From positions 4,030,001 through 4,094,000 of the forward strand of contig CAKKNE010000004.1 of the NCBI GenBank assembly GCA_918797485.1: a DNA stretch of 64,000 nt. Reading direction: 5' to 3'. A program made the position numbers and the translations under genes. The notes beneath the pieces are model-generated. The model had not been told where the DNA came from and ran no database searches. It was given only the letters and a program-made list of their open reading frames with translations. This document shows, piece after piece, positions 1-64,000 of this stretch (position 1 is the stretch's first letter; every line of letters starts with the position of its first letter). Source of the stretch: Pelagomonas calceolata (lineage: Eukaryota > Sar > Pelagophyceae > Pelagomonadales > Pelagomonadaceae).

Positions 1-23
1 GGATAGGGCTCAGCCGCTCAGCC

Positions 24-365
24 TCAGCGCGTCTTGCGCTTGCTCTTCTTCTTGCTCTCGCCCTTGTACGCGGCCTTGAAGAGGCCGGTACCTAAAACGG
101 CGCCGAGCGCGGGGCCGGCCCAGTAGACGGCGATGGTCGCGGACTTGCCCGCGACGACGGAGAGCATGCTGACGGCGGGGTTGAATGCGCCGCCCGAGAC
201 GCCGCCGACCGTCGCCGCGGCGACGACGACGGCGAAGCCGATGGCGATGCCGAAGTAGTCGTTGTCCTTCGTGTCGTCGACGGTGGCGACGGAGAGCACC
301 GTGAAGCAGAGCAGCGCCGTGCCGACGAACTCGACGAAGAGCTTCTGTTGGAGCGACGGAGCCAT
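24..365 (-). CDS. Stand-alone half-aquaporin (MIP family)
   Basis: The 113-residue protein matches only the second half of an aquaporin. It has three hydrophobic segments (about residues 8-27, 37-58 and 76-98), a single NPA box in the context SGGAFNPAVS, and the typical YWAGPALGAVLG segment after it. Full MIP channels are about 230-280 residues with two NPA boxes. The ATG at 365 is the only sensible start, and I see no first half in the 420 bases upstream. The C-terminus is very basic (KKKSKRK). It lies in tandem, same strand, behind the selenoprotein gene. A water or small-solute channel would need two copies to pair; that is inference. A missed upstream exon remains possible. Confidence 0.7.
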   Translation of the reverse strand: MAPSLQQKLFVEFVGTALLCFTVLSVATVDDTKDNDYFGIAIGFAVVVAAATVGGVSGGAFNPAVSMLSVVAGKSATIAVYWAGPALGAVLGTGLFKAAYKGESKKKSKRKTR

Positions 366-721
366 CAGTGTGGTTTTAGAGCTTTCTGGGCTTGTGACGA
401 CGGTGAAGCGCGGGCGATTTTGCGCGCGCGGAGGTTCTCGATAGCTTTTTGCTGAGACTGTTTCTACTTTCCGGCTTTCTCGTGGCTAGCGAGCGAGCGC
501 GGGCGACCGGCAAATGAGTGAATAGATGCAACGACGCGATGGACGCGCGCGGGCGATGTTTTGCGCAAGCACGTGCGCCCAAAAAGCCCAGTGAGAGTGG
601 CATGAATGGTGAGCCCCAGCTCGGGGAGACGCCGCATTTATACAACAGGCGCATTAGTCGCGCACTAGATATTGACAAACTCATTAGTTCACACAGCAAG
701 AGAGAATCGAGCGACAGTCGC
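366..721. other. Intergenic spacer between SelU and half-aquaporin
   Basis: No credible gene. The part next to 787 is the 3' untranslated region of the selenoprotein gene; the part next to 366 must hold the half-aquaporin promoter and leader. Open frames here have no recognisable protein features. Confidence 0.6.
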
Positions 722-787
722 GCGCGGGGTCGGGCGCCCGGAGTTTCGAGAACCTCCGGGCGCCGTCATGGACGCGCACCACGTCGC
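722..787 (-). promoter_or_regulatory. Candidate SECIS element in the SelU 3' UTR
   Basis: Directly after the SelU stop codon the RNA-sense strand reads ATGA (769-766), then an 11-base arm GGCGCCCGGAG, a 10-base loop, the perfectly complementary arm CTCCGGGCGCC, and a GA (731-730). ATGA opposite GA around a long helix is the core of a eukaryotic SECIS. The GC-rich flanks can form a lower helix. The weak point is the apical loop: the expected unpaired AA on its 5' side is absent (GTT there, AAA on the 3' side). Position and hairpin support a SECIS; the loop lowers confidence. Confidence 0.5.
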
Positions 788-1411
788 TCACTTCTCGACG
801 CTGACGGCCTCGACGCCGACGACCGTTTCTATTTCCGGCAGGGCGGCGAGCAGCTCCTCCGTCGGCGGGTGGTCGCCGATCTCGGCCTCGGCGTGGGCGT
901 AGTACGGCTTGCCGCCCGTCTGTACCACATAGACGCCGCCGTGGACAAATCCCTCGCCGTCCAAATTACCTTTGTCGTCCTTGGCACGCTTGGCATTCTT
1001 GGAGAGGCGCGACCACGGGTTGGCAATCTTGGCCAGGACCGACGCCAGAGAGCTCTTGTTGGCCTTGCCGCCGCCTAAGGCGTTGTAGAACGCCCGCGGC
1101 TCGTCGAGGTACACAGGCGCGTCGGGCCAGCAGTAGTCACGGAAGGCCTGGACCTCGCTTACCTCTGCCCCGTGAAATGTTTTGTCCTCCTTGACGATGG
1201 CGTGTAGCTGAGCGCCCTTCGCCTCGAAGTCGCTCTTCCGCGCGTAGACCCGCTTGGCCTCCGCGCGGCAGATATGTCAGCCGGGGCGTCGCGCGACGAA
1301 GATGACCGCCGACGACTTCGCCCAGAGCTCCGACGCGGCGAAGGTGCTCTTGTGGCCCGTGAGGTCCACTAATAGAGCGCTGCCCGGCGGCGCGAGGGGG
1401 GCTTTCACCAT
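788..1411 (-). CDS. SelU: Selenoprotein U / PRXL2-type thioredoxin-fold protein with in-frame TGA (Sec)
   Basis: Read through one in-frame TGA (1279-1277), this gives a 207-residue peroxiredoxin-like 2 (SelU/PRXL2A) protein. The sequence around it is FVARRPG-U-HICRAEAKRV, where vertebrate PRXL2A has RRPGCFLCREEA, so the TGA aligns with the redox Cys and makes a UxxC motif (Sec45, Cys48). The rest of the family signature follows: LHAIVKED, VYLDEPRAFYNALGGG, NPWSR, GEGFVHGGVYVV and EIGDH. The ATG at 1411 gives MVKAPL; longer reading upstream has no ATG. No intron is needed. A hairpin with SECIS core bases follows the stop. SepSecS is encoded at 53.7-55.2 kb. Role: probable thiol redox enzyme. 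The Sec assignment is inference from family alignment, and a strong one. Confidence 0.88.
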
Positions 1412-1852
1412 GCTGCTAAGCGTGCGGGCGGAGAGGACGCGCGCCGTGACGGTGTGAGGCAAGTTCCCAGAGTGTCGAGCTGTGGCACCGGACGGCAAGA
1501 CAGGGCGCAGCCGCAGCGGTGCTCTACAAGCCGTGGAGGTCTCCTAGCAGCGGCGCGGTCACACAGAGCCCTGCACTCTGCTGTGTTCGCAATGCAAAAA
1601 AAAACGCGTCATTGATAATCGCGCTAGCGTCATGTAACACACTAGAAAATCAAGCCAGCTGCTAAAAACGAGTCGTAGCGCGCTGACGCAGGTTAGCGTT
1701 GCACGAAGGACGCCCTAGAGGGACCTCATCTTGTAGACTTGCCCCATACGGGAATTACAATTGTCTCCGACCGCCGTAGCAGCAGCGCCAGCAAAGGCTC
1801 TCCGACAGCCACCAAGAGAGCAAGCCGCGCGCGATCGTACGCATCCACACTC
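1412..1852. other. Divergent promoter region, SelU / EF-hand gene
   Basis: No gene seen. It holds an A-run (about 1593-1601) and GTAACACACTAG at 1634-1645, one mismatch from the 12-mer GTAAGACACTAG found in other divergent promoters of this window. Confidence 0.5.
1634..1645 (+). promoter_or_regulatory. Variant of recurring promoter 12-mer
   Basis: GTAACACACTAG, one base from the motif seen exactly at 32772, 32789, 42332 and 62601. Lies between two divergently transcribed genes. Confidence 0.4.
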
Positions 1853-3040
1853 ATGGCGGCCGACGACGAGAAAACCGTGATAAAACAACTCCTAGACGCC
1901 GACGCCGACGGCAAGCTGACCTTCGAGGACGCGAAAGCGATCGCCGCCAAGATGGCCGCGAGCGCCCGGAAGCGAATCGTGACGTTACTCGACGAAGACG
2001 GCGACGGCGAGATCTCGTGGGCCGAGATCGAGGGCGGCGCCCGCGGCGCCTTCCACCGCTGCGAGGAGGCCGTGACGCGGGCCTGGCGCGTGCTCGAACC
2101 GCACAAGACGAAACTGCTGGCGGGCGCTGGCATCATTTCCTGCTTCCATGGCGCGAATTTCAAGTACACGATCCTGTTTGCGGGTAGCTTCCAGACGACG
2201 GCGTGGCCGCGCGTCAGCCCTGCACTCACAGCACTGGCGTCGTCGTACAAGGCCGGCAAGCGCGAGTTCGCGGCGAACGCACCACAACTGAAAGCGGCGC
2301 GTGACACCCTGCGGCGCTGCTCGCGCGAGCTCGAGGCGTGCAAAGATGATGACGCGGCGCGTGCGCGCCTTATCGCCGAGGCCGCGCACGCGGCCTTATT
2401 GCTGCGCAAGACGAGCAGTTCGTTATTCGCGGCCATCGACGGGCCCAAGTTACTGGTTGTATGCAAAGAGGCCTACCTGGGCACATTCGCCGCGTTTGCA
2501 GCGGTACTGTCCTCGACGGCTGCGAAAGTGGGAGTAGGAATCGGGCTCGGAACGAAGCTCGCAAACGCCGTCAACGCCGTCGTCGCGCCGGCCGTGGCGA
2601 AGATGTTGCGCACGTTACGCGACCGCGCCCTCGCGAACAAGGACATCCAGCAGGCACTCGAGGACATGTCCGAGGCTGCAGGCGTCGACGACGATGATGT
2701 CAGAGGATGGGTCGAGAGCGTCATCGGTCTTTGCGCTTCAGCGCTCGGCATCTATGTCGCCCACCGCCTCGACGACGTCGTCTTCCTCTACGGCGCGTGC
2801 GGCGCCGGCGCAGCGCTGGCGGTGGACAAGTGCGCGGAGCTGGGCTTCTCGTTCAAGCCGCGTACTAGACACCTCGTCGTCGGCGCGCTCGCGGGTGCAG
2901 GATTTGCCTACCAGACGACGGGCATCGGGCCCGGCCTCCCGTTCTTCGTCCGCTGGCCGCTGCTCCCGTTCCGCGCGTCGGAGGCCTGCTTGTCGTCGTT
3001 GGCCTACGGCATCCGCGCCGCCGACGCGCGGGCGGCGTGA
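1853..3040 (+). CDS. EF-hand protein with hydrophobic C-terminal region
   Basis: The 395-residue protein starts at the ATG at 1853; an upstream in-frame reading has no ATG. Two EF-hand loops are clear near the N-terminus: residues 15-26 (DADADGKLTFED, with Asp instead of Glu at position 12) and 47-58 (DEDGDGEISWAE). The remainder is Ala-rich and helical, with several hydrophobic stretches from about residue 200 on (for example around VGVGIGLGTKLANAV, LCASALGIYVAH and LVVGALAGAGFAYQT), so it is probably membrane-associated. Likely a calcium sensor tied to a membrane, possibly plastid or mitochondrial. I do not recognise the C-terminal family. Confidence 0.75.
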   Translation: MAADDEKTVIKQLLDADADGKLTFEDAKAIAAKMAASARKRIVTLLDEDGDGEISWAEIEGGARGAFHRCEEAVTRAWRVLEPHKTKLLAGAGIISCFHGANFKYTILFAGSFQTTAWPRVSPALTALASSYKAGKREFAANAPQLKAARDTLRRCSRELEACKDDDAARARLIAEAAHAALLLRKTSSSLFAAIDGPKLLVVCKEAYLGTFAAFAAVLSSTAAKVGVGIGLGTKLANAVNAVVAPAVAKMLRTLRDRALANKDIQQALEDMSEAAGVDDDDVRGWVESVIGLCASALGIYVAHRLDDVVFLYGACGAGAALAVDKCAELGFSFKPRTRHLVVGALAGAGFAYQTTGIGPGLPFFVRWPLLPFRASEACLSSLAYGIRAADARAA

Positions 3041-3270
3041 GATCACTCTCGGCCGACCGACGCGGACGACGCCGGGGCGCGCCCTGTATAGTTGTGTTTG
3101 CTGTTCATTCCGCATATTCTTTCACGGTGCTAGGACTAGTTGGTGGAGCCCCCCTGGGGGGAGAGACCGCGTAGCCATCACGCCAAAAACCCGTCACCAA
3201 GCAAAAAAGCATCACAGTCCGGAGGAGCTGCCGCTGCCTGGGCAGCCGAAAGAATGGAGCAATAGGCAGC

Positions 3271-4452
3271 ATGATGAAGCTATGGCTCTGCGCCGCCGCC
3301 GCGGCCACCGCTAATTACGCGGAACACAGCGCCGAGCGCCTCCAAACACAGCGTGACAAATGCCCCTGGACCGCAGCCATCAAAAATGACGGAGGAGGCG
3401 ACGAAATAGCTTATGAAAGAGCGCCCACGGGCCTCGCGGACATCTTTTCGTCGATGCTCACGGCCTTTTGGTACGCGACGCTCGCCCGGCGGCCGCTCGC
3501 CGTGCACTGGCCGGAGAGCATCAATACGGTCGACATTGCGAGAAGGACGCAATACAACCGGCCCCACCGCCTGAACGCGAACGAGACCTACTTCAAGAGG
3601 ACCACGGAGAACTTCAAGGCGAATCTTGAAAGGCGCATCACGACGGGCGACTGGCCTCGAGGGAGGTGGACGCTCTCGGGCAATCGCGGCATTAGTGGCT
3701 GGCTCTTCGCGAACCATAGACACGCGCTGAACGCGTCGGGCGTCGATGCGAGGGACGCCATCCATGCGGCGGGCTGCGCTTTGTACATGTTGGCGCGGCC
3801 TCATGTACAAGCGTACGAGAAGACCGTCGCGCCCTTGCTGGCGAAGCTCGAAACCGCGAAGAAGAAGGGTCCTGTCGTGTGCGTCCACGCGCGGACGGGT
3901 CTCATGCCCGAGCTGCGCCGGGTCGACAACGGCAAGCGCACGCGGCCCGACGACGAGATGCACGGGACGCGTTCATCAAGCATTACTATAGATGACGTGC
4001 GCGGCGTCGTGAATTGCGCCCAAGACGCGGAGCGGGAGGCCGGCGGCGCGGCGTCCTGGTTCATCGCCGCGGACTCGGCTTCGCTCCGGGCGGACTTCGC
4101 CGAGAAGTTCCCCGGCAAAATCCTGCTCGCGGACTGGGCGCCGGACCCCTTCGCGGCGTACCAGGTCGGCGGCGGGTCGCGCGGCGGCGGCCGGCGGCGG
4201 CCGCGCGCCCGAGCGGAGCCGGGCCAGCTGCGCGAGGCCCTGGCGCGCACCTTCGCCGAGTGGTACGCGCTGTCGCGCTGCGACCACCTCGTCGCCTCGC
4301 GGAGCGGCTTCTCGCGGACGGCCGCGGCCGTCGCGGTCGCGACGCGGAACGCGACGGTGCGCTACGTCGGGCGGCTCGACGCGCCCTGCCGGCGGGCCGA
4401 CGCCGGGTCGTCCACCGAGCGGTTGCTCGTCGAGGGCGGGGCGGGGCTCTGA
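3271..4452 (+). CDS. Secretory fucosyltransferase-like glycosyltransferase
   Basis: A 393-residue protein beginning MMKLWLCAAAAATANY, a short signal peptide or anchor. The body resembles the O-fucosyltransferase/NodZ-type GT-B superfamily: a CVHARTG motif (like the HxRxGD GDP-fucose-binding motif) near residue 210, FIAADSASLR near 265, and a C-terminal CDHLVASRSGFSRTAA segment typical of the donor-binding half. Probably acts in the Golgi on glycoproteins or polysaccharides. The exact GT family (GT23, GT37 or GT68-like) cannot be fixed by eye. An Arg/Gly-rich insertion sits near residues 295-310. Confidence 0.5.
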   Translation: MMKLWLCAAAAATANYAEHSAERLQTQRDKCPWTAAIKNDGGGDEIAYERAPTGLADIFSSMLTAFWYATLARRPLAVHWPESINTVDIARRTQYNRPHRLNANETYFKRTTENFKANLERRITTGDWPRGRWTLSGNRGISGWLFANHRHALNASGVDARDAIHAAGCALYMLARPHVQAYEKTVAPLLAKLETAKKKGPVVCVHARTGLMPELRRVDNGKRTRPDDEMHGTRSSSITIDDVRGVVNCAQDAEREAGGAASWFIAADSASLRADFAEKFPGKILLADWAPDPFAAYQVGGGSRGGGRRRPRARAEPGQLREALARTFAEWYALSRCDHLVASRSGFSRTAAAVAVATRNATVRYVGRLDAPCRRADAGSSTERLLVEGGAGL

Positions 4453-4807
4453 CGATTGTGTAATGTGGTTTGCGTGTCGATGCGTTTGCGCCCGCCGCGC
4501 GTTCTATCGGATGGAGGGGCAACCCGTGAGTTTCGTTTTGTCCACGCGATCTCCTAGTCCGGTTTGACGTGTCACACGACGGCTGCGCATCGCGCCGCAA
4601 AACCCGCGATTTGCGAGGCTCGGTTGCTGTGACCTACGCGGCGCCCTCACGGCTCACACCGATACGCTATCGCTGCGACGTCGTCGACAGCGTAAACCAC
4701 AACCTTGCTATAAAGGCTGCGGACCATCATCGCTGCTGGTGTAGCACTTTTGCAGCACTTTTGCAGCAGTAGCAACATACTTGCAGCAGCGCCGCCGACA
4801 GACAACC
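4453..4807. other. Promoter region of the RAMP4 gene
   Basis: No gene. TATAAA at 4709-4714 lies about 95 bases before the RAMP4 start codon and is a plausible TATA box. An 11-base unit AGCACTTTTGC is repeated in tandem at 4743-4753 and 4754-4764. Confidence 0.45.
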
Positions 4808-5092
4808 ATGCCCGCCCCGCGAGCGACAAGGTTGCGCTCCGACAAGCACTCGCAGAAGGTGACGAAGCGCGGCGTCGTCTCCGACAAGAAGGAGAAGAAG
4901 GGCAAGGCGCCCATCGGCCCGCTGATGATCGGGTTCTTCCTCTTCGTCGTCGTCGGGTCCTCCGTGCTGCAGATCGTCCAGATGGCGGGCATGGGCGGCA
5001 AGATCGCGCAGCAGATGGAGAACCAGCAGCCGCGCGCCGAGCCGCAGCCGCGGCCGCGCAAGAAGAAGCCGACGCCCGCGGCGGACCCCTGA
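4808..5092 (+). CDS. RAMP4/SERP1-type stress-associated ER protein
   Basis: A 94-residue tail-anchored protein. The N-terminal part (RLRSDKHSQKVTKRGVV, then a Lys-rich stretch) and the single membrane span (GPLMIGFFLFVVVGSSVLQIV, about residues 38-58) match the RAMP4/SERP1 family, small subunits that sit on the Sec61 translocon and stabilise nascent membrane proteins. The family is usually about 66 residues; here a Pro/Lys-rich tail of about 30 residues follows the span. The ATG at 4808 is used because the upstream frame has no conserved residues. Confidence 0.85.
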   Translation: MPAPRATRLRSDKHSQKVTKRGVVSDKKEKKGKAPIGPLMIGFFLFVVVGSSVLQIVQMAGMGGKIAQQMENQQPRAEPQPRPRKKKPTPAADP

Positions 5093-5112
5093 GTGACTAG
5101 TCACCGAGTAAG

Positions 5113-5694
5113 TTACGAGGAGAGGCGGGGCACAAGCATCGGGCGGACGAGGTTTTCCGCCCCGCTCGGCGCGCATACTAAGAGAGACATCTCCTTCTCC
5201 GGGTCGAAGGACTCCGTCTGTTCCAGGGTCGTCGCGTAGATGGCGTTGTCGCCCGGCGCTTCCAGAATCTGAGCGACCATGGGCCGTAGTTGCTCGATGG
5301 GCAGGTAGGAGATGTCGAGCTCGACACCATTACTACTCATCCTTGTCATCAGATTTTGCTTGTCGCCTAGAATAACAAGCGTGTCGACGGTCGGGCATTT
5401 GAACATGATGAGCCGTCGTTTATCGATCCCTTTGGCCGTGGCGTCCTCATCAAAACCGCGCAGCATCCTGTTCACGTCGGCGTCCTCCGAAAAGAGCTTG
5501 ACGATCCGCGCGAACCGATCCACGTCGTCCGGGCAGTACTTCGCCGTGACGGCGGCGAGGAGCTGAGCTTCTCTTCCTTTAAACTTTGTCAGGAGCGCGT
5601 CGACCTCGTTCAGTTTATCCGGGTCGTGGCGCGCGTAGAGTTGCTTTATCGCGGCCGCGGCGTCGACCGGCGGCTCTTTCGGCGGCTGGCACAT
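5113..5694 (-). CDS. Hypothetical protein with LYxRHxPxK-type helical motif
   Basis: A 193-residue protein with ATG at 5694. Residues 16-53 (IKQLYARHDPDKLNEVDAL, then a GREAQLLAAVTAKY segment) resemble a short helical motif common in stramenopile and other protist proteins of unknown function. The middle and C-terminal parts (for example LIMFKCPTVDTLVILGD) look like a mixed alpha/beta domain I cannot name. No signal peptide or membrane span. It converges on the RAMP4 gene, whose stop is 20 bases away. Confidence 0.65.
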   Translation of the reverse strand: MCQPPKEPPVDAAAAIKQLYARHDPDKLNEVDALLTKFKGREAQLLAAVTAKYCPDDVDRFARIVKLFSEDADVNRMLRGFDEDATAKGIDKRRLIMFKCPTVDTLVILGDKQNLMTRMSSNGVELDISYLPIEQLRPMVAQILEAPGDNAIYATTLEQTESFDPEKEMSLLVCAPSGAENLVRPMLVPRLSS

Positions 5695-6057
5695 CTTTGA
5701 GCGTGAACGCTAATGCTCCACTGCGGGTCGCGGCGATGGCGTGCAGCGATTGCGCTTGCTCTAAAACGCACTTGGCTGCAAGCACGCTCTCGCGGGCCTT
5801 AGGCGTCGAGTTGTGCTTTCAAACTTCTGCAGCAGCGCGCAGGGACCACCAGCGATCCTTCTTAGAGCTCCACGGTACGATAACGCCTCACAGGCACGGC
5901 TGCGTGCAGATGTGTACCTTGTCATGCGGCCTGCTAGTGCCTCATGCCGCTAGCTCACGAATCAAACCGATAGACTGCAGTCATTCGGAAGAAGGATAAT
6001 TGGAAATTGTAAGCCCCTTACGCCCGCCGCCGCGCAAACAAAGGAGACCAAGGCAAC
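5695..6057. other. Intergenic spacer
   Basis: Upstream of the gene at 5113-5694. No gene or clear regulatory motif seen. A GTCGCGGCGATGGCGT string near 5727-5742 resembles sequence inside two introns of this window, but it may reflect codon-like composition. Confidence 0.4.
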
Positions 6058-6393
6058 TCACTTGCCGCCGCCCCCGCAGTCCAGGCGCCGGATCTTGTGG
6101 AACTCCTCGGGACAAAAGAGCTTGTAGTCGTTCTCTCCACTATCGACCTGGAACTCCATCTTGTCGCCGTCGCGCCCATCGAGGATCGCGTAGCGCCACG
6201 TGCCGTCCGAACGCTGCACCACAGCTAATTCCCCCAGCCGAATGCGGACGACATCATCATAAGACGAGGAGGACGTGTCGTAGTCGTCATCCGAACAGAC
6301 GCGGCCCATGGTGCGCTCGCCGCTGGCCTTGCCCTCGCCCTTGCCCTCGCCGCCCTTCTCGTCCTCGCTGTCGCTTTTTGATTCCGACGGCAT
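6058..6393 (-). CDS. Small acidic hypothetical protein
   Basis: A 111-residue protein starting at the ATG at 6393. The first half is a disordered, Ser/Asp/Glu-rich stretch. The second half (LGELAVVQRSDGTWRYAILD, then FQVDSGENDYKLF) has the alternating pattern of a small beta-barrel, reminiscent of Tudor or SH3-like folds, and ends in CGGGGK. Function unknown. The reading frame has the codon composition of its neighbours, which supports it being real. Confidence 0.6.
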   Translation of the reverse strand: MPSESKSDSEDEKGGEGKGEGKASGERTMGRVCSDDDYDTSSSSYDDVVRIRLGELAVVQRSDGTWRYAILDGRDGDKMEFQVDSGENDYKLFCPEEFHKIRRLDCGGGGK

Positions 6394-6880
6394 GGCCGCT
6401 GTGGATCACAGTGCTGTGTGGCGGTTGCGCAGCCGCCCTCACTTAATGCGTCGCGCCGCCGGCGGGCCCGAGCGGCGGCGGGCAGCCCCTCTGCTGCTTG
6501 GTGGGGATGCGGCGGTCCCCGCCCGGTGCAAGCTGGGCAGTGCTTTGTGCAAGGCACCCCGTCGACCACTATCGATCGGTGCCAACGCGTCGACCCCGCA
6601 ACACGTCAAGCTGACACGCGCCGTTCTCGTTATGGCTTTCAACTCATCAAAGCCAGCCCCGCACGACGCTCAGTTGATACAGCTACACAGGCGCCAGCAG
6701 TAGCTATGGCACGCGTCGCAGGGAGGGATATGCCCGCGAGGCAAGGGCGCCCCATCTGGCGACACCCGACACATGGGCATCTTCCAACCATAGCTGGCGG
6801 CGTTGGTCGTCGGCGGGAGCGGCATCTAATTGCTCCCCACGCAACGCCGCAAGTCCCACCAGCACGCAAGCCCATAAAGC
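6394..6880. other. Divergent promoter region
   Basis: Between two divergent start codons. A long open frame crosses it into the kinase gene but is Arg-rich and featureless, an artefact of high GC. No RNA gene or repeat seen. Confidence 0.5.
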
Positions 6881-8038
6881 ATGGGCGCCGCTGCTTCGAT
6901 CGAAGGGGCAGCGCCGGCGCCAGCCCCCTTGGCGGTCGACGAGGCGCCCGCGCCGCCAATGAAAAACGAGGACGACGACTGGTCCTGGCGGCGGCTCGAA
7001 TTAGGACGCTTCACCGTGCGCGGCGTCGACGTCGTGGGCTGCGGCGCCCACTGCGTCGTGCGGAAGGACGAGACCGGGTCGGTCGCGGTCAAGTATTATG
7101 GAGGCGACGACGCGGCGGAGAGGCTCGCGCGCGAGGTCCGGCGACTCAAGCAGTTGGATGAGAACCGGATCATTGCATATGGCAGCAATGACGAAGGCCG
7201 CTGCTTACTCGCCTCGCCATTGTACGAGGACGCGCTCGCGGACCACGTCTGTGGACTGTGCTCCAGAGCCGCTCCAGCAGGTGCGGTGGCCCGCATCGTG
7301 CGAGATATCGCGCAAGCCTTAGCCCATGCGCATGCGTTGGGCATCGTGCACGGCGACGTCAAGCCGGCGAACGTAGCACGAAAGAATCGAAACGAGCCGT
7401 GGGTGCTGCTCGACTGGGACGACGCGCTCGACGTGGGTTCTTGTACGTCTCTAAGCTTCTTCACGGAGTTATATGCGGCGCCCGAATGCCTCCTCATGGA
7501 CGAGCTGGCGATCACACCATCAATAGACGTGTGGGGGCTGGGCGCGACGGCTTTGGAGGCCCTGACCGCGGGCGCGCATCCCCTATCGGGCGAGCTCGAC
7601 GCGCGGGGCGCCGGCTTCGCGAGTTGGTTGGGATGCGCGTCGGCCGACGCGGTCGATGCGTTCTGGGCTTCCTTTGGAGAGGGTCCCGTGCTGGATTTCG
7701 TGAGAACGTTGTGCGCGCTCGACGCGGCGGCGAGGCCCGCCGCGTCAGTCGTCGCCGCGACGGCGCTTGAACTTACGGCGTCGCTGCCCGAGGGCGACGT
7801 AGACGCGCCGGAGGAGGCGCCGGCGCCGACGCGGCGGCGGCGGGCCTTTTCGTTCTTCCGCGACGAGTTCCTGCCGGAGCGGCTCGCGGCGGGCGTCGAG
7901 CGCAAACGGGCGGTACGCGAGTTGACGAAGGAGTTCGCGGCTCTGAAGCGAACCGACGCCGAGGCGGTGGCGGTGTACGCCTCCCGCGCGAGCGCCGCGA
8001 ACGGTGAGCTGAGCCCGGTGGTCGTTAGCGTGCGGTAA
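6881..8038 (+). CDS. Protein kinase with predicted N-myristoylation and DWD in place of DFG
   Basis: A 385-residue Ser/Thr-type kinase. It begins MGAAAS, a good N-myristoylation signal, which would put it on a membrane. Kinase landmarks: Gly loop GCGAHCVV, VAVKYY with the ATP-anchoring Lys, helix-C Glu in AREVRRLKQL, catalytic loop HGDVKPANV, metal-binding LLDWDDA (Phe replaced by Trp, Asp kept), APE in YAAPECLL and DVWGLG. The C-terminal 60 residues (RRRAFSFFRDEFLPERLA onward) are charged and helical. The catalytic residues are present, so it is probably active. I cannot place it in a named subfamily. Confidence 0.8.
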   Translation: MGAAASIEGAAPAPAPLAVDEAPAPPMKNEDDDWSWRRLELGRFTVRGVDVVGCGAHCVVRKDETGSVAVKYYGGDDAAERLAREVRRLKQLDENRIIAYGSNDEGRCLLASPLYEDALADHVCGLCSRAAPAGAVARIVRDIAQALAHAHALGIVHGDVKPANVARKNRNEPWVLLDWDDALDVGSCTSLSFFTELYAAPECLLMDELAITPSIDVWGLGATALEALTAGAHPLSGELDARGAGFASWLGCASADAVDAFWASFGEGPVLDFVRTLCALDAAARPAASVVAATALELTASLPEGDVDAPEEAPAPTRRRRAFSFFRDEFLPERLAAGVERKRAVRELTKEFAALKRTDAEAVAVYASRASAANGELSPVVVSVR

Positions 8039-8285
8039 TGTTGTTTTGTTGATGAATGCCTTTTTTCTAGTGTGTCAATAAGCCGCTAGCTCGCATCCAT
8101 GCGCTGGCACTCAGTTCACTGTACAGCGGTGCATATACGAGCTGGCTACCCTGCCAAGGGGTTTATTTTCGACTGCTTCTGGCTGCGACAACACAAGTTA
8201 CAGACGTGCGACCGTCAATTTTAAGAATCTTTGCTTGGAGAGCTAGCCACCTAAACACCACTCCGACGCGAGGCCTGCATCAATC

Positions 8286-9497
8286 ATGTCAACAAAAGCC
8301 TCATACCTACTGCTTGCCTCATCGGTCGCATCGGTCGCATCGCTGCTGAACCCGGCGCCTCGACTACATCGAACCTTTCGCCGTCACACTGGAGACGTTT
8401 CACGATACAACTCGCCGACCGCTGACAATTATCTTGCATCGCTCTCCAGCGCGCCAGCGGCAGCGGAGGTTTCACCGCCGTACGAGCCGTCGTGGGAGGA
8501 GTTGACGCAGGTGCCGGTTACACTTAACGCGAACGACTGGACGGCACTCGGTAAAGCGAAGCGACTCGCGGTGCTGTGTCGTCTCTCGGTGGTGCATCTT
8601 ACGGTGATCTCTTGTGCGTCCGGCGGCCTGCTCGCGGGTGCAGCTGGCAAAGGCAACGCACTACGGTCTACGCTCTGGACCGCGACGTTGTGTCTCTGGC
8701 ACCTCTCGCACAATGTCATTAATGATTTGCAGGACCTCGACGTGGGCCGCGACGAATCAAAGGGCGCGTTCCGTCGGTCATACGGCTGCCACCCGGTGGC
8801 TCAGGGGTTCGTCTCAAGGAAAGATGCTATGAAAGTCGTCTTCGCGTTGACGGCGGCCGCAGCAGCCGGGAGCGCGGCCTCGGTGGCACTGGCGCCGGCC
8901 TGCGCGTGGGCTATCCCTGCGGGTCTCGCCGCGACGCTGCTATACACGCCGCTCGCCAAGCCGTGCGCCCTCGGCGAGCTACTAGTGTACCTGGTCTGGG
9001 GCCCGGCCATGGTCGGCGGTGGTTATGCGGCCACGGCGGGCGTGCACTCACCAAGCGTTACGTGGCTCGCGTCCTTGCCGCTCGGACTTGGAGCCTTCGC
9101 GATGATATTTGGCAAGCATATCGACAAGATCGCCGAGCCGGTGCGGACGTTGCCCAAATTGCTCGGCAAAAGGTTGGCGAAGGCCACCGCGGTGTCCGCA
9201 CTGATAGGCCAGCACGTCGCGTCCCTGCTGCTCGTCCGCGCGGGCATTCTCCCGGCTGCGTGCCTGCTCTCACTTGCATCTCTGCCGTTCGAGACGCGCG
9301 CCGCCGTGCGTATACTTCTCACGGAGGAGCCACCGGCCGAGAAGCCGTCGCCGGATGTCTCATACCGCGGGTCGATGCTCCCCTTCGTCCCTGCGAAAGC
9401 GTGGCCGCTCTGGTATGTCGCGGTCGCGGGCTGGCAGGCGGTCGTCTACGGCTACTGGTTCACGCTGGGGCTCGGGGCCGCGGCGATTCGCGCGTGA
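8286..9497 (+). CDS. UbiA-type prenyltransferase, MenA/DHNA phytyltransferase-like
   Basis: A 403-residue polytopic membrane protein. The first Asp-rich motif, HNVINDLQDLDVGRDE (about residues 140-155), is the NDxxDxxxD prenyl-diphosphate site of UbiA enzymes. The segment YTPLAKPCALGELLVYLVWGP followed by GGGYAATAG closely follows MenA and UBIAD1. A second acidic motif is FGKHIDKIAEP. The N-terminus (MSTKASYLLLASSVASVASLL, then Arg-rich) fits a bipartite plastid signal. Likely attaches a phytyl chain to the naphthoate ring in phylloquinone synthesis for photosystem I. CTAGTGTG at 8067-8074, the inverse of the ACACTAG core, lies in its upstream spacer. Confidence 0.8.
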   Translation: MSTKASYLLLASSVASVASLLNPAPRLHRTFRRHTGDVSRYNSPTADNYLASLSSAPAAAEVSPPYEPSWEELTQVPVTLNANDWTALGKAKRLAVLCRLSVVHLTVISCASGGLLAGAAGKGNALRSTLWTATLCLWHLSHNVINDLQDLDVGRDESKGAFRRSYGCHPVAQGFVSRKDAMKVVFALTAAAAAGSAASVALAPACAWAIPAGLAATLLYTPLAKPCALGELLVYLVWGPAMVGGGYAATAGVHSPSVTWLASLPLGLGAFAMIFGKHIDKIAEPVRTLPKLLGKRLAKATAVSALIGQHVASLLLVRAGILPAACLLSLASLPFETRAAVRILLTEEPPAEKPSPDVSYRGSMLPFVPAKAWPLWYVAVAGWQAVVYGYWFTLGLGAAAIRA

Positions 9498-9515
9498 TTA
9501 TTGTGTATTTACTGT

Positions 9516-10166
9516 CTACTTCTTGCCGAACGCCGCCCGAGCCTTCGCCAGCTCGTCGTTGGGGTCGTAGAGGAATTCGTCGAACTTCCTCCCGGACGAG
9601 CGCGCCTGGGGCTTCGAGGGAGCGAATTGGATGCCTCCGGGAGTTCCCGGGGCGCCCTGGGACTGGCGCTTCGGCTTGTTGAACGTCGGCGGCGGGGCCT
9701 TGGCCTTCGGCGGCGGCGCTTTTTTCGAGGGCTTCGGCGGCGGCGGAGCGGCTTTCTTCGTTTTCGCGGCCGGCTTGGCGCCGCCGAACGAGAACGAGGG
9801 CTTCTTGGCCGGCGCGGGCGGGGCCTTGCCCTTCGAGGGCTTCGGCGGCGGCGGAGCGGCTTTCTTGGCTTTTGCGGCCGGCTTGGCGCCGCCAAAGGAG
9901 AACCCGCCCTTGGCAGGCGCGGGGGGCGCGGCCTTCGGCTTGGCCGCGAACGGATTCGCGAAGGCCGCTTTCTTCGCAGCGGGTGCCGCCTTGCCCTTCG
10001 GCGGCGCAACGACCTTCTTGATGCCTTTCGTTGACGCGGCGACGGCCTTCGCCTTGGGAGGTGGCTTGGCGCCCTTCGACGCGGTGGCGGCCGGCTTCGG
10101 CTTGCTTAAAAAATTGAAGCCATGGCAGCCGACGGTCGCTAGGAGAAGAATGGCGACGGTACGCAT
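9516..10166 (-). CDS. Plastid-targeted disordered Ala/Pro/Lys repeat protein (shorter paralogue)
   Basis: A 216-residue protein with ATG at 10166. It starts MRTVAILLLATVGCHGFNFL, a signal peptide followed by a Phe-containing transit motif as in stramenopile plastid precursors. The rest is low-complexity: Ala, Pro and Lys with two FSFGGAKPAAK units about 30 residues apart, one NPFAAKPK, and near the end GIQFAPSKP. The last 30 residues (KFDEFLYDPNDELAKARAAF) look like a folded or helical tag. The next gene on the same strand encodes a larger protein with the same motifs, so the two are tandem paralogues. Function unknown; a multivalent scaffold is plausible. Confidence 0.7.
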   Translation of the reverse strand: MRTVAILLLATVGCHGFNFLSKPKPAATASKGAKPPPKAKAVAASTKGIKKVVAPPKGKAAPAAKKAAFANPFAAKPKAAPPAPAKGGFSFGGAKPAAKAKKAAPPPPKPSKGKAPPAPAKKPSFSFGGAKPAAKTKKAAPPPPKPSKKAPPPKAKAPPPTFNKPKRQSQGAPGTPGGIQFAPSKPQARSSGRKFDEFLYDPNDELAKARAAFGKK

Positions 10167-10513
10167 TGTTTGAGGAGTACCTGCGATGTACGACACGGTG
10201 ACGACGACGAGCAGCTAGCGCTTGGCATGCTGCCAATGCAGCATGCATTTTTGTCGCGACAAAAAGGAATTCAAGAGCTTAGTGGCTCAAATGACGGCAC
10301 GAAGGTCATTCGGAAGGCGCCTGATTCGGCTGCTGCGCCGCTGGGCTGCTGTGCAGCACGCACGAGGCGTAAAGACAAACAACGTCGTCTCTGTAGAGAT
10401 TGGCACACGCCGTAGGGAGAGCCGGAGAGTGAGGACAGCCGAGGCATCCTTGCAACGAGGCCCTCGCGGAAGTCGCGGAGGCCCCGAACCAAGAGACTAA
10501 TCTCCCAACCAAA
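10167..10513. other. Spacer between the two repeat-protein genes
   Basis: Upstream region of the shorter gene and 3' end of the longer. No gene seen; a near-palindrome GCATGCTGCCAATGCAGCATGC lies near 10226-10247. Confidence 0.4.
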
Positions 10514-12694
10514 TTACTTCTTCTTGCTCGCCCAAAAATCCTTCGCGTTCTTGTACTTCGACTGCTCGGGCGTGACCGTCTTCTTCGGCGGCCCGCCGAA
10601 CGCCTTCTTGGGCGCGGCGGGCGCCTTGGGTTTCGACGGCGCGAACTGGATGCCCGCCGGCTTCGACGCGGGCGCCGGCGTCGGCTTCGCGGCCGGTTTG
10701 GCGCCGCCGCCGAAGGAGAACGGGGACGACTTCGCCGGGGCCGGCGCGGGCGTCGGCTTCGCCGCGGGCTTGCCGCCGCCGAACGAGAACGCCGGCTTTT
10801 TGGCCGGCGCGGGCGCGGGCGTCGGTTTTGCGGCCGGCTTGCTGCCGCCGAACGAGAACGGAGATGCCGGCTTGGGCGCCGGCGCCGGCGTGGGTTTCGC
10901 GGCCGGTTTGCTGCCGCCAAAGGAGAACGGAGACGCCGGCTTGGGCGCCGGCGCCGGCGTAGGCTTCGCGGCCGGCTTCGAGCCACCAAAGGAGAAGGGC
11001 GACGCCTTCGCCGGCGCCGGCGCGGGCGCCTTCGCGGCCGGCGCGCCGCCGCCGCCGCCGCCGGGGAAGAGGTTGAACGCGCCACCCGACGAGGCCTTCT
11101 TCGCCGCGGGTTTCGGGGGCGCGGGCCGCGGCGTCGGCTTGGGCGCGGGCCGCGGCGCCGGCGCCTTCCGCTGGCTGCCGATGACGCTCGACACGGACAC
11201 GGTCGGCGCCGGCGCCGGCTTCGGCTTGGGCGCGGGCGGCTTCGGCGCGGCCTTGGGCGCGGCGGCCTTGGGCGGCGCGGCCGGCGCCTTCGGGGCCGGC
11301 GCGCCGCCGCCGGGAAAGAGGTTGAACGCGCCCGGCGCCTTCGCCTTGGGCGCGGGCGGCGCGTCCGCCTTCGGCGCGACCTTGGGCGCCGGCGGCGCGC
11401 CGCCTCCGGCAAAGGGGTTCGAGAAGGCCGGCGCGGCGGGCTTCGGCGGGGCCGCCTTCGGCGCGGGCGGGTTCGGCGCGGCCTTGGGCTTCGGCGCCGC
11501 CGGCGCGCCGAGGCCGGCGAACGGGTTCGCCGGTGCCGGCTTGGGCGGCGCCTTCGGCGCAGCCGGCGCCGCGGGCTTTGCCTTGGGCGGGCTGATGCCG
11601 GCGAACGGATTCGCGGGCGCGGCCGGGGCCTTCTTCACAGGCGGCGGCTTCGGCGCCGCGGCCTTGGGCGGCGCGGCCGGGGCCTTAGGAGCGGGCGGCG
11701 GCGTCGGCAAGGCGTCCTTGAGCGGCGCGATGACCGCGTCGAGCTCCGCCTTGGCGCTGTTCAGGGCCTTTTGGGGCGCGGCCTTGGCCTCGGCGATGGC
11801 GTCGTCCGCGGCCTTTTTGGCCGCGCGCTGCGCCTCGTCGGCGGCCTTCTGCGCGGCGTCGGCGGCGGCGTCGGCGGCCTTGCTCGGGAGGAGCTTGGCC
11901 TCCTCCAGGGCCTCTTCCGCAGCCTTTTGCGCCGCGTCGGCGAGGCGACCGGGCGTCGCCTTCGCCTCCTCGACCGCGTCGAGCGCGGCCTGCTGCGCCG
12001 CGTCGGCGGCCTTGCCCGGTAGGAGCTTGGCCTCCTCGACGGCGTTGAGAGCCGCCTGCTGAGCGGCATCAGCAGCTTTCCCAGGCGCGGCCTTGATCTC
12101 CTCGACGGCGTCTTCGGCTGCTCTTTGTGCCGCGTCGGCGGCGCGCCCGGGGATGGCCTTGATCTCGTCGGCGGCCGCCTGGGCGGTGGCTTCCGCGGCG
12201 GCGCCGGCCGCGTCGAACGCGGCGGTGCCCGCCGCGCCCGCGGTGTTTCTCACCGTCGATGCTAGTTCATCATCACGACTCGCGACGGCGTAACCGCCTA
12301 TTCCTAACAATCCCGCGGACGCCAAAGCGATGCCGTCCGCTAAGGTTTCAGCTTCGATTATACCTCCCGCTACTAAACCTAACGCACCGAGCACGGAGCC
12401 GGCGCCGATGGCCTGCTTCTGGCGCTCGGCCTTCTCCTTGGCGTCGCGAATCGCCTTCTCCTTGGCCAGCGCCGCGGCGGCCGCCGCCTCCTCGGCCTTG
12501 ACGGCGCCCTCGAGCTCCTCGCGGCTCAGCGCGCCCTTGCTGAAAGCGCTAATAGCGTCGGCGAGTGACCGCTTCGGGCCGCCGCCGTCCTCCTCCGCGC
12601 GCAGCAGCGTGCTCGCTGGCCGTCGCGCCGGCGACACAGAGATGAACGCGCGGGTCGCTGAGAGGAGGCCAACCAAAAGTAGCACGGGCCTCAT
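10514..12694 (-). CDS. Plastid-targeted disordered repeat protein with FSFGG repeats and LEA-like helices
   Basis: A 726-residue protein with ATG at 12694. The N-terminus MRPVLLLVGLLSATRAFISV is a signal peptide with an Ala-Phe plastid cleavage motif. Order: charged helix (35-95), two hydrophobic Gly/Ala-rich segments that may span a membrane (about 96-139), an amphipathic region (about 165-330) built on a KAADAAQQAALDAVEEAK-like unit, then Pro/Ala/Lys-rich disorder with NPFAG and FNLFPGGG motifs. At about 560-670 come five near-tandem units starting SPFSFGGSKPAAKPTPAPAP (23-24 residues each). The tail has GIQFAPSKPK as in the neighbouring paralogue. No known enzyme domain. The repeats recall phase-separating linker proteins or FxFG nucleoporins; the signal peptide argues against the latter. 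Confidence 0.75.
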   Translation of the reverse strand: MRPVLLLVGLLSATRAFISVSPARRPASTLLRAEEDGGGPKRSLADAISAFSKGALSREELEGAVKAEEAAAAAALAKEKAIRDAKEKAERQKQAIGAGSVLGALGLVAGGIIEAETLADGIALASAGLLGIGGYAVASRDDELASTVRNTAGAAGTAAFDAAGAAAEATAQAAADEIKAIPGRAADAAQRAAEDAVEEIKAAPGKAADAAQQAALNAVEEAKLLPGKAADAAQQAALDAVEEAKATPGRLADAAQKAAEEALEEAKLLPSKAADAAADAAQKAADEAQRAAKKAADDAIAEAKAAPQKALNSAKAELDAVIAPLKDALPTPPPAPKAPAAPPKAAAPKPPPVKKAPAAPANPFAGISPPKAKPAAPAAPKAPPKPAPANPFAGLGAPAAPKPKAAPNPPAPKAAPPKPAAPAFSNPFAGGGAPPAPKVAPKADAPPAPKAKAPGAFNLFPGGGAPAPKAPAAPPKAAAPKAAPKPPAPKPKPAPAPTVSVSSVIGSQRKAPAPRPAPKPTPRPAPPKPAAKKASSGGAFNLFPGGGGGGAPAAKAPAPAPAKASPFSFGGSKPAAKPTPAPAPKPASPFSFGGSKPAAKPTPAPAPKPASPFSFGGSKPAAKPTPAPAPAKKPAFSFGGGKPAAKPTPAPAPAKSSPFSFGGGAKPAAKPTPAPASKPAGIQFAPSKPKAPAAPKKAFGGPPKKTVTPEQSKYKNAKDFWASKKK

Positions 12695-13034
12695 GATGGT
12701 CGCTGAATTTCTACGTCCGCTGGCGTGCAAGTCACAGGCAAGCCCACAGCAGCCTGGCGAGCTCGGCTGCGGCCCTTCGTGCCGAGCTGTGTCCCAAATT
12801 GATGCGATAGAGCTGGCTTAACCTAGATTTGCTCTCGGGTTTTCAAAGGTCCGCCGATCGTTAGGTAGACAGGAAAAGCAACAGTGCGAGGCTTCCTGGG
12901 AACTGGCAAAGTCGACTGGGCAAATGGCCACGGCGTTCTAGGATAACGCGAGCGCGCGGTCGCGGGCTCGGCCACAAACCCACTCTCAGGCTCCCTCGAC
13001 GCCGCCGCCGCATCACCACATGCCACATGAGCTA
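12695..13034. other. Intergenic spacer
   Basis: Promoter side of the long repeat gene and 3' side of the next gene. No gene or clear motif seen. Confidence 0.45.
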
Positions 13035-13865
13035 TTATGTCTTACCCGCCACGCTCTTGTCCGTCACCGACGCGAGGTCGACGCCTCTTGTCTCGGTGGC
13101 GGTAAATGTGTCCGCGGACACCTCCCCTTCAGGAGCAGGCGGCGCCGGCGGCGCTGCGCAGGGCACGACGACCAACTGGTAGCCCGCGATGGGGTGCTCG
13201 AGCGACGGGTGCGGCTCGACCACGTCGGCCACGTCCGCCACTTTGAGCTCCGCGAGGCTCCCCTCCAACTGTTTTACGCCCTCGACGTATTGGACATCGG
13301 CGGCGCCCGATCCCTTGAAGGCGCAGAACGCGAAGTGCTCGGGCATGTTTTCTCTTTTTGAGTACATCGCCTTGCACGTCCTTTGTAATTGCTCCAACGA
13401 AAAGTCCGCATCACATAATAAGCGCCCGATGCGCGTCGTGCCTTGGGGTTCGATATATCTCAAATCGGGCGGTGGTGACGGAGCCGGCGCCGGCGCGCAG
13501 GCGTCCTCCTCTGTAGGTGGGGGCGGCGGCGCCTCCATCTCTTGGGAACCAAATTGCGCAACTAGAGGATCCTGCCACCCAGATCCACCCTTCACCAAAA
13601 TGTCGACCATGAGCTTCGACTTGCGCGCCTCGATCTCCTCCTCACTTATCTCTTCAGGTGCGAAGATGTACTGCACGGGGTTCGGCAGCCGGTGCGCCGA
13701 ACACAGTTCCGGCGACGGGCTGCGCTTCTTCTTCTTGAGGGGGTCCAGGCGGCGCCTGCCCCCCTTCCTACCGTAGACTTGTTTCTTGCTGGGCCTGGCG
13801 GCCATCGGATTAGAATACTGCGTGGACATGGCCGTTAATCTACTCTTGCTGTTGAGGGCCGACAT
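13035..13865 (-). CDS. Hypothetical basic/proline-rich protein
   Basis: A 276-residue protein with ATG at 13865. The N-terminal 55 residues are basic (KKQVYGRKGGRRRLDPLKKK), probably a nuclear or nucleolar signal. A Pro-rich linker precedes a short ordered segment (RIGRLLCDADFSLEQLQRTC) and an alpha/beta-looking C-terminal part (HFAFCAFKGSGAADVQYVEG). No family recognised. Confidence 0.6.
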   Translation of the reverse strand: MSALNSKSRLTAMSTQYSNPMAARPSKKQVYGRKGGRRRLDPLKKKKRSPSPELCSAHRLPNPVQYIFAPEEISEEEIEARKSKLMVDILVKGGSGWQDPLVAQFGSQEMEAPPPPPTEEDACAPAPAPSPPPDLRYIEPQGTTRIGRLLCDADFSLEQLQRTCKAMYSKRENMPEHFAFCAFKGSGAADVQYVEGVKQLEGSLAELKVADVADVVEPHPSLEHPIAGYQLVVVPCAAPPAPPAPEGEVSADTFTATETRGVDLASVTDKSVAGKT

Positions 13866-14260
13866 GGCGGCGTGGTGGGCTGCCTTCCGATGCTAGAGCG
13901 CGTCTCGTCGGCTTGCGTCGCGGGCGCGCGGCGCTGCCTCGATTAGCGCTCTCCCGCGTTGTTGCCAGCCCGCGGGGCGGTGGGCTTTTTGGATCCTTCC
14001 GAGAAGGAGCTCTCGGGGGACACGTGGCGCGCGTCGCAAACTGCGGGTTTTACGGGCTAACATACTAGAAACCACAGCGGCCGCCCGACGCCTAAAGACG
14101 CGCCGCCCCCGCCCGTAGCGGTACATTGTTGCCACAGCGCTCGTCCTGCGTGCCCCGATAACGTATCCGGAGGACGTCCAGGCTGCCCTTTGTCTTCCGT
14201 GGAAGGGCTGCCCATTTATCTCCAGCGTGAAAGGGCTGCCCCGCGCGCGGACGCCGCGCG
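13866..14260. other. Divergent promoter region
   Basis: Between divergent start codons. Contains ACATACTAG near 14060, close to the ACACTAG core found in other promoters. No gene seen. Confidence 0.4.
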
Positions 14261-14614
14261 ATGGAGGACGACCAGTTCCCCCAGGAGGACATTGAAACCA
14301 TCGCCAAGAATGCCATCGTGGGCACCTTGGGCGACTGCGCCTACAACGCGAAAAAAGTCGGGGATTGGACGAATAGCATGACGGACACGATCCTGAAAGA
14401 GCTGCAGGGGCTCAACAGGCCGTTCAAGTACGTCGTGACCACGATCATCATGCAAAAAAACGGCGCGGGAATGGACACGGGCGCGGCCATGCACTGGGAC
14501 GCGGCCAAGGACGGCCTCGTCTGCATCCCCTGGGAGAACGGCGAGATGCACGTCGTCCTGACGATCTACGGCGTCTCGCTGAACGTCGACAACGTGGGGG
14601 ACGAGGAGGACTAG
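14261..14614 (+). CDS. DYNLT: Tctex-type dynein light chain
   Basis: A 117-residue protein over its full length like the Tctex1/DYNLT family. The conserved core is FKYVVTTIIMQKNGAGMDTG followed by a Trp-Asp (HWDAAKDG), WENGEMHVVLTIYGV and a final beta strand. Members are homodimeric light chains of cytoplasmic and axonemal dynein and also help in intraflagellar transport. Length matches the family (110-120). With CFAP20 and alpha-tubulin elsewhere in the window it points to a cell that builds a flagellum. Confidence 0.93.
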   Translation: MEDDQFPQEDIETIAKNAIVGTLGDCAYNAKKVGDWTNSMTDTILKELQGLNRPFKYVVTTIIMQKNGAGMDTGAAMHWDAAKDGLVCIPWENGEMHVVLTIYGVSLNVDNVGDEED

Positions 14615-14955
14615 GGGTGTGTGCCTAAAGTGGAAAGCTAGCTCGTCTCCGTCCGCGGGTTTCTCGCCCCGCCAGGCGCGCGACCGGCGCCCGGGCCCAA
14701 GGGCCCGCGCTGAGCGCGTCCCGGCCTCCCTTACACCACCGTAGAGCTCCGCGCGCGGCCCGCACGCCAAAGATACATTTTTGTTCGATGGCCTGCCCTC
14801 GACGCGGAGACGCCGATTTCCCGGGCGCGTAGGCAAGCATCGCCGGACAAGATACCGCCGGAGCAGCGAAGCAGCACCGCGCACCGCTCACCGCCTTCGC
14901 AGCAGCGGACACAGTAGTAGGCAGCCCCTCTGGCAGCCAAAACAAACAAGTAAGG
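14615..14955. other. Spacer between two same-strand genes
   Basis: Terminator side of the dynein light chain and promoter of the next gene. No gene or clear motif seen. Confidence 0.45.
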
Positions 14956-15546
14956 ATGGCGGCCTACGGCGCCACGGCGGACGAGACGAACCCCTTCTCC
15001 AAGGCCGAGATGGGCGAAGCGCAGGACCTGAAGCCCGTGCTCGCGCCGGTCTTCGTGCAGCCCCTACGGAGCCGGGCGAAACGGCGGCGGCGGTCCGGCG
15101 GCCTGCTGCTGGCCGCCGTGCTGGCCGTCGTCGTCACCGCCTCGAAACTAGCCCAACAACATCCACACGCCGCGCTCGCGCGCGTCGCCAAGGCGGTCGC
15201 GCCCGCAAACGAGGCCCGGGCGTCGAACCGAGGGAGGAGCCCCGTGCGCCCGGAGGCCGCGGACACCGAGGCGCCGGCGAGCGCGGAGCGCGCGGCGAAT
15301 AGAGGGAGGAGCCCCGTGCGGCCGGAAGCTGCGGAGGAGGACCAGGCGCGCCGGAACCTGCGGATTTTTCTCAATGAAAGAATGGGCGGCGCCAAAACTC
15401 AAAGAGACGGCGTCGCGCCGCACCATAAACATGGAGAGCACAAGATCGGGTTCGGACTGATGGCGCACTCCCGCAGCCGGCGCCGCGCCATGCAGCACCT
15501 CAAGCACCTCAAGTCCGCGCACCACTCCTCGAGCTACAGCGCGTAA
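14956..15546 (+). CDS. Small type II membrane protein with NRGRSPVRPEAA repeats
   Basis: A 196-residue protein. A basic cluster (RSRAKRRRRSGG) precedes one membrane span (LLLAAVLAVVVTASKLA, about residues 50-66), predicting a cytosolic N-terminus. The lumenal part carries two copies of the 12-residue unit NRGRSPVRPEAA about 25 residues apart and a His/Ser-rich basic tail. No enzyme domain. Function unknown. Confidence 0.6.
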   Translation: MAAYGATADETNPFSKAEMGEAQDLKPVLAPVFVQPLRSRAKRRRRSGGLLLAAVLAVVVTASKLAQQHPHAALARVAKAVAPANEARASNRGRSPVRPEAADTEAPASAERAANRGRSPVRPEAAEEDQARRNLRIFLNERMGGAKTQRDGVAPHHKHGEHKIGFGLMAHSRSRRRAMQHLKHLKSAHHSSSYSA

Positions 15547-15723
15547 TTTTGTTTTTGTATTTAAAACGCGGCCCCCCGGTCGTCGCGGCCTTGGGATTCC
15601 AGCGTCCGGCCTGCTCCCCCCTCGCCGTCGTCGCCTCCGAGATGACACTCGGGGCGACGGCGTATGAGGGCCGGGGGGCTGGGCGGGCGTCGGCTCCGCG
15701 ACTAGAAAGCAAAGCAACAAACA

Positions 15724-18700
15724 TTAGTCGTCCTGGGACACGCTCGCGCAGTCGGCGAGCTGCGCCAATAGAGCCGCGACGAGGTCCTGGGACCGGAGAT
15801 AATAGGTCGCCTGGCTCAGCTTGATCCCCACGATGCACGAGAAGGTCAACAGAGGCAGATCCAGGCCCGGGTGCGTGTCGTCGGCCGCCGCGGCCGCGGC
15901 CGCCGCCAGATCAGACAAATCGGGCGCCTGCTCCGGGTTCTGCGACGGCGACGGCGGCGGCCCGGCCATGGCCGCGGCGGCGGCGGCGGCCGCCGCCTCG
16001 GCGTCGATGGCGAGCGCGGCCTTTTTGGGCGTCGGCGGTACTGCCGCTCTTTTCGCCGACGCTATTCTCGCGGCCCGATCGAATTCTCTACGTTGTTGAG
16101 CTGTGGCCGCACCTCTAGAAGCGACAGAGACATACACGGGAGCCGGCCTTTGTAAAGTGGGCGCAGCTCCGGGCTTCGACAGGCGCGAGGTCGGCACGAC
16201 CTCGCGCGCTTCCTTCAGCCTAGGGTCCTGACTACTCAACTTGTCCTGGACGGACTCCCACTTCTCCTCGTCCTCCAATCTAGGTGATTGAGATCGTTCC
16301 TTCGTCCTAGGAGTCTGTGCCTTCTGCCCCGTCCAGGGCTGAATTTTCTCGAGCCTCGCGGGAGAAGGCGGCGCCTCCTGTCTCACGCTCCTTGCCGCTT
16401 CCTCCAGCGAGTCGGCGCGCGGCGCGGGGAACCGCAAGGCCCGCGACAGCGCCAGGGCGTTCGCGTGCAAGGCCCTCGTGAGCACGGCGCCCATCGACGG
16501 CTTTTCTGATGGAGAGGTAGGAGCGTCGTCGACGGACCTCTGTCGTACTAGAGGTTGGCCCGACGTCGCCTCGGCCAGCGACGGCAGGACGTCGGGCGAG
16601 TCGACGCCGTGGAGGTCCTCGAACTCAGCCAAGAACGTCGACCGCTCCGCGCGCGGCGCGCCGGGTCGCGGCGTTCTGCCACCCACAAGCGCCCAGCACG
16701 CCGAGGCAGATGTCGGTAGATCCACCCTAGACCAGTCTCGGCCATACCGTCGTCTCATGGCCTGGAATAACATCGCGGACGGCGGGAAATCCCTCCGAGG
16801 ATTAAATTCTCTCCTCGCTACGAGATCGGCTCGTCTCGCAGGGTCGGAAGTGCCTCTGTCACCCCCAGCCAATACAGCCTTGAACTGCTCCAACACAGGA
16901 GCCTCATCCGACAAGCGTAGAGGTGTAAGTGGTTTGGCCATCCGCCCCGGAGAACTTGGTGGAGTCTTGTGGAACTTGACCGGCGTGCTAGGATCCTCGT
17001 CCTCGATGTCCCTCCCTTCGTTCAAGCGCGCGACGCGACTACAGAACTCGTCCAGGTCAAAAGGTGGCGGCGCCATCGACTCGAAAATTTCCTCATCTAC
17101 TAAACCGTTGCCCGAGGCCACAAATAGGACATAGTCCACGTGTCTGTCTATTGTCTGACTGTCGTCATCCACACGATCAAAAGATTTTCGTCTAGGTAGC
17201 TCTTGCGGTGGCGTCGACGGCGGGTCCTCCAGGGCTAGGTCTTGGTCTTGGAACTTCTTGAGCGTGAGTTCGAGGACGTTCGGGACGGATAATCGCATGG
17301 GTCTGACTTCTATAAATTTATCTCCGGAGAAAACCGACAACGGGACGTGCTTTGCCAATTCACCTAGCGCTACCTGTAGTTGTCTGGCTTGCCAGGCGCC
17401 GTGGTTCAGGTCGCAGTCGCGATAGTGCCAAGCTAAGCCTGACACTTTTCTCTCTACGACGCTACCGGGTGTCCGCTCCGTATAATACGCGATGAGAGGT
17501 TCGGCGTCGTCGAGCCAAGATAAGTCCAGGTCAAAGTCCGACACCTGCATCTCGAACGGTTCGTTCGGACCCCATCGTATACTCAAACCTTCCTCGGCGG
17601 CTAATACTAATGAATCGCAATTTATACCTTCAAAGATCTTCGACAGCGTCTCCGCGGACCTCGCACTAAGGATAACTACAGCTCTATTTTGCGGGTCGTT
17701 ACATAACGCTTCCAAATAGTTTAAAATCTTGACGGGAACGTCTATGAGTTCAGCCAAGGCCGTAGGTTTGGCTAAGACGCCCTCCAGCTCCAAGACGATG
17801 ACGCGTCGCTTCGTTTTTGTGTAAGGAGCGGTCAATTGCGGCACGGTCAACTCCCTACAAAGTGTTCGAGACGCTTTGGTCTCGGCGGCCTCCTGCAATT
17901 GGTCCAGAAACCTACGAGCCCAGGACCGCGCCGTGAAATTATAAACGTACTGTAGCATATGTTCGTGAGCTCTTTTTCTCTCCACACCTCGGGCGCGTAT
18001 GGATCGTGACCGTAATGCACCTCCTTGCGCCAGGTTGGGCTTCTTCAACAGACTCCCAGCATCCGACGACGCCACCGTCGAGAGCTGCCGCCCGTCCTCA
18101 CTATCGTCGGCCTCATCCGCTGACGAGTCCTCGGCCTCGCTATCGTCGTCGGAATCGTCCTCGTCGAGGTCGGAGTCGAATTCATCCGAATCGGACGCGT
18201 AGGCACTCCCCGTCGACGACGACGTGACCCGGTCCACCTTTCTTCGTCGCGTTCTAGCGTCGCGCGCGTTCGCCCGCCTAGCACGTCTAAACAATCTGTA
18301 CAACAACGTAGTGACCCTACGCGTGTCCCAGGGGTTCACGAGCACGGCACCACCCAACGAACGAGCACAGCCCGCAAATTCAGATAATAAAACGGCTCCC
18401 AACTTCTTGTGCGCCTGCGCGGAGCTCAAAATCAAAAAAGAAACCACCCCCGGCATCGTGTGTGAGATACGAGTCCCAGCAACAAAGTCAAAATACTACA
18501 ACACCTCAAAACGCCGCGAGCGCACTTCGCGCGCGACCAAGTACTCGAACGGGACGACGTTCATGCCGTCCCTGTGAGGAAATCAAACTTCAAGCGTCCT
18601 TCAATCTGGGCTCTCTCGTGGTCGGAGCGAGGTGTGGCTCGCTCCAGTCGGTCGACTGTATCAGAGGGACGTCGTGTCCGAGTTTGAGCCGAAAACATGG

Positions 18701-20162
18701 CCGCGGTGCCGAGATATCGTGACTCACTGGTTGGTTTCCACACTGATCTCGACCTGATCGGCGTGATGACGAGGACGTCCGCGAGAGCGAACAAGGCCGC
18801 GAGCGTCGCTTCCCCTGGTGGTGTTTTAGCATCAGCTCCAAAGTACTGAACAGGCCCTTCGAAATCGAGCGTCGCGTATTGACTGTTGATGCGCGAGACC
18901 ATGGCGTGGAGTTGTCTTTCTAGGGTGCTGAAGACGCCTTTTGATGTTTTTTGTTCTACTACGTCTAGTTCTAGTCGTCCCGTGGGTTTATTTTTTCTCT
19001 CGGAGGTCGTCCTCGTAATAAGCTTGCCTTCTAAGCGATCTTCCGGCTTCAAGTTTGCTGCCCCCCCAGCACCCAAGACGACTTGCACAAATACTAACTC
19101 GTCCGCTAGCTCGGGGTGTTGTGAGAATAGATCTTCAAATGCTAAAAACTTGTGCACCAAACCTTTGGTAGGGTCCAATGTATCGACGCCCAGGAACAGT
19201 GCTCGTCCCTGGAGCTGGCCTTCGAGCCTCCGAATAGCGGCTAGTGTCGGTGACGCTAAACTGCGAGCTTTGACTACCTCAGGCTCAATACCCACCGGAC
19301 AGACACAGACCCTCGTCAAGTGCCCTTCATGTTCCACGTGGTCCGGGGCCGTTTCTAGGCCTAGAACCATCTCACAGGACGACAGAAAATGCCGCGCGTA
19401 GTCGTAGGTCTGAAATCCTAATAAGTCAGCCGCGAGTAAACCTCGCAGTATTTCCTCGCGGAACGGTAACGTCCTATAGAGTTCAGAAGAGGGAAAGGGC
19501 ACGTGTAAGAAGAACCCCAGCTTGCTATCCGGTGATAGTTGTCTCAACATCCTCGGCAGCAACATAAAATGGTAGTCCTGGATCCAGATCAAATCGCCGT
19601 CTTGGGCCACGTCCCTAATAACATCCGCGAAGGCCTGGTTCGCGCCCACGTACGCGTTCCACATCGTGTCGTCATCATCTCTGTCTTCCTCCTCGTAGTT
19701 GACGGCTCTGGCGCGTGTCACGGTGTCCTCCGTTGTTGGTGGACTTGAGTGAAACAACGGCCATAGCACGCGCTTGCAGAAGCCGTCGTAGAACAACCGC
19801 TCTCTCTTCGCATCCAGAAAAACCGGAGCGTAGCGTTGTTCTCTTAACAATTGATCTCGTAGCGCTCGCTGCTCCGTCGGCGTTTGCATTTGCGTGACGG
19901 GACTGCCGACCCAGTACACATCTCGCCCCGACGCCGTGACTTGTCTGAAGTTCGAGAGGGCCTGGTCCATCGTGTCCGGCACGCGCTGGCCCCGTCGTCT
20001 GTCTCTAGGTAAACGTCTCGTGACCAGTACGACACGCGGGCCGTCCTCGGTGCCGACGGTGTGGACCTCGCGTCGCTGATCCCGGATGTCGTCGAGCTGG
20101 CCGTATAAAGCCGCGATGCGCTCCAGAATTTCTTCCTCGTTCTTGTCCTTGGGCGACGCCAT
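15724..20162 (-). CDS. Trehalose-6-phosphate synthase/phosphatase-like fusion protein, three exons
   Basis: Exons 20162-18754, 18571-18505 and 18414-15724 give 1388 residues. Exon 1 carries most of a GT20 domain: DLIWIQDYHFMLLPRMLR, FFLHVPFPSSELYRTLP and DLLGFQTYDYARHF. The introns fall so that ADVLVITPI-RDGMNVVPFEYLVAR and KKLGAVLLSEFAGCARSLGGA join correctly. Exon 3 holds a degenerate HAD/TPP domain: motif I is LELEGVLAKP instead of DxDGT, so the nucleophilic Asp is lost. In the synthase the UDP-glucose loop reads GVDTLDPTKG where active enzymes have GVDRLDYxKG, so a key Arg is lost too. This resembles plant class II TPS proteins thought to be regulatory. The long C-terminus is disordered and Ser/Pro-rich. 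Intron 1 (18753-18572) is an introner; intron 2 is 18504-18415 (90 nt). Confidence 0.85.
18572..18745 (-). mobile_element. Introner (non-autonomous inverted-repeat DNA transposon) forming TPS intron 1
   Basis: A 174-base element in gene sense from CAGTGTGGAAACCAACC to TTTGATTTCCTCACAG. The ends are imperfect inverted repeats of the family CTGTGTGGAAATCA/TGATTTCCACACAG. The intron is these 174 bases plus the 8 bases before them (GTCGAGAT), so the donor GT lies in flanking sequence and the acceptor CACAG in the element. The 8-base flanks no longer match, suggesting an older insertion. Phase 2. Confidence 0.75.
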
Positions 20163-20582
20163 TGCAGCGCTTTTGACTGCTGGCGGTATTCGTGTCTATG
20201 CGTCTGCGCGTGCGGCCGTGGCCGGCAGCCGTTGCGTCGACGCCTTCGCAGCGATGCCGGTGAATGCGTCGAGGACGCCTGCTGATCGCTTGCCGTCACC
20301 TCGCCGCGGGATACAAGATGAGCGGCAGGCTGTCTGAGCCCTGCCAGAGCGCAACTTGGGCCGCTCCCAAGCGGCCTGGCGGGCGTCTCCGCTGGACAGC
20401 GCTCGTCAAGAGCACTAACACGATACGAACGTCGACTCCAAGAGCGCTGGACGCTCTGGCGCGCGCCGTACGCGTCGGCAGCCTTGGCAGAGCACTCGAG
20501 CACTTTGTGGCAAACGCGACGCTGCCGGCGGACTCAGACCATCTCGGCTCCGTACGCCGTCGCAGCGATCCCCCTGTGACTC
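20163..20582. other. Divergent promoter region, TPS-like / CK1-like genes
   Basis: No gene seen; several GCGTCGACGC-type strings typical of the region's composition. Confidence 0.4.
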
Positions 20583-21806
20583 ATGCGCGCGCTGAGCCTC
20601 CTCCTCTGCACCGCAAGCAGCGCTTTACGGGACGGCTGGGTCGTCGGCGACGTGGTGCTGGGCCCGAGGAGAGCAGCGAGAACGCGGGCGCTGCGGGACG
20701 CGAGTTTACAGAGGACGCGCGAGCGGCTCGAGGCGCGCTGGAAGGCGCTGGACGACGAGGTCGATCATTTACGAGAGCACCGGCGGACGATCTTTAACGA
20801 TGAATTAAAGTTCAAGCGGCTGAAGCGCGAAAAACTACAAGTCAAGGACATGCTCGCGGCGCTCGCGCGGCGGGCGCCGCCTCCGTCCATAGTGCTCGGC
20901 GCGGGCGCGTGCGGCACCGTTTATAGCGCAATACACGAAAAGACGAAGGAGCCCGCGGCTTGTAAAATAGCGCGGACCGGGGAAGGGCGAAGATCCCTGA
21001 AGACGGAGTACGAGTTTCTGAGGAGGGCGCGAAAAACGTGCGGATTGACGGTCGTGGAGGCCCTCGCGCTGCTGGACAATATCCCATCACCCGAGGATGG
21101 TGGGGAGGGTTCCGCGCTGCTCATGGCGCGCCTCGGCCCGTCGATCGACGACCTCTTCTGGGCGACGACCTGCGGCGCCGGCTTCTCGGGGGAGACCGTA
21201 TTACATATAGCGCGGAGCATGCTCAGTGCGCTCGCGGGCCTCGCACGAGCTGATCTGGTCCACGGCGACTGCAAGCCGTCGAACTTCCTGGTCTCGGACA
21301 AGGATGAAATCATCCTGACGGACTTCGGGACGTGCCGCGAGCGTAATGCACCTGCGGACGACGCGGCCGTCGTCGGCACGCCGCGCTTCGCTTCATCAAA
21401 TGCGTTACGAGGCGAGGCGCCGTCATCAAGCGACGACCTGGAGGCCTGCGCCTACGCCCTCGCCTACCTACTCACAGGCCGGCTGCCCTTCGCGGCCGAC
21501 TACGACGACCGCACCACGCTCAAAGCCTCGTCCGACTCGGCGCTCGCGGACGCGAAGGACGCCGTCGCTCCCGACCTGTTGTGCGCGTCGTCTCGTAAAG
21601 GCGAGGCACCCTTCGACGCGGCGGCGAGTGTGTGTGCCGCGTTCCTGCGCGAGGCGCGGCTGGCGCGGACTCAGGGCCGCGACCCGGACTACCACGCGCT
21701 CGTACCATTTTCAAAGCCTTGCGAGCCGGACTGGCGCGCGGCGGGGGTGTCGTGGGACGACTCCGGGGCGATCCACCTGGCGGACTATGACTCGTGTACG
21801 ACGTAA
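20583..21806 (+). CDS. CK1-like protein kinase with N-terminal signal peptide
   Basis: A 407-residue protein. It starts MRALSLLLCTASSALRDGW, a signal peptide, then a coiled-coil-like charged helix (about 40-95). Kinase features: GAGACGTVYSA, ACKIARTG with Lys, Glu in TEYEFLRRA, HGDCKPSNFLV, LTDFGTC with intact DFG, and GTPRFASSNALRGEAPSSSDD followed by LEACAYALAYLLTGRLPF. This last block is the CK1/VRK signature (GTxRYxSxNxHxG...DDLExLGY). Entry to the secretory pathway or plastid is predicted, unlike typical CK1. The catalytic residues are all present. Confidence 0.82.
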   Translation: MRALSLLLCTASSALRDGWVVGDVVLGPRRAARTRALRDASLQRTRERLEARWKALDDEVDHLREHRRTIFNDELKFKRLKREKLQVKDMLAALARRAPPPSIVLGAGACGTVYSAIHEKTKEPAACKIARTGEGRRSLKTEYEFLRRARKTCGLTVVEALALLDNIPSPEDGGEGSALLMARLGPSIDDLFWATTCGAGFSGETVLHIARSMLSALAGLARADLVHGDCKPSNFLVSDKDEIILTDFGTCRERNAPADDAAVVGTPRFASSNALRGEAPSSSDDLEACAYALAYLLTGRLPFAADYDDRTTLKASSDSALADAKDAVAPDLLCASSRKGEAPFDAAASVCAAFLREARLARTQGRDPDYHALVPFSKPCEPDWRAAGVSWDDSGAIHLADYDSCTT

Positions 21807-22151
21807 CTATTACGTAACTTGTTTCTTGTATAATCTTGCATGTTATAACACCACCGAGGTCCAACATCCCCTACTAGGACGTGCTAGACATCCCCCATGA
21901 CTCTGGACGGCGACGGCGACGGGGCTAATTCCCTTGCCGTTCAGGAACGCTCCTGGCTCCGCACCTGGCTGGCTTGCAGAGCAAAGCAAAGCACACAGCA
22001 AAAGCACGCAGCAAGCAAAGAGGGCAGCCCTTTTTGGACGGAGAGCGTCTCAGAGCAACCATCAAGGACTTCGCCGAGGCGCGCGGGCAGCGTCCGCAAA
22101 ACCGGGGGCAGCGTGCGCACCAGCATTAGAACGCCATGTTGCAATGTGCTT
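21807..22151. other. Spacer between CK1-like gene and tRNA
   Basis: No protein gene. Contains a run of AGCAAAGCAAAGCACAC-type repeats near 21978-22020, upstream of the tRNA. Confidence 0.4.
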
Positions 22152-22223
22152 GGGAGCTTGGTCTAGTGGCAGGATACGCGCTTCGGGAGCGCGAGGTCGT
22201 GGGTTCGATTCCCGCAGTTCCCC
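22152..22223 (+). tRNA. tRNA-Pro (anticodon CGG)
   Basis: A 72-base cloverleaf. The acceptor stem is GGGAGCT with AGTTCCC, the D arm TGGTCTAGTGGCAGGATA, the anticodon arm CGCGC-TTCGGGA-GCGCG with anticodon CGG, and the T arm GTGGG-TTCGATT-CCCGC. No intron and no encoded CCA, as usual for nuclear tRNA genes. The overall sequence resembles eukaryotic tRNA-Pro. The A-box and B-box are intact. Confidence 0.95.
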
Positions 22224-22294
22224 ATCGCACGTCGCACACGTAGCTGCGCGCGCAGCCGGCAGTCGCGGGACGCGCGCACCCCCGACGCAGGCCA

Positions 22295-22708
22295 ATGACC
22301 AAAGATCGCGCGCTTACATGGAAGAAAATGCGGGCGCAGCAGTCTCGGAGGAAGAAGGCGCGCATGCGGACGGCCCTCGAGGTCATCCGCCGCTTGGAAT
22401 GGGACCCGGCCTGCTGCGCGGCGGCGGTCGTCGTCGGCTACCACGACCGTATCTTAGGCGAGATTGTCGAGAAGCCGCTCGACGCGTTCTCGCGCTGGGG
22501 CGCGATCGAGCTCGCCGGCGAGGACGATCTCGCGATCCCGCAGCACCGCGTCGTCTACTTCAAGAGCGGCGACGCCATCGTCTGGGACAAGCGGCGCATC
22601 TACGACGGTTGCCGCCTCGACGGCGTCTACGGGAGCACGGGTCACGTCAAGGTCGACCTGTCGGAGATCGCGGCGCGGCGGCGCGGGTGGCGGCCCAATC
22701 ACGAATGA
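22295..22708 (+). CDS. MJ1316-domain (DUF504) protein, RNA-end recognition
   Basis: A 137-residue protein. After a basic N-terminus (WKKMRAQQSRRKKARMRTA) the rest is the MJ1316/DUF504 domain: ALEVIRRLEWDPACCAAAVV, VGYHDRILGEIVEKPLDAF, IPQHRVVYFKSGDAIVWDK and a final GSTG loop. The domain is found in archaea and in eukaryotic proteins such as LENG9, and is named for predicted recognition of RNA cyclic phosphate ends. Here it stands almost alone. It lies 71 bases after a tRNA gene on the same strand, probably by chance. Confidence 0.85.
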   Translation: MTKDRALTWKKMRAQQSRRKKARMRTALEVIRRLEWDPACCAAAVVVGYHDRILGEIVEKPLDAFSRWGAIELAGEDDLAIPQHRVVYFKSGDAIVWDKRRIYDGCRLDGVYGSTGHVKVDLSEIAARRRGWRPNHE

Positions 22709-23378
22709 TAGATCCCGCACGTAACGACGACCGGACGCCCCCCAGTCCCGATGACGGCGCGGCCCGCCTACCTATGTGGGCCGCGCCCGACGACTGCGGG
22801 AGGAGTCCGGCGGCGGCGACAGGACGGAGGAGATTTGGCTGAGGGTGCCCCGAGCGTCCAAGACGCTTCTGGCGAGGTCGCTGTGGCGCTTGGAGGCCTA
22901 ACTAACTTTAACTTTTCACCTCCAACACACTAGTAAGTTACCAAACCTACTAGATTTGAAAAAAACCCGATTCGATACCTCTGTAACTCGAAGCTCGCGG
23001 CGTGATTGCGGCTGTACCAATCGGCGTAGACAAGAATCACGCATCGGAACGCCTTCTGACCTTCGCTGACCGCCAGCTGCTGCGAAATCTTGGCTCGAAT
23101 CGCCCTCAAATTGGCCAAACACCGCCAGCAGCCGGTCATCGAACAAGCGGCCGCGCGGCGGCCCTAGCACTGATTGGCGCTATCGCGGACCAGCTGTAAG
23201 CGAAATATAACTCGCCTGGGCAGCGGTACACCAGCGGCACACCGGTCGGGCTCGAGAGAACCACAGACGTCCGACGTCGGCCGGCGGCAGAGCGTTGCCT
23301 GCACCATGGCCAGCCGCACGAGAGGAGAGACCCGCACACAGCCGACGCGCAATCCCCTCCCCGCGCGCAGGTGGTAAG
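22709..23378. other. Promoter region of the light-harvesting gene
   Basis: A 670-base stretch without a convincing gene. AACACACTAG at 22924-22933 shares the ACACTAG core of other promoters here, followed by TAAGTTACC and an A-rich patch (22957-22965). The reading frame of the LHC extends upstream but without conserved residues. Confidence 0.45.
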
Positions 23379-24047
23379 ATGAAGGTCGTCGTCGCCCTGG
23401 CGGCCACGGCCAGCGCGCTCGTCGCGCCGGTCGCGAAGGTCGCGCCGGCGACGTCGCTGGACGCGAAGTCGGCGGCCATGCCCTTCCTCGAGTGCCCCGC
23501 CGCGCTCGACGGTTTGGACTACCCGGGCAACGTCGGCTTCGACCCGCTGCGGTTCACCGACAGCGACTGGAACATGGCGGAGGTGATCATCCCCAAGGAG
23601 CGGTGGATGGGCGAGTACGCCGAGATCCCCATGGTCTACTGGATGCGCGAGGCCGAGCTCAAGCACGGCCGCATCTGCATGCTCGCGGTCGTCGGCTGGC
23701 TCACGGTCGACGCGGGCATCCACTTCCCGGGCGAGAAGTACGCGGGCATCGACGCGCTCCACGCCCACGACGCCATGCTCGCGTCGGGCAACATGGGCGT
23801 CATGCTGTTGTTTGCGGCGGTGGCCGAGCTGACGTCGATGGTTTCCGTCGTGCAGGCGGCCAAGGGTAGTGGAAGAGCGGCGGGCGACTTCGGCTTGGAT
23901 CCCCTCGAGTTCTGCGGCAACCCGGACACGAAGAAGTTCATGCTCGAGGCCGAGACGACGCACGCGCGGCTGGCGATGCTCGGCTTCTCGGGCCTGTGCA
24001 CGCAGTCGGCGCTGCTCGAGTCGCACACGTTCCCGTACCTGTCGTAG
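23379..24047 (+). CDS. Fucoxanthin-chlorophyll a/c light-harvesting protein
   Basis: A 222-residue LHC protein with ATG at 23379. The N-terminus MKVVVALAATASALVAPVAK is a bipartite plastid signal with an ASAFAP-like cleavage site (SALVAP). Helix 1 has the chlorophyll-binding EAELKHGRICMLAVVGWL and helix 3 the matching EAETTHARLAMLGFSGLC; a middle hydrophobic helix lies around NMGVMLLFAAVAEL. The mature start has the FCP-like LDYPGNVGFDPL. It harvests light for the photosystems in the thylakoid. I cannot tell Lhcf from Lhcr by eye. Confidence 0.93.
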   Translation: MKVVVALAATASALVAPVAKVAPATSLDAKSAAMPFLECPAALDGLDYPGNVGFDPLRFTDSDWNMAEVIIPKERWMGEYAEIPMVYWMREAELKHGRICMLAVVGWLTVDAGIHFPGEKYAGIDALHAHDAMLASGNMGVMLLFAAVAELTSMVSVVQAAKGSGRAAGDFGLDPLEFCGNPDTKKFMLEAETTHARLAMLGFSGLCTQSALLESHTFPYLS

Positions 24048-24206
24048 GGGGTGGAGTAGGTTGTTCTCCTCGTTAGTTTCTAGTCGCGTCGACGGCGTGG
24101 ATGATTGTGAAAACGCGACTTACAGGATGTATCGAGTCGTACGACGGTTTGTCACACTGGCGTTCCGAACGTCGTCGCGGCGCGACACGCAGGCGCGCGG
24201 GCGGAT

Positions 24207-25568
24207 CTAGTACTCCTCGCCGAAGTCCTCCTCCTCGCCCTCGCCCTCGGCCGTCTCGGCGCCGACCTCCTCGAAGTCCTTCTCGAGGGCCGCGAGGTCC
24301 TCGCGGGCCTCGGAGAACTCGCCCTCCTCCATGCCCTCACCGACGTACCAGTGGACGAAGGCGCGCTTGGCGTACATGAGGTCGAACTTGTGGTCGATGC
24401 GCGAGAGCGCCTCGCCGACGGCCGTCGTGTTGGCGACCATGCAGACCGCGCGCATGACGCGGGCGAGGTCGCCGCCGGGGACGACCGTGGGCGGCTGGTA
24501 GTTGATGCCGCACTTGAAGCCCGTCGGGCACCAGTCGACGAACTGGATCGTGCGCTTGGTCTTGATCGTGGCGACCGAGGCGTTGACGTCCTTGGGGACG
24601 ACGTCGCCGCGGTACATGAGGCAGCAGGCCATGTACTTGCCGTGGCGCGGGTCGCACTTGGTCATCATGCCGGCCGGCTCGAAGACCGAGTTCGTGATCT
24701 CGGCGACGGACAGCTGCTCGTGGTACGCCTTCTCGGCCGAGATGACCGGCGCGTACGACGTGAGCATGAAGTGGATGCGCGGGTACGGCACGAGGTTCGT
24801 CTGGAACTCCGTGATGTCCACGTTGAGCGCGCCGTCGAAGCGGAGCGACGCCGTGAGCGACGAGGCCACCTGGGCGAAGAGGCGGTTGAGGTTCGTGTAC
24901 GTCGGGCGCTCGATGTCGAGGTTGCGGCGGCAGACGTCGTAGAGGGCCTCGTTGTCGAGGGCGAACGTCACGTCCGTGTGCTCGAGAAGCGCGTGCGTCG
25001 AGAGCACCGAGTTGTAGGGCTCGACGACGGCGTTGGAGATCTGCGGCGCCGGCGAGATGCAGAACGAGAGCTTGGACTTGCGGCCGTAGTCGACCGAGAG
25101 GCGCTCGAGGAGGAGCGAGCCGAGGCCCGAGCCCGTGCCGCCGCCCGTGGCGTGGAAGGCGAGGAAGCCCTGGAGGCCCGTGCAGTTGTCCGCGAGCTTG
25201 CGGATGCGGTCGAGCACGAGGTCGACGATCTCCTTGCCGATCGTGTAGTGGCCGCGCGCGTAGTTGTTGGCCGCGTCCTCCTTGCCCGAGATGATCTGCT
25301 CGGGGTGGAAGAGCTGGCGGTACGTGCCCGTGCGGATCTCGTCGCAGACCGTCGGCTCGAGGTCGACGTAGACCGCGCGCGGGACGTGCTTGCCGGCGCC
25401 CGTCTCCGAGAAAAACGTGTTGAAGGCGTCGTCGCCGCCGCCGATGGTCTTGTCCGAGGGCATCTGGCCGTCGGGCTGGATGCCGTGCTCGAGGCAGAAG
25501 AGCTCCCAGCAGGCGTTACCGCCCTGGAGACCGGCCTGGCCGATGTGGATGCAGACGCACTCGCGCAT
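24207..25568 (-). CDS. TUBA: Alpha-tubulin
   Basis: A 453-residue alpha-tubulin. Landmarks: MREC start, Lys40 in [12 protein letters not shown] (the acetylation site of axonemal microtubules), GTP-binding [22 protein letters not shown], the alpha-specific Glu254 region, and the C-terminal acidic tail ending in EEY (detyrosination site). Slightly unusual: [15 protein letters not shown] where most have QxGNACWELYC. Single exon. Converges on the LHC gene, 159 bases apart. Confidence 0.98.
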
Positions 25569-26103
25569 GGTTGCTGGTGGTGAGTGTGGAGAGAGAGAGG
25601 AAGGTGGTGAGCGATTCCGAGGGTGAGTCGGAACCTGCGGGCGAATGGTGGGTTAGTTTTTTGCGCGTTTTTTTGGGACCGGTGGTGGTGTCTCGTGTCG
25701 GCGGCGCGCGCGTCTTGTGACGGGACTGCCCCCGGGCCGCCGCGCGCTCAATTTTTGAGCGGCGGTGCTTGGTGCCTCATTTCTCGGCGGGCGGCGCGTT
25801 TTTGGGAGCGGCGCGCGGCGCGCGGCCACCGGGCAGCCTCCAGGGAGGCCTTGGATGGGCGCGCGCGTCCTGCGGATTTTTTTGCGCTTCGTATGGACAC
25901 GGTAATTTGCTTTTTGCTTGAGCGTTCACAGGATGGTAAGCAGGTAACTTAGTTAGCCGTGCGGGGCTACGTAAAAAGGGCAGGACCCGTCCACCGCTGC
26001 ACCGCCCCGCCGGAGCGCCTCTTCGCGCCTTCGCGGACCGTTGTTCCTCCTGAGAAGGCATGACACTTCGATCTTGGAAGTGGACACGACGAGAGCAAAA
26101 ACG
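25569..26103. other. Divergent promoter region, alpha-tubulin / RGS
   Basis: Contains a purine-rich GAGAGAGAG stretch just upstream of the tubulin start (25590-25601) and several T-runs (25658-25675). No gene seen. Confidence 0.45.
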
Positions 26104-26613
26104 ATGGGTGCTGGGGCCTCCACACCGAGAAAAGCGCAGCCCGACGGCGACGCGGACGACGAGACGGCCGTCAGGGCCATCTTAGGGGAGCTGGGCGGCT
26201 GCGGTGTCCCACCAATGGGCATAGCAGCCGAGAGTTTGAGACTGGCGGTCGCGTCCGACGGTCCCATGCGCAACAAGGTCCGCTCTCATCTAGAGGCGCG
26301 GCGCTGCGCGGCCGGCCTCGACTTTTTAGTTGCGGTGGACGATTATAAGCACACGCGCGGGCCGGACGCGGACGCGGTCCGCGACCGCGCCCGCGAGGTG
26401 CACGAGCGCTTCATCTCCATTGATGCGCCGGCCGAGGTCACGCTGCCGCGGCGCGTGCGGGACGCGGTCGCCCACAAAATTTCAAGTGGTGTCGTGGGCG
26501 ACGACGTCTTCGCGGCCGCGGCGGCCTACGTGTCTAAGGCGCTGGCGCGGGACGCCCTGGGCGACTTCGTGTCGGCGCACCGCGACGACTCCTTGCTTCT
26601 GGCGTCATTGTAA
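26104..26613 (+). CDS. Myristoylatable single-domain RGS protein
   Basis: A 169-residue protein with ATG at 26104. It starts MGAGASTPRK, a strong N-myristoylation signal. The rest fits an RGS box: AGLDFLVAVDDYKHTRG, HERFISIDAPAEVTLPRRVR, and DVFAAAAAYVSKALARDALG leading to DFVSAH. RGS proteins speed GTP hydrolysis by heterotrimeric G-alpha at the plasma membrane. The match is by pattern, not by a diagnostic residue, since RGS boxes are divergent. Confidence 0.65.
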   Translation: MGAGASTPRKAQPDGDADDETAVRAILGELGGCGVPPMGIAAESLRLAVASDGPMRNKVRSHLEARRCAAGLDFLVAVDDYKHTRGPDADAVRDRAREVHERFISIDAPAEVTLPRRVRDAVAHKISSGVVGDDVFAAAAAYVSKALARDALGDFVSAHRDDSLLLASL

Positions 26614-26973
26614 TGGCCAGGGCCGTGTCCGCCGGGCCTCTCGCGCGTTTTGTAAGTCCAAGTCCTTTGTGCGTTGCCGTAGTCGTGTCCTTCCACCTCT
26701 ACCCCGGCCCTACAAAGGAAGCACGTGGCTGGAAAGCTACCTAGCTAGCGTGAAGTCCCTCTAGCCCTTGCCCCTACACACGCAACTGCAAAACGCAGTG
26801 TAATTGGACTTGAACACGCGCTGGAAGCTCTCACGATCGCTACGGACCCTTTAGACGCCGTCGACGGGGACCTCGGGGCGCGAAGTGTCCGGAGAGAGCA
26901 GCGCACGCTCTGACTGCCACTCGCGCTGCCCAGCCGACGTCCGCGCTCGCTTCCGTCTCTGGCCGCGTTGTCC
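26614..26973. other. Spacer between RGS and PhyH genes
   Basis: No gene or clear motif seen; CTAGCTAGC at about 26740. Confidence 0.4.
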
Positions 26974-28077
26974 ATGGCGTACGGCCGCGCAGCGATGCGC
27001 GTCCTGCTCTGCGTGGCGGTCGCGGCCTGGACTCCACCCACGAAACACATGCGACGCCCAACCGCGCTGCACTTCACGAGCAGCGGCAGGGGTGCGCGAC
27101 GCCCGACCGCGTTGTACGTCGAGGTCTCGCAGATGCTCTACGAACAAAGGGAAAAGAGCATTGAACAAAGAGGTGAATTCGAGGAGGAGCTGATTGGCAG
27201 TGGTGGTACTAGTCTAGAAGCCTGCGCTCCTTCCAAGCTCGTGAGCGAACTGTTAAGCGAGGGTGTAGGGCGATGTGACAACGTCCTCGACCCGCAGCAA
27301 GCCGACGCGCTCAAGACCTTCGTCAGAGACGCACTAATTAAAGCAGAGCGCGACACGAGCAAGGGCAAAATTCCGCAGAAACACCGCTTCGCCGAGGTGC
27401 TCCTCAAGGAGAACCGGCGGGACTTCCTCCTCCCTCTAGATGATGAGAAGGTCCTCAATGCAGCTAGAACTATAGCCCTGTCGCCGATCGGCGACGCTGT
27501 GGAAGAGATTCTTGGTACGGACGCCGTCGTGCACGAGTGCAGCTGCCTGATCTCCGACCATGGAAGCCCGAGACAAGTGCTGCACCCGGACACCCCCCAG
27601 CACGAGACCGGCGAGACGCCGCTCTTGACGTGTTTCACCGCATTGCAAGATGTCAGTGAAGATATGGGTCCCACGCTCTTCCTCCCGAAGACGCAGGACA
27701 AGGTCAGCCACCTGCGCTTTTTCAATGACGTGACCAAGGATGAACTGTTGAAGGAACACTCCTCAAATCGCAAGGTAGGCCTGCTCAATGTGGGAGACGT
27801 CTCGTGCTTCGATTCTCGCACTTTACATGCGGGCACGGCGAACCGCGCTCCAGGAACGCGCCGCGCGATGTTCTACCTGTCCTTCCGCAATCCGCGCATC
27901 AGCGATCCCGGGAATCCACCATCACTCAGACCGTGCTTCACGAACGGCCTGACCCTGTCCGATTTACGCGGTAACAGTGCAAAGAAGAAGGCCAAGCTGC
28001 TGGCCAAGGACGACCCGCGGCCGGCCGGCGGCGGCAAGAAGAAGAAGAAGCGCGCGGGGTTCGCGAGTAGTCGATAG
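26974..28077 (+). CDS. Phytanoyl-CoA dioxygenase (PhyH)-family 2-oxoglutarate/Fe oxygenase
   Basis: A 367-residue protein (ATG at 26974; a second Met at 26995 gives MRVLLCVAVAAW, a signal peptide). The iron ligands appear as HPD in RQVLHPDTPQHETGE and the distal His in DSRTLHAGTANRAPG, followed by the 2-oxoglutarate-binding Arg in TRRAMFYLSF. It is a double-stranded beta-helix oxygenase; the substrate is unknown. The C-terminus is Lys-rich (KKKKKR). The signal peptide suggests the secretory pathway or plastid. Confidence 0.85.
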   Translation: MAYGRAAMRVLLCVAVAAWTPPTKHMRRPTALHFTSSGRGARRPTALYVEVSQMLYEQREKSIEQRGEFEEELIGSGGTSLEACAPSKLVSELLSEGVGRCDNVLDPQQADALKTFVRDALIKAERDTSKGKIPQKHRFAEVLLKENRRDFLLPLDDEKVLNAARTIALSPIGDAVEEILGTDAVVHECSCLISDHGSPRQVLHPDTPQHETGETPLLTCFTALQDVSEDMGPTLFLPKTQDKVSHLRFFNDVTKDELLKEHSSNRKVGLLNVGDVSCFDSRTLHAGTANRAPGTRRAMFYLSFRNPRISDPGNPPSLRPCFTNGLTLSDLRGNSAKKKAKLLAKDDPRPAGGGKKKKKRAGFASSR

Positions 28078-28267
28078 TAGTTGTAAGGGTCCTATAGAAA
28101 TGACGATCCGCATACGCGAAGGCTCTCCGCGAGTAAAGTGGGAGCTACTAGCGGCGGAGCACCTCGGAGCGCTCGAGCTTCGAGCAGTTGGCAGGCGTGC
28201 TAAGGCGTCCCGGAGGAGGGACCAGCGGCACCGGCGTTTACGCCTCGGAGCAGCCCCGTGCAAGCAA

Positions 28268-29323
28268 ATGGCGCGCCTTGCCCTTTGGGCCCTGGCAGCG
28301 GCGGCCGTCATGCCGACAGCCGGTGGACACGCCACTGCACAGACTCCACTGGCGAAGGGGCAGCCGCGGGCCAGGCTCCCGCGCCGCCTCGAAGGGTATT
28401 CAGCGCGCCGGCTCGCAGACGAGGACGATTGGACCGACGGCCCAGCTGGCTTTTGCGATGGCGACGAGGCCGAGCTGGGCGAGACGGCCTCGCGCGAGGA
28501 TTGCATCGACACCTGCGACGACGCGGGATACGAAGCCATGACGTGGGACACAATCAGCACGACGTGCTACTGCTTCATAGAGGAGTGGTGCGACTGCATC
28601 GACGAGTACGACGCGGAGGACGAGTGGTGCTGGTGCGGCGAGAAGGACGGGTTCGAGCCCGAAGAGATGTCCGAGAGCGAGTGCGCCGCGGCGGGATGTG
28701 AGTACGAGTCTGGTTCAGAAGACGGCGGGTGGACCGAGTGCAATTGTGAGGAAGCCATGTGCGCGTCGGCCGGGGGTGAGTGGCAGTGCGAGGCCTATGG
28801 GCCGATGGCTTTCAAGGGCTTCCCGCCGCCGGAGGTGTGCGGCTACAGCTCGTACTCATACTCGTACTCGTACGACCCGTTCATGCCCTGCCCCGACTTA
28901 GACAGCGCTTACCTGACGTGCGTGGAGACTGCGGACGACCCGGCGGCCGCGTCGGCCGGCCTCGGATGGAGTTGCTGCGACATCGGAACTTTCCCGACCA
29001 CCTGTTCCGGCATGCAAACGTACTCCGAGTTCCAGGACGCCTGCGGCGATCCGGCCCCCGAGTGTGCCGCGGAATGGACGGCCTACGTAGAATGCGTGTA
29101 CGCGGAAATCCTCGACGAGATCAATAACGACCTTTACGGGACCGCTCCTCTGGAGTGCGACCTCAACTGCAACCCGTCCGACCCGACGCCGCGGCCCGTG
29201 GCGGCGCCGGCGCCGACGCCGCTCGACGCGGCGCTCAAGGGGTCCGACGCGGCGGCGGCGCGCGGCCCGTTTTTTGCCGCCACCGCGGCTCTTCTCGGCG
29301 CCGCGACGGCGCTCGCTCGCTAG
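28268..29323 (+). CDS. Secreted Cys-rich acidic protein, possible GPI anchor
   Basis: A 351-residue protein. ATG at 28268 gives MARLALWALAAAAVMPTAGG, a signal peptide. The mature part is rich in Cys, Asp and Glu (many CxC and WCWCG motifs) with a short tyrosine-rich SYSYSYSYDP track. The C-terminal 22 residues are hydrophobic (FFAATAALLGAATALA), fitting a GPI signal or membrane anchor after a Pro/Ala spacer. No known domain seen. Probably a cell-surface or wall protein stabilised by disulfides. Confidence 0.65.
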   Translation: MARLALWALAAAAVMPTAGGHATAQTPLAKGQPRARLPRRLEGYSARRLADEDDWTDGPAGFCDGDEAELGETASREDCIDTCDDAGYEAMTWDTISTTCYCFIEEWCDCIDEYDAEDEWCWCGEKDGFEPEEMSESECAAAGCEYESGSEDGGWTECNCEEAMCASAGGEWQCEAYGPMAFKGFPPPEVCGYSSYSYSYSYDPFMPCPDLDSAYLTCVETADDPAAASAGLGWSCCDIGTFPTTCSGMQTYSEFQDACGDPAPECAAEWTAYVECVYAEILDEINNDLYGTAPLECDLNCNPSDPTPRPVAAPAPTPLDAALKGSDAAAARGPFFAATAALLGAATALAR

Positions 29324-29471
29324 CCCACCTCGGTCTACCACTCGGCGCCAATTCAAGTCAACTGGCCCGTTCGTTAGCATCCCCCCCGCCCTTGCCTGTA
29401 CTAGGCTGTAGGCAGCACATAAGTACAAGGCACCGTGACTTTACAAGCCTGAGGCAAACAAAGAGTAGTCC

Positions 29472-32400
29472 TTACTTCGCCTCGTACCAGTTCCCCGCCA
29501 CCGCCGCGTCCACCACGAGATCCACGTGCAACGGGTCTAATCCAATGTGGTCGAAGGGCCGCTCCATGAGCCGCACGAGCTCCGCGAGCGCCGCGTCCGC
29601 GTGCTCGGAAGGACCCTCGAGGATGACCTCGTCGTGGATCTGGAGTAGTAATGTATACCCAAGCTCCTTCAACACAGAAGAATCACCAATAGCGAGCATG
29701 GCCATCATCACGACGTCCGCCGCGCTCCCCTGAATCGGCGTGTTGATCGCCGCGCGCGCGCCTCGACCCTGCAGCGCTCGGTTTCTCTCCTGTAGATCAG
29801 GCAACCGTCGACGTCGACCCATCAGCGTAGTAGTATAGCCCGAAGCACGGGCAGCACTTATGGTGTCCTTCTGCCACCGCTCGACCTCAGGGCGGTCGTC
29901 ATACCACGCCCGTAACATACTTTGAGCTTCTTGTTGGGAGACGCCCCAGTCCTTGGCGAGGCCGTGGGCCGTCTTGCCGTAGGCTATCGAGAAATTCAGC
30001 GTCTTGGCCCGTCGTCGTTCCGCCGCGTACTTATCTTTGACGAGCGGCTTGTCACTGTCGCCCTGGGTGCCCTTCTCGAGGAGGACCTCGCCGTTCTCTA
30101 CCGCTTGCCGCACGTGGTCGAACATGCCTACTGCGGTTCTAGAATGAAAACACCCGCCTTCCCGGAACGCCGAGAGCATACTTTCACATTTCGCGACGTG
30201 GGCTAGCAGTCGTAACTCTAGCTGTCCGTAATCAGCGACAATGAGACTACAACCTTCCTTGGCCTTGAAGGCTTTCCGTATCAAATACTGGTCCTTGTCT
30301 AGGGCCGGTTGGTTCTGTAAGTTCGGTCGCCGCGACGACAACCTTCCCGTCTCCGTGTTCAGGTTCAGGGAACAATGGACTCTAGACTGTTCATCAGCTA
30401 AGTCTTGTAAAGGTTTGATGAAGGTGTTCAACATCGTATCGATACTACCCATGCTACATAGTGCATCTAAAGCTTCACAGGCCTCCTCGCCCTCGCGACC
30501 GCCCCCGAACGCGCTGTAGGCGTCTCCCCATTTCTGTTCTTTCGGCGTACCGGCGAGATCTCGCAACACGTCCGCCGTGCACGAGGCCCAGCCGGACTGC
30601 GTGAATTTTTGGGGTACCAATCCTACCGAACGTACGGTAAGTTTGCGCTTTGACTTTTTCGGTGTAGAAGGTAGCGAGAAGGTCTTCGGCGATGCTATGG
30701 AATGTTTCGATAATTGCGCCGTGTAGGAATCATCATCAGTCAGCAACGCTAACAATTGTTCCCGCGTCGACTCCCCAGGAACTTCTAGGGAACGCGCGTG
30801 GCAGGCCGCTTGGAGCTGTTTCAGATCTAATTCTTCGTAGACCGCGTGCAGGTCTGATTTCTCAACTACTACAGGAGCCTTGTACGCCTTGCTGTCCTCG
30901 AGCAGCCGCGCCCGCAACTGGTCCTTCTTGCCCGACAGTTTCAGGGACCGGGCTCGTAGCGCGTCCTTCATCTCAGCTACCGTATTCAGAGCATCGATCT
31001 CCGCGATGGAGAGCGGTGGCGGCCCCTCATCCTGTACTGTTTCAACAATTCCCGCGTCCGCGTTTCGTAATCTCTCCACTAACTCGGCCTTCGTGCCCGT
31101 GACCTTCAGCTCCCGTCGTTGGCATTCCTCCTTGAGTAGTTTCGCCGTGGCCTTGGCGTAGAACTCCTCTTTTGTGACTAACACCTCCTCGTCTCGCTCT
31201 TCCTCCACTTCCGGAATTTCTGATGCCGGGAGGTCCACGTCGAACTCCCGCTCCCGCTCGAGGATCTCGCCGGTCTTCTGGTTCGCCGACCCGCCGAACA
31301 GCAACGTCTGGATCTGTTTTGATGAAGCGGGGTTGAAGAGCCGGCCGTCTTCGCCCATGACCGACACGCACCAGCTCCGAAACGTCTCGAGCGCGGCCTC
31401 CTTGTCCTCCTCGGCCTGCCTTTCTACGGCCTGCAAGTGGCCCGCGGCGTCGACGTGGATCCTGCGCGGAACGAGACGTGAAGACGCCATCGACGCGACT
31501 GTGTCATATCGGCCACGTCGACGCCATCGCCGCGACCGCGTCACGTTCAAGTATATTGAAAACGCTGCGTCGCGGACCCGACGGCCTCCATGTCCGTCAG
31601 CAGATTCCCGAACGGCACGAAGTACCTCTCATAGAAGTCCCACATCGTCACCGGCGTGTCACTCGCAGAGGGATTGTTCCCCATGGGCTCCCAGGCTTGT
31701 TGGGAGAGCTTCTGCTTCAATACGTCGTGCACCTCCCACGTCGACTTCGCGTCGTAGGCCGCGTAGCACACGAACGCGTCTCGTGTTAATGGGTCCGTCT
31801 GCATCTTCAGGACGTCGAGATATGATTTCTTGTCAGAGCCTTCGCCCTCGACGCGCTTCTTCCGGAAAAATTCCGGGAACAGCGTCTTCATCGAGACCTT
31901 GGCCCTCCCATCAGACAACAAATCTCGCCCCAGCGCTTCGAGCGAGTAGCCGTCGCCGCCATGCGTCCGTAACCGTGCGGAATCATACAGGCGAGCCATG
32001 TGCATCGTGTCGCCCCCGAAGCCGTGCATGTCTAGCTCCATGTTCTCGACGACGTGCCGGTCAAACCCGTAGTTGTGCCAGACTTTTTTTAGTTCGCTTG
32101 ATGCGAAGAAGTCCTTGAATTCGTTGAGGACATCCGGCACGGTCGTGTCGACGAAGAGGGCTTTACCCTTGTCAACACCGTCGTAGGAGAAGTCCGGTCC
32201 CGAGTAGACCGTGAAGCACGTAACGACACCGTTGCCCACCGGTCCCTCACGACTTAAGTCGATGCCGTCGACCTCCGTGTCCACAGCATGATATCGGTCT
32301 GAAGCTGTGGCTAGTCTATCGGCTACTGCTCGTGCTTTTGAAACGTCGTTGACAATAACAACATCGTCGTAGGCTATGGGCAATTCCGGGGCCGTTTGGA

Positions 32401-32614
32401 CCTCTTCATTAGAATAGACCGGCACGCTCTGTTGCGTTGTTTGGGCCGGCGCGACGAGCTCGGCGCGCGACGCCGCGACGCTCGCGAGTCTGGTTAGGCG
32501 TCGAGGCCGCAGCGCCGGCCGCAGCGCCCGCGCCCCGCGGCGGGCGAGGAGCAGCGCCACGATGAGTCGTTTGCCGCGCGAGCGGGCGCCTGTTTCTGCC
32601 CCCAGTCGCGCCAC
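29472..32614 (-). CDS. Organellar family-A DNA polymerase (POP type) with three SAP motifs
   Basis: Two exons (32614-31578 and 31461-29472), about 1008 residues. N-terminal 3'-5' exonuclease: HAVDTEVDGIDL (Exo I), WHNYGFDRHV (Exo II), YAAYDAKSTWEV (Exo III). Polymerase: VADYGQLELRLLAHVAK (motif A), RRRAKTLNFSIAYGKT (B) and LLLQIHDEVILEG (C). Between them lie three SAP-like helices, LLKEECQRRELKVTGTKAEL, MKDALRARSLKLSGKKDQL and LQAACHARSLEVPGE. The intron (31577-31462, 116 nt, GTCCGC...CGCAG) restores MEAVG-IHVDAAG. Plant-type POPs replicate plastid and mitochondrial DNA. No in-frame ATG exists near the 5' end; 32614 is a GTG, so an upstream exon or a non-ATG start is likely. Confidence 0.88.
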
Positions 32615-33100
32615 CTTGCTAGCTCCGGCGGCGCGCGATGCGCGTCCGCGAGCGCGGCGAGGCGATCACCGGGCCAACGCCAGGTGTACGTACGCGTCCA
32701 GGCTTTTCTCAATACTATGCGCGTGCGCGTAAACTCGGCCGCTCTTCTCCAGTTTTGTAGCTAGCGCTCCTGTAAGACACTAGCGAGACTAGTGTCTTAC
32801 CGACCGCTATCACTATTTTTCAGGCACGTGCACGCTAACAATTGGGCGTCGTTGTGAGAAGGAGGCTGCGCAGCGCACCCATCGCTGCGAATCGATAGCG
32901 CAACTGCAGCGGCGCAACGCATAGATTCCCATAGCACGAGTTTGCGACCCTTTTCAACCAGAGCTGCAGCGAGCGGCGCGCGTCAATCAAAACGCATCGT
33001 CATCGTTTCGTCGAGTCGCAATATACCACTCTTGAGCTGGACGGCGAGCGGCGCAACTCTCGAAGCACATCGACATCGGTGCTTCGACAGAGGCGCGACG
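32615..33100. other. Divergent promoter region, DNA polymerase / HTTM gene
   Basis: Holds the perfect palindrome at 32772-32800. May also contain the missing first exon of the polymerase gene; I see no convincing exon. Confidence 0.45.
32772..32800. promoter_or_regulatory. Perfect inverted repeat of promoter motif GTAAGACACTAG
   Basis: GTAAGACACTAG, five spacer bases, then CTAGTGTCTTAC: two 12-base arms that match exactly. Sits in a divergent promoter. Likely binds a dimeric transcription factor (inference); alternatively a hairpin in a leader RNA. Confidence 0.55.
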
Positions 33101-35023
33101 ATGCCCCGCAAGACGCCAAGCAAAAAGAGCCCAAAAAAACGGAGCACCAAAGGCAGCACCGACGACGACGAGCCCTCGACGAGCCTCGGTACCGTGTTCC
33201 GGGAGAGCGGCGGATTAGCAGCTATCGTAGCGGCCGCGGCCGTCGGCGTGAAAGCAGGATATGCGCACTACGTCCTCCTCGTCTTGGTACTCTACGTCGT
33301 GACCAACGAAGGAAGGAGAAACGCCGTCGTGCACTGGTGGTGCCGCGCCCTGAGGCCATTCACGCCGAATCAAAGGAGGGCGTTCTGGCTGCTGCAATTC
33401 TTATCGATTTTTGCGGACATCACGCGCTACGGCCCGGAGTTCAAGGATTATATAAGAAATGTAACCCTGGACCCGTGGCGGCGGCCTCAATTAGTCGGCG
33501 CGGCCTGGCTCTGGTGCGAGGAGCGGGACCTGTCGCTGTTCGCGCCACCATCTGGAAAGGGCGCCCTACCTTTGGTAGACTTGCTGGCTAGGCGTCTCAC
33601 AAACGTGCCTTTGGATCAATGTCGGAGAAGGATGACGTTGGTTGGTTGGGTGACCGGCGTGGGGCATTTACTGGGCGTCGTCGGCGTCTTCCCGCGGTTA
33701 TCAGCACTCATCGCCGGATCATCATTGCTCTTCCTGCAAGCGTTGCATCAGCTCGGGAGCGGTTCGAACCACCGGTGGTTATTACCTTCATTATCAGCGT
33801 TATGTCTATCCATAGACAATAGAAAAGAATCGTATGGACGAAGACTTTTGTTAGTGCTCACGGTGGCCATCTTCGCGAGCGCGGGCTACATGAAGTTGTG
33901 TAATGGCCCGGACTGTTCTATGGAATGGGCCTCGGGTGCATCATTGAGATGGTCCCTCGCCAAACAAAACCCCGTCGAGAGCGGACTTTATATGAGAGAA
34001 TTGCTCCGTGATTCTGAGTTGTTGGCGCGACTGGCGTCCATTTCTACATTAATCGTCGAGTGCGGCGCGCCCCTCGCACTACTCGCCACACCCAAAATCA
34101 GGAATCTCCTGTGCTGGGCCTGGGCCGCCTTCCACGTGAATATATTTATTGCGATGCCGAACGTCAATTACTTACCGTCCGCCGTCGTGTATCTTACGTT
34201 GTTGGTGGACTGGGGGTCACCTCAAGAACCCGTCAAAAGACGTGGAGGCTTCGTCAAGGCTATACTGGGGTGCCTCGTCGTCGCAGCGGCCACCATCACC
34301 ACAGCAACTAGATCACAGGCCTGGCCCTTCACGTGCCTGCCCATGTTCTCGCCGAGACGAGACTCGTCATGGAGCAAAGAATGCATGACCTTGAATCAAA
34401 CAAGAATTTTTATGAAAGAGCGCCATGCCACGACGATGGCGTCGCGGCAGTGGGCCTCGGTACTACTAACGTGGTACGACCCCGTGGACCACGTTATTTT
34501 ACATGGGCCATTTGCGGACGGCGGGCATGAGTTACGCAAGTACGGGAAGCTGATGCGGGTCTTGAGCGCGGAGTTGCGCTACCAGGAAGCACACGCGCGG
34601 TCGTACGACGGCGGGAGGGCGCCGGCCGCCTTCGCCTTGGATGATGCGATCCTGGCCGACGCGTCGTCGCAGGAGTCGCTGGCGTCGTATTGTGCGTATG
34701 CCAACGCTACTGACGAACTGGCGAGGTGCGCTTCTGTCGCACATCGGCTGAAGAAAGTGGCCGCTCCCTCGGAGAAACCAAAACCGAAGGCCGTGCTCGT
34801 GGCGGCTTCATTAACGCACCGTCAGTGCGGCCCCGAGGGCCCGCGGGACGCTGTCGTCGCTGTTAGGCGTATTGACGGCGCCGCTCCGTGCTCCATACCG
34901 GGCGCGGCCCTCACAGCATACTGGACGGCCGACGCCGAGAACGTGCCCGAAGGCCGGCAGCCGGCCCTCGACGTGACGCGAGCCTTCTGCCAGCATCTCA
35001 CGGGCATCTCAAGGTACTATTAA
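33101..35023 (+). CDS. HTTM / vitamin-K gamma-carboxylase-like membrane protein
   Basis: A 640-residue protein with ATG at 33101 and a Lys-rich N-terminus (PRKTPSKKSPKKRSTKG). Many hydrophobic spans follow. The segment ASAGYMKLCNGPDCSMEWAS and the later AAFHVNIFIAMPNVNYLPSAV with an adjacent IVECGAPLALLA resemble the HTTM (horizontally transferred transmembrane) domain shared with vitamin-K-dependent gamma-carboxylase. The C-terminal 200 residues are soluble and Cys-containing, with no known fold seen. Enzyme activity is not provable from motifs. Converges on the RAB3GAP1-like gene with only two bases between stop codons. Confidence 0.6.
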   Translation: MPRKTPSKKSPKKRSTKGSTDDDEPSTSLGTVFRESGGLAAIVAAAAVGVKAGYAHYVLLVLVLYVVTNEGRRNAVVHWWCRALRPFTPNQRRAFWLLQFLSIFADITRYGPEFKDYIRNVTLDPWRRPQLVGAAWLWCEERDLSLFAPPSGKGALPLVDLLARRLTNVPLDQCRRRMTLVGWVTGVGHLLGVVGVFPRLSALIAGSSLLFLQALHQLGSGSNHRWLLPSLSALCLSIDNRKESYGRRLLLVLTVAIFASAGYMKLCNGPDCSMEWASGASLRWSLAKQNPVESGLYMRELLRDSELLARLASISTLIVECGAPLALLATPKIRNLLCWAWAAFHVNIFIAMPNVNYLPSAVVYLTLLVDWGSPQEPVKRRGGFVKAILGCLVVAAATITTATRSQAWPFTCLPMFSPRRDSSWSKECMTLNQTRIFMKERHATTMASRQWASVLLTWYDPVDHVILHGPFADGGHELRKYGKLMRVLSAELRYQEAHARSYDGGRAPAAFALDDAILADASSQESLASYCAYANATDELARCASVAHRLKKVAAPSEKPKPKAVLVAASLTHRQCGPEGPRDAVVAVRRIDGAAPCSIPGAALTAYWTADAENVPEGRQPALDVTRAFCQHLTGISRYY

Positions 35024-35025
35024 CA

Positions 35026-37578
35026 TTACTCATTTCTCACAATCGCCGTAGCGTAGCACACTTCGCCGTTCGCCTCGGATGCGTAGGCGCGCGTGCCGTC
35101 GGCCGCCCAGAGCACGTACTCCCGTATTGTCGGTGGAGGGAGGAAGCCGTCCGTGGCGGCGTAGGAGCGCAGGACATTGGCCACGGCGCGCCTCTCATTC
35201 AGATCATCTACTGCGACGGATTTCGCGGCGAGGAGGCGCTCGGCTAGATATTTGGCATCCTCACCATCACCCAACCTTGAAAGCAAAGCCGTCGCCCGGC
35301 CCATGAGCCCTTCGGCCGCGGCGACGGCCGCTATCAAGGAAGACGCTGCACCGATCACTGAAGAATCACACTCGACGCCAACCATGTCCGCCGTCTCCGT
35401 CCGTTCCACGGCCTCGACCAGGGAAGCACATTTTAAATCAACCTGCTCGATGGCCGCCTCCACGCACGCCAGCGGTATACACGCATCTCGTAACACGAAG
35501 ACGGCCGTCGTGGCCGCACAAGCTAATAGTTGCCCGAGGACCCAGCGCGGCCGCGCCGTTTCCAGCGCGTGCAGGGCGGCCTCCGCCTCGTTCTCAGCGT
35601 CGAAGAGCGGTTTCAAATCAGAACACGGCGTCGCTTCCACCACATCCCATAAAGCTTCGACCTGAGGATCCACGTCAGTGTCGGGCTCACAAGCGGCGGG
35701 ATGGGCCCACCTCCAAAAATCCGCGACGGTCGCGTGCGGGTGGCTCGCCTTGAAAGCGCCGACGTCGGACGCGACCGTTGCCAAGCGCAGGTCCTCGCGC
35801 CTCTTCGCCGCTGCGTCGCCGTCGCCGTGGCGGTCCAGCTCATCAGCCTCTCGTTCCAGCTTCGGGGAGCAGGCGATCTGGACCGCCATGCCATCTTTCT
35901 GAGAAGTAGCTTCCGACGAGGAGCACCTTATTGACAAATCTACGGTCGCGATCAGTTTCTGCAAGGCGCAACCCGTTTCCAGGGCACCTACACTATCACA
36001 GACGTCCACCCGGCGACGCCCGCAGTATACCGATGAAGCGCTCCTTTCTCGCAAGGCGCCGCCATCTTCAGGCAAGCTCGGTGTGTAACAGAGCGGCCGT
36101 TTCGCATCCCACCTTGATCGTAACGCCTCGAGGAACGTCGCCCAGACGCAACTCATGGCTTCCAGGGAAGAGAGGCCGCCCAGCCGCAACGCTAATAGGG
36201 CCAACGCGTCGTGGGCGCCGCACGTCTTTGCCGAGGTGGTCGTGGGCGCACACGCGTCGTCGTCCTCCTCTTCCTCATCAGAATCCATGGCCGGTCTTGA
36301 ATCTCCAAGGACCTCCCGCACCAAAGCGTCCAGGCGGTCCGGGATTATAGTTTTTGTCCGGCCAGCTAGCAAACGAGCGGTCTCAGCGAAGGGCCCGTCC
36401 TCGAGGTCACCTGCGAAGTTATCTAACGTAGCATCGCTCGGATTCGCATCGGCCAGTAGTTTCGCGGCGGATAAGGCTGAAAGAATATCGGCCAGCGGCG
36501 TTTCCTCGTCGTCAAAACGAACCGAAGCCGTCCACGCCGGGCACCGCAACTCGTCGAACGACGTGGGATGCGTCACGAAGGCGTCGTCGATCAATTGGGA
36601 AGCGTTTCTAGGCGGCCAGCGCGCTTGCACGGTTACTGCTGATAAAGGTTCCCGCGCGGCGCCCCACAACGGTTCGTTGCGCCGATACTCGGCGCCCGCC
36701 AAGCGAGCCCCCACTCCGACAGGTTGCGTGCGCCAGCGTTGTCTCACTCTAGAAGCCCCAAAGGCCGGCTCGGGCGGTCGCTCGCGGGACCACGTCCTCA
36801 TTGCCGCTATGAAACACTGGTCCGACTTTTGACAGACCTTCGCCACGAGGTCGTGGCAGCGCAGGCCGCGGCCTTCTTCCATGTCGACACTGATATCCGC
36901 CGCTGCACTGCGCGCCGCCGACGCCCCCCTTATGACCACAGTGCGGTCGTCCCTTTCCACGACGACCACCGGCACCCTTGCTCTAGTCTGCGCCAGGGCC
37001 AGCGCCGCCGCCGCGAGGATGGTGCGAGAGCGAGCATCCACATCCTCCGGCGCTTTCACGAGCTCCACGATCTTGTCGAGGTGGTCTCCTTTCACGACGT
37101 CGCGGGCCGCCCGTACGAGTAACGTCGAACCCTCCTCCACTTTACGCGTCAGGCGGCTCTTGTGCGTCGCGTTCGTGATCACCAGCGCCTCGCGCATGCC
37201 GAAGAGGCTCCTTAATGTTTTCATTGTTTCTTCATCTCTTTCAGCATCAAAGAAGCAGCTCCAATCAGCACAAGGCCCGAAGTCGTCTTCACAAAATTGA
37301 TCGGGATGCTGCGGCGGCCACGCCGGCGCCCGGCCGTCGCTATGCAACGCAATATCATATGATCTACCTTCCAAGTCCCGCGTCGTCCTACGAGTGGTAC
37401 TGCTTCTCCTGAGAAACTGGCCGTCGTCATTCGCGCCCCAGTGTTCTAACGCGTCCGCGAGGATGCCGACGCCCCGTTCGAACGGCGTCGCCTGGGAGTA
37501 GTCCTCGTAGATCTCCGCTCTTGTTTCGTTTTCGTCGAGCTGGCGCAGGGCGCTGGGGTCTCTTAGTATTTGCGCCAT
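35026..37578 (-). CDS. RAB3GAP1: Rab3 GTPase-activating protein catalytic subunit-like
   Basis: An 850-residue protein, ATG at 37578. The strongest match to RAB3GAP1 is in the last third: FKASHPHATVADFWRWAHP, then VEALWDVVEATPCSDLKPLFD and AEAALHALETARPRWVLGQL, which follow the human FVRWYSPRDY ... MWVEAWETA ... LFDDTREAEKVLHYL block. An earlier motif (SRWDAKRPLCYTPSLP) also fits. RAB3GAP1 with RAB3GAP2 acts on Rab3 and as exchange factor for Rab18 in membrane traffic and autophagy. The N-terminal third is poorly conserved. Confidence 0.75.
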   Translation of the reverse strand: MAQILRDPSALRQLDENETRAEIYEDYSQATPFERGVGILADALEHWGANDDGQFLRRSSTTRRTTRDLEGRSYDIALHSDGRAPAWPPQHPDQFCEDDFGPCADWSCFFDAERDEETMKTLRSLFGMREALVITNATHKSRLTRKVEEGSTLLVRAARDVVKGDHLDKIVELVKAPEDVDARSRTILAAAALALAQTRARVPVVVVERDDRTVVIRGASAARSAAADISVDMEEGRGLRCHDLVAKVCQKSDQCFIAAMRTWSRERPPEPAFGASRVRQRWRTQPVGVGARLAGAEYRRNEPLWGAAREPLSAVTVQARWPPRNASQLIDDAFVTHPTSFDELRCPAWTASVRFDDEETPLADILSALSAAKLLADANPSDATLDNFAGDLEDGPFAETARLLAGRTKTIIPDRLDALVREVLGDSRPAMDSDEEEEDDDACAPTTTSAKTCGAHDALALLALRLGGLSSLEAMSCVWATFLEALRSRWDAKRPLCYTPSLPEDGGALRERSASSVYCGRRRVDVCDSVGALETGCALQKLIATVDLSIRCSSSEATSQKDGMAVQIACSPKLEREADELDRHGDGDAAAKRREDLRLATVASDVGAFKASHPHATVADFWRWAHPAACEPDTDVDPQVEALWDVVEATPCSDLKPLFDAENEAEAALHALETARPRWVLGQLLACAATTAVFVLRDACIPLACVEAAIEQVDLKCASLVEAVERTETADMVGVECDSSVIGAASSLIAAVAAAEGLMGRATALLSRLGDGEDAKYLAERLLAAKSVAVDDLNERRAVANVLRSYAATDGFLPPPTIREYVLWAADGTRAYASEANGEVCYATAIVRNE

Positions 37579-37973
37579 CGTTCCTGGCGCTGCGAATTAG
37601 TGTGTTTTATGGGCTGGTGTGCTTTGCGAGTAGTTTTTGGGCGTACCGCGTAGGACTTTTCGGCGCTGCCGTCGAAGTGGTGCCCGGGCTACTATTTCCA
37701 CTACTCAAGCCCGAGCCGTAAGCCAGAGCACCCGCGTACACAAGCCTTTTTTGCAAAGCCGAGCTAGCGGAAAGTAAAGGCACTAGCAAGCTGGGCTGTG
37801 TGCGCAGCGCCAGCTTAACCACGTTTTAATCGACACTACAGCTCGTGGATTGGGCATAACGAAAGTCGCACAGCATCTCTACACGCAGCGCTGTACCGTC
37901 TAACCGCCGCGGTATCGATTTCAGCCCTGCTGCACACTGCAGCCTATTTCATCGCCTGCTGCGATCAGCAACG
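37579..37973. other. Divergent promoter region
   Basis: Contains GGCACTAGC near 37781, close to the ACACTAG core. No gene seen. Confidence 0.4.
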
Positions 37974-38432
37974 ATGGGCAAAGCCAACAAGCAAAAGGCC
38001 AAGAAGTTGGCCAAGAAGCGCGCCAAGACGTTGCTCAAGGCGCGCGACGACGATGCGATGGTCATCGACGAAGAGACGCCCTCCGTCCCGCTCACCGGCC
38101 GCCAGAAGCACGCGCAAAAAGTGGCCGCGAAACGAGCGCTCCGGGCCGCGAAGCAGGACATTCAGCAGCAGCGCTGGGCCATTCCGAAACGGAGCGTCGA
38201 CCGCAAGGCCGAGCGCAAACAGCTTGTCGAGCAGGCGAAGGCGCTCCGCCGCGAGAATTCGGCCGCCGACGCCACCGACGCGCCGGCCCCGCCCGACGAC
38301 GCGCCCATGACCGAGAAACCGGCGTTCGCCTACGCCGTCGACGCGAAGAAGGCGCGAAAGGCCGCGAAACGGCGCGCGAAGGAGCGCGCGCGCGAGGCGC
38401 GATACGACGGCGACGTCCAGAAGACTCCGTAA
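37974..38432 (+). CDS. Small very basic, probably nucleolar protein
   Basis: A 152-residue protein beginning MGKANKQKAKKLAKKRAKTL. Lys/Arg/Ala-rich throughout, with helical stretches (TGRQKHAQKVAAKRALRAAK) and a short acidic/Pro spacer. The start resembles small ribosome-biogenesis factors, but no family is certain. Probably nuclear or nucleolar. Confidence 0.6.
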   Translation: MGKANKQKAKKLAKKRAKTLLKARDDDAMVIDEETPSVPLTGRQKHAQKVAAKRALRAAKQDIQQQRWAIPKRSVDRKAERKQLVEQAKALRRENSAADATDAPAPPDDAPMTEKPAFAYAVDAKKARKAAKRRAKERAREARYDGDVQKTP

Positions 38433-38454
38433 CTGTGTTGTTCACAAATCACTC

Positions 38455-39297
38455 TTACGCAGCAAGCCCTTCGAGGTTGCTCAGTAGTTTAAGGCGCGGA
38501 CCGAGCGGTATCTTCATGTCCTGCAGGTCCCGCGCAGTGCAGCACTTCAACGTCTTCAAATCTTCGATCTCCTCGCGCTCGAAGACGGGCCAGTATTTTT
38601 CGCCGACGACGTCTACCACGAACTTGCGCAACGCCTCTTCGTCGGCCTTCGACGACGAGGATTCGTCCGCCGACGAACTCTTCCGCGGCGCCGGCGGCTT
38701 GGCTAGATTTTCCATCATCGATGCCAATGAAGCGGTCTGCGTTTTTCGCCGCGCCGGCGCGCTCGTCGACCGCTTGGCGTCGTTGCCCGCCAGGACCATC
38801 TTCGCGACGGTCGCGACGCGGTCCGCCTCGCCGCTCTCGCACCGTCTCGAACAAAAACCGCCCTCCGGGCACGCGCGCTGGCACTGCTCCGATCTACATA
38901 AAATCTGGAAGTTCGACTCCGAGTCGTCGCGGCCGAGCTTCGACAAACCGACGATGCCCCCGTCGGATTCATCAATATTTCGCAGCGGCGCCGCGCCGGC
39001 GCCGGCCGCCGGCAGACTTCTATAAATTTCGAGGATCTTCGACGCGCTGTTCACGGCGTTGATCGTCTTTTTTGTCGATTTCGTCGACCCTCCCGCACTA
39101 CACAGGCCGTTGCACAGCTCCTTGAACCGCGTGTCGAGCATCACTTTCCTTCGGCACAGCGCGCAGCGACTGCCGTCCTTGGGCGGCACGGGGCACTCCT
39201 TGGCGGCGTCCTCGAGCTGGCTGAATTTTTGCTTGAAGGTTTCTAAGGATGCGGCGTCGTTTATTCCTAGGCGTTTTGCCCATTCGTTTGCTCCCAT
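38455..39297 (-). CDS. Cys-rich and SAM-domain protein
   Basis: A 280-residue protein with ATG at 39297. The N-terminal half has Cys pairs (CALCRRKVMLDTRFKELCNG, then CRSEQCQRACPEGGFCSRRC) suggesting zinc binding. After a Ser-rich linker the C-terminal 65 residues fit a SAM domain: VGEKYWPVFEREEIEDLKTL, then TARDLQDMKIPLGPRLKLL. SAM domains bind proteins or RNA and can polymerise. A signalling or RNA-scaffold role is plausible, not shown. Confidence 0.65.
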   Translation of the reverse strand: MGANEWAKRLGINDAASLETFKQKFSQLEDAAKECPVPPKDGSRCALCRRKVMLDTRFKELCNGLCSAGGSTKSTKKTINAVNSASKILEIYRSLPAAGAGAAPLRNIDESDGGIVGLSKLGRDDSESNFQILCRSEQCQRACPEGGFCSRRCESGEADRVATVAKMVLAGNDAKRSTSAPARRKTQTASLASMMENLAKPPAPRKSSSADESSSSKADEEALRKFVVDVVGEKYWPVFEREEIEDLKTLKCCTARDLQDMKIPLGPRLKLLSNLEGLAA

Positions 39298-39665
39298 GTT
39301 ACCGCGTCACGCCTGGTGTGGCCTTGGGCGCACGGGCTGTACTCTAAAGCGTGGCAGGGCGTCCGCGCAGGTGCCGAGGACGCGCTGACGTCGCGTCGGT
39401 ACACGGGGCGTGCGCCGCGGCGTTTTTCTCGCAGTGAGAGCGGCAGAGCACAGTACACCTGTTTGCGGCGCACGGCGGCAGACGTCACAGGAACGCGTGC
39501 AGCGCGCGTTCAGATAACGTTCCAGCGCCCGTGCAGCGTCTGGCGTGTAGCGTCGGGCGTGTGGGGTGCTGTTCCAGCGCTCGGCGGTGGCCTTGTGCCT
39601 CCTTGCTTCAGGAGCTGTTGTCCTGTCCCGCACGCAACGCCTACGCGCACTAGTACAAAGCATTC
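39298..39665. other. Intergenic spacer
   Basis: Upstream region of the SAM-domain gene. No gene or clear motif seen. Confidence 0.4.
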
Positions 39666-40235
39666 TTACAACCCGTCATCCATATCGTCGAGGTGCGAGA
39701 GCGACACGGCAGCTTGCTTCGGCTGCGCGGCACCGCCGGCGCGACGCGGTCGCTTCCGAAACCTCGGCGCCGCGTCGTCGGGCACGTCGTCGGCAGGCGC
39801 CTCGCCGCCGCCACCTTTCCGCTCCCTCAGCTCTCGCAGGAAGGACATCGCAGCCCCTCGCTCCGCGGCAGCGGACGACGGCTGGCCCAACGTCTCGATG
39901 GTGTATCCCGGTTTGGGCGGCGGCCGGCGCGGCGCATTCCCCTTCCGACGCGGCTTCTTTGCTGGTCGTCGCGACGATGGCGCGGCTGGTGCCGCCGCCG
40001 GCGCCTCGAGCGCGGCCAGCGTCGGTGGCGCCGGCACGGCCGCGCCGGAGAGCGTGTGGTTCAGCGACCCGAACACGTCGTCGAGGCGCTGCGCGTGCGA
40101 TTGCGCGCCCGATTTGCCGCTGCTAATCCGCGACGACGACGCGTCTTCGGGCGCGATGTCTGCAAAGAGCTTTGTGAGCCTTGCGTCACACTTCGTCGCA
40201 CCCTTGCCGCGTCGCGTGCTGCCACACGCATCCAT
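39666..40235 (-). CDS. Small basic disordered protein, possibly TSSC4-like (U5 snRNP)
   Basis: A 189-residue protein, ATG at 40235 (MDACGSTRRGKG). Mostly disordered. The segment PPPKPGYTIETLGQPSSAAA followed by ERGAAMSFLRELRERKG resembles the conserved TSSC4 motif (Y-T-x-L-x-[DE] ... AAxxFLxxLxxR), a U5 snRNP assembly chaperone. The match covers only about 35 residues, so it is a suggestion. Pro/Ala/Arg-rich elsewhere. Confidence 0.4.
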   Translation of the reverse strand: MDACGSTRRGKGATKCDARLTKLFADIAPEDASSSRISSGKSGAQSHAQRLDDVFGSLNHTLSGAAVPAPPTLAALEAPAAAPAAPSSRRPAKKPRRKGNAPRRPPPKPGYTIETLGQPSSAAAERGAAMSFLRELRERKGGGGEAPADDVPDDAAPRFRKRPRRAGGAAQPKQAAVSLSHLDDMDDGL

Positions 40236-40533
40236 TCTTACACCACAGCGCCGCACGCGTAGCGCACGCTTGAGAGGCTCACAGCTCCCCGTGGACTGCG
40301 GCGAGCAGCGATTGCTTTCGGATTGCGATGAGGACTGTAGCTTACGCCCGCGAACACTGTTCGCTTGACGGCTGACTGATGCACCGCTGCAAAAGCGCCG
40401 CGCTGCGGAGCGAGCTAGTGTAGAGAGCTACTAGCTTCACTCGTCTACGCGGCGTAGCCTTTATAAGCACCGTACGGCTGCCCAACACCGTCGCAACCAA
40501 CCCAAACAACATCATACGATGGCCTGACGAGCG
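40236..40533. other. Divergent promoter region
   Basis: CTAGTGTA at 40415-40422 is the inverse of the ACACTAG core. No gene seen. Confidence 0.4.
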
Positions 40534-41646
40534 ATGCGAGCGCTGCTTTTAGTAGCAGGGGCTGCCCAAGCCCTGATAGCCCGGCACCTCCTGAACGGCA
40601 CCTGCGCATCACTATCGAAACGCCTCGACGACAGCTTCCTTGTACCTCGTTTAGAAAAAGCATTACAAGCGGCCAAGCCACCGGCCGTCCAGGTCTTCGC
40701 CAACGCCGCGCACTCCATTCTTCTCGAGAACTTTTTATGTGGCCTACCTAGGAAGGACTTGCGGGACCATGTTGTTGTGTGGGCCGCGGACGCGGAAACG
40801 AATGGGAGAATGCGTCGCTATTTACCAGCGGCACGCGTCGTCGACGTGTCGAGTGCGTTCGGTTCCAGCGAAGATGCACCTTTCCAGAGCGAGGCCTATG
40901 CCGAGTTCGCGGCCGTCAAGGCCCTCATGCCCCACGCCGCGGCGGCGCTGGGCTTTTCAACCCTGACGCAGGACGCCGACGTCGTCTGGCTCGCCGACGT
41001 GCCCGCTTATCTCAGACGGTTCCATGCGGCATCGATGGCGGACTCGCCGCGCGTCGACACTCGTACAAGGCCATGTAGAAGGAAGGAGGCGGATTTGCTG
41101 AGGGCGTATTTAACCACGGATAAACAGCGGGCGGACCACGACGCTTCACTCCTCGCGAAGGGCAAGTTTGTTTACGACGATGAGGCTTGTAGGAGGCACC
41201 GCTGTTTTGATAGTGTGAACGGCGGCTTCCTTTTCTATAGGAATGGTCTCGTGTCGAACGCGCTGGCGGCCTGGGCCGGGTCCTGCGCGTCGATCGTCAA
41301 AGGCCGCGAGAACCAACCTTCTCTGGTTCATGCTTTGAAGGGGACGTTACCACGAGACGGCTGCCTCTACGACGAAGATATGAGAAATACGACGACGAAG
41401 ACCTGGCCGGCGCCTTTAACATCAGACCTCGTCGTGCTCAACCAGGACCTCTTCGTGTCCGGGCGGCGCGCGGCCTTCGCGCGCGAGGCCTTGCATCGGA
41501 ACGAGCTCCTCGCCTTCCACGCGAATTTTCTCTACGGCTGGCGCGCGAAGTGCGAGAAGCTCCGGAAGTTGGGGCTGCTGTTCGTGGGCGTTCCGCGGGG
41601 GGACGTGTGCCGCGACCCGGCGGCGGCGACTTGTAAGAGTAGGTGA
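40534..41646 (+). CDS. Secretory GT-A glycosyltransferase (GT77-like)
   Basis: A 370-residue protein starting MRALLLVAGAAQALIARHLL, a signal or anchor. It has the nucleotide-diphospho-sugar transferase pattern: a DxD motif in STLTQDADVVWLADVPAYL, NGGFLFYRNG about 75 residues later, and a C-terminal LVVLNQDLFVSGRRAAF with a conserved His region (LAFHANFLYGW). This order fits GT77-type arabinosyl/xylosyltransferases of algae and plants. Acts in the Golgi, probably on cell-surface glycans. Confidence 0.65.
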   Translation: MRALLLVAGAAQALIARHLLNGTCASLSKRLDDSFLVPRLEKALQAAKPPAVQVFANAAHSILLENFLCGLPRKDLRDHVVVWAADAETNGRMRRYLPAARVVDVSSAFGSSEDAPFQSEAYAEFAAVKALMPHAAAALGFSTLTQDADVVWLADVPAYLRRFHAASMADSPRVDTRTRPCRRKEADLLRAYLTTDKQRADHDASLLAKGKFVYDDEACRRHRCFDSVNGGFLFYRNGLVSNALAAWAGSCASIVKGRENQPSLVHALKGTLPRDGCLYDEDMRNTTTKTWPAPLTSDLVVLNQDLFVSGRRAAFAREALHRNELLAFHANFLYGWRAKCEKLRKLGLLFVGVPRGDVCRDPAAATCKSR

Positions 41647-41656
41647 TTGTCTTAGT

Positions 41657-42193
41657 CTAGCCCCCGAGATGGTCCAGTTTCTCCCTCAGCTCCGCAATCT
41701 CGACCTTCTTTCGGAGCGTCTTCAGCTGCTCGTCGAGCTGCTCGTCCGATACAGCTTCGCTAAATTTTTCGCCGCCCATAGCAAGTTGATGGAGCTTGTC
41801 CTGCTCTTGCGAGATTGCAAGCTTCTTCAGAGCGGTAGCATAAAGCTCCTCGCATGTCGGCGACGTCGCCTTGGGGTGGACCTCGCCATGGGACGTGCAC
41901 CGGTAGCCGTCGCCCTGGTCCAGACAGAGCGGGCAGTGCTTGGACGGACAATTGGCGTTGCTCGTGGAGTCGGGGTCGCACGTCTTCTTGTCGCACGTCG
42001 CGTCGCCGTTCCAGCCGTGGTGATTGTAGAATGCAGTGTCCTTGCTCGGCCGAGAGGGCGCCAACGCGACCACGGCGAGCGAGCCAATCACGAAGGACAC
42101 GAAGGCCGCCGCGCCGAGGATCGTCTTGAGGCTGAGTTTGACCTCGCGATTGAGGATGGGCTCGTCTTTTTGGGTTATGGTCGAGTAGTTCAT
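41657..42193 (-). CDS. Single-span Cys-rich hypothetical protein
   Basis: A 178-residue protein with ATG at 42193 (MNYSTITQKDEPILNREVKL). One membrane span (TILGAAAFVSFVIGSLAVVAL, about 24-44) follows a cytosolic tail. The outer part has a Cys cluster (CDKKTCDPDSTSNANCPSKH, then CPLCLDQGDGYRC) and ends in a coiled-coil. Function unknown. Confidence 0.6.
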   Translation of the reverse strand: MNYSTITQKDEPILNREVKLSLKTILGAAAFVSFVIGSLAVVALAPSRPSKDTAFYNHHGWNGDATCDKKTCDPDSTSNANCPSKHCPLCLDQGDGYRCTSHGEVHPKATSPTCEELYATALKKLAISQEQDKLHQLAMGGEKFSEAVSDEQLDEQLKTLRKKVEIAELREKLDHLGG

Positions 42194-42331
42194 TGTTTTT
42201 GTCTCAATCTTGCGCTCTCCGCCGCGCTCAGTGTTGTCGACTGATACTTTGATAAGGCGCGAGAGCTTCGCGAATCTCCTTGCGACTGGAACGGCTGAAC
42301 AGGCCGGAAACTTGGGAACAGGAACCCGATC

Positions 42332-42343
42332 TAGTGTCTTACA
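42332..42343 (-). promoter_or_regulatory. Promoter motif GTAAGACACTAG
   Basis: Exact copy (inverse on this strand, CTAGTGTCTTAC) in the 229-base spacer between two divergent genes, 139 bases from one start codon and 80 from the other. Confidence 0.5.
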
Positions 42344-42422
42344 CGACGCTAGCTGGTGGCAGGCGCAGAGCTGGCAAAATACTGCAGCCACGCATCTCTG
42401 CAAGCAGCACGCTGCCGCAGCG

Positions 42423-43763
42423 ATGGCCAAACTACAAAAAAACGCACAACTCTGGGTGCTGGTGGTCGTAGTCCTCCTCGATCTACTCGCAGTCTCCTTG
42501 GTCGTGCCGCTATTGCCAGCGCGGTATCGAGAATTAGGCGTCGGCGCGAAAGCGCTCGGATTCGCGAGCTCCGCCTACTCATTGGCGCAAATCGTCGGCG
42601 GCCTCGCACTCGGGGCGCTCTCGGACCGGTCGCTCGGCCACCGCGGCCTCTTATTGCTCTCCTTCGTCGGCGCGGCCACGGCGTATGCCATCGTTGGCTG
42701 GCCCGGCGCGACGTTCTATACGCTCGTGGGGTCGCGCGTCGTCGTGGGGCTGTGCAAGCAGACGATGACGGCGTCGACGGCGCTGGTTGCTGAGCTGACC
42801 TGTGTGGAATTCAACCAGTGAGTTAAGTATACCTGGGGCGCCGGAAATTTGATTTCCCCACAGGAACTGACCGCGCCCGGTCCCGAGCGCGCGACGTGGG
42901 TCGGGAGGATATCTTCGGCCTCCCAGGCGTCGTGGCTCGTGGGCCAATCCATAGGCGCGTATCTCAACCGGTTCGGCGACCCGCGAGTCCCGTCGGCGGT
43001 CGCGGTCGGCCTCTACGTCGTCTGTTTCGTCGTCGCGTCGGCGACGCTGCCCACAGGGCACATAACACAAAAAAAGACGATGAAGCGGCAAGATACGACG
43101 TCCGTCCTCACTGCGTCGCGCGCCGTCGCGGCCACCGCGGGCGCACGGCTCGCCGTGGCCTTCGCCATGCGAGCGGCCATGGTCACGCGGCAGGTCTATG
43201 AACTGGAAAGGTGGGACCTCTCGCGCTCCGACTACGCGAGCTTTGGGCTGTTTAAATCAATCACGGGCATCGCCGCGTCGTGGGGCCTTGCCGGCCCGCT
43301 CTCGCGGCGGTTCTGCCAGGGCTGCGGCACGGAACACCTCGTGAAGGGCGCCGCCGCTGTCGCCGTGGTCGCGGCGCTGGCCGAGGCAGCGCCGTGGCCA
43401 CGATCACCCACTGGCGTCGAGGGCATCGCAGCCAAAGCGCTCGCGGACCCGTCGCTCCTCGTCTACGCTTGTGTGATTTTTCCGCTTAAGACCGCTGCGG
43501 GGCAAGTCGCCACGATAGCGCTGCGCGCCCGTTTCACGGAGGTCGTGCCCGCATCAGATACGGCCGGCGCGCTGGCGGCGCTCGACGTGGCATCGAGCGC
43601 GATCGGCGTCGCCGCACCGATTGTCGGCGGCTTCGCCTTCGACGGCGTACCGGTTCCAAGGCAGCCTTTGGTAGCCGCAACGTTCTACGGTGCGGCTTTG
43701 TTCGCAATACTTGCGTTGTTCGCGTTCGAAAAACGACCAGCCGGGACGAAGAAGGAAGACTAA
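42423..43763 (+). CDS. Major facilitator superfamily transporter, interrupted by an introner
   Basis: A 422-residue MFS protein if 42792-42863 is removed. Exon 1 (42423-42791) has the first helices and motif A region GGLALGALSDRSLGHRGLLL; exon 2 starts at 42864 with ELTAPGPERATWVGRI and continues through the remaining helices. Unspliced reading runs into a stop within the element. Precise removal of the element plus one flanking copy restores ALVA-ELTAPGPE, as expected for an MFS loop. That donor would be GA, not GT. Substrate unknown; the protein resembles sugar/drug-type MFS pumps. Confidence 0.75.
42800..42863 (+). mobile_element. Short introner copy in the MFS gene (implied GA-AG intron)
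   Basis: A 64-base element from CTGTGTGGAATTCAACCAG to AAATTTGATTTCCCCACAG. Flanks are GAGCTGAC (42792-42799) and GAACTGAC (42864-42871), 7 of 8 identical, as in a target-site duplication. Restoring the frame needs the intron to start at the GA of the left copy. An internal GTGAGT (42818) is a good-looking donor but would give a frameshift. Confidence 0.8.
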
Positions 43764-43790
43764 ACTTAGTGTAGTTAAATACAACATGGC

Positions 43791-44945
43791 TCACGCACTT
43801 CGAACTTCGATCATCCCGTCCGCGAGCGCGACGGCCTCGCGCACGGTCTCGCCCGCGAGCGAGACGCCCCCCTTCAGCGTGAAGAGCTCCGCGCCGTCCG
43901 GGAGCGCGCATTGCGTCTGCGCCGCGTAGCCCTTCCGGAAACCCATCAACAACCGCCGGACCGGCGCGTCCGCCCACGCCGCCGGGACGGTCGCGTCGAT
44001 GGCCGCTCGCGGCTCGCTCAAATAACAAATCTGGACGCGCAGCGGCTTGCTCTTTGATAAGGGGACCGCCGCCTTCTTCGCCGCGCGCTGCCTTTGTACA
44101 TTCGCGCGCAACGCTGAAGCCGCCGCGGAAGCCGCCTCGCGGCGGTCGCGCCGCCGGTCCGCGCGGTCCTTGCTCCGGTCCGCGGCATGAATGGCGGCGA
44201 CGGCCCGCTCCATGGATTGCATCGCCTTGACGGACGCGTCCATCGCAGCTCTAGCGACGAGCTCGGCCGTCGCCGCGCGGACGCGGAGGCCGGTCCGCCG
44301 CTCGTCCGCCGCCCTTTCTTGCTCCGCCTTTTTGATGCGCTCGTGGCGCCCGACGACGTCTCCCAAATGAAGGCGCCGGCTTTTTTCTTTAAATCGCTCG
44401 CAGCGCGCCACCCACGCCTCGTGTTTTTCCTTGCTCCGCGCCTGGCTTTTCGCCTTGTCCCGCTTGCGGCGCCGCGCGCTCGCCTTTATTCGCTTCAAAG
44501 CCTCCTTCCAGTTCCGCTCCATGTTGATGATCGCCTTTTGCCGCGCACTCAGCGGGGGCGGGCAATTTCTCAGCGCCTCTTCCGCGGCCTCGGCCGCGCG
44601 CCGCGCGTCCGCCTCCCTTTTCACCAAACGCGTGGCCTTGCGGTCGGCGGCCTTCGACAGCGCCACGACTTCATCGCGTTTCTTACCCTCGTCGGGCTGC
44701 CACGCGCGCGCGGCGCGGCGTCTCAATTTGGCCGCGACGTGCTCCGCCCGGCGCGCGCGCTGCCGCGCCTCCTCGGCGACCAGTAACGCGCGGGCCAGCT
44801 CCGCCTCGAGCTCCGCCCGCAGTTTCAGCTCCCTAGCCTCCGCCTCGGCCTCCGCCTCGGCCGCCTCCAATGTTAAACGCTCGGCCTCCTCCCAGGCCGC
44901 CTCGGCGGCGTCGAGGTCGACCTCCTCGAGCTCCGCGGCGGCCAT
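43791..44945 (-). CDS. Coiled-coil protein with C-terminal ubiquitin-like domain
   Basis: A 384-residue protein with ATG at 44945. The first 290 residues are Ala/Glu/Arg-rich helices typical of a coiled-coil. The last 80 residues (LRVQICYLSEPRAAIDATV, then VRRLLMGFRKGYAAQTQCAL, and LKGGVSLAGETVREAVALAD) have the beta-grasp pattern of a ubiquitin-like fold, without a C-terminal Gly-Gly. Function unknown; possibly an adaptor. Confidence 0.55.
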   Translation of the reverse strand: MAAAELEEVDLDAAEAAWEEAERLTLEAAEAEAEAEARELKLRAELEAELARALLVAEEARQRARRAEHVAAKLRRRAARAWQPDEGKKRDEVVALSKAADRKATRLVKREADARRAAEAAEEALRNCPPPLSARQKAIINMERNWKEALKRIKASARRRKRDKAKSQARSKEKHEAWVARCERFKEKSRRLHLGDVVGRHERIKKAEQERAADERRTGLRVRAATAELVARAAMDASVKAMQSMERAVAAIHAADRSKDRADRRRDRREAASAAASALRANVQRQRAAKKAAVPLSKSKPLRVQICYLSEPRAAIDATVPAAWADAPVRRLLMGFRKGYAAQTQCALPDGAELFTLKGGVSLAGETVREAVALADGMIEVRSA

Positions 44946-45302
44946 GCTGCCTCTCTACGACGCGAGCGGCTCGCGGGCTGCCTTAGATTTGAGCTGTGCG
45001 GGTGACGGCGCTCGTAATGGCATGCAAAACAAGTGGTCCCCTTGCTCTTGCTCCTGGCGCACCGAATTGTTTTTTAGGCGCGCGCCCCGCGAGCAGTTGT
45101 CCGGGACGGTTTTCCGAGGCGGTTCTGCTTCGAAGGAGGTATGCTGTTATGGAAACGTGGTTCGCCCGCCGCCGATGAATCGGCGACGCGCGGTGTCTCC
45201 CCCCCCCCAGCCCTGGGCAGGGGCGCCGCCCACTAGTCCTAGCACCGGAAAAATCATGTTCCCCTCGCATAGCTACTCAACGACATCCACTATATACGAC
45301 GC
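44946..45302. other. Intergenic spacer with poly-C tract
   Basis: Upstream of the coiled-coil gene. A run of 10 C at 45199-45208. No gene seen. Confidence 0.4.
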
Positions 45303-46607
45303 CTACGACGACGACGGGCCCTCGCCGGGCTCAACGGACGGCTGAGGCGGCGGCGTCTCGACGGGCTTGGCCGCCGACGTAGGAGGCAAAGGCGGCGTCG
45401 CGGCCGGCTTCTTCTTGAAGAAGGACGTTAGGGTACGTTGCCCGCCCTTGGGCTTGCGCTCGATGGCCACGGGGTCGATGCCCGCCGGTGGATCGACTCT
45501 TTTGTGTTTCTTCGTGCCTCCTAAGGAGACATCCCTTTGATCCCACTTGAACAGCACCTCGTTCGGCCCGCGCGTGCCGTGCTGTCTAAAAGCCCCAGGC
45601 CACTTGTGGTGCAGCAGCTGGATCGCGTGCTGTTCCCGCTCGTCGTTTCTGACGTCGACGGCGCCGCCCGGATTGTCATAATGTTCAAATAGACATAAGA
45701 TGCGGTTCGAGCGACACACGCCACCATGTTCATGTAAGTGTTGCGCCGTATAGTCGTAGTCCTCCTTGAGCATCAGTCGCTCGTCGAATCTTAATGACGT
45801 TCTCTGGACGTCAATCACGAGGAAGTCTCCAACAATGAACAGGTGGGACTGGACCGGGGCGGCCCCGGCCGCCAAGCCCGGGTTCGCGTTCGGAAAGCAG
45901 CCCGCCAGTCGGTGGTCCGTGGCCTTCAACAGAGCATGTAAGAGGGAAGCCGCAGCGACGGGCGTGACCTCTACTTTATCGGCACCTTGCGCGTTCGCGG
46001 CCTTCAGGTCCTTCGGTTTCTGCCACGTGTCCCTGTCGTGGAATTGTTGTAAAGAATCGCCGCACCGAATGATCTCGCAGCGCTTCATGTCGTCGGACAT
46101 CTGGACGCAGCCCAGCTTTCGTTGGCGCGCCTCGTCGAGGGCCCTATTACGACTCTGGCAGAGGCCGCCGCCCTCGACCACACTACCAGAGCAGTTCGCC
46201 TCGTACTCTTCTCTTTCACCGGTGCCGACCAACCAAAGGATCTGCGCCGGGGGCAGGCCGCCCCCAATCAAGCGCGCTTCGACGGTGCGCGCGTTCGCCC
46301 AGCGGCCCTTGGAAATGATGCAGAAGAGTAGGGAGGACGCATCCACTTTATCGGTTCCCAGAATTTTAGCCACGTAGGCGTCGCCCTCCTTGCAGTTTTC
46401 TATCACCGACTCCTTGGTGACCGGTACTTTCGGCTTCTTCTGGGTCTTGGGCTTCTTCGGTTGGGGCTTGCAAATCAGCTCGGCGCTGTTGTCGTCGCTC
46501 TCCGGTGTTGGGGCGCGCTTCTTGGAGTCCGCCTCGGGCTCCGCTTTCTTGGCGCTGGTCTCGGGCGCTTCGCTGGGCTGCACGTTGGCGCTCGTCTCGG
46601 ACATCAT
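45303..46607 (-). CDS. TAGT/GREB1-like GT-A glycosyltransferase with a C-terminal PIP box (possible DNA-base modification enzyme)
   Basis: A 434-residue protein with ATG at 46607. After a basic/acidic disordered N-terminus (about 1-75), residues 75-380 show a GT-A pattern: GGLCQSRNRALDEARQRKLG, then VQMSDDMKRC (DxD-like metal site), then SHLFIVGDFLVIDVQ, LRFDERLMLKEDYDYTAQHL and FEHYDNPGGAVDVRN. This order resembles the TET/JBP-associated glycosyltransferases (TAGT) and the GREB1 C-terminal domain, predicted to sugar-modify oxidised bases in DNA. The tail has QRTLTSFF followed by KKK, an ideal PCNA-interacting (PIP) box. No signal peptide. Together these suggest a nuclear, replication-coupled enzyme. 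The family call is from pattern and is uncertain; a non-DNA substrate cannot be excluded. Confidence 0.5.
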   Translation of the reverse strand: MMSETSANVQPSEAPETSAKKAEPEADSKKRAPTPESDDNSAELICKPQPKKPKTQKKPKVPVTKESVIENCKEGDAYVAKILGTDKVDASSLLFCIISKGRWANARTVEARLIGGGLPPAQILWLVGTGEREEYEANCSGSVVEGGGLCQSRNRALDEARQRKLGCVQMSDDMKRCEIIRCGDSLQQFHDRDTWQKPKDLKAANAQGADKVEVTPVAAASLLHALLKATDHRLAGCFPNANPGLAAGAAPVQSHLFIVGDFLVIDVQRTSLRFDERLMLKEDYDYTAQHLHEHGGVCRSNRILCLFEHYDNPGGAVDVRNDEREQHAIQLLHHKWPGAFRQHGTRGPNEVLFKWDQRDVSLGGTKKHKRVDPPAGIDPVAIERKPKGGQRTLTSFFKKKPAATPPLPPTSAAKPVETPPPQPSVEPGEGPSSS

Positions 46608-46857
46608 TGGTGCGCGCTGCCTGAGGGTTTCGGCTTGTCTGGGCGGTTTTGGGGGCGCAAACGATGCGGTTTTCGACCGGCGCGCGCGAGTGTCAGAGTG
46701 GAGGAGCTCCTGTACAGCGTCTGGCAGTTCCCGGCTCAAAAACAAGGGAGCTAGGCGCCTGATATCAAAAGCGCTCCGAGTTTGAACTAGCGCATATAGA
46801 GATACTAGCGACGCGACCTAATAAAATCGACACGGCCTAAAATACACAATAACTCCA

Positions 46858-48633
46858 CTATAGCCCATACAGCTCCCCGTACTTCGCCGTCAAGTAGTCC
46901 AGGAACGGCGCCGGATCGATGCCGTCGCCCGTAACCGCTCGCAGCAAGTCGTCGGGAGACGCGTAGGTGCTCCCGACCTCGTGGATCTCGGTGCGTAGCC
47001 ACTCGCGGAGCGGCGCGAACTCGCCGCGGCGGATCTGGTCCGAGAGGTCTGGTAATGCGTCCTCGGCCGCGGCGAAGATCTGCGCCGCCATGATCGCGCC
47101 GAGCGTGTACGACGGAAAGTAGCCCACGGCGCCGAAGGACCAGTGGATGTCCTGCAGGACCTGTGTGGAAATCAAATTTCGGGCGCCCCACGCCATCGAC
47201 GCGACCATCGCCATGACCGCTGGTTGATTTCCACACAGCTCTCGACCCCGCTCGCGTCGTCGGGCACATCAACATCAAGGCGCTCCTTCATGTACGCGTT
47301 CCACTGCTGCGGGATGGTCGCGACGTCCAATTCTCCCGCGAACAGAGCCCTTTCTACATCATATCGCAGGAACACGTGGAACGGATACGAGAGCTCGTCC
47401 GCTTCCACGCGGATCAGGCCCGGCTGCACGCGGTTGATGGCGCGGTAGAAGTCCTCGGGGGACGCCTCTTTCGTGTGCGGAAAGGCCTCGTGGAAGAGCG
47501 GCGCGGCGTACTCCCAAAACGCTTTGGATTGCAGGACCATGCGCTCCCACAGCAGGCTTTGGCTCTCGTGCGTGCCCATGGACAGGGCCTTGGAGACCGG
47601 TAATCCGTCGCCGACGGCGTCGCCCGCTCTACCCTGCTCGTAGAGCGCGTGGCCGACCTCGTGGACGGTGCCCGCGAAGCCCTCGAGCCAGTTGCCGTCG
47701 CTATAGCGCGTCGTGATGCGCACGTCCGTCGGACACGCGCCCCCCGTAAAAGGATGGGTCGAGACGTCGAAGCGGCCCTTCGTGAAATCGAAGCCGAGGT
47801 CTGCCGCTACCTTCTTCGAGAGCTCGGCCTGCTTCTCGACGGAGCCCTTCCACCCGGGGTGATCAAAGGCCAAAGCTGGAGGTAATGCGTCGACGTCCGG
47901 CGCGTCGCGCTTCTTGGCAAGCACCGCTTTCAGCAGCGGTTCGAGCCCTTCCCGCGTTTTTGCGAAGATCGCGTCGAGGCGTGATGCGGTCATTCCACGC
48001 TCGAAGGCGTCCAGCGCGCCGTCATACGGCTCGCCGGCCGCACAAACGTCGGGCCGCGTCGTCGCGGCCACCTCGCGCTTTAGGGCGAACATATCCTGCA
48101 AGATGGGTGCGTAGGCCGGGTAATCCGAGGCCTCGCGAGCCTTCTTCCACGCGACCTGCGCGGGCGATGCCGTCGTGTCGCGGCGATGGCGTCCAAGGGA
48201 CGCCGAGTCGCACGAAGCACTCGCTCTCGAGGCGCGCCTCGCGCTCGGCCAGGTCCTTGCTCTTGCGGCTCTCGACGTCGAAGCCCTCGATGGCATCCCT
48301 AACGTTCGCGTTCTCGCGCGCGTCGTCGAGCTTCAAGCCGCGAGCCGCGTCGATGACTTCGGCCATGCGAGCGCTCGTCCGCTTCTCGTGAATGACTCCC
48401 GCCAGCGCCTCCTTCTGTGCCGCGCGAGAGGCCGCGGAACCTTCGCTCATGAAGCATTGCTCATCGTAGGAGAGGATTCCGCTCACTTCTTCTAGTCGTG
48501 CCACCTCGCGCAGCTCCTTTGTCAGCGCGTCGTATGCAGTCGAACGCAGCGCGAGGCCACGACGCTGTGCCAGGCGCTTGGCACCAAACGCCACGGCTTG
48601 CACGAGATACATGCCGAGGAGTGACGCACGCAT
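46858..48633 (-). CDS. M32-family (Taq-type) metallocarboxypeptidase, three exons
   Basis: Exons 48633-48214, 48155-47247 and 47160-46858 give 543 residues. The catalytic zinc motif is GTVHEVGHALYEQG (HExxH), with HESQSLLWERM downstream, and GACPTDVRITTRYSDGN before it, all M32 signatures. Intron 1 (58 nt, GTGCGA...GCGCAG) joins LESECF to VAWKKAREASDYPAYAPIL. Intron 2 (47246-47161) is an introner and joins DDASG to VLQDIHWSFGAVGYFPSYTL. The N-terminus (MRASLLGMYLVQAVAFGAKR) may be a targeting signal. It trims C-terminal residues from peptides. Divergent from the DUS gene. Confidence 0.92.
47161..47238 (-). mobile_element. Introner forming M32 intron 2
   Basis: A 78-base element with perfect 15-base inverted ends: CTGTGTGGAAATCAA on the gene strand at its start and TTGATTTCCACACAG at its end. 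The intron is the element plus the eight bases before it (GTCGAGAG); the donor GT is in those flanking bases, the acceptor CAG in the element. Right flank GTCCTGCA shares 4 of 8 bases. Phase 0. Confidence 0.88.
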
Positions 48634-48885
48634 CGGTTTCGGTGCCCAGAGTATCTGTAAAGTTGCGCGCAAGCGCTGGGTCCAGTAATGCGCAACACGC
48701 GAGCGTCAAAGTGTGCCAGCTTTGATGATGAGGCAGTGAGAGCGAGCAAAGTTTGAGAACCGATTGTGCGGCGACTGGCGAAAGTGGGCACTGACTGCGC
48801 TGTGCTCGATCGCATAGATCATCGAACTCTCGAAGGAGCCAATTTTCAGGGTCGGCAAAGCCGGCACGATAGCAGTGCAGCGACA

Positions 48886-50666
48886 ATGTCCAGCTTTGAT
48901 GCAGCAGCACGACGCTTGCACCCGGACGCCTACGCGCGAGAGGAACCGACTGCACCAGTAGAGAAGAAGGTAGAGAAGAAAAAGAAACAGAAAAAACGGA
49001 AGGCCGCCGAGCCGCTGCCGGCCGTCGGCGACGTCATCGCCGCGCGCGGCCTCCGCAAGGGCGACGACGCGGAAGCGCGAGGCACGGTCACCAAAATTAA
49101 GCGCGCCAAGCGGGACGACAAGAAGAGCAAGCGCGGCGACCGCGTCTACCGTATTGAGTTGGAGGGCGGCGGGAGCCGGAAAACGCGATTGACGCACCTC
49201 GACTGGCGCCTCGTAAGGAAAGACACGAAGAGCTTCCTCGAGACGATGCGCAGCGGCGCCAAGATCGTCGCGCCCATGGTCGGCGGCTCGGAGCTCGCCT
49301 TCCGGCTTTTATGTAGGAGGCACGGCGCCAACGTCGCGTACACGCCCATGCTCGAAGCGTCGAAATTCCTCGACGACGCCGAGTTTAAAACCCAATTCTT
49401 CCAGACTCATGTTGATGATAAGCCGCTCGTGGCGCACTTCTGCGGCAACGACCCGAAGATAGTCGGTGCGGCCTGCAAGGAAGCGGCGAGATTAGGCGCC
49501 GACGCCGTGGACCTGAATCTCGGCTGTCCGCAACGCGTCGCCTATGCGGGCCACTACGGGTCGTACCTCATGAAGCAGGAAGATCGGGAGCTCGTCAAGG
49601 CGATCGTGCGGGCGATGCGGCGCGACACCCCTAAAGAAGTTGTGGTGTGTGTGAAGATACGGCTCATGGACACGCAGCCGGACACGCTGCAATTGGTCGA
49701 GGACCTGCGCGATAGCGGCGCGCAGGTCGTGGCCTTGCACGGGCGGCGACGAGCGACGTGGCACCGCGACGGTCCTGGTCTGTGTGGAAATCATGATCCT
49801 CCATGCCATCGAGCAGAGGCTGTTACGAGGACAACGTCGCGTCGATCGCGTGGGGCGCCCAAAAATTTGATTTTCACACAGGTCCTGGTGCTAGAGATGG
49901 ACCAGCGAACTTGGACGCCATCCGCCAGGTCAAGGAGGCGGTCGGAGACTCCGTGGTCATTGTATCGAACGGGAACGTGAGGAACTGCGGCGAGGCCGAG
50001 GAAGCGTTGGAGCTGACGAAGGCGGGAGGTGTTATGTCGGCGGAAGGTTTATTGAACGACCCCGCTTTATTTGAAGACGCCGTCTGTACTGATGTAAACG
50101 AAGAACGCCTCCGGAAAATTGCGCTAGCGCTAGAATACCTGGACCTCGTCGACGCGCACGGGAACCCCGCCGGCTATCGATCCATAGCGTTCCACTGTCG
50201 GAGAATAGCGAAGGACGCGCTCGACGCGTACGATGCCTTGGATGAGCTGTTGGACGGCCCCGATGTCGCGGCGGCGAGAAAAGTTCTCGAACGGTGCCGC
50301 CAGTACTGTACCGGGGAGAAAAATTATGAAGAGGACGCCGCGAAGAAAGCATCAGCCAAAAAGCGCGCCGCCGATAGATTAAGAACGCGCGAGGCCCGGA
50401 AACGCTTCGAGGGCCGCATGATACGCAAGGCGAAGCGCGAGGGCAAGGCGCTCGATTTTTATGTCAAACAAGGTCTGGACAAGCCGTCGCCGGATGATTT
50501 AAGGAAGCTACGCTCCATAAAGGACGAAAAGGCGCGACTTGCCGCTTGGAACGCCAAGCACCGCCAGCACTGCATCGCGTTCCATCTGTCGTCGTGCAAG
50601 CGGGGCGACTCGTGCGCGTTCCTCCACGATGCGGTGGTGGAGAGCGCCGATCTCGTGAGCGGGTAG
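48886..50666 (+). CDS. DUS1: tRNA-dihydrouridine synthase (DUS1-like) with C-terminal CCCH zinc finger
   Basis: Exons 48886-49771 and 49882-50666 give 556 residues. The FMN barrel is clear: KIVAPMVGGSELAFRLLCRR, YTPMLEASKF, the catalytic NLGCPQRVAYAGHYGSYLM, VKIRLMDTQPDTLQL and VIVSNGNVRNCGEAEEAL. It reduces uridine in the D-loop of tRNA, probably U16/U17. A Lys-rich N-terminal extension precedes the enzyme, and the C-terminus has HCIAFHLSSCKRGDSCAFLH, a CX7CX5CX3H finger that likely binds RNA. DUS1 usually lacks a finger; DUS3 has them at the N-terminus. The intron is an introner in phase 1. Confidence 0.93.
49780..49881 (+). mobile_element. Introner with intact 8-base target-site duplication in the DUS gene
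   Basis: A 102-base element from CTGTGTGGAAATCATG to TTTGATTTTCACACAG, with inverted ends. It is flanked by identical 8-base copies GTCCTGGT (49772-49779 and 49882-49889). The intron starts at the GT of the left copy and ends with the element's CAG, so the mRNA keeps a single copy. This is the clearest, probably youngest, copy here. Confidence 0.92.
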
Positions 50667-50812
50667 TAAGGCTCCTGTTTGTGTGTACTATTGCTACCCG
50701 GGGGCCCGCGGCGTCCGGACGTCGCGGTGGTGGCGTCCGGGCGAACGCACGCCACCGACGCGGCTCATCACTCACCGCCGGATAGAGTGTCCAAGACTAC
50801 AAAGAAACATCC

Positions 50813-52447
50813 TTACCGGGCGCACGTCGTTTTATTAGCCACGAGCAACTGCGGATCGAGGGGCATCCGCCTATTCAGATCGCGCTGCAACTCCCCAAAC
50901 CGGTCGAACTGGTGCACGACCGGGTACACCATCCCGCTCTCGTCGCGCACCTCCCCGAAGGTATCGTAGGCCACATCTAACGAGTTGCAGATCATCCCGA
51001 AGGTCGAGCCGAATTCTGTGGTCGATAAAGAGACGGCGTGGTCCAGCCGATTCAAATAAATGAGCTCCGTGAAGGTCCCCTGGTCGTAGCCCGCGCCGCA
51101 CGCCTCCACCACGGCATCCGACTTGCGCACGATCTCGAGCATGGTACTAACATCGGCCAGAAAAGCCCCGGAATTGATGGGCGGCACGTCCCGAAACTGT
51201 TCCCAGCCCGTGGGACAATGTCTAGGATAATGGTCCGCGTGGATGTGTTTCCGATCTTCGATGGTGAGAGAAGCCGTCTCCGTCGATGCTGTCAAACCTG
51301 AACAAGCAGAATACGCAAACGGATCCCGCTGGAAGTACAAGTCCCGCACGTCGGCGAACATGGCCCGATCGTACCTCGACCCGAACTCCAGGAGGTAACA
51401 GTACATGAATGTGAACTTGTAGTTCTTGATGAGCGGTCCGGGGAACGTTCTTTTCAACTCACGCATGTGGGGCCGTTGCATGATCTCCTCGACCTTCGTG
51501 TTACCTGTTAATGAGGCAAAGTACTCCAGGATCCGAGCGCCGTACCTTCGTCCCACGGCCAATAACGCGGCGTGGGCGCGGTGCGTGAACACTACTGCGT
51601 CTGCCGTACTTCCCGCCTCCCTCAGTGACCTCATAAACGCATACAGTGTAGAAGCGTCGTCATAGTTGTAGACCGAAAAAATCACGTCGCGCGTCGCGCC
51701 GCACTTCTGTTTCGACTGGAAGAGCTTTGGTCTCCTCGAAACCATCTGCTTGGCCATGGTCTCGCGCGACGACCACCTTTCTCTTCCTAGGCCTAACGCC
51801 GTCCACTTCTTTTTGGTTTTGGGCGACGTGTTCCTCGCCCGATTGTCATTTTTTCTGAGTTGATACCTGGTATAAATTTTGGATGCTTTGGTACAGCCAC
51901 TTTCGGTGAGTCGTTTCGCATCGAACACCACTGGCACTAAAGTGTTGCCTTGAATAACATCGCCGAACGCGTCCTGGCACAGCGCATCACATGTATGTCT
52001 GGTAGAAATATGTTTGGCCGCACCATGGGCGTAGAGCGAGACGCAGGGGCCCTCCACGGTCTCGCAGGGCGGGCCGGACGCCGAGCGCTCGAACGCGTCC
52101 AACAGACTGCCCTGGAAGACGACGCCGCGGACGGGCGCCACGACGCCCCGCATGCTGGCCACGGCGCCGCGGCCGGCCTTCGACGCGTCCTGCGTGAGCG
52201 CGCACCAGGGGAAGAGCGCCGCCACCCGCGTGAGCTCCGGGGGTGCGGGCGCGTCCAATTTGATGACCGCGTCGATCTCGGCGCGCGCCCTGCGGCCGAC
52301 GTGCACCATGCCGTAGGAGGCGGAGCGCAGGAACGCGTAGAGGTGCTGGGCCGCATCCGGCGCCGCTGCATCTTTGAGGATGCCGACGACGCGTACGGGC
52401 TCCGCGGCGGCGTGCTGGAGCAGTGCGGCCAGCAGCCATGCGCGCAT
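50813..52447 (-). CDS. Secreted glycosyltransferase-like protein
   Basis: A 544-residue protein starting MRAWLLAALLQHAAAEPV, a signal peptide. The C-terminal half has a GT-A-like core: VIFSVYNYDDASTLYAFMRS, KNYKFTFMYCYLLEFGSRYD, then MFADVRDLYFQRDPF (DxR-D metal-site type) and PPINSGAFLADVSTMLEIVR, as in several algal and bacterial sugar transferases of unknown substrate. The N-terminal half is Cys-containing and unassigned. Likely Golgi. Confidence 0.6.
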   Translation of the reverse strand: MRAWLLAALLQHAAAEPVRVVGILKDAAAPDAAQHLYAFLRSASYGMVHVGRRARAEIDAVIKLDAPAPPELTRVAALFPWCALTQDASKAGRGAVASMRGVVAPVRGVVFQGSLLDAFERSASGPPCETVEGPCVSLYAHGAAKHISTRHTCDALCQDAFGDVIQGNTLVPVVFDAKRLTESGCTKASKIYTRYQLRKNDNRARNTSPKTKKKWTALGLGRERWSSRETMAKQMVSRRPKLFQSKQKCGATRDVIFSVYNYDDASTLYAFMRSLREAGSTADAVVFTHRAHAALLAVGRRYGARILEYFASLTGNTKVEEIMQRPHMRELKRTFPGPLIKNYKFTFMYCYLLEFGSRYDRAMFADVRDLYFQRDPFAYSACSGLTASTETASLTIEDRKHIHADHYPRHCPTGWEQFRDVPPINSGAFLADVSTMLEIVRKSDAVVEACGAGYDQGTFTELIYLNRLDHAVSLSTTEFGSTFGMICNSLDVAYDTFGEVRDESGMVYPVVHQFDRFGELQRDLNRRMPLDPQLLVANKTTCAR

Positions 52448-52723
52448 GGCTGCCCGACTGCGCTACGGCTGCCCTTAGATGGATGCGACTGCGCTGCGGC
52501 CCCGGGCTGCCTCAGACGGCTGCGTCCATCGCTTTTCGAGGCGCACAATAATTTTCGAGGCTCAAGCTAGTGTGTCGACGCTAGCTCTTCACGCAGAGCC
52601 AGGCAAGGGAAAGGCTCTAAACAGCTCGTGTTCGACCCCAAGTCACGCGTGCGCCCACGAGAGGCTGCCCTCAGGCCGCTGCACCACTGCTGCTCAAGTT
52701 AGCTGACACACAGAGCCCACAAA

Positions 52724-53647
52724 ATGGCCACGGTCGAGAAGAAGGTGACGCCCGGGAAGACCGACCCCTTCGGCACGGGAAAGATCCTCGTCACGGACTG
52801 CCTGGACAAGTTCGCCCAACAGCAGTCGGACCCCTTCCTGTTGTTACATCATTTTGGGCCGGCCCATATCAGTGCGATGCCGCAATTTGGGATGCACCCG
52901 CATCGTGGGTTCAACGAGTGCCCCTACCTGAAGCAGGGTCGGTGGCTGGGAACGGATCCCTGGAACATGCGCGGCGAAGGCCAGGACGCGTTGTTCGCCG
53001 AGGGCCAACTCCAGTGGGGCAAGAGCGGCCGCGGCATCGAACATGGCATGAAATTTGATCCAACGTACGACGGCCCCGTGCAAGGCTTCCAGCTCTGGAT
53101 CAATCTCAAGTCTGCGAATAAACTGGACCCGCCGGAGTTCCAGAACGCGCGCGCCGACGCCATGCCGCTGGTCGACGTGGCTCCTGGTGTTCGGGCGAAG
53201 GTCCTGCTCGGCGAGCTCAACGGCCAGGCGTCGCCGGTCGAGACGCAGGGCATCCGCTGTCAATATGTAGACTATGAACTAGAAGCCGGCAGCGAGGCGA
53301 CGCATCCCCGCGCGACGGGCATGAGCACGCTCTTCGTTTATGTGTACGAGGGCTCCGGCACGTTTTGTGGTACCTCGGCGAAAAAGGGCGAGGTCCTCCG
53401 CCTGTCGAGTTCGGGCGACGTGCACGTCAAAGCGTCGTCCAGATTGGGCTTCATGCTCCTCGCCGGGCAACCACTACGAGAGCCCATCGTGCAGCACGGC
53501 CCCTTCGTCATGTCGACGCAAGACCAGATCATGCAGGCCTTCCAGGACTACCACTCGGGCAACTTCCTCGCGGAGGAGTGCACGTACAAGCTCCACACGA
53601 AGGGCAAGACTACTACAACAAAGAGACGCATCGAGGGGCGACGGTAA
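52724..53647 (+). CDS. Pirin-family cupin protein
   Basis: A 307-residue bicupin protein. Pirin markers: FGMHPHRGFNECPYLKQG (metal ligands), GKSGRGIEHGMKF, VQGFQLWINLKSANK, and the C-terminal GQPLREPIVQHGPFVMSTQD followed by QIMQAFQDYHSGNF. Pirins bind a non-haem metal; some act as quercetinases or transcription cofactors. The His ligands of the first barrel look intact. Its stop lies 8 bases from the SepSecS stop on the opposite strand. Confidence 0.93.
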   Translation: MATVEKKVTPGKTDPFGTGKILVTDCLDKFAQQQSDPFLLLHHFGPAHISAMPQFGMHPHRGFNECPYLKQGRWLGTDPWNMRGEGQDALFAEGQLQWGKSGRGIEHGMKFDPTYDGPVQGFQLWINLKSANKLDPPEFQNARADAMPLVDVAPGVRAKVLLGELNGQASPVETQGIRCQYVDYELEAGSEATHPRATGMSTLFVYVYEGSGTFCGTSAKKGEVLRLSSSGDVHVKASSRLGFMLLAGQPLREPIVQHGPFVMSTQDQIMQAFQDYHSGNFLAEECTYKLHTKGKTTTTKRRIEGRR

Positions 53648-53655
53648 GACTACTA

Positions 53656-55197
53656 CTACAAATTACTAGTGGAAAGGCTATCCTGGGAGTCGCTCCGTCG
53701 CCGCAGCTCCTTGTCCAGCTGCTTGTGCGCCTGGCCGAAGGCCCGATCTAATCGCCCCACGAAGTCCGCGAGCTCTCGACCAGAAGCACCGAGGGCGCAG
53801 GCCGCCGTGAAGTAGGGTTCTGGGTAATCGTCGCACGACGCGCCCCACCCAACAAAGGAATAGCCGGCGATGTCCTTCGCGTCCGTTTCCCGGGCGACGA
53901 CGCGTGTCCCGGAAACGCACCGCGTAAACAGCATCGAGCCGAACTTCGTGCACCGGTCCCGCACGGCATTATCATCGTCCTTCACGCGTCTAGCTTTCGC
54001 CGCCAACGCCGACAGCGTCACACCGAACGAGATGCGGTTGTGCGGCGTGTCCAGAAGACGCTCGCCGTGCTTCCGCGCGACGTCTTCTAGTGACGAACGG
54101 AAGCCCTCCAATTGCGCTTCCCGCTCATCCAGTAAAGATCGCCAGCCGTTGCGCCCTAGACCAAGTAAAGTTGCTAATAAATCAACACAGGGCGTCGCCG
54201 ACGCGCGGCCGGGGTAGGCCCTCCCAATCGTATCGATTATATCAGCATCGTTCCCGGCGACGACGGCGCCGCCGACGGGCACCAGAAAATTTTTATCGGT
54301 GGAGGCCACGACGACGTCCACCCTTCCGACGCGCGATGCTCGCGCGATTTGGGCACAAGTCTTCGAGCACTGCACGCCATAGGCGTTGTTCACGACATGT
54401 CTCACATTGTGCTTCAGGCAGAGGCGCGCCACGCCGACGACGTCGTCCGGCGCGCGCGGCGCGAAGCACGAGGTCGTCGTCACGATGCAAAAAACATCTT
54501 CATTATTTTGCAGCCTCCGCTCAAGTGCTTCGAGGTTCGTGCGCAGCTCATCAGAAGATGGAGGTGGTTGAGTTTTTCGGTTGTGGATCGGGGCCGACCC
54601 ATCGGTACGGGGTGCGACGACCTCCGCCTCCAGACCGGCTAACAGTATACCTTTAAAGCACGACTTCTGGTCGACGCGGCACCAGAGCGCTTTCGACTTC
54701 TTGGCTCGTTCCGTCGGCGGGAGCTGGTTCCGCAGCGCGAGGAGGCATAACGATAGCGATAGGCCCGTCGCGCAGGGCAAGACGACAGCTCTCCGAAACT
54801 CGACCAGGCCCGCCTCTTTCAGCGCGTCCAGCGCTAATGCATTTGCGAGTTTAGCTAGTAACGAGCTACCGGCCGCCTTGGGCTGCACCGCCGCCACGTC
54901 GCCGGAGCGACCGACGCCGTGCGCCAGCCCGAAGTGCCTCCTCCTTACAACACCGCTGAGGACGCGCGCCTCCCGCTCGCCGACGCCGACGTTCTCCTCG
55001 AAGTTGTTCGAGTCCATCGCGGCGCAGTCCCGCAGCAGCTTCTCGACCGCGTCGTCGGACCAGCCTTTCGTGGGGAGGCGGCGCTGGTCGACGAGCTCCT
55101 GGACGGGCCGGCGGTTCGTCTTTTCCACTTGTCTTGCTTGGTCGACGACGTGCGCGTCGACGAGCTTCGCGGCGCTGTCGTAGAAGGCGGCGTCCAT
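53656..55197 (-). CDS. SEPSECS: O-phosphoseryl-tRNA(Sec) selenium transferase (SepSecS)
   Basis: A 513-residue PLP enzyme, ATG at 55197. It follows human SepSecS closely: LPTKGWSDDAVEKLLRDCAA, MDSNNFEENVGVGEREARV, HGVGRSGDVAAVQPKAAGSS, TTTSCFAPRAPDDVV, VVNNAYGVQCSKTC and ASTDKNFLVPVGGAVVAG, whose Lys is the PLP-binding residue. It converts phosphoseryl-tRNA(Sec) to Sec-tRNA(Sec) with selenophosphate. This proves the host decodes UGA as Sec and directly supports the SelU reading at the other end of the window. Length fits the family (about 500). Confidence 0.97.
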   Translation of the reverse strand: MDAAFYDSAAKLVDAHVVDQARQVEKTNRRPVQELVDQRRLPTKGWSDDAVEKLLRDCAAMDSNNFEENVGVGEREARVLSGVVRRRHFGLAHGVGRSGDVAAVQPKAAGSSLLAKLANALALDALKEAGLVEFRRAVVLPCATGLSLSLCLLALRNQLPPTERAKKSKALWCRVDQKSCFKGILLAGLEAEVVAPRTDGSAPIHNRKTQPPPSSDELRTNLEALERRLQNNEDVFCIVTTTSCFAPRAPDDVVGVARLCLKHNVRHVVNNAYGVQCSKTCAQIARASRVGRVDVVVASTDKNFLVPVGGAVVAGNDADIIDTIGRAYPGRASATPCVDLLATLLGLGRNGWRSLLDEREAQLEGFRSSLEDVARKHGERLLDTPHNRISFGVTLSALAAKARRVKDDDNAVRDRCTKFGSMLFTRCVSGTRVVARETDAKDIAGYSFVGWGASCDDYPEPYFTAACALGASGRELADFVGRLDRAFGQAHKQLDKELRRRSDSQDSLSTSNL

Positions 55198-55666
55198 CGT
55201 TTTTTTGTGTCTTTCAGAGAGGCCGCTCTCTTGGTCGGCGCAGATCTCGGCGCAGAGGTGCAGAGGCGGGTCTTTCTGACCTCGAATGCCTCGAGGGTGT
55301 CCGGGATGAGTCACACACGACGCCTGACTAGCAGCGGTGCAATATTACGCTGGTAAATCCCCGATGATGCGCGGACGCGTCGATGCGGTCTAGTATGTCA
55401 TTACTACACTAGATCGAAAAAATAAACCGGCTGCGCGCGGCCTTCGCGCGAAGCCGTGCGACGTCACCTGTCGAGGTCGTTGCCGCAGAGCACTCCCACC
55501 ACTGCGACCAGGCCCGCCGGCTTCAGCTCCAGGCGCCAAGACATAAAGTGGTCACCCCTCTTTGCCATCGAGTTTGGGCTGCGCACGACGCACCGGCGCA
55601 GCGCGAAATCGGCGCAGCAAACAGTGCGGCCACCGGACCCCGCCGCCGCGACACCCTGCAAAAAAA
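55198..55666. other. Divergent promoter region, SepSecS / LAMTOR3-like
   Basis: TACACTAG at 55405-55412 matches the promoter core; with TCTAGT at about 55389-55394 it makes a loose inverted repeat (TCTAGT...ACTAGA). No gene seen. Confidence 0.45.
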
Positions 55667-56038
55667 ATGAGCGACTTCGAGGCCGACTTCGACGGCGCCG
55701 CGCTCGCCGAGGCCTGGCGCGCGCACCGGCGCGAGGGCCTGCGGCATTTGGTCGTGACGGGCCGCGACGGCGCGACGCTCGGCACCTATGCGGGCGACGG
55801 CGCCGGCGACGCGGCGCCGCCGGCTCAATTGATAGCGGCCATCGTCTCGCAGGCCCAAAAGATGCGCCTCGGCAACCTGGAGTCGCTCGTGGCGTTATAT
55901 GATAGGTTGTGCCTGGTGGTCCTCGACGCGCCGCCCTTCGCGGCGACGGTCGTCGCGGCGCCGGGCGCGGACGTGGACGCGATCCTGGCGCTGCGGCCGG
56001 CGCTTGCGGCGGCGATGCGGAGGACGAGCCTAAATTAG
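55667..56038 (+). CDS. LAMTOR3-like roadblock protein (Ragulator)
   Basis: A 123-residue protein with ATG at 55667. It shows the roadblock/LC7 pattern of LAMTOR3 (MP1): LRHLVVTGRDGATLGTYA, then IAAIVSQAQKMRLGNLESLV, ALYDRLCLVVLDAPPFAATV and a final helix. LAMTOR2/3 form the scaffold that docks Rag GTPases and MTORC1 on lysosomes. The match is by pattern with modest identity. Its stop codon overlaps the end of the convergent Tic22-like gene by four bases. Confidence 0.6.
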   Translation: MSDFEADFDGAALAEAWRAHRREGLRHLVVTGRDGATLGTYAGDGAGDAAPPAQLIAAIVSQAQKMRLGNLESLVALYDRLCLVVLDAPPFAATVVAAPGADVDAILALRPALAAAMRRTSLN

Positions 56039-56685
56039 AATTTCTCACTACTCACGATGATGAATTTCGGGCCGCCCTGCTTGCCCCCCTCGAGCGCGCG
56101 CACGGACGTCGTCTGGTACGCCGGGTAGCCCGTCTTCGCCGACGGCTTGCCGCCCACGGCCTTGGCCCACGACTTGTCCACATCTCCCTTTTTGAGGAAG
56201 AGGTAGACCTCGCCGGAGGGCGCGGCGAGGCGCGGGTCGAAGAACAAGGGCAGGTCGTCGGGGTCGGCCTGCGCGCCGGCGATGGCCGACGCGTCGTCGC
56301 GCTCGCCTTTCCTGGCGGAAAGGGTGAACTCTCCCCCCAGTTCCGAAGCGGGCTGCTTCTTGAGGTCGAGCGCCTCGGAGAGCGGCAAGCTCATCACGAC
56401 GGCGTCGCCGGCGCCTTTCAACGACTTGAGCTTGGCTTCCGCGTCTCGTCGCTCCGCGAAGAACGACGCGCGCGTCCCGTCGGCGTCGGTGAACAGGGGC
56501 GTGCTGCCGTCCGCGGTCGTGATGACGAAGAGTGGCACGCGATCGGCGGACGGCAACGCGGCGACGGCTCGTGCTGGCACTAGCAGCGCGCCGGCGGTCA
56601 AGGCGCCGATGTCGCGGCGCGTCGACTGGCGCAGTGCTGTGACCGATGCGAGTAGTGTGAGCGTCCAGCGGCACGAATAAGCCAT
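56035..56685 (-). CDS. Tic22-like plastid protein
   Basis: A 216-residue protein with ATG at 56685. A hydrophobic N-terminus (MAYSCRWTLTLLASVTALRQ) is followed by Arg/Ala-rich targeting sequence. The domain fits Tic22: VPLFVITTADGSTPLFTDAD, RASFFAERRDAEAKLKSLKG and AVVMSLPLSEALDL, then PDDLPLFFDPRLAAP. Tic22 proteins chaperone precursors in the plastid intermembrane space. Overlaps the convergent LAMTOR3-like gene by four bases. Confidence 0.72.
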   Translation of the reverse strand: MAYSCRWTLTLLASVTALRQSTRRDIGALTAGALLVPARAVAALPSADRVPLFVITTADGSTPLFTDADGTRASFFAERRDAEAKLKSLKGAGDAVVMSLPLSEALDLKKQPASELGGEFTLSARKGERDDASAIAGAQADPDDLPLFFDPRLAAPSGEVYLFLKKGDVDKSWAKAVGGKPSAKTGYPAYQTTSVRALEGGKQGGPKFIIVSSEKF

Positions 56686-57200
56686 GTCTAATCGTGTGCC
56701 ACTGCAGTGCAAAGCTCCAGAGTGGGGTACAGCTGCTCACTGCTTGTCGCGCGAGCTTGCGACTAAAATAGAGATATTTCTCGCAGCGTCGCGTTAATTT
56801 TTGCCCCGTTATGCTGGCTTTTGGCACCGCTGGAGCCTGCCCTAATTGCTCTGTGCTGCCATTGCTCAGACAGCCGGTTTTGCAGTCGCAAGGATGCGTC
56901 CGCGCGCCTCGCCTCGATACATCTGGGGACGTTCCGAGTCCTCTATCGACGGAATGACGAGTCGCGTATACTAGGGTATAAGGTAAACATAGGCTAAAGC
57001 AGCCAACAGCCTCGGCGCGGACGGCGGTAAATCGTCTCCAACTCCGCCGCTGTGCACGCAGCGATCCTTCGCTATTGAGAGAGCTGCCAGCGCTTACGCT
57101 ACCAGGCGGTCGTCGATCGAGCCGCAGCGTAGAGCGCGGGACGGGACAAAAACAGCTGTAGCGCCGGAGCGAAGCTAGCTAGCGCCGCGGAGCAGCCACC
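56686..57200. other. Divergent promoter region, Tic22-like / CFAP20
   Basis: No gene seen. GCTAGCTAGC at 57174-57183 just before the CFAP20 start, which has a good CACCATG context. Confidence 0.45.
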
Positions 57201-57803
57201 ATGTTCCGCAACACCTTCCAGAGCGGCTTTTTGTCCGTGCTCTACTCCATCGGGAGCAAGCCGCTCCAGATCTGGGACAAGAAGGTGCGAAATGGCCACA
57301 TCAAGCGCATCACCGACCAGGACATTCAGTCGTCCGTGCTCGAGATCATGGGCACGAACGTGTCGACGAACTACATCACGTGTCCGGCCGACGCGAAGAA
57401 GACGCTGGGCATCAAATTACCTTTTCTGGTGATGATCATCAAGAACCTGAAGAAGTACTTCACCTTCGAGGTCCAGGTTTTGGACGATAAGAATGTCAGG
57501 CGCCGCTTCCGCGCGTCGAACTACCAGTCGACGACGCGCGTCAAGCCGTTTATTTGCACCATGCCCATGCGCCTCGACGAGGGCTGGAACCAGATCCAGT
57601 TCAACTTGTCGGACTTCACGAGAAGGGCCTACGGCACGAACTACATCGAGACGCTGCGCGTGCAGATCCACGCGAACTGTAGGATCCGCCGCATCTACTT
57701 CTCGGACCGCCTCTACTCCGAAGAGGAGCTCCCGCCGGAGTTCAAGCTCTTCCTGCCGATCCAGAAGGACGCGGCCGGCGCGGCGCCGCCCGCCGGGCCC
57801 TGA
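57201..57803 (+). CDS. CFAP20: CFAP20 (BUG22) ciliary inner-junction protein
   Basis: A 200-residue protein with the very strongly conserved CFAP20/BUG22 sequence: [78 protein letters not shown] and [20 protein letters not shown]. It forms the inner junction of axonemal doublet microtubules and is needed for ciliary waveform; in some organisms it also has a nuclear role. The last 15 residues are a variable Ala/Pro tail. Confidence 0.97.
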
Positions 57804-58073
57804 AAGGGGCCTCGTGATGCAGCGCGCACGGAGCCCGCTCCGTGAAGGTCGACGACCGCCGCGCGCGTGGTCCCAACCCCCGCCATGCGCGCGATGCGCT
57901 GCCGCGGCGCCCAAAATCGCGCCGCCCCGTTTTTTCCCCCGACCGCGCTTCGGCGCACCGTGCCGCCCCAGCAAGGCGGGGCGCGCGTGTTTCTAACGAC
58001 AGTTTTACCGTACTACTGGTTCGCTTGCGCGTCGTCGCGTCGATAGCGTACACATATCACGTTACAACACTAG

Positions 58074-59042
58074 CTACGGCCACGCGAACGTCGCCGCCGC
58101 GGCCGGGCCCGTCTCCTTGGCGCACGCGTCCAGGAGCGGCCGCAGGGCGAGGCAACTCGCGCCGTAGCCCTCCCGGCGCCGGAACGGGTTCCGCGCCGTC
58201 CGCTTCGAGGCGAGCTCGCCCTCGCAGCCGTAGGGGTCGCGCTCGAACGCCTCGGCGGCCTTCGCCTCGCCCCGGGCCGCCGCCTGGGCGTCGAAGCGGC
58301 CGCCGGGCGCGACGCCGACAAACTCGAGCGGGAGATGGAGCGCGGGCCCCAGCAGCTCGACGAAGCGCCTCCTCTTGAAGTCGTAGGACACGACCGTCAC
58401 GCGCTTGGGATACCGTCCGACCACTTCCTGGAAGCGGCACGCCGCGAACAGCACGTTCTCGAGCGAGTCCCGCGCGAACTCCTCCGTCGTCGCGCGCGCG
58501 CCGGCGCCCGTGCCCCACCAGTCGAAGTGCTCCGCGACGTGCCAGTAGCTCTGGCCTTCGCTGCGCGGCCCCGCGTCGCGCCGCGTCTGCCCACCACTAA
58601 AAACTAGTACTGACTTCGGGTCCCGCGCCGTGATGCGCACGCCCTCCTCGATGTGTTGCACCAGAGCAGATGGCACGTCGGCGCGGCGCTGGTAGTCCAG
58701 CAGGTACCAGCTGCTGTCCAACGCGTCGACGCCGTCCAAGCTTTCGGCCATGGTCACCGCGTGACCCGCTACTACCACGAGGTGATCGGCATCTTTTCTC
58801 GGCGCTAGTGCGGCGGAACGTCGTTGCGGGAGCGTCTGCTTGTAGCGCTTCGAGTTTCTAATCGGGGCGACCTCGGCCTCTTCGCTCAAAGGCGTGACGA
58901 GGCCTTTGAGGGCCAGCGCTCCGATGCATGCGCGCACGAGCCAGCCGAGCGCGCGCCGCGACGGCGACGCGCGGCGCCGGGTCGGCGATGCGGGTTCGCC
59001 GAAGTGGAGTGGGAGGTCGTGGGAGGCGCGGCGCTGGACCAT
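58074..59042 (-). CDS. DUF218 (YdcF/SanA-like) membrane-anchored protein
   Basis: A 322-residue protein with ATG at 59042. A basic N-terminus precedes one membrane span (GWLVRACIGALALKGLVTPL). The DUF218 domain follows: DADHLVVVAGHAVTMAES, SVLVFSGGQTRRDAGPRSEG, ATTEEFARDSLENVLFAACR and KRVTVVSYDFKRRRFVELLG. This Rossmann-like family is common in bacteria and in fungal/algal proteins, with unclear enzymatic role. Probably faces the secretory lumen. Confidence 0.8.
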   Translation of the reverse strand: MVQRRASHDLPLHFGEPASPTRRRASPSRRALGWLVRACIGALALKGLVTPLSEEAEVAPIRNSKRYKQTLPQRRSAALAPRKDADHLVVVAGHAVTMAESLDGVDALDSSWYLLDYQRRADVPSALVQHIEEGVRITARDPKSVLVFSGGQTRRDAGPRSEGQSYWHVAEHFDWWGTGAGARATTEEFARDSLENVLFAACRFQEVVGRYPKRVTVVSYDFKRRRFVELLGPALHLPLEFVGVAPGGRFDAQAAARGEAKAAEAFERDPYGCEGELASKRTARNPFRRREGYGASCLALRPLLDACAKETGPAAAATFAWP

Positions 59043-59821
59043 GGCTCGGCGCACGGCTGCCAGGGTTGCGATACGGCTGCCAGCGTTGCGCACGGCTGGC
59101 AGCGCTTGTCAGTATCGCTGCGGGGAGGTGCTGGCGCGGCTGCGTCGGTCCTGCAATCGATGCCTACGCCTTTTTTTTGGCCCTTGGTGCTAGAGTTTGA
59201 GAGTCACTAGAGTTCGGTCTTCACAGCGCGCGCGGCCTGGGTCGTCGCGCCCGCTAGGGACGCAGGTAATTTTCACGTTACGCGCCCACGTCCAGTATTT
59301 GGACAGTCGCACCGTCACCGCTTGGCATTCCATAATTCCATTTATATTAAAATTCAGACTGTATGGCTCTTTACGGGCCACTACTGGACCGCTACGGGCG
59401 CGACAAAGGACAGTACAAACATAAGGAGTATCACGTGACTCCAGAAGGCGGCCTGCTCACAGGCCCCCAATTGGTCCTCGCCTTGGCGGAGCGCCGACGC
59501 ACTCACGCCACCGCGAGCGGCACCCATGACGAGCGGCGACGGACGTCCTTGACGCGTCGTCGCTCCGACCCGCCCCGCACCTATCCCTCTCTAAGCATGA
59601 GGGTGCTATCAGTGTTTTTTTCAGGCTCAGGCTCTCGGGCTATTATTTACATCGCACATATATATATGTATATAAGTATACATATATATATAAGTTTGCC
59701 CTGTAAAACAAATCAGGTTTCCAGGGGGGTGCGACCCTCGCTTAATGCGCCTATACGAGATCCAAGCCGTACATGCTGTGACATAGAGTTTAATCTCTGC
59801 ATTTAACAAAATCAGTCAAAA
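59043..59821. other. Lower-GC intergenic stretch with microsatellite
   Basis: A 779-base gap. Near 59050-59110 are three GGCTGCCAG-type units (upstream of DUF218). From about 59190 the base composition becomes much less GC-rich than anywhere else, with a TA-rich track. A 147-codon open frame at 59363-59806 is probably not a gene: it runs through the TA repeat and has no recognisable motif. Confidence 0.5.
59656..59694. repeat. TA-rich microsatellite
   Basis: About 39 bases made almost entirely of T and A with TATATATG/TATAAGTATA-type units. Stands out in a GC-rich window. Confidence 0.8.
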
Positions 59822-60979
59822 ATGTCTTGCCAGGGCACTCCTGAGTGCTACAGGGGCGATCATGCTTTGCCTAGGATACGCGACCGACCCGCGTGCGACC
59901 CCGGCGCCGTCCGCAAGCTCGAGCAGCAACATCGCGACGGCGAGCTCGCCGCGGCCGATTACACGCAAGCCCGCCGCGTGGCCCTCGGCCTCCCGCAAGT
60001 CGGGCCGACGGGAAGCCTAAAGCCACGCGCTTTGTACGGGCCCGCGGTGTGGCCCGAAGGCGTCACAAAAAAAGACACCGGCAGTATACTATTGACGGGC
60101 GCGGAGCTGATCATCGCCACCGAGCTACGGGTCAAGTGCCACTCGTACGAGGTTGGCGAAAGGTACCCCATCGAGCCTTGGCTCAAGAATAATGGCATCG
60201 ATTACACGGTCGCCGAGAAGATCCAGGGTGCCATTGGCATGCATCCTAGTCACATTGAGTCGTGGCTGAGGTGGGACTCAGGGCGGGCCCCAATCGCGCC
60301 AGACTGGAAATCGCGCCCCAGAGTTTTAAAAGCCGACATCACCGAAGATGTCCGCTTCGCGTTTTACCGCGCGATGGACGAGGCGCGCCTGGCCATCGAC
60401 GCGGGACGAGCCCCGGCTGGAGCGCTGCAGCACGCGCGATGGTGGCGGGGTGCTTTACATAACGGAGAGTCGTCGTTATACATCGAAGGCCGCGCGCCCT
60501 CGGAGCAGTTCCCGGGCCTGCCCGACGACGTCCTGCGCTGCGTCGGCGAGTTTCTCGCGCCGACGAGCCCGGTCGATTGCATCCGGGCCATCGAAGACGT
60601 CATCGAGGACTCGCAGGAGCACTGCGACGAGAACCCCCATTATGATGACATCGACGAGTTGCGCCGCCTGGAGAGCGAGGAACTAGGTGAAGTGCTCGAG
60701 GCGGTGAGTTACTACCTCAATGGACGTCACACCAACTCAGGGTTGACCGGTCGCAACGATTTGTGGGGCTTCTCGGGCATCAAGGGCGAGGAGAGTCGCG
60801 TCGAAACCGCGAAGACGCTAAAGCTAGTCTCCAAGTGCTTTCGACTCGCGTTGAAGAAGAATGTGATTCGCCTCAACGCCCGTCTCAAGGGGTACAAAAA
60901 TCACGAGGCCATGCTGGCGGGGAAATACGCGCTTGCTGAGCGCGTTTGGAAGGAAGATCCGTACCATCATGACTACTAG
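59822..60979 (+). CDS. Hypothetical protein with internal F-box-like segment
   Basis: A 385-residue protein with ATG at 59822. Around residue 230-250 is FPGLPDDVLRCVGEFLAPTS, which looks like the start of an F-box (LPDDVLxxIxxxL). The flanks have no known domain: an N-terminal Cys/Arg region, KIQGAIGMHPSHIESWLRWD in the middle, and a helical C-terminus. It follows the AT-rich patch, and its codons look slightly less GC-rich than its neighbours. Confidence 0.55.
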   Translation: MSCQGTPECYRGDHALPRIRDRPACDPGAVRKLEQQHRDGELAAADYTQARRVALGLPQVGPTGSLKPRALYGPAVWPEGVTKKDTGSILLTGAELIIATELRVKCHSYEVGERYPIEPWLKNNGIDYTVAEKIQGAIGMHPSHIESWLRWDSGRAPIAPDWKSRPRVLKADITEDVRFAFYRAMDEARLAIDAGRAPAGALQHARWWRGALHNGESSLYIEGRAPSEQFPGLPDDVLRCVGEFLAPTSPVDCIRAIEDVIEDSQEHCDENPHYDDIDELRRLESEELGEVLEAVSYYLNGRHTNSGLTGRNDLWGFSGIKGEESRVETAKTLKLVSKCFRLALKKNVIRLNARLKGYKNHEAMLAGKYALAERVWKEDPYHHDY

Positions 60980-61019
60980 ACCACGCGCACCCCGCAAGAA
61001 ATAACGAACGATTCTTAAA

Positions 61020-62420
61020 TCACAAACCTACCCGAAACAGCACCGACCCCCCGCCCCCGGCGACCCGCTGGACCAGAACACTCGCGCCGTCGACGAGCGG
61101 CGCGCGGTTCGCCCGGGCGCGCACCTCGCGCACGTAGAGCGGTCTTCTGGTAAGACCGGCGCGGTCGAGGCAGGCCGCGTCGCACGCGACGGCCGCGTCG
61201 TCGGACGCCCAGTTCACAAACAGCAGAGCCGCGTCGCCGCCGGCGAGCGGCTTCGCCCAGACCTGCTGGCACGCGGCGACGCGCGGCCGGTACGTGTGCA
61301 GCACCTGGACGTAGCCCACGCTCCCGACGGCGAGGATAAACGCCGTCGCGGCGCCGCGCGGCCGGCCGGCGCCGCGTAATAGCAGGGCGGACGTCAACAG
61401 CACGGCCGCGAGCGCTCTTAATAACCCCGTCCAGACCTCGAAGACGTCCCGCGGCATGGACCAGGGCGAGCACCACCAGTTGTCCTTCGGGGCGTGCGGC
61501 GGGCAGGTCGAGTAGACAGGAGTGCCTTGCTTGCCGAGCGGGTCCTGGTCAATTTCAATAACTTCGGTGTCGCCATAGGTCTCGAGGTCCCAGGCATTCA
61601 TGTTCATCGGGTTCGTGCCGAGGAGTAACGGAGCGGCGAGGACGCACCAGAGGTCGAACTGCGTCCGCGACTGCGCTGGCGTGAGCGTGACCGCGCCCGT
61701 CGACGTGCCCACGAGCATGTCCGGGTCGTTGTAGCCTCGTGTCGGACCCGCGTAGTCCGATAACTGTTCCATGGTCCGCGCCGCCTCATAAATGTTCGCG
61801 AACTCGTCGCAGTCGGCCGAGATGCGCCACGAGTGGTAGCCCTCCTCGCCAGAGACAGCTGGCGCGTACCAGGACGACCAGCCACATAAAGAATAATGGA
61901 CGCCCGGCGCGTGTTGTGCCAGCGCGTCGCGCATCCGCGCGTAATCCTCCAACGCACCCTTCCTTCGGAGATTGGGGGACCAGCAACTATCATACTTCAA
62001 GTAATCGATTTGCCATGCGTGGAACTGCTTCGCATGTGTACGTTCGTGATGTCTCGACCCGGCGCGGAACGCACAGGTATAAAAACCGCGGTCCGCGTAG
62101 AGGCCAAATTTCAGACCCAACGCGTGGACCTTGTCTACGACCACTTTCAGACCGTCCGGGAATTTGAGTGAATCGGGCACGAGCTCTCCTTTTTCATTCA
62201 GCAAAGGCGCCTGCCAGCAGTCGTCGACGTTCAAAAAGGTGTAGCCCTTCTGCGAGAAGTTCGACTGCACGAGGCCTTGTGCTAAGCTTAAGATAGTCGT
62301 GGCTTCGACGCCGTCGCAGCGGACGTCGTTCCAGGTGTTGTAGCCTAATGCGGGCAACTTGCCGATTTCGTGGCGCTGCGGCGTCGCGGCGGCGAGCGCT
62401 GCGAGCAGGAACCTGTGCAT
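61020..62420 (-). CDS. Alpha-galactosidase-like GH27 enzyme with transmembrane insertion
   Basis: A 466-residue protein starting MHRFLLAALAAATPQRHEIG, a signal peptide. GH27 landmarks: LPALGYNTWNDVRCDGVEAT, TFLNVDDCWQAP, the nucleophile Asp in QIDYLKYDSCWSPN, the acid/base region SWRISADCDEFANI, GYNDPDMLVG and TNPMNMNAWDLE. Where the C-terminal beta-sandwich should start, about 55 residues (LLRALAAVLLTSALLLRGAG, then FILAVGSVGYVQVLH) are strongly hydrophobic and not seen in the family; then CQQVWAKPLAGGDAALLFVN resumes normally. The insertion may anchor the enzyme or disrupt it. Confidence 0.85.
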   Translation of the reverse strand: MHRFLLAALAAATPQRHEIGKLPALGYNTWNDVRCDGVEATTILSLAQGLVQSNFSQKGYTFLNVDDCWQAPLLNEKGELVPDSLKFPDGLKVVVDKVHALGLKFGLYADRGFYTCAFRAGSRHHERTHAKQFHAWQIDYLKYDSCWSPNLRRKGALEDYARMRDALAQHAPGVHYSLCGWSSWYAPAVSGEEGYHSWRISADCDEFANIYEAARTMEQLSDYAGPTRGYNDPDMLVGTSTGAVTLTPAQSRTQFDLWCVLAAPLLLGTNPMNMNAWDLETYGDTEVIEIDQDPLGKQGTPVYSTCPPHAPKDNWWCSPWSMPRDVFEVWTGLLRALAAVLLTSALLLRGAGRPRGAATAFILAVGSVGYVQVLHTYRPRVAACQQVWAKPLAGGDAALLFVNWASDDAAVACDAACLDRAGLTRRPLYVREVRARANRAPLVDGASVLVQRVAGGGGSVLFRVGL

Positions 62421-62772
62421 GCTGCCCAGTGCAAAGCTGTGGCTGCAGTGAGAGAGCTGTCTTGCTCAAGCGTTGCGACTGCGTGCACAAGCGCTGCGGG
62501 GCGCTGGAGTACAGTTCAAACGACGCAAAACGGTGGGCTGGCACCGCCGTCGCTGTGCGCTCTGGAAGCAAAAAGAGCAAGGCAAGAGAGCTAGCGGCAT
62601 GTAAGACACTAGCAAAGCAAGCAACGCGTTCATGCGCGCGCGCCCGCCTTGTTAGACACAAGAAGTCTGATTTGGGTCTTTCGCATTTGGGTCGTGACAA
62701 ACGTGAAGAGTTTAGATAACATTGTACATATTGTACATTGAATTGCGCGGATCTCAGGGCGGTCCTGGGCAG
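62421..62772. other. Divergent promoter region, GH27 / ankyrin
   Basis: Contains the exact promoter motif at 62601-62612. No gene seen. Confidence 0.45.
62601..62612 (+). promoter_or_regulatory. Promoter motif GTAAGACACTAG
   Basis: Exact copy, 181 bases from one divergent start codon and 161 from the other. Confidence 0.5.
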
Positions 62773-63669
62773 ATGGTCAATGTGCCGCACAATGTGGCCA
62801 TTGCCGCAATGCGCTTGGAGCCACTGGTTCCCGAGACGCATGGCCTTCCCGCGGTAAAAGCATGGGTGGAGTCTGGCGGCGACGTGAACGGCATTTTTGA
62901 TCCGGACGCGCACACCGGGGGTCGAGAGGGTTGTCACCCGAGCCTCAGGCATTTAGAGCCTGGCGGAGAGCCGCTCCTTTCGCTCGCGATTGGCGGTGTT
63001 GGGCTCGAAGGTAAGGCAATTGTTAGTCGTGTACGCGTTTTTCGGGACCGTCGCCGTCTCGAGCACCGCCTCGAGCTCATTCGGTATTTGTTAGCGCGCG
63101 GGGCAGACCCAAACTTTGGCAAACCTATGTACCTGGTTGCTGGATCATGGTGTGAAGAATTCAGGCTCATCGCAGGGGAACTATTAATAGACGCTGGTGC
63201 CAATCTCGAAGCTGCAGCTGAACATGGATACACGCCACTCGCTAGAGCTCTGGATCTTTATCCTTACAATAACATGGAGTTTATCAGACTACTACTCCGC
63301 CGCGGCGCATCTTTGGACTTCCCCGAGTGCAGTGAAGTACTTTCGGGCGTCACTAGAAATAGAGCAGAGGCTTTCATGCAGTCGCAACTAAGATGGTTCG
63401 CATTCAGTGACGGTGAGGAGGACATTAACAGGGTCGAGGAAAGGCTACGCCTCGTCACCGCCGTCCGGGCCGCGGGCTCGTGGAAGAGCTACTGCAGGAC
63501 CCCCCACAAATCCCTCGTTGTTTTCCGCTCGCTCCTCGCGCGCGGTCGGGCCCGGCGCCGACCGCTCTGGGACCAGCCGACGCCGCACGCGCTCGTGCGC
63601 CTCTTCGACCCGTCGCTGCCGAACGGCGTCTTCTGGCACGTCCTCTCCTACTGGCGCGAGACCGGCTAA
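62773..63669 (+). CDS. Ankyrin-repeat protein
   Basis: A 298-residue protein with ATG at 62773 (an earlier in-frame stretch has no ATG). Ankyrin repeats are visible: AVKAWVESGGDVNGIFDPDA, ELIRYLLARGADPNFGKPMY, GELLIDAGANLEAAAEHGYT followed by PLARAL, and EFIRLLLRRGASLDF. The C-terminal 90 residues lack repeats and end LFDPSLPNGVFWHVLSYWRE, a tail often seen in stramenopile ankyrin proteins. Protein-binding role; no partner known. Confidence 0.75.
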   Translation: MVNVPHNVAIAAMRLEPLVPETHGLPAVKAWVESGGDVNGIFDPDAHTGGREGCHPSLRHLEPGGEPLLSLAIGGVGLEGKAIVSRVRVFRDRRRLEHRLELIRYLLARGADPNFGKPMYLVAGSWCEEFRLIAGELLIDAGANLEAAAEHGYTPLARALDLYPYNNMEFIRLLLRRGASLDFPECSEVLSGVTRNRAEAFMQSQLRWFAFSDGEEDINRVEERLRLVTAVRAAGSWKSYCRTPHKSLVVFRSLLARGRARRRPLWDQPTPHALVRLFDPSLPNGVFWHVLSYWRETG

Positions 63670-63674
63670 GAATC

Positions 63675-64000
63675 TTAAGTACCACCACCACTATTGTTTT
63701 CGACCTCGGTCGGCGGCCGCGGCGGAGAAGTCGCCCGCGCGAACCCGTCCGCCGCCGCCGCGCGGTCCGGCGACCACTCGATCTTCTTCACCACTAAAGG
63801 AGCCGGCGCATGTCTCCCAAACGGCGGCGCGGCGAACCGCCCCGCGCCGCCCCCAAACACGGGGGGCGGCGACGCCGACACGTCCTCGCGCCGCGGCGGC
63901 GGCCGGAACGAGTCGTCGTCGTCGCTCGAGTCCGAGGATGCTGACGAGTCCTCGCGCCGCTTCTTTTGCTGCGGCGCGACGCCGACGATGGGCGGCTTGC
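63675..64000 (-). CDS. 3' end of a gene running off the window (disordered protein)
   Basis: About 108 codons, open at the window edge. It has a basic/acidic stretch (QQKKRREDSSASSDSSDDDD), Pro/Gly-rich segments (SPPPVFGGGAGRFAAPPFG) and ends at the stop at 63675. No domain seen. Five bases separate it from the convergent ankyrin gene. Confidence 0.55.
   Translation of the reverse strand, partial: KPPIVGVAPQQKKRREDSSASSDSSDDDDSFRPPPRREDVSASPPPVFGGGAGRFAAPPFGRHAPAPLVVKKIEWSPDRAAAADGFARATSPPRPPTEVENNSGGGT

Follow-up and report, generated by a model that had tools for sequence, protein, structure and literature searches.

Sugar-bearing DNA bases are known from phages and, in eukaryotes, from base J. 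The phages of the T6-type beta-glucosyl-HMC-alpha-glucosyltransferase, the TAGT proper, form their hmC at the level of nucleotides, with no involvement of TET. The T6-type enzyme acts on DNA (PMC13216743, PMC13390438) and is described as attaching a second sugar to glucosyl-hmC (PMC13216743). The alpha-glucosyltransferase of phage T4 is reported to pull down and bind the T4 clamp gp45, its dominance in vivo depending more on expression than on the clamp contact (PMC13216743). On the side of the eukaryotes, the base J of kinetoplastids consists of a sugar carried by an oxidised DNA base, following oxidation by a TET/JBP enzyme (PMC12730594), and GREB1 is a eukaryotic protein in which a TAGT domain is fused to an SFII helicase (PMC6163654). 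With respect to clamp-binding peptides, the ligands of PCNA are described as having a Q at position 1, an aliphatic residue at position 4 and aromatic residues at positions 7 and 8, mostly within disordered regions and with positive flanks that raise the affinity (PMC6881253), while the bacterial sliding-clamp consensus is given as QL[S/D]LF, more usually at the C-terminus, as in Pol II of E. coli, which ends in QLGLF (PMC3716654).

The gene considered here lies in a window of 64,000 nucleotides, the whole stretch of Pelagomonas calceolata DNA that was analysed. The encoded protein is organized in about 95 charged-rich residues, a folded core, and a basic, proline-rich tail of about 90 residues. 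Its features are located as follows, in coordinates of the window:

45303..46607, minus strand: the whole gene, a single open frame of 434 amino acids, translated into a basic N-terminal stretch, a GT-A core and a tail bearing the candidate PIP box
46428..46457, minus strand: basic cluster KKPKTQKKPK, residues 51-60, from a scan for K[KR].[KR] (hits at residues 51 and 57)
45573..46319, minus strand: TAGT-type GT-A core, about residues 97-345, from a Pfam match (97-315), a PHROG match (95-341) and the predicted model
46089..46097, minus strand: S171-D172-D173, the expected metal/nucleotide-sugar site, D172 and D173 being invariant in 76 rows
45753..45785, minus strand: D275 and K281-E282-D283-Y284-D285, the LKEDYD block, an expected catalytic-base motif, from alignment A3
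45417..45440, minus strand: candidate PIP box QRTLTSFF, residues 390-397, from a motif scan with shuffles, in a basic, disordered tail

The limits given for the gene by the initial annotation are correct, and the strand, which it left unstated, is the minus strand. The minus-strand translation of 45303-46607 yields 434 residues and a stop, begins with MMSETSA and contains all four core strings quoted by that annotation; the plus strand of the same segment contains 10 stops. The stop-to-stop frame covers 45303-46817 on the minus strand and, upstream of the MM start, stays open to 46817 with no further Met. The KKPKTQKKPK cluster of the N-terminal stretch could, as judged by eye, be a candidate nuclear localisation signal, and the printed sequence, also examined by eye, starts without a hydrophobic leader, in keeping with the earlier statement that the protein has no signal peptide.

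The neighbouring frames in the window are of eukaryote type according to their Pfam matches, and comprise a Rab3GAP catalytic subunit, SepSecS, a trehalose-P synthase/phosphatase, Dus, an M32 peptidase and an alpha-galactosidase. The Dus gene is divided across two frames by an intron-like stretch, and the M32 peptidase gene also extends over two frames. The third-position GC of the TAGT gene, 0.77, falls within the range of 0.61-0.80 found in seven neighbour genes, and since it resembles theirs, the gene is not a stray phage contig; contamination of the assembly was ruled out by the eukaryotic neighbours and the codon composition. Three other observations concern the surroundings of the gene. 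Introns of different genes, at window positions 42845 (plus strand), 47179 (minus strand) and about 49.8 kb (plus strand, the last recognized by translation), have the common 3' end GGGGCGCC(G/C)GAAATTTGATTTCC(C/A)CACAG or a variant of it, and are thus introner-like. A family A DNA polymerase with SAP domains, perhaps an organelle polymerase, occupies 29475-32665 (minus strand), and an overlapping adjacent frame contains a 3'-5' exonuclease domain. The SepSecS gene at 53659-55344 (minus strand) probably indicates selenocysteine synthesis in the organism.

The core was assigned to the TAGT type of GT-A glycosyltransferases from profiles and from the fold. The TAGT profile PF20691 matches the algal protein over profile positions 5-205 of 205 with E=1.1e-5 and 25.9 bits, slightly below the curated cut-off of 27.5. 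The TET-adjacent phage relatives straddle this cut-off (L113 33.6, L136 31.7, L001 25.9, L157 24.4, L005 17.8 and L006 14.7 bits), and for one of them, L011, the profile gives no match at E<=0.1. The PHROG family phrog_842 (beta-glucosyl-HMC-alpha-glucosyltransferase) matches with E=7.7e-4, whereas searches of NCBIfam with the algal protein gave no match, and sequence searches of the PDB with the protein, its C-terminal 65 residues or a 76-row profile gave no useful one. A chance match of the core is opposed by the PF20691 E-value together with viral-contig relatives reaching E=1e-43, a value computed over the candidate stretches only. The structure predicted from the 76-row alignment, whose pLDDT mostly exceeds 90 in the core and is lower in an insertion around residues 181-210, adopts the GT-A fold common to phage TAGTs. 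Among viral structures it best matches a TAGT-domain phage protein, with E=6e-19, an rmsd of 2.6 and a TM of 0.88 when normalised by target length or 0.51 by query length. The best match in the PDB is a weak one (E=1.2e-5, TM 0.47 by target length, rmsd 8.3) to AvpGT, described in an abstract as a nucleoside-specific glucosyltransferase.

Taken with the conserved core residues, the near full-length profile match supports the algal core as a TAGT/GT-A member in the wide sense, as the initial annotation had proposed; no unrelated secretory glycosyltransferase family emerged from PF20691, PHROG or the viral structures, all of which led to TAGT. The likeness to the T6-type enzyme, compared through the PHROG profile alone, consists of the family and the GT-A fold. 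The sugar of base J is added by a different glycosyltransferase, and TAGT is the only Pfam match of the algal protein. The qualification of the protein as GREB1-like had to be given up on architecture, as judged by domain description and Pfam families rather than sequence to sequence. GREB1 is likewise eukaryotic and contains a TAGT domain, but its fusion to an SFII helicase is absent from the algal protein, for which no GREB1 family appears, TAGT being the sole Pfam match at E<=10, and no second folded domain occurs in the 434-residue model. The protein resembles instead the stand-alone TAGTs of phages.

In the viral, phage, plasmid and bacterial collections that were scanned, the nearest relatives found are phage proteins with up to 41% identity (36-41% for the best), and eukaryotic relatives may be closer. 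Searching with the algal protein alone retrieved one relative, L001, from the viral contigs and one weak match, Javan291 (E=0.02), from the phage collection. The alignment-based scans of viral contigs retained 80 of 328 and 80 of 394 candidates. A plasmid search with residues 91-434 gave no match. A scan of bacterial genomes gave 9 loci, six of which entered the 105-row tree, all in the other branch, three having been excluded by the sampling rule. Relatives also occur in named phages, among them the Arthrobacter phages Prairie, Klevey, Bolt007 and Lilmac1015. In the 105-row tree the algal protein falls in the same group as 51 rows that are TET-linked and 6 that are not; the 47 rows lacking TET in their fetched flanks are separated from this group with support 100/100, and the same split between the TET-linked and the other side recurs with 100/100 in a second tree of 49 rows. 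These sequence comparisons place the algal protein on the TET-linked side of the family, whose members share 23-41% identity with it (alignment A3). Within this side, it stands beside one phage branch with support 91/84 and 83/88 in the two trees; nested and sister placements are both compatible with the data (p-AU 0.27 for all phage rows of its side together). The branch leading to the algal protein is long, at 1.21 and 1.15 changes per column.

In alignment A3, which comprises the algal protein and 75 relatives, fourteen columns do not vary, namely S99, R102, Y135, N154, D172, D173, G236, D275, K281, E282, D283, Y284, G315 and E325, and since all are retained, the algal enzyme looks active. 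In the LKEDYD block, L280 and D285 are additionally conserved in at least 90% of the 76 rows. Residue 171 is a serine in the algal protein. Among the first 74 rows, which belong mostly to the non-TET branch, 93% have an aspartate at this place, and serine is rare there in that branch. When a rough pattern was applied to 61 TET-bearing loci, 49 had S, 6 had D and 2 had A, the pattern being unmatched in the remaining 4. Serine being usual in the TET-bearing loci, the S-D-D form is a trait of the TET-linked branch and not a sign of decay. The TET-linked phage TAGTs, e.g., L093, L005, L125 and gene 65 of Prairie, thus have the same core and invariant residues as the algal protein. They differ by their size, 227-289 amino acids (392 in one frame) versus 434, and the aligned phage rows are devoid of its long basic N-terminus and its PIP tail.

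The link to TET/JBP dioxygenases, put forward at the outset for the algal gene, is very strong among the nearest relatives. A TET/JBP enzyme is encoded in 39 of the 43 records of the closest phage relatives, 38 of them above the curated cut-off, compared with none in the flanks fetched for the 47 rows that represent the other branch in the tree and none in 14 whole records of that branch, an absence which is weak evidence because many viral contigs are fragments. Already in a first test set, Tet_JBP occurred in 5 of 20 records, those of five of the six best-scoring relatives then known, L007 being the exception. Among 50 distinct TAGT loci with TET, as detected by a local profile, the two genes lie within 2 kb of each other in all 50, on the same strand at most 10 bases apart or overlapping in 21, and on opposite strands in 4. 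In addition, 19 of 37 records of close relatives contain ParB_N (16 above the cut-off). The algal gene differs in this respect, no ParB_N or TET/JBP neighbour being found among the window frames scanned; the TET/JBP search covered 30 frames with Pfam and is uninformative for the whole genome. The DNA-modifying role initially attributed to the protein is likely. As to the base oxidised in the phages, thymine (as for base J) is as possible as 5mC, because C5-methylases are rare in the records (a match in 1 of the 43 closest). In Aureococcus, DNMT5-type and other cytosine methylases have been reported (PMC3145265, PMC12700378).

Some of the phage clusters are of interest by themselves. In Arthrobacter phage Prairie (L157, 1834-5334), the gene order is ParB, a short frame, a TET-like oxidoreductase, the TAGT (gene 65) and a PIG-L deacetylase; ParB_N (23.3 bits), Tet_JBP (25.5) and TAGT (24.4) each score below their own cut-off, and PIG-L scores above its own. 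With its PIG-L GlcNAc-deacetylase, this cluster suggests that the DNA of Prairie contains a base bearing glucosamine. As a general clue to the sugar, PIG-L was discarded, since none of 37 records contains it. At about 1.5-7 kb of L093, an operon associates TET and TAGT with ParB proteins, a radical SAM/SPASM enzyme and a cupin, according to the families scanned. The operon at about 3.4-7 kb of L094 associates TET and TAGT with ParB proteins and resembles that of L093, by eye, in its radical SAM/SPASM and cupin genes. Both point to a further elaborated base.

The tail of the algal protein contains the feature that distinguishes it from the phage enzymes. The motif QRTLTSFF, which the initial annotation called a textbook PIP box, has Q at position 1, an aliphatic residue at 4 and aromatics at 7 and 8. 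It stands between ERKPKGG and KKKPAAT, with a net charge of +5 by count, in a region predicted to be disordered (pLDDT below 50 for residues 376-403). Shuffling the whole protein 200,000 times yields the strict pattern Q..[ILM]..[FY][FY] in 0.31% of cases, and shuffling residues 346-434 as often yields it in 0.019%; QRTLTSFF is its single occurrence in the 115,276 six-frame residues of the window. That description stands, and the motif makes a good candidate for a PCNA-binding PIP box, keeping in mind that canonical PIP motifs can be false positives (PMC6881253). Closely similar boxes are QKTLYSFF, a variant in UNG2, and QSTLYSFF in MSH6 (PMC6881253). Like DNMT1 and FEN1, these PCNA clients have their PIP box in a disordered region comparable to the algal tail, but their catalytic domains are unrelated (PMC6881253). 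Among the matches listed, mainly from the open literature, none describes a clamp or PCNA motif on a TAGT, and no glycosyltransferase appears among the PCNA clients; a prior mention of algal TAGTs is possible.

A comparable tail occurs in part of the phage relatives. Fifteen distinct phage TAGTs, which make up the whole of one branch of the tree (15/15), end exactly in Q-x-[STG]-L-F: L001, L004, L113, L123, L124, L125, L131, L132, L136, L139, L141, L145, L147, L150 and L153. Their mean pairwise identity is 70% (range 53-98%), and five different residues occupy position 2, with Q, L and F constant. All 15 loci carry TET. The 26 phage rows that adjoin the algal protein in the 105-row tree consist of these 15 and of 11 sister rows without the motif, and both groups are placed beside the algal protein in the two trees with moderate support. 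Because other columns within the last 30 residues of the 15 TAGTs are also unchanged, conservation of the motif among the TAGTs alone is partly due to descent. A stronger, motif-based argument is that three other kinds of protein encoded in those loci also end in this way. A protein of 151 residues ending in QTKLF occurs in 6 of the 15, a second TAGT of L125 (Pfam E=5.2e-9) ends in QINLF, and a protein of L131 with a C5-methylase match, partial since it covers only positions 1-78 of a 324-position profile, ends in QIELF. The further proteins with a C-terminal Q-x-x-L-F are located as follows:

L001:4466-4921, L125:4118-4885 and L131:5767-6438

Over all frames of at least 60 residues, the ending Q..[LM]F is found in 23 of 353 in the 15 loci versus 3 of 4258 in the other loci. 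The tethering of DNA glycosyltransferases to clamps would accordingly comprise a published precedent in T4, whose alpha-glucosyltransferase is likewise clamp-linked but differs by an unrelated GT-B fold and a different clamp, gp45 (PMC13216743), a new motif-based case in TET-linked phages, and a eukaryotic candidate.

The explanation that we favour, and hold to be fairly probable, is that the algal protein is a nuclear DNA-base glycosyltransferase of the TET-linked TAGT branch, held at PCNA by its PIP box, the mark being laid with replication. From the wide-sense TAGT/GT-A membership, the conserved residues, the position on the TET-linked side of the tree, and the PIP motif in its context, we infer DNA as the substrate, a TET partner, PCNA binding, a nuclear location and coupling to replication. 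In such a pathway, a TET/JBP dioxygenase, encoded elsewhere than in the window frames scanned, would oxidise a methyl-pyrimidine in DNA to a hydroxymethyl-pyrimidine, and the GT-A core would move a sugar from a nucleotide sugar onto the hydroxyl of this base, C or T. Binding of the C-terminal PIP box to PCNA would keep the enzyme on DNA that has just been copied or repaired, and the sugar mark would thereby be laid down or maintained along with replication. Some phage relatives appear to act equivalently through their C-terminal bacterial clamp motif. The interpretation of the initial annotation, which had combined a GREB1-like enzyme with replication-coupled DNA-base hypermodification, is therefore partly supported as a whole. 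What counts against the favoured explanation is the PF20691 score below the cut-off, a strict PIP motif that may be fortuitous, the restriction of the phage clamp motif to one branch, and a tether that need not matter much, since clamp binding of the T4 alpha-glucosyltransferase is reported not to be the main cause of its dominance (PMC13216743).

The second of these points leads to an alternative in which the protein does glycosylate DNA bases, the PIP box being fortuitous or devoted to repair and the modification uncoupled from the fork. The nearness of the algal motif to the PIP boxes of the repair proteins UNG2 and MSH6 (PMC6881253) agrees with it, but the shuffle odds of 0.0002-0.003, the strict form, the disordered tail and the basic flanks speak against it, as do the clamp motifs of some phage relatives and the T4 precedent (PMC13216743), and we regard it as unlikely. 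It is improbable, too, that the protein is a nuclear glycosyltransferase acting on proteins, the TAGT core having been recruited onto chromatin or PCNA-bound replication proteins instead of DNA. GT-A enzymes switch acceptors readily, GREB1 is said to display protein O-GlcNAc activity, and the long algal branch would suit a change of acceptor; nevertheless, the algal protein keeps the 14 columns invariant over 76 rows, and its closest relatives adjoin TET/JBP genes and, in about half of the cases, ParB genes. Quite doubtful is the idea of an antiviral or transposon-silencing device that would act at the clamp to mark foreign DNA as it enters or replicates, for no known defence domain occurs among the Pfam matches (E<=1e-4) of 30 window frames, even if related phage systems are described as serving phage-host conflict (PMC13216743) and TET/JBP genes as riding on fungal transposons (PMC12730594). 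It is scarcely credible that the gene was acquired recently from a phage or a bacterium and is non-functional, or that it is a contaminant of the assembly. In favour of this idea, the nearest relatives found in the viral, phage, plasmid and bacterial collections scanned are phage proteins; against it stand the eukaryotic neighbours, the host-like third-position GC, the intact frame that retains the conserved residues, the tails at both ends, which the aligned phage rows lack, and a eukaryote-clamp motif, which would be unexpected in a phage gene.

To come back to the favoured PCNA-tethered DNA-base glycosyltransferase, a more far-reaching idea, which we put forward as a speculation of low probability, is that clamp-tethered DNA-base glycosylation represents one old strategy, in which the beta-clamp tail Q-x-[ST]-L-F of some TET-linked phage enzymes would have been re-tuned to the PCNA peptide QRTLTSFF upon entry of the glycosyltransferase into a eukaryotic nucleus, the outcome being a sugar mark coupled to replication on the nuclear DNA of an alga. 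If the favoured explanation is true, a PCNA-tagged nuclear TAGT would represent a second eukaryotic route to sugar-bearing DNA bases, tied to replication as DNMT1 is for methylation. In this respect, the clamp motif of the phage enzymes suggests that sliding-clamp tethering may be a common principle of DNA hypermodification.
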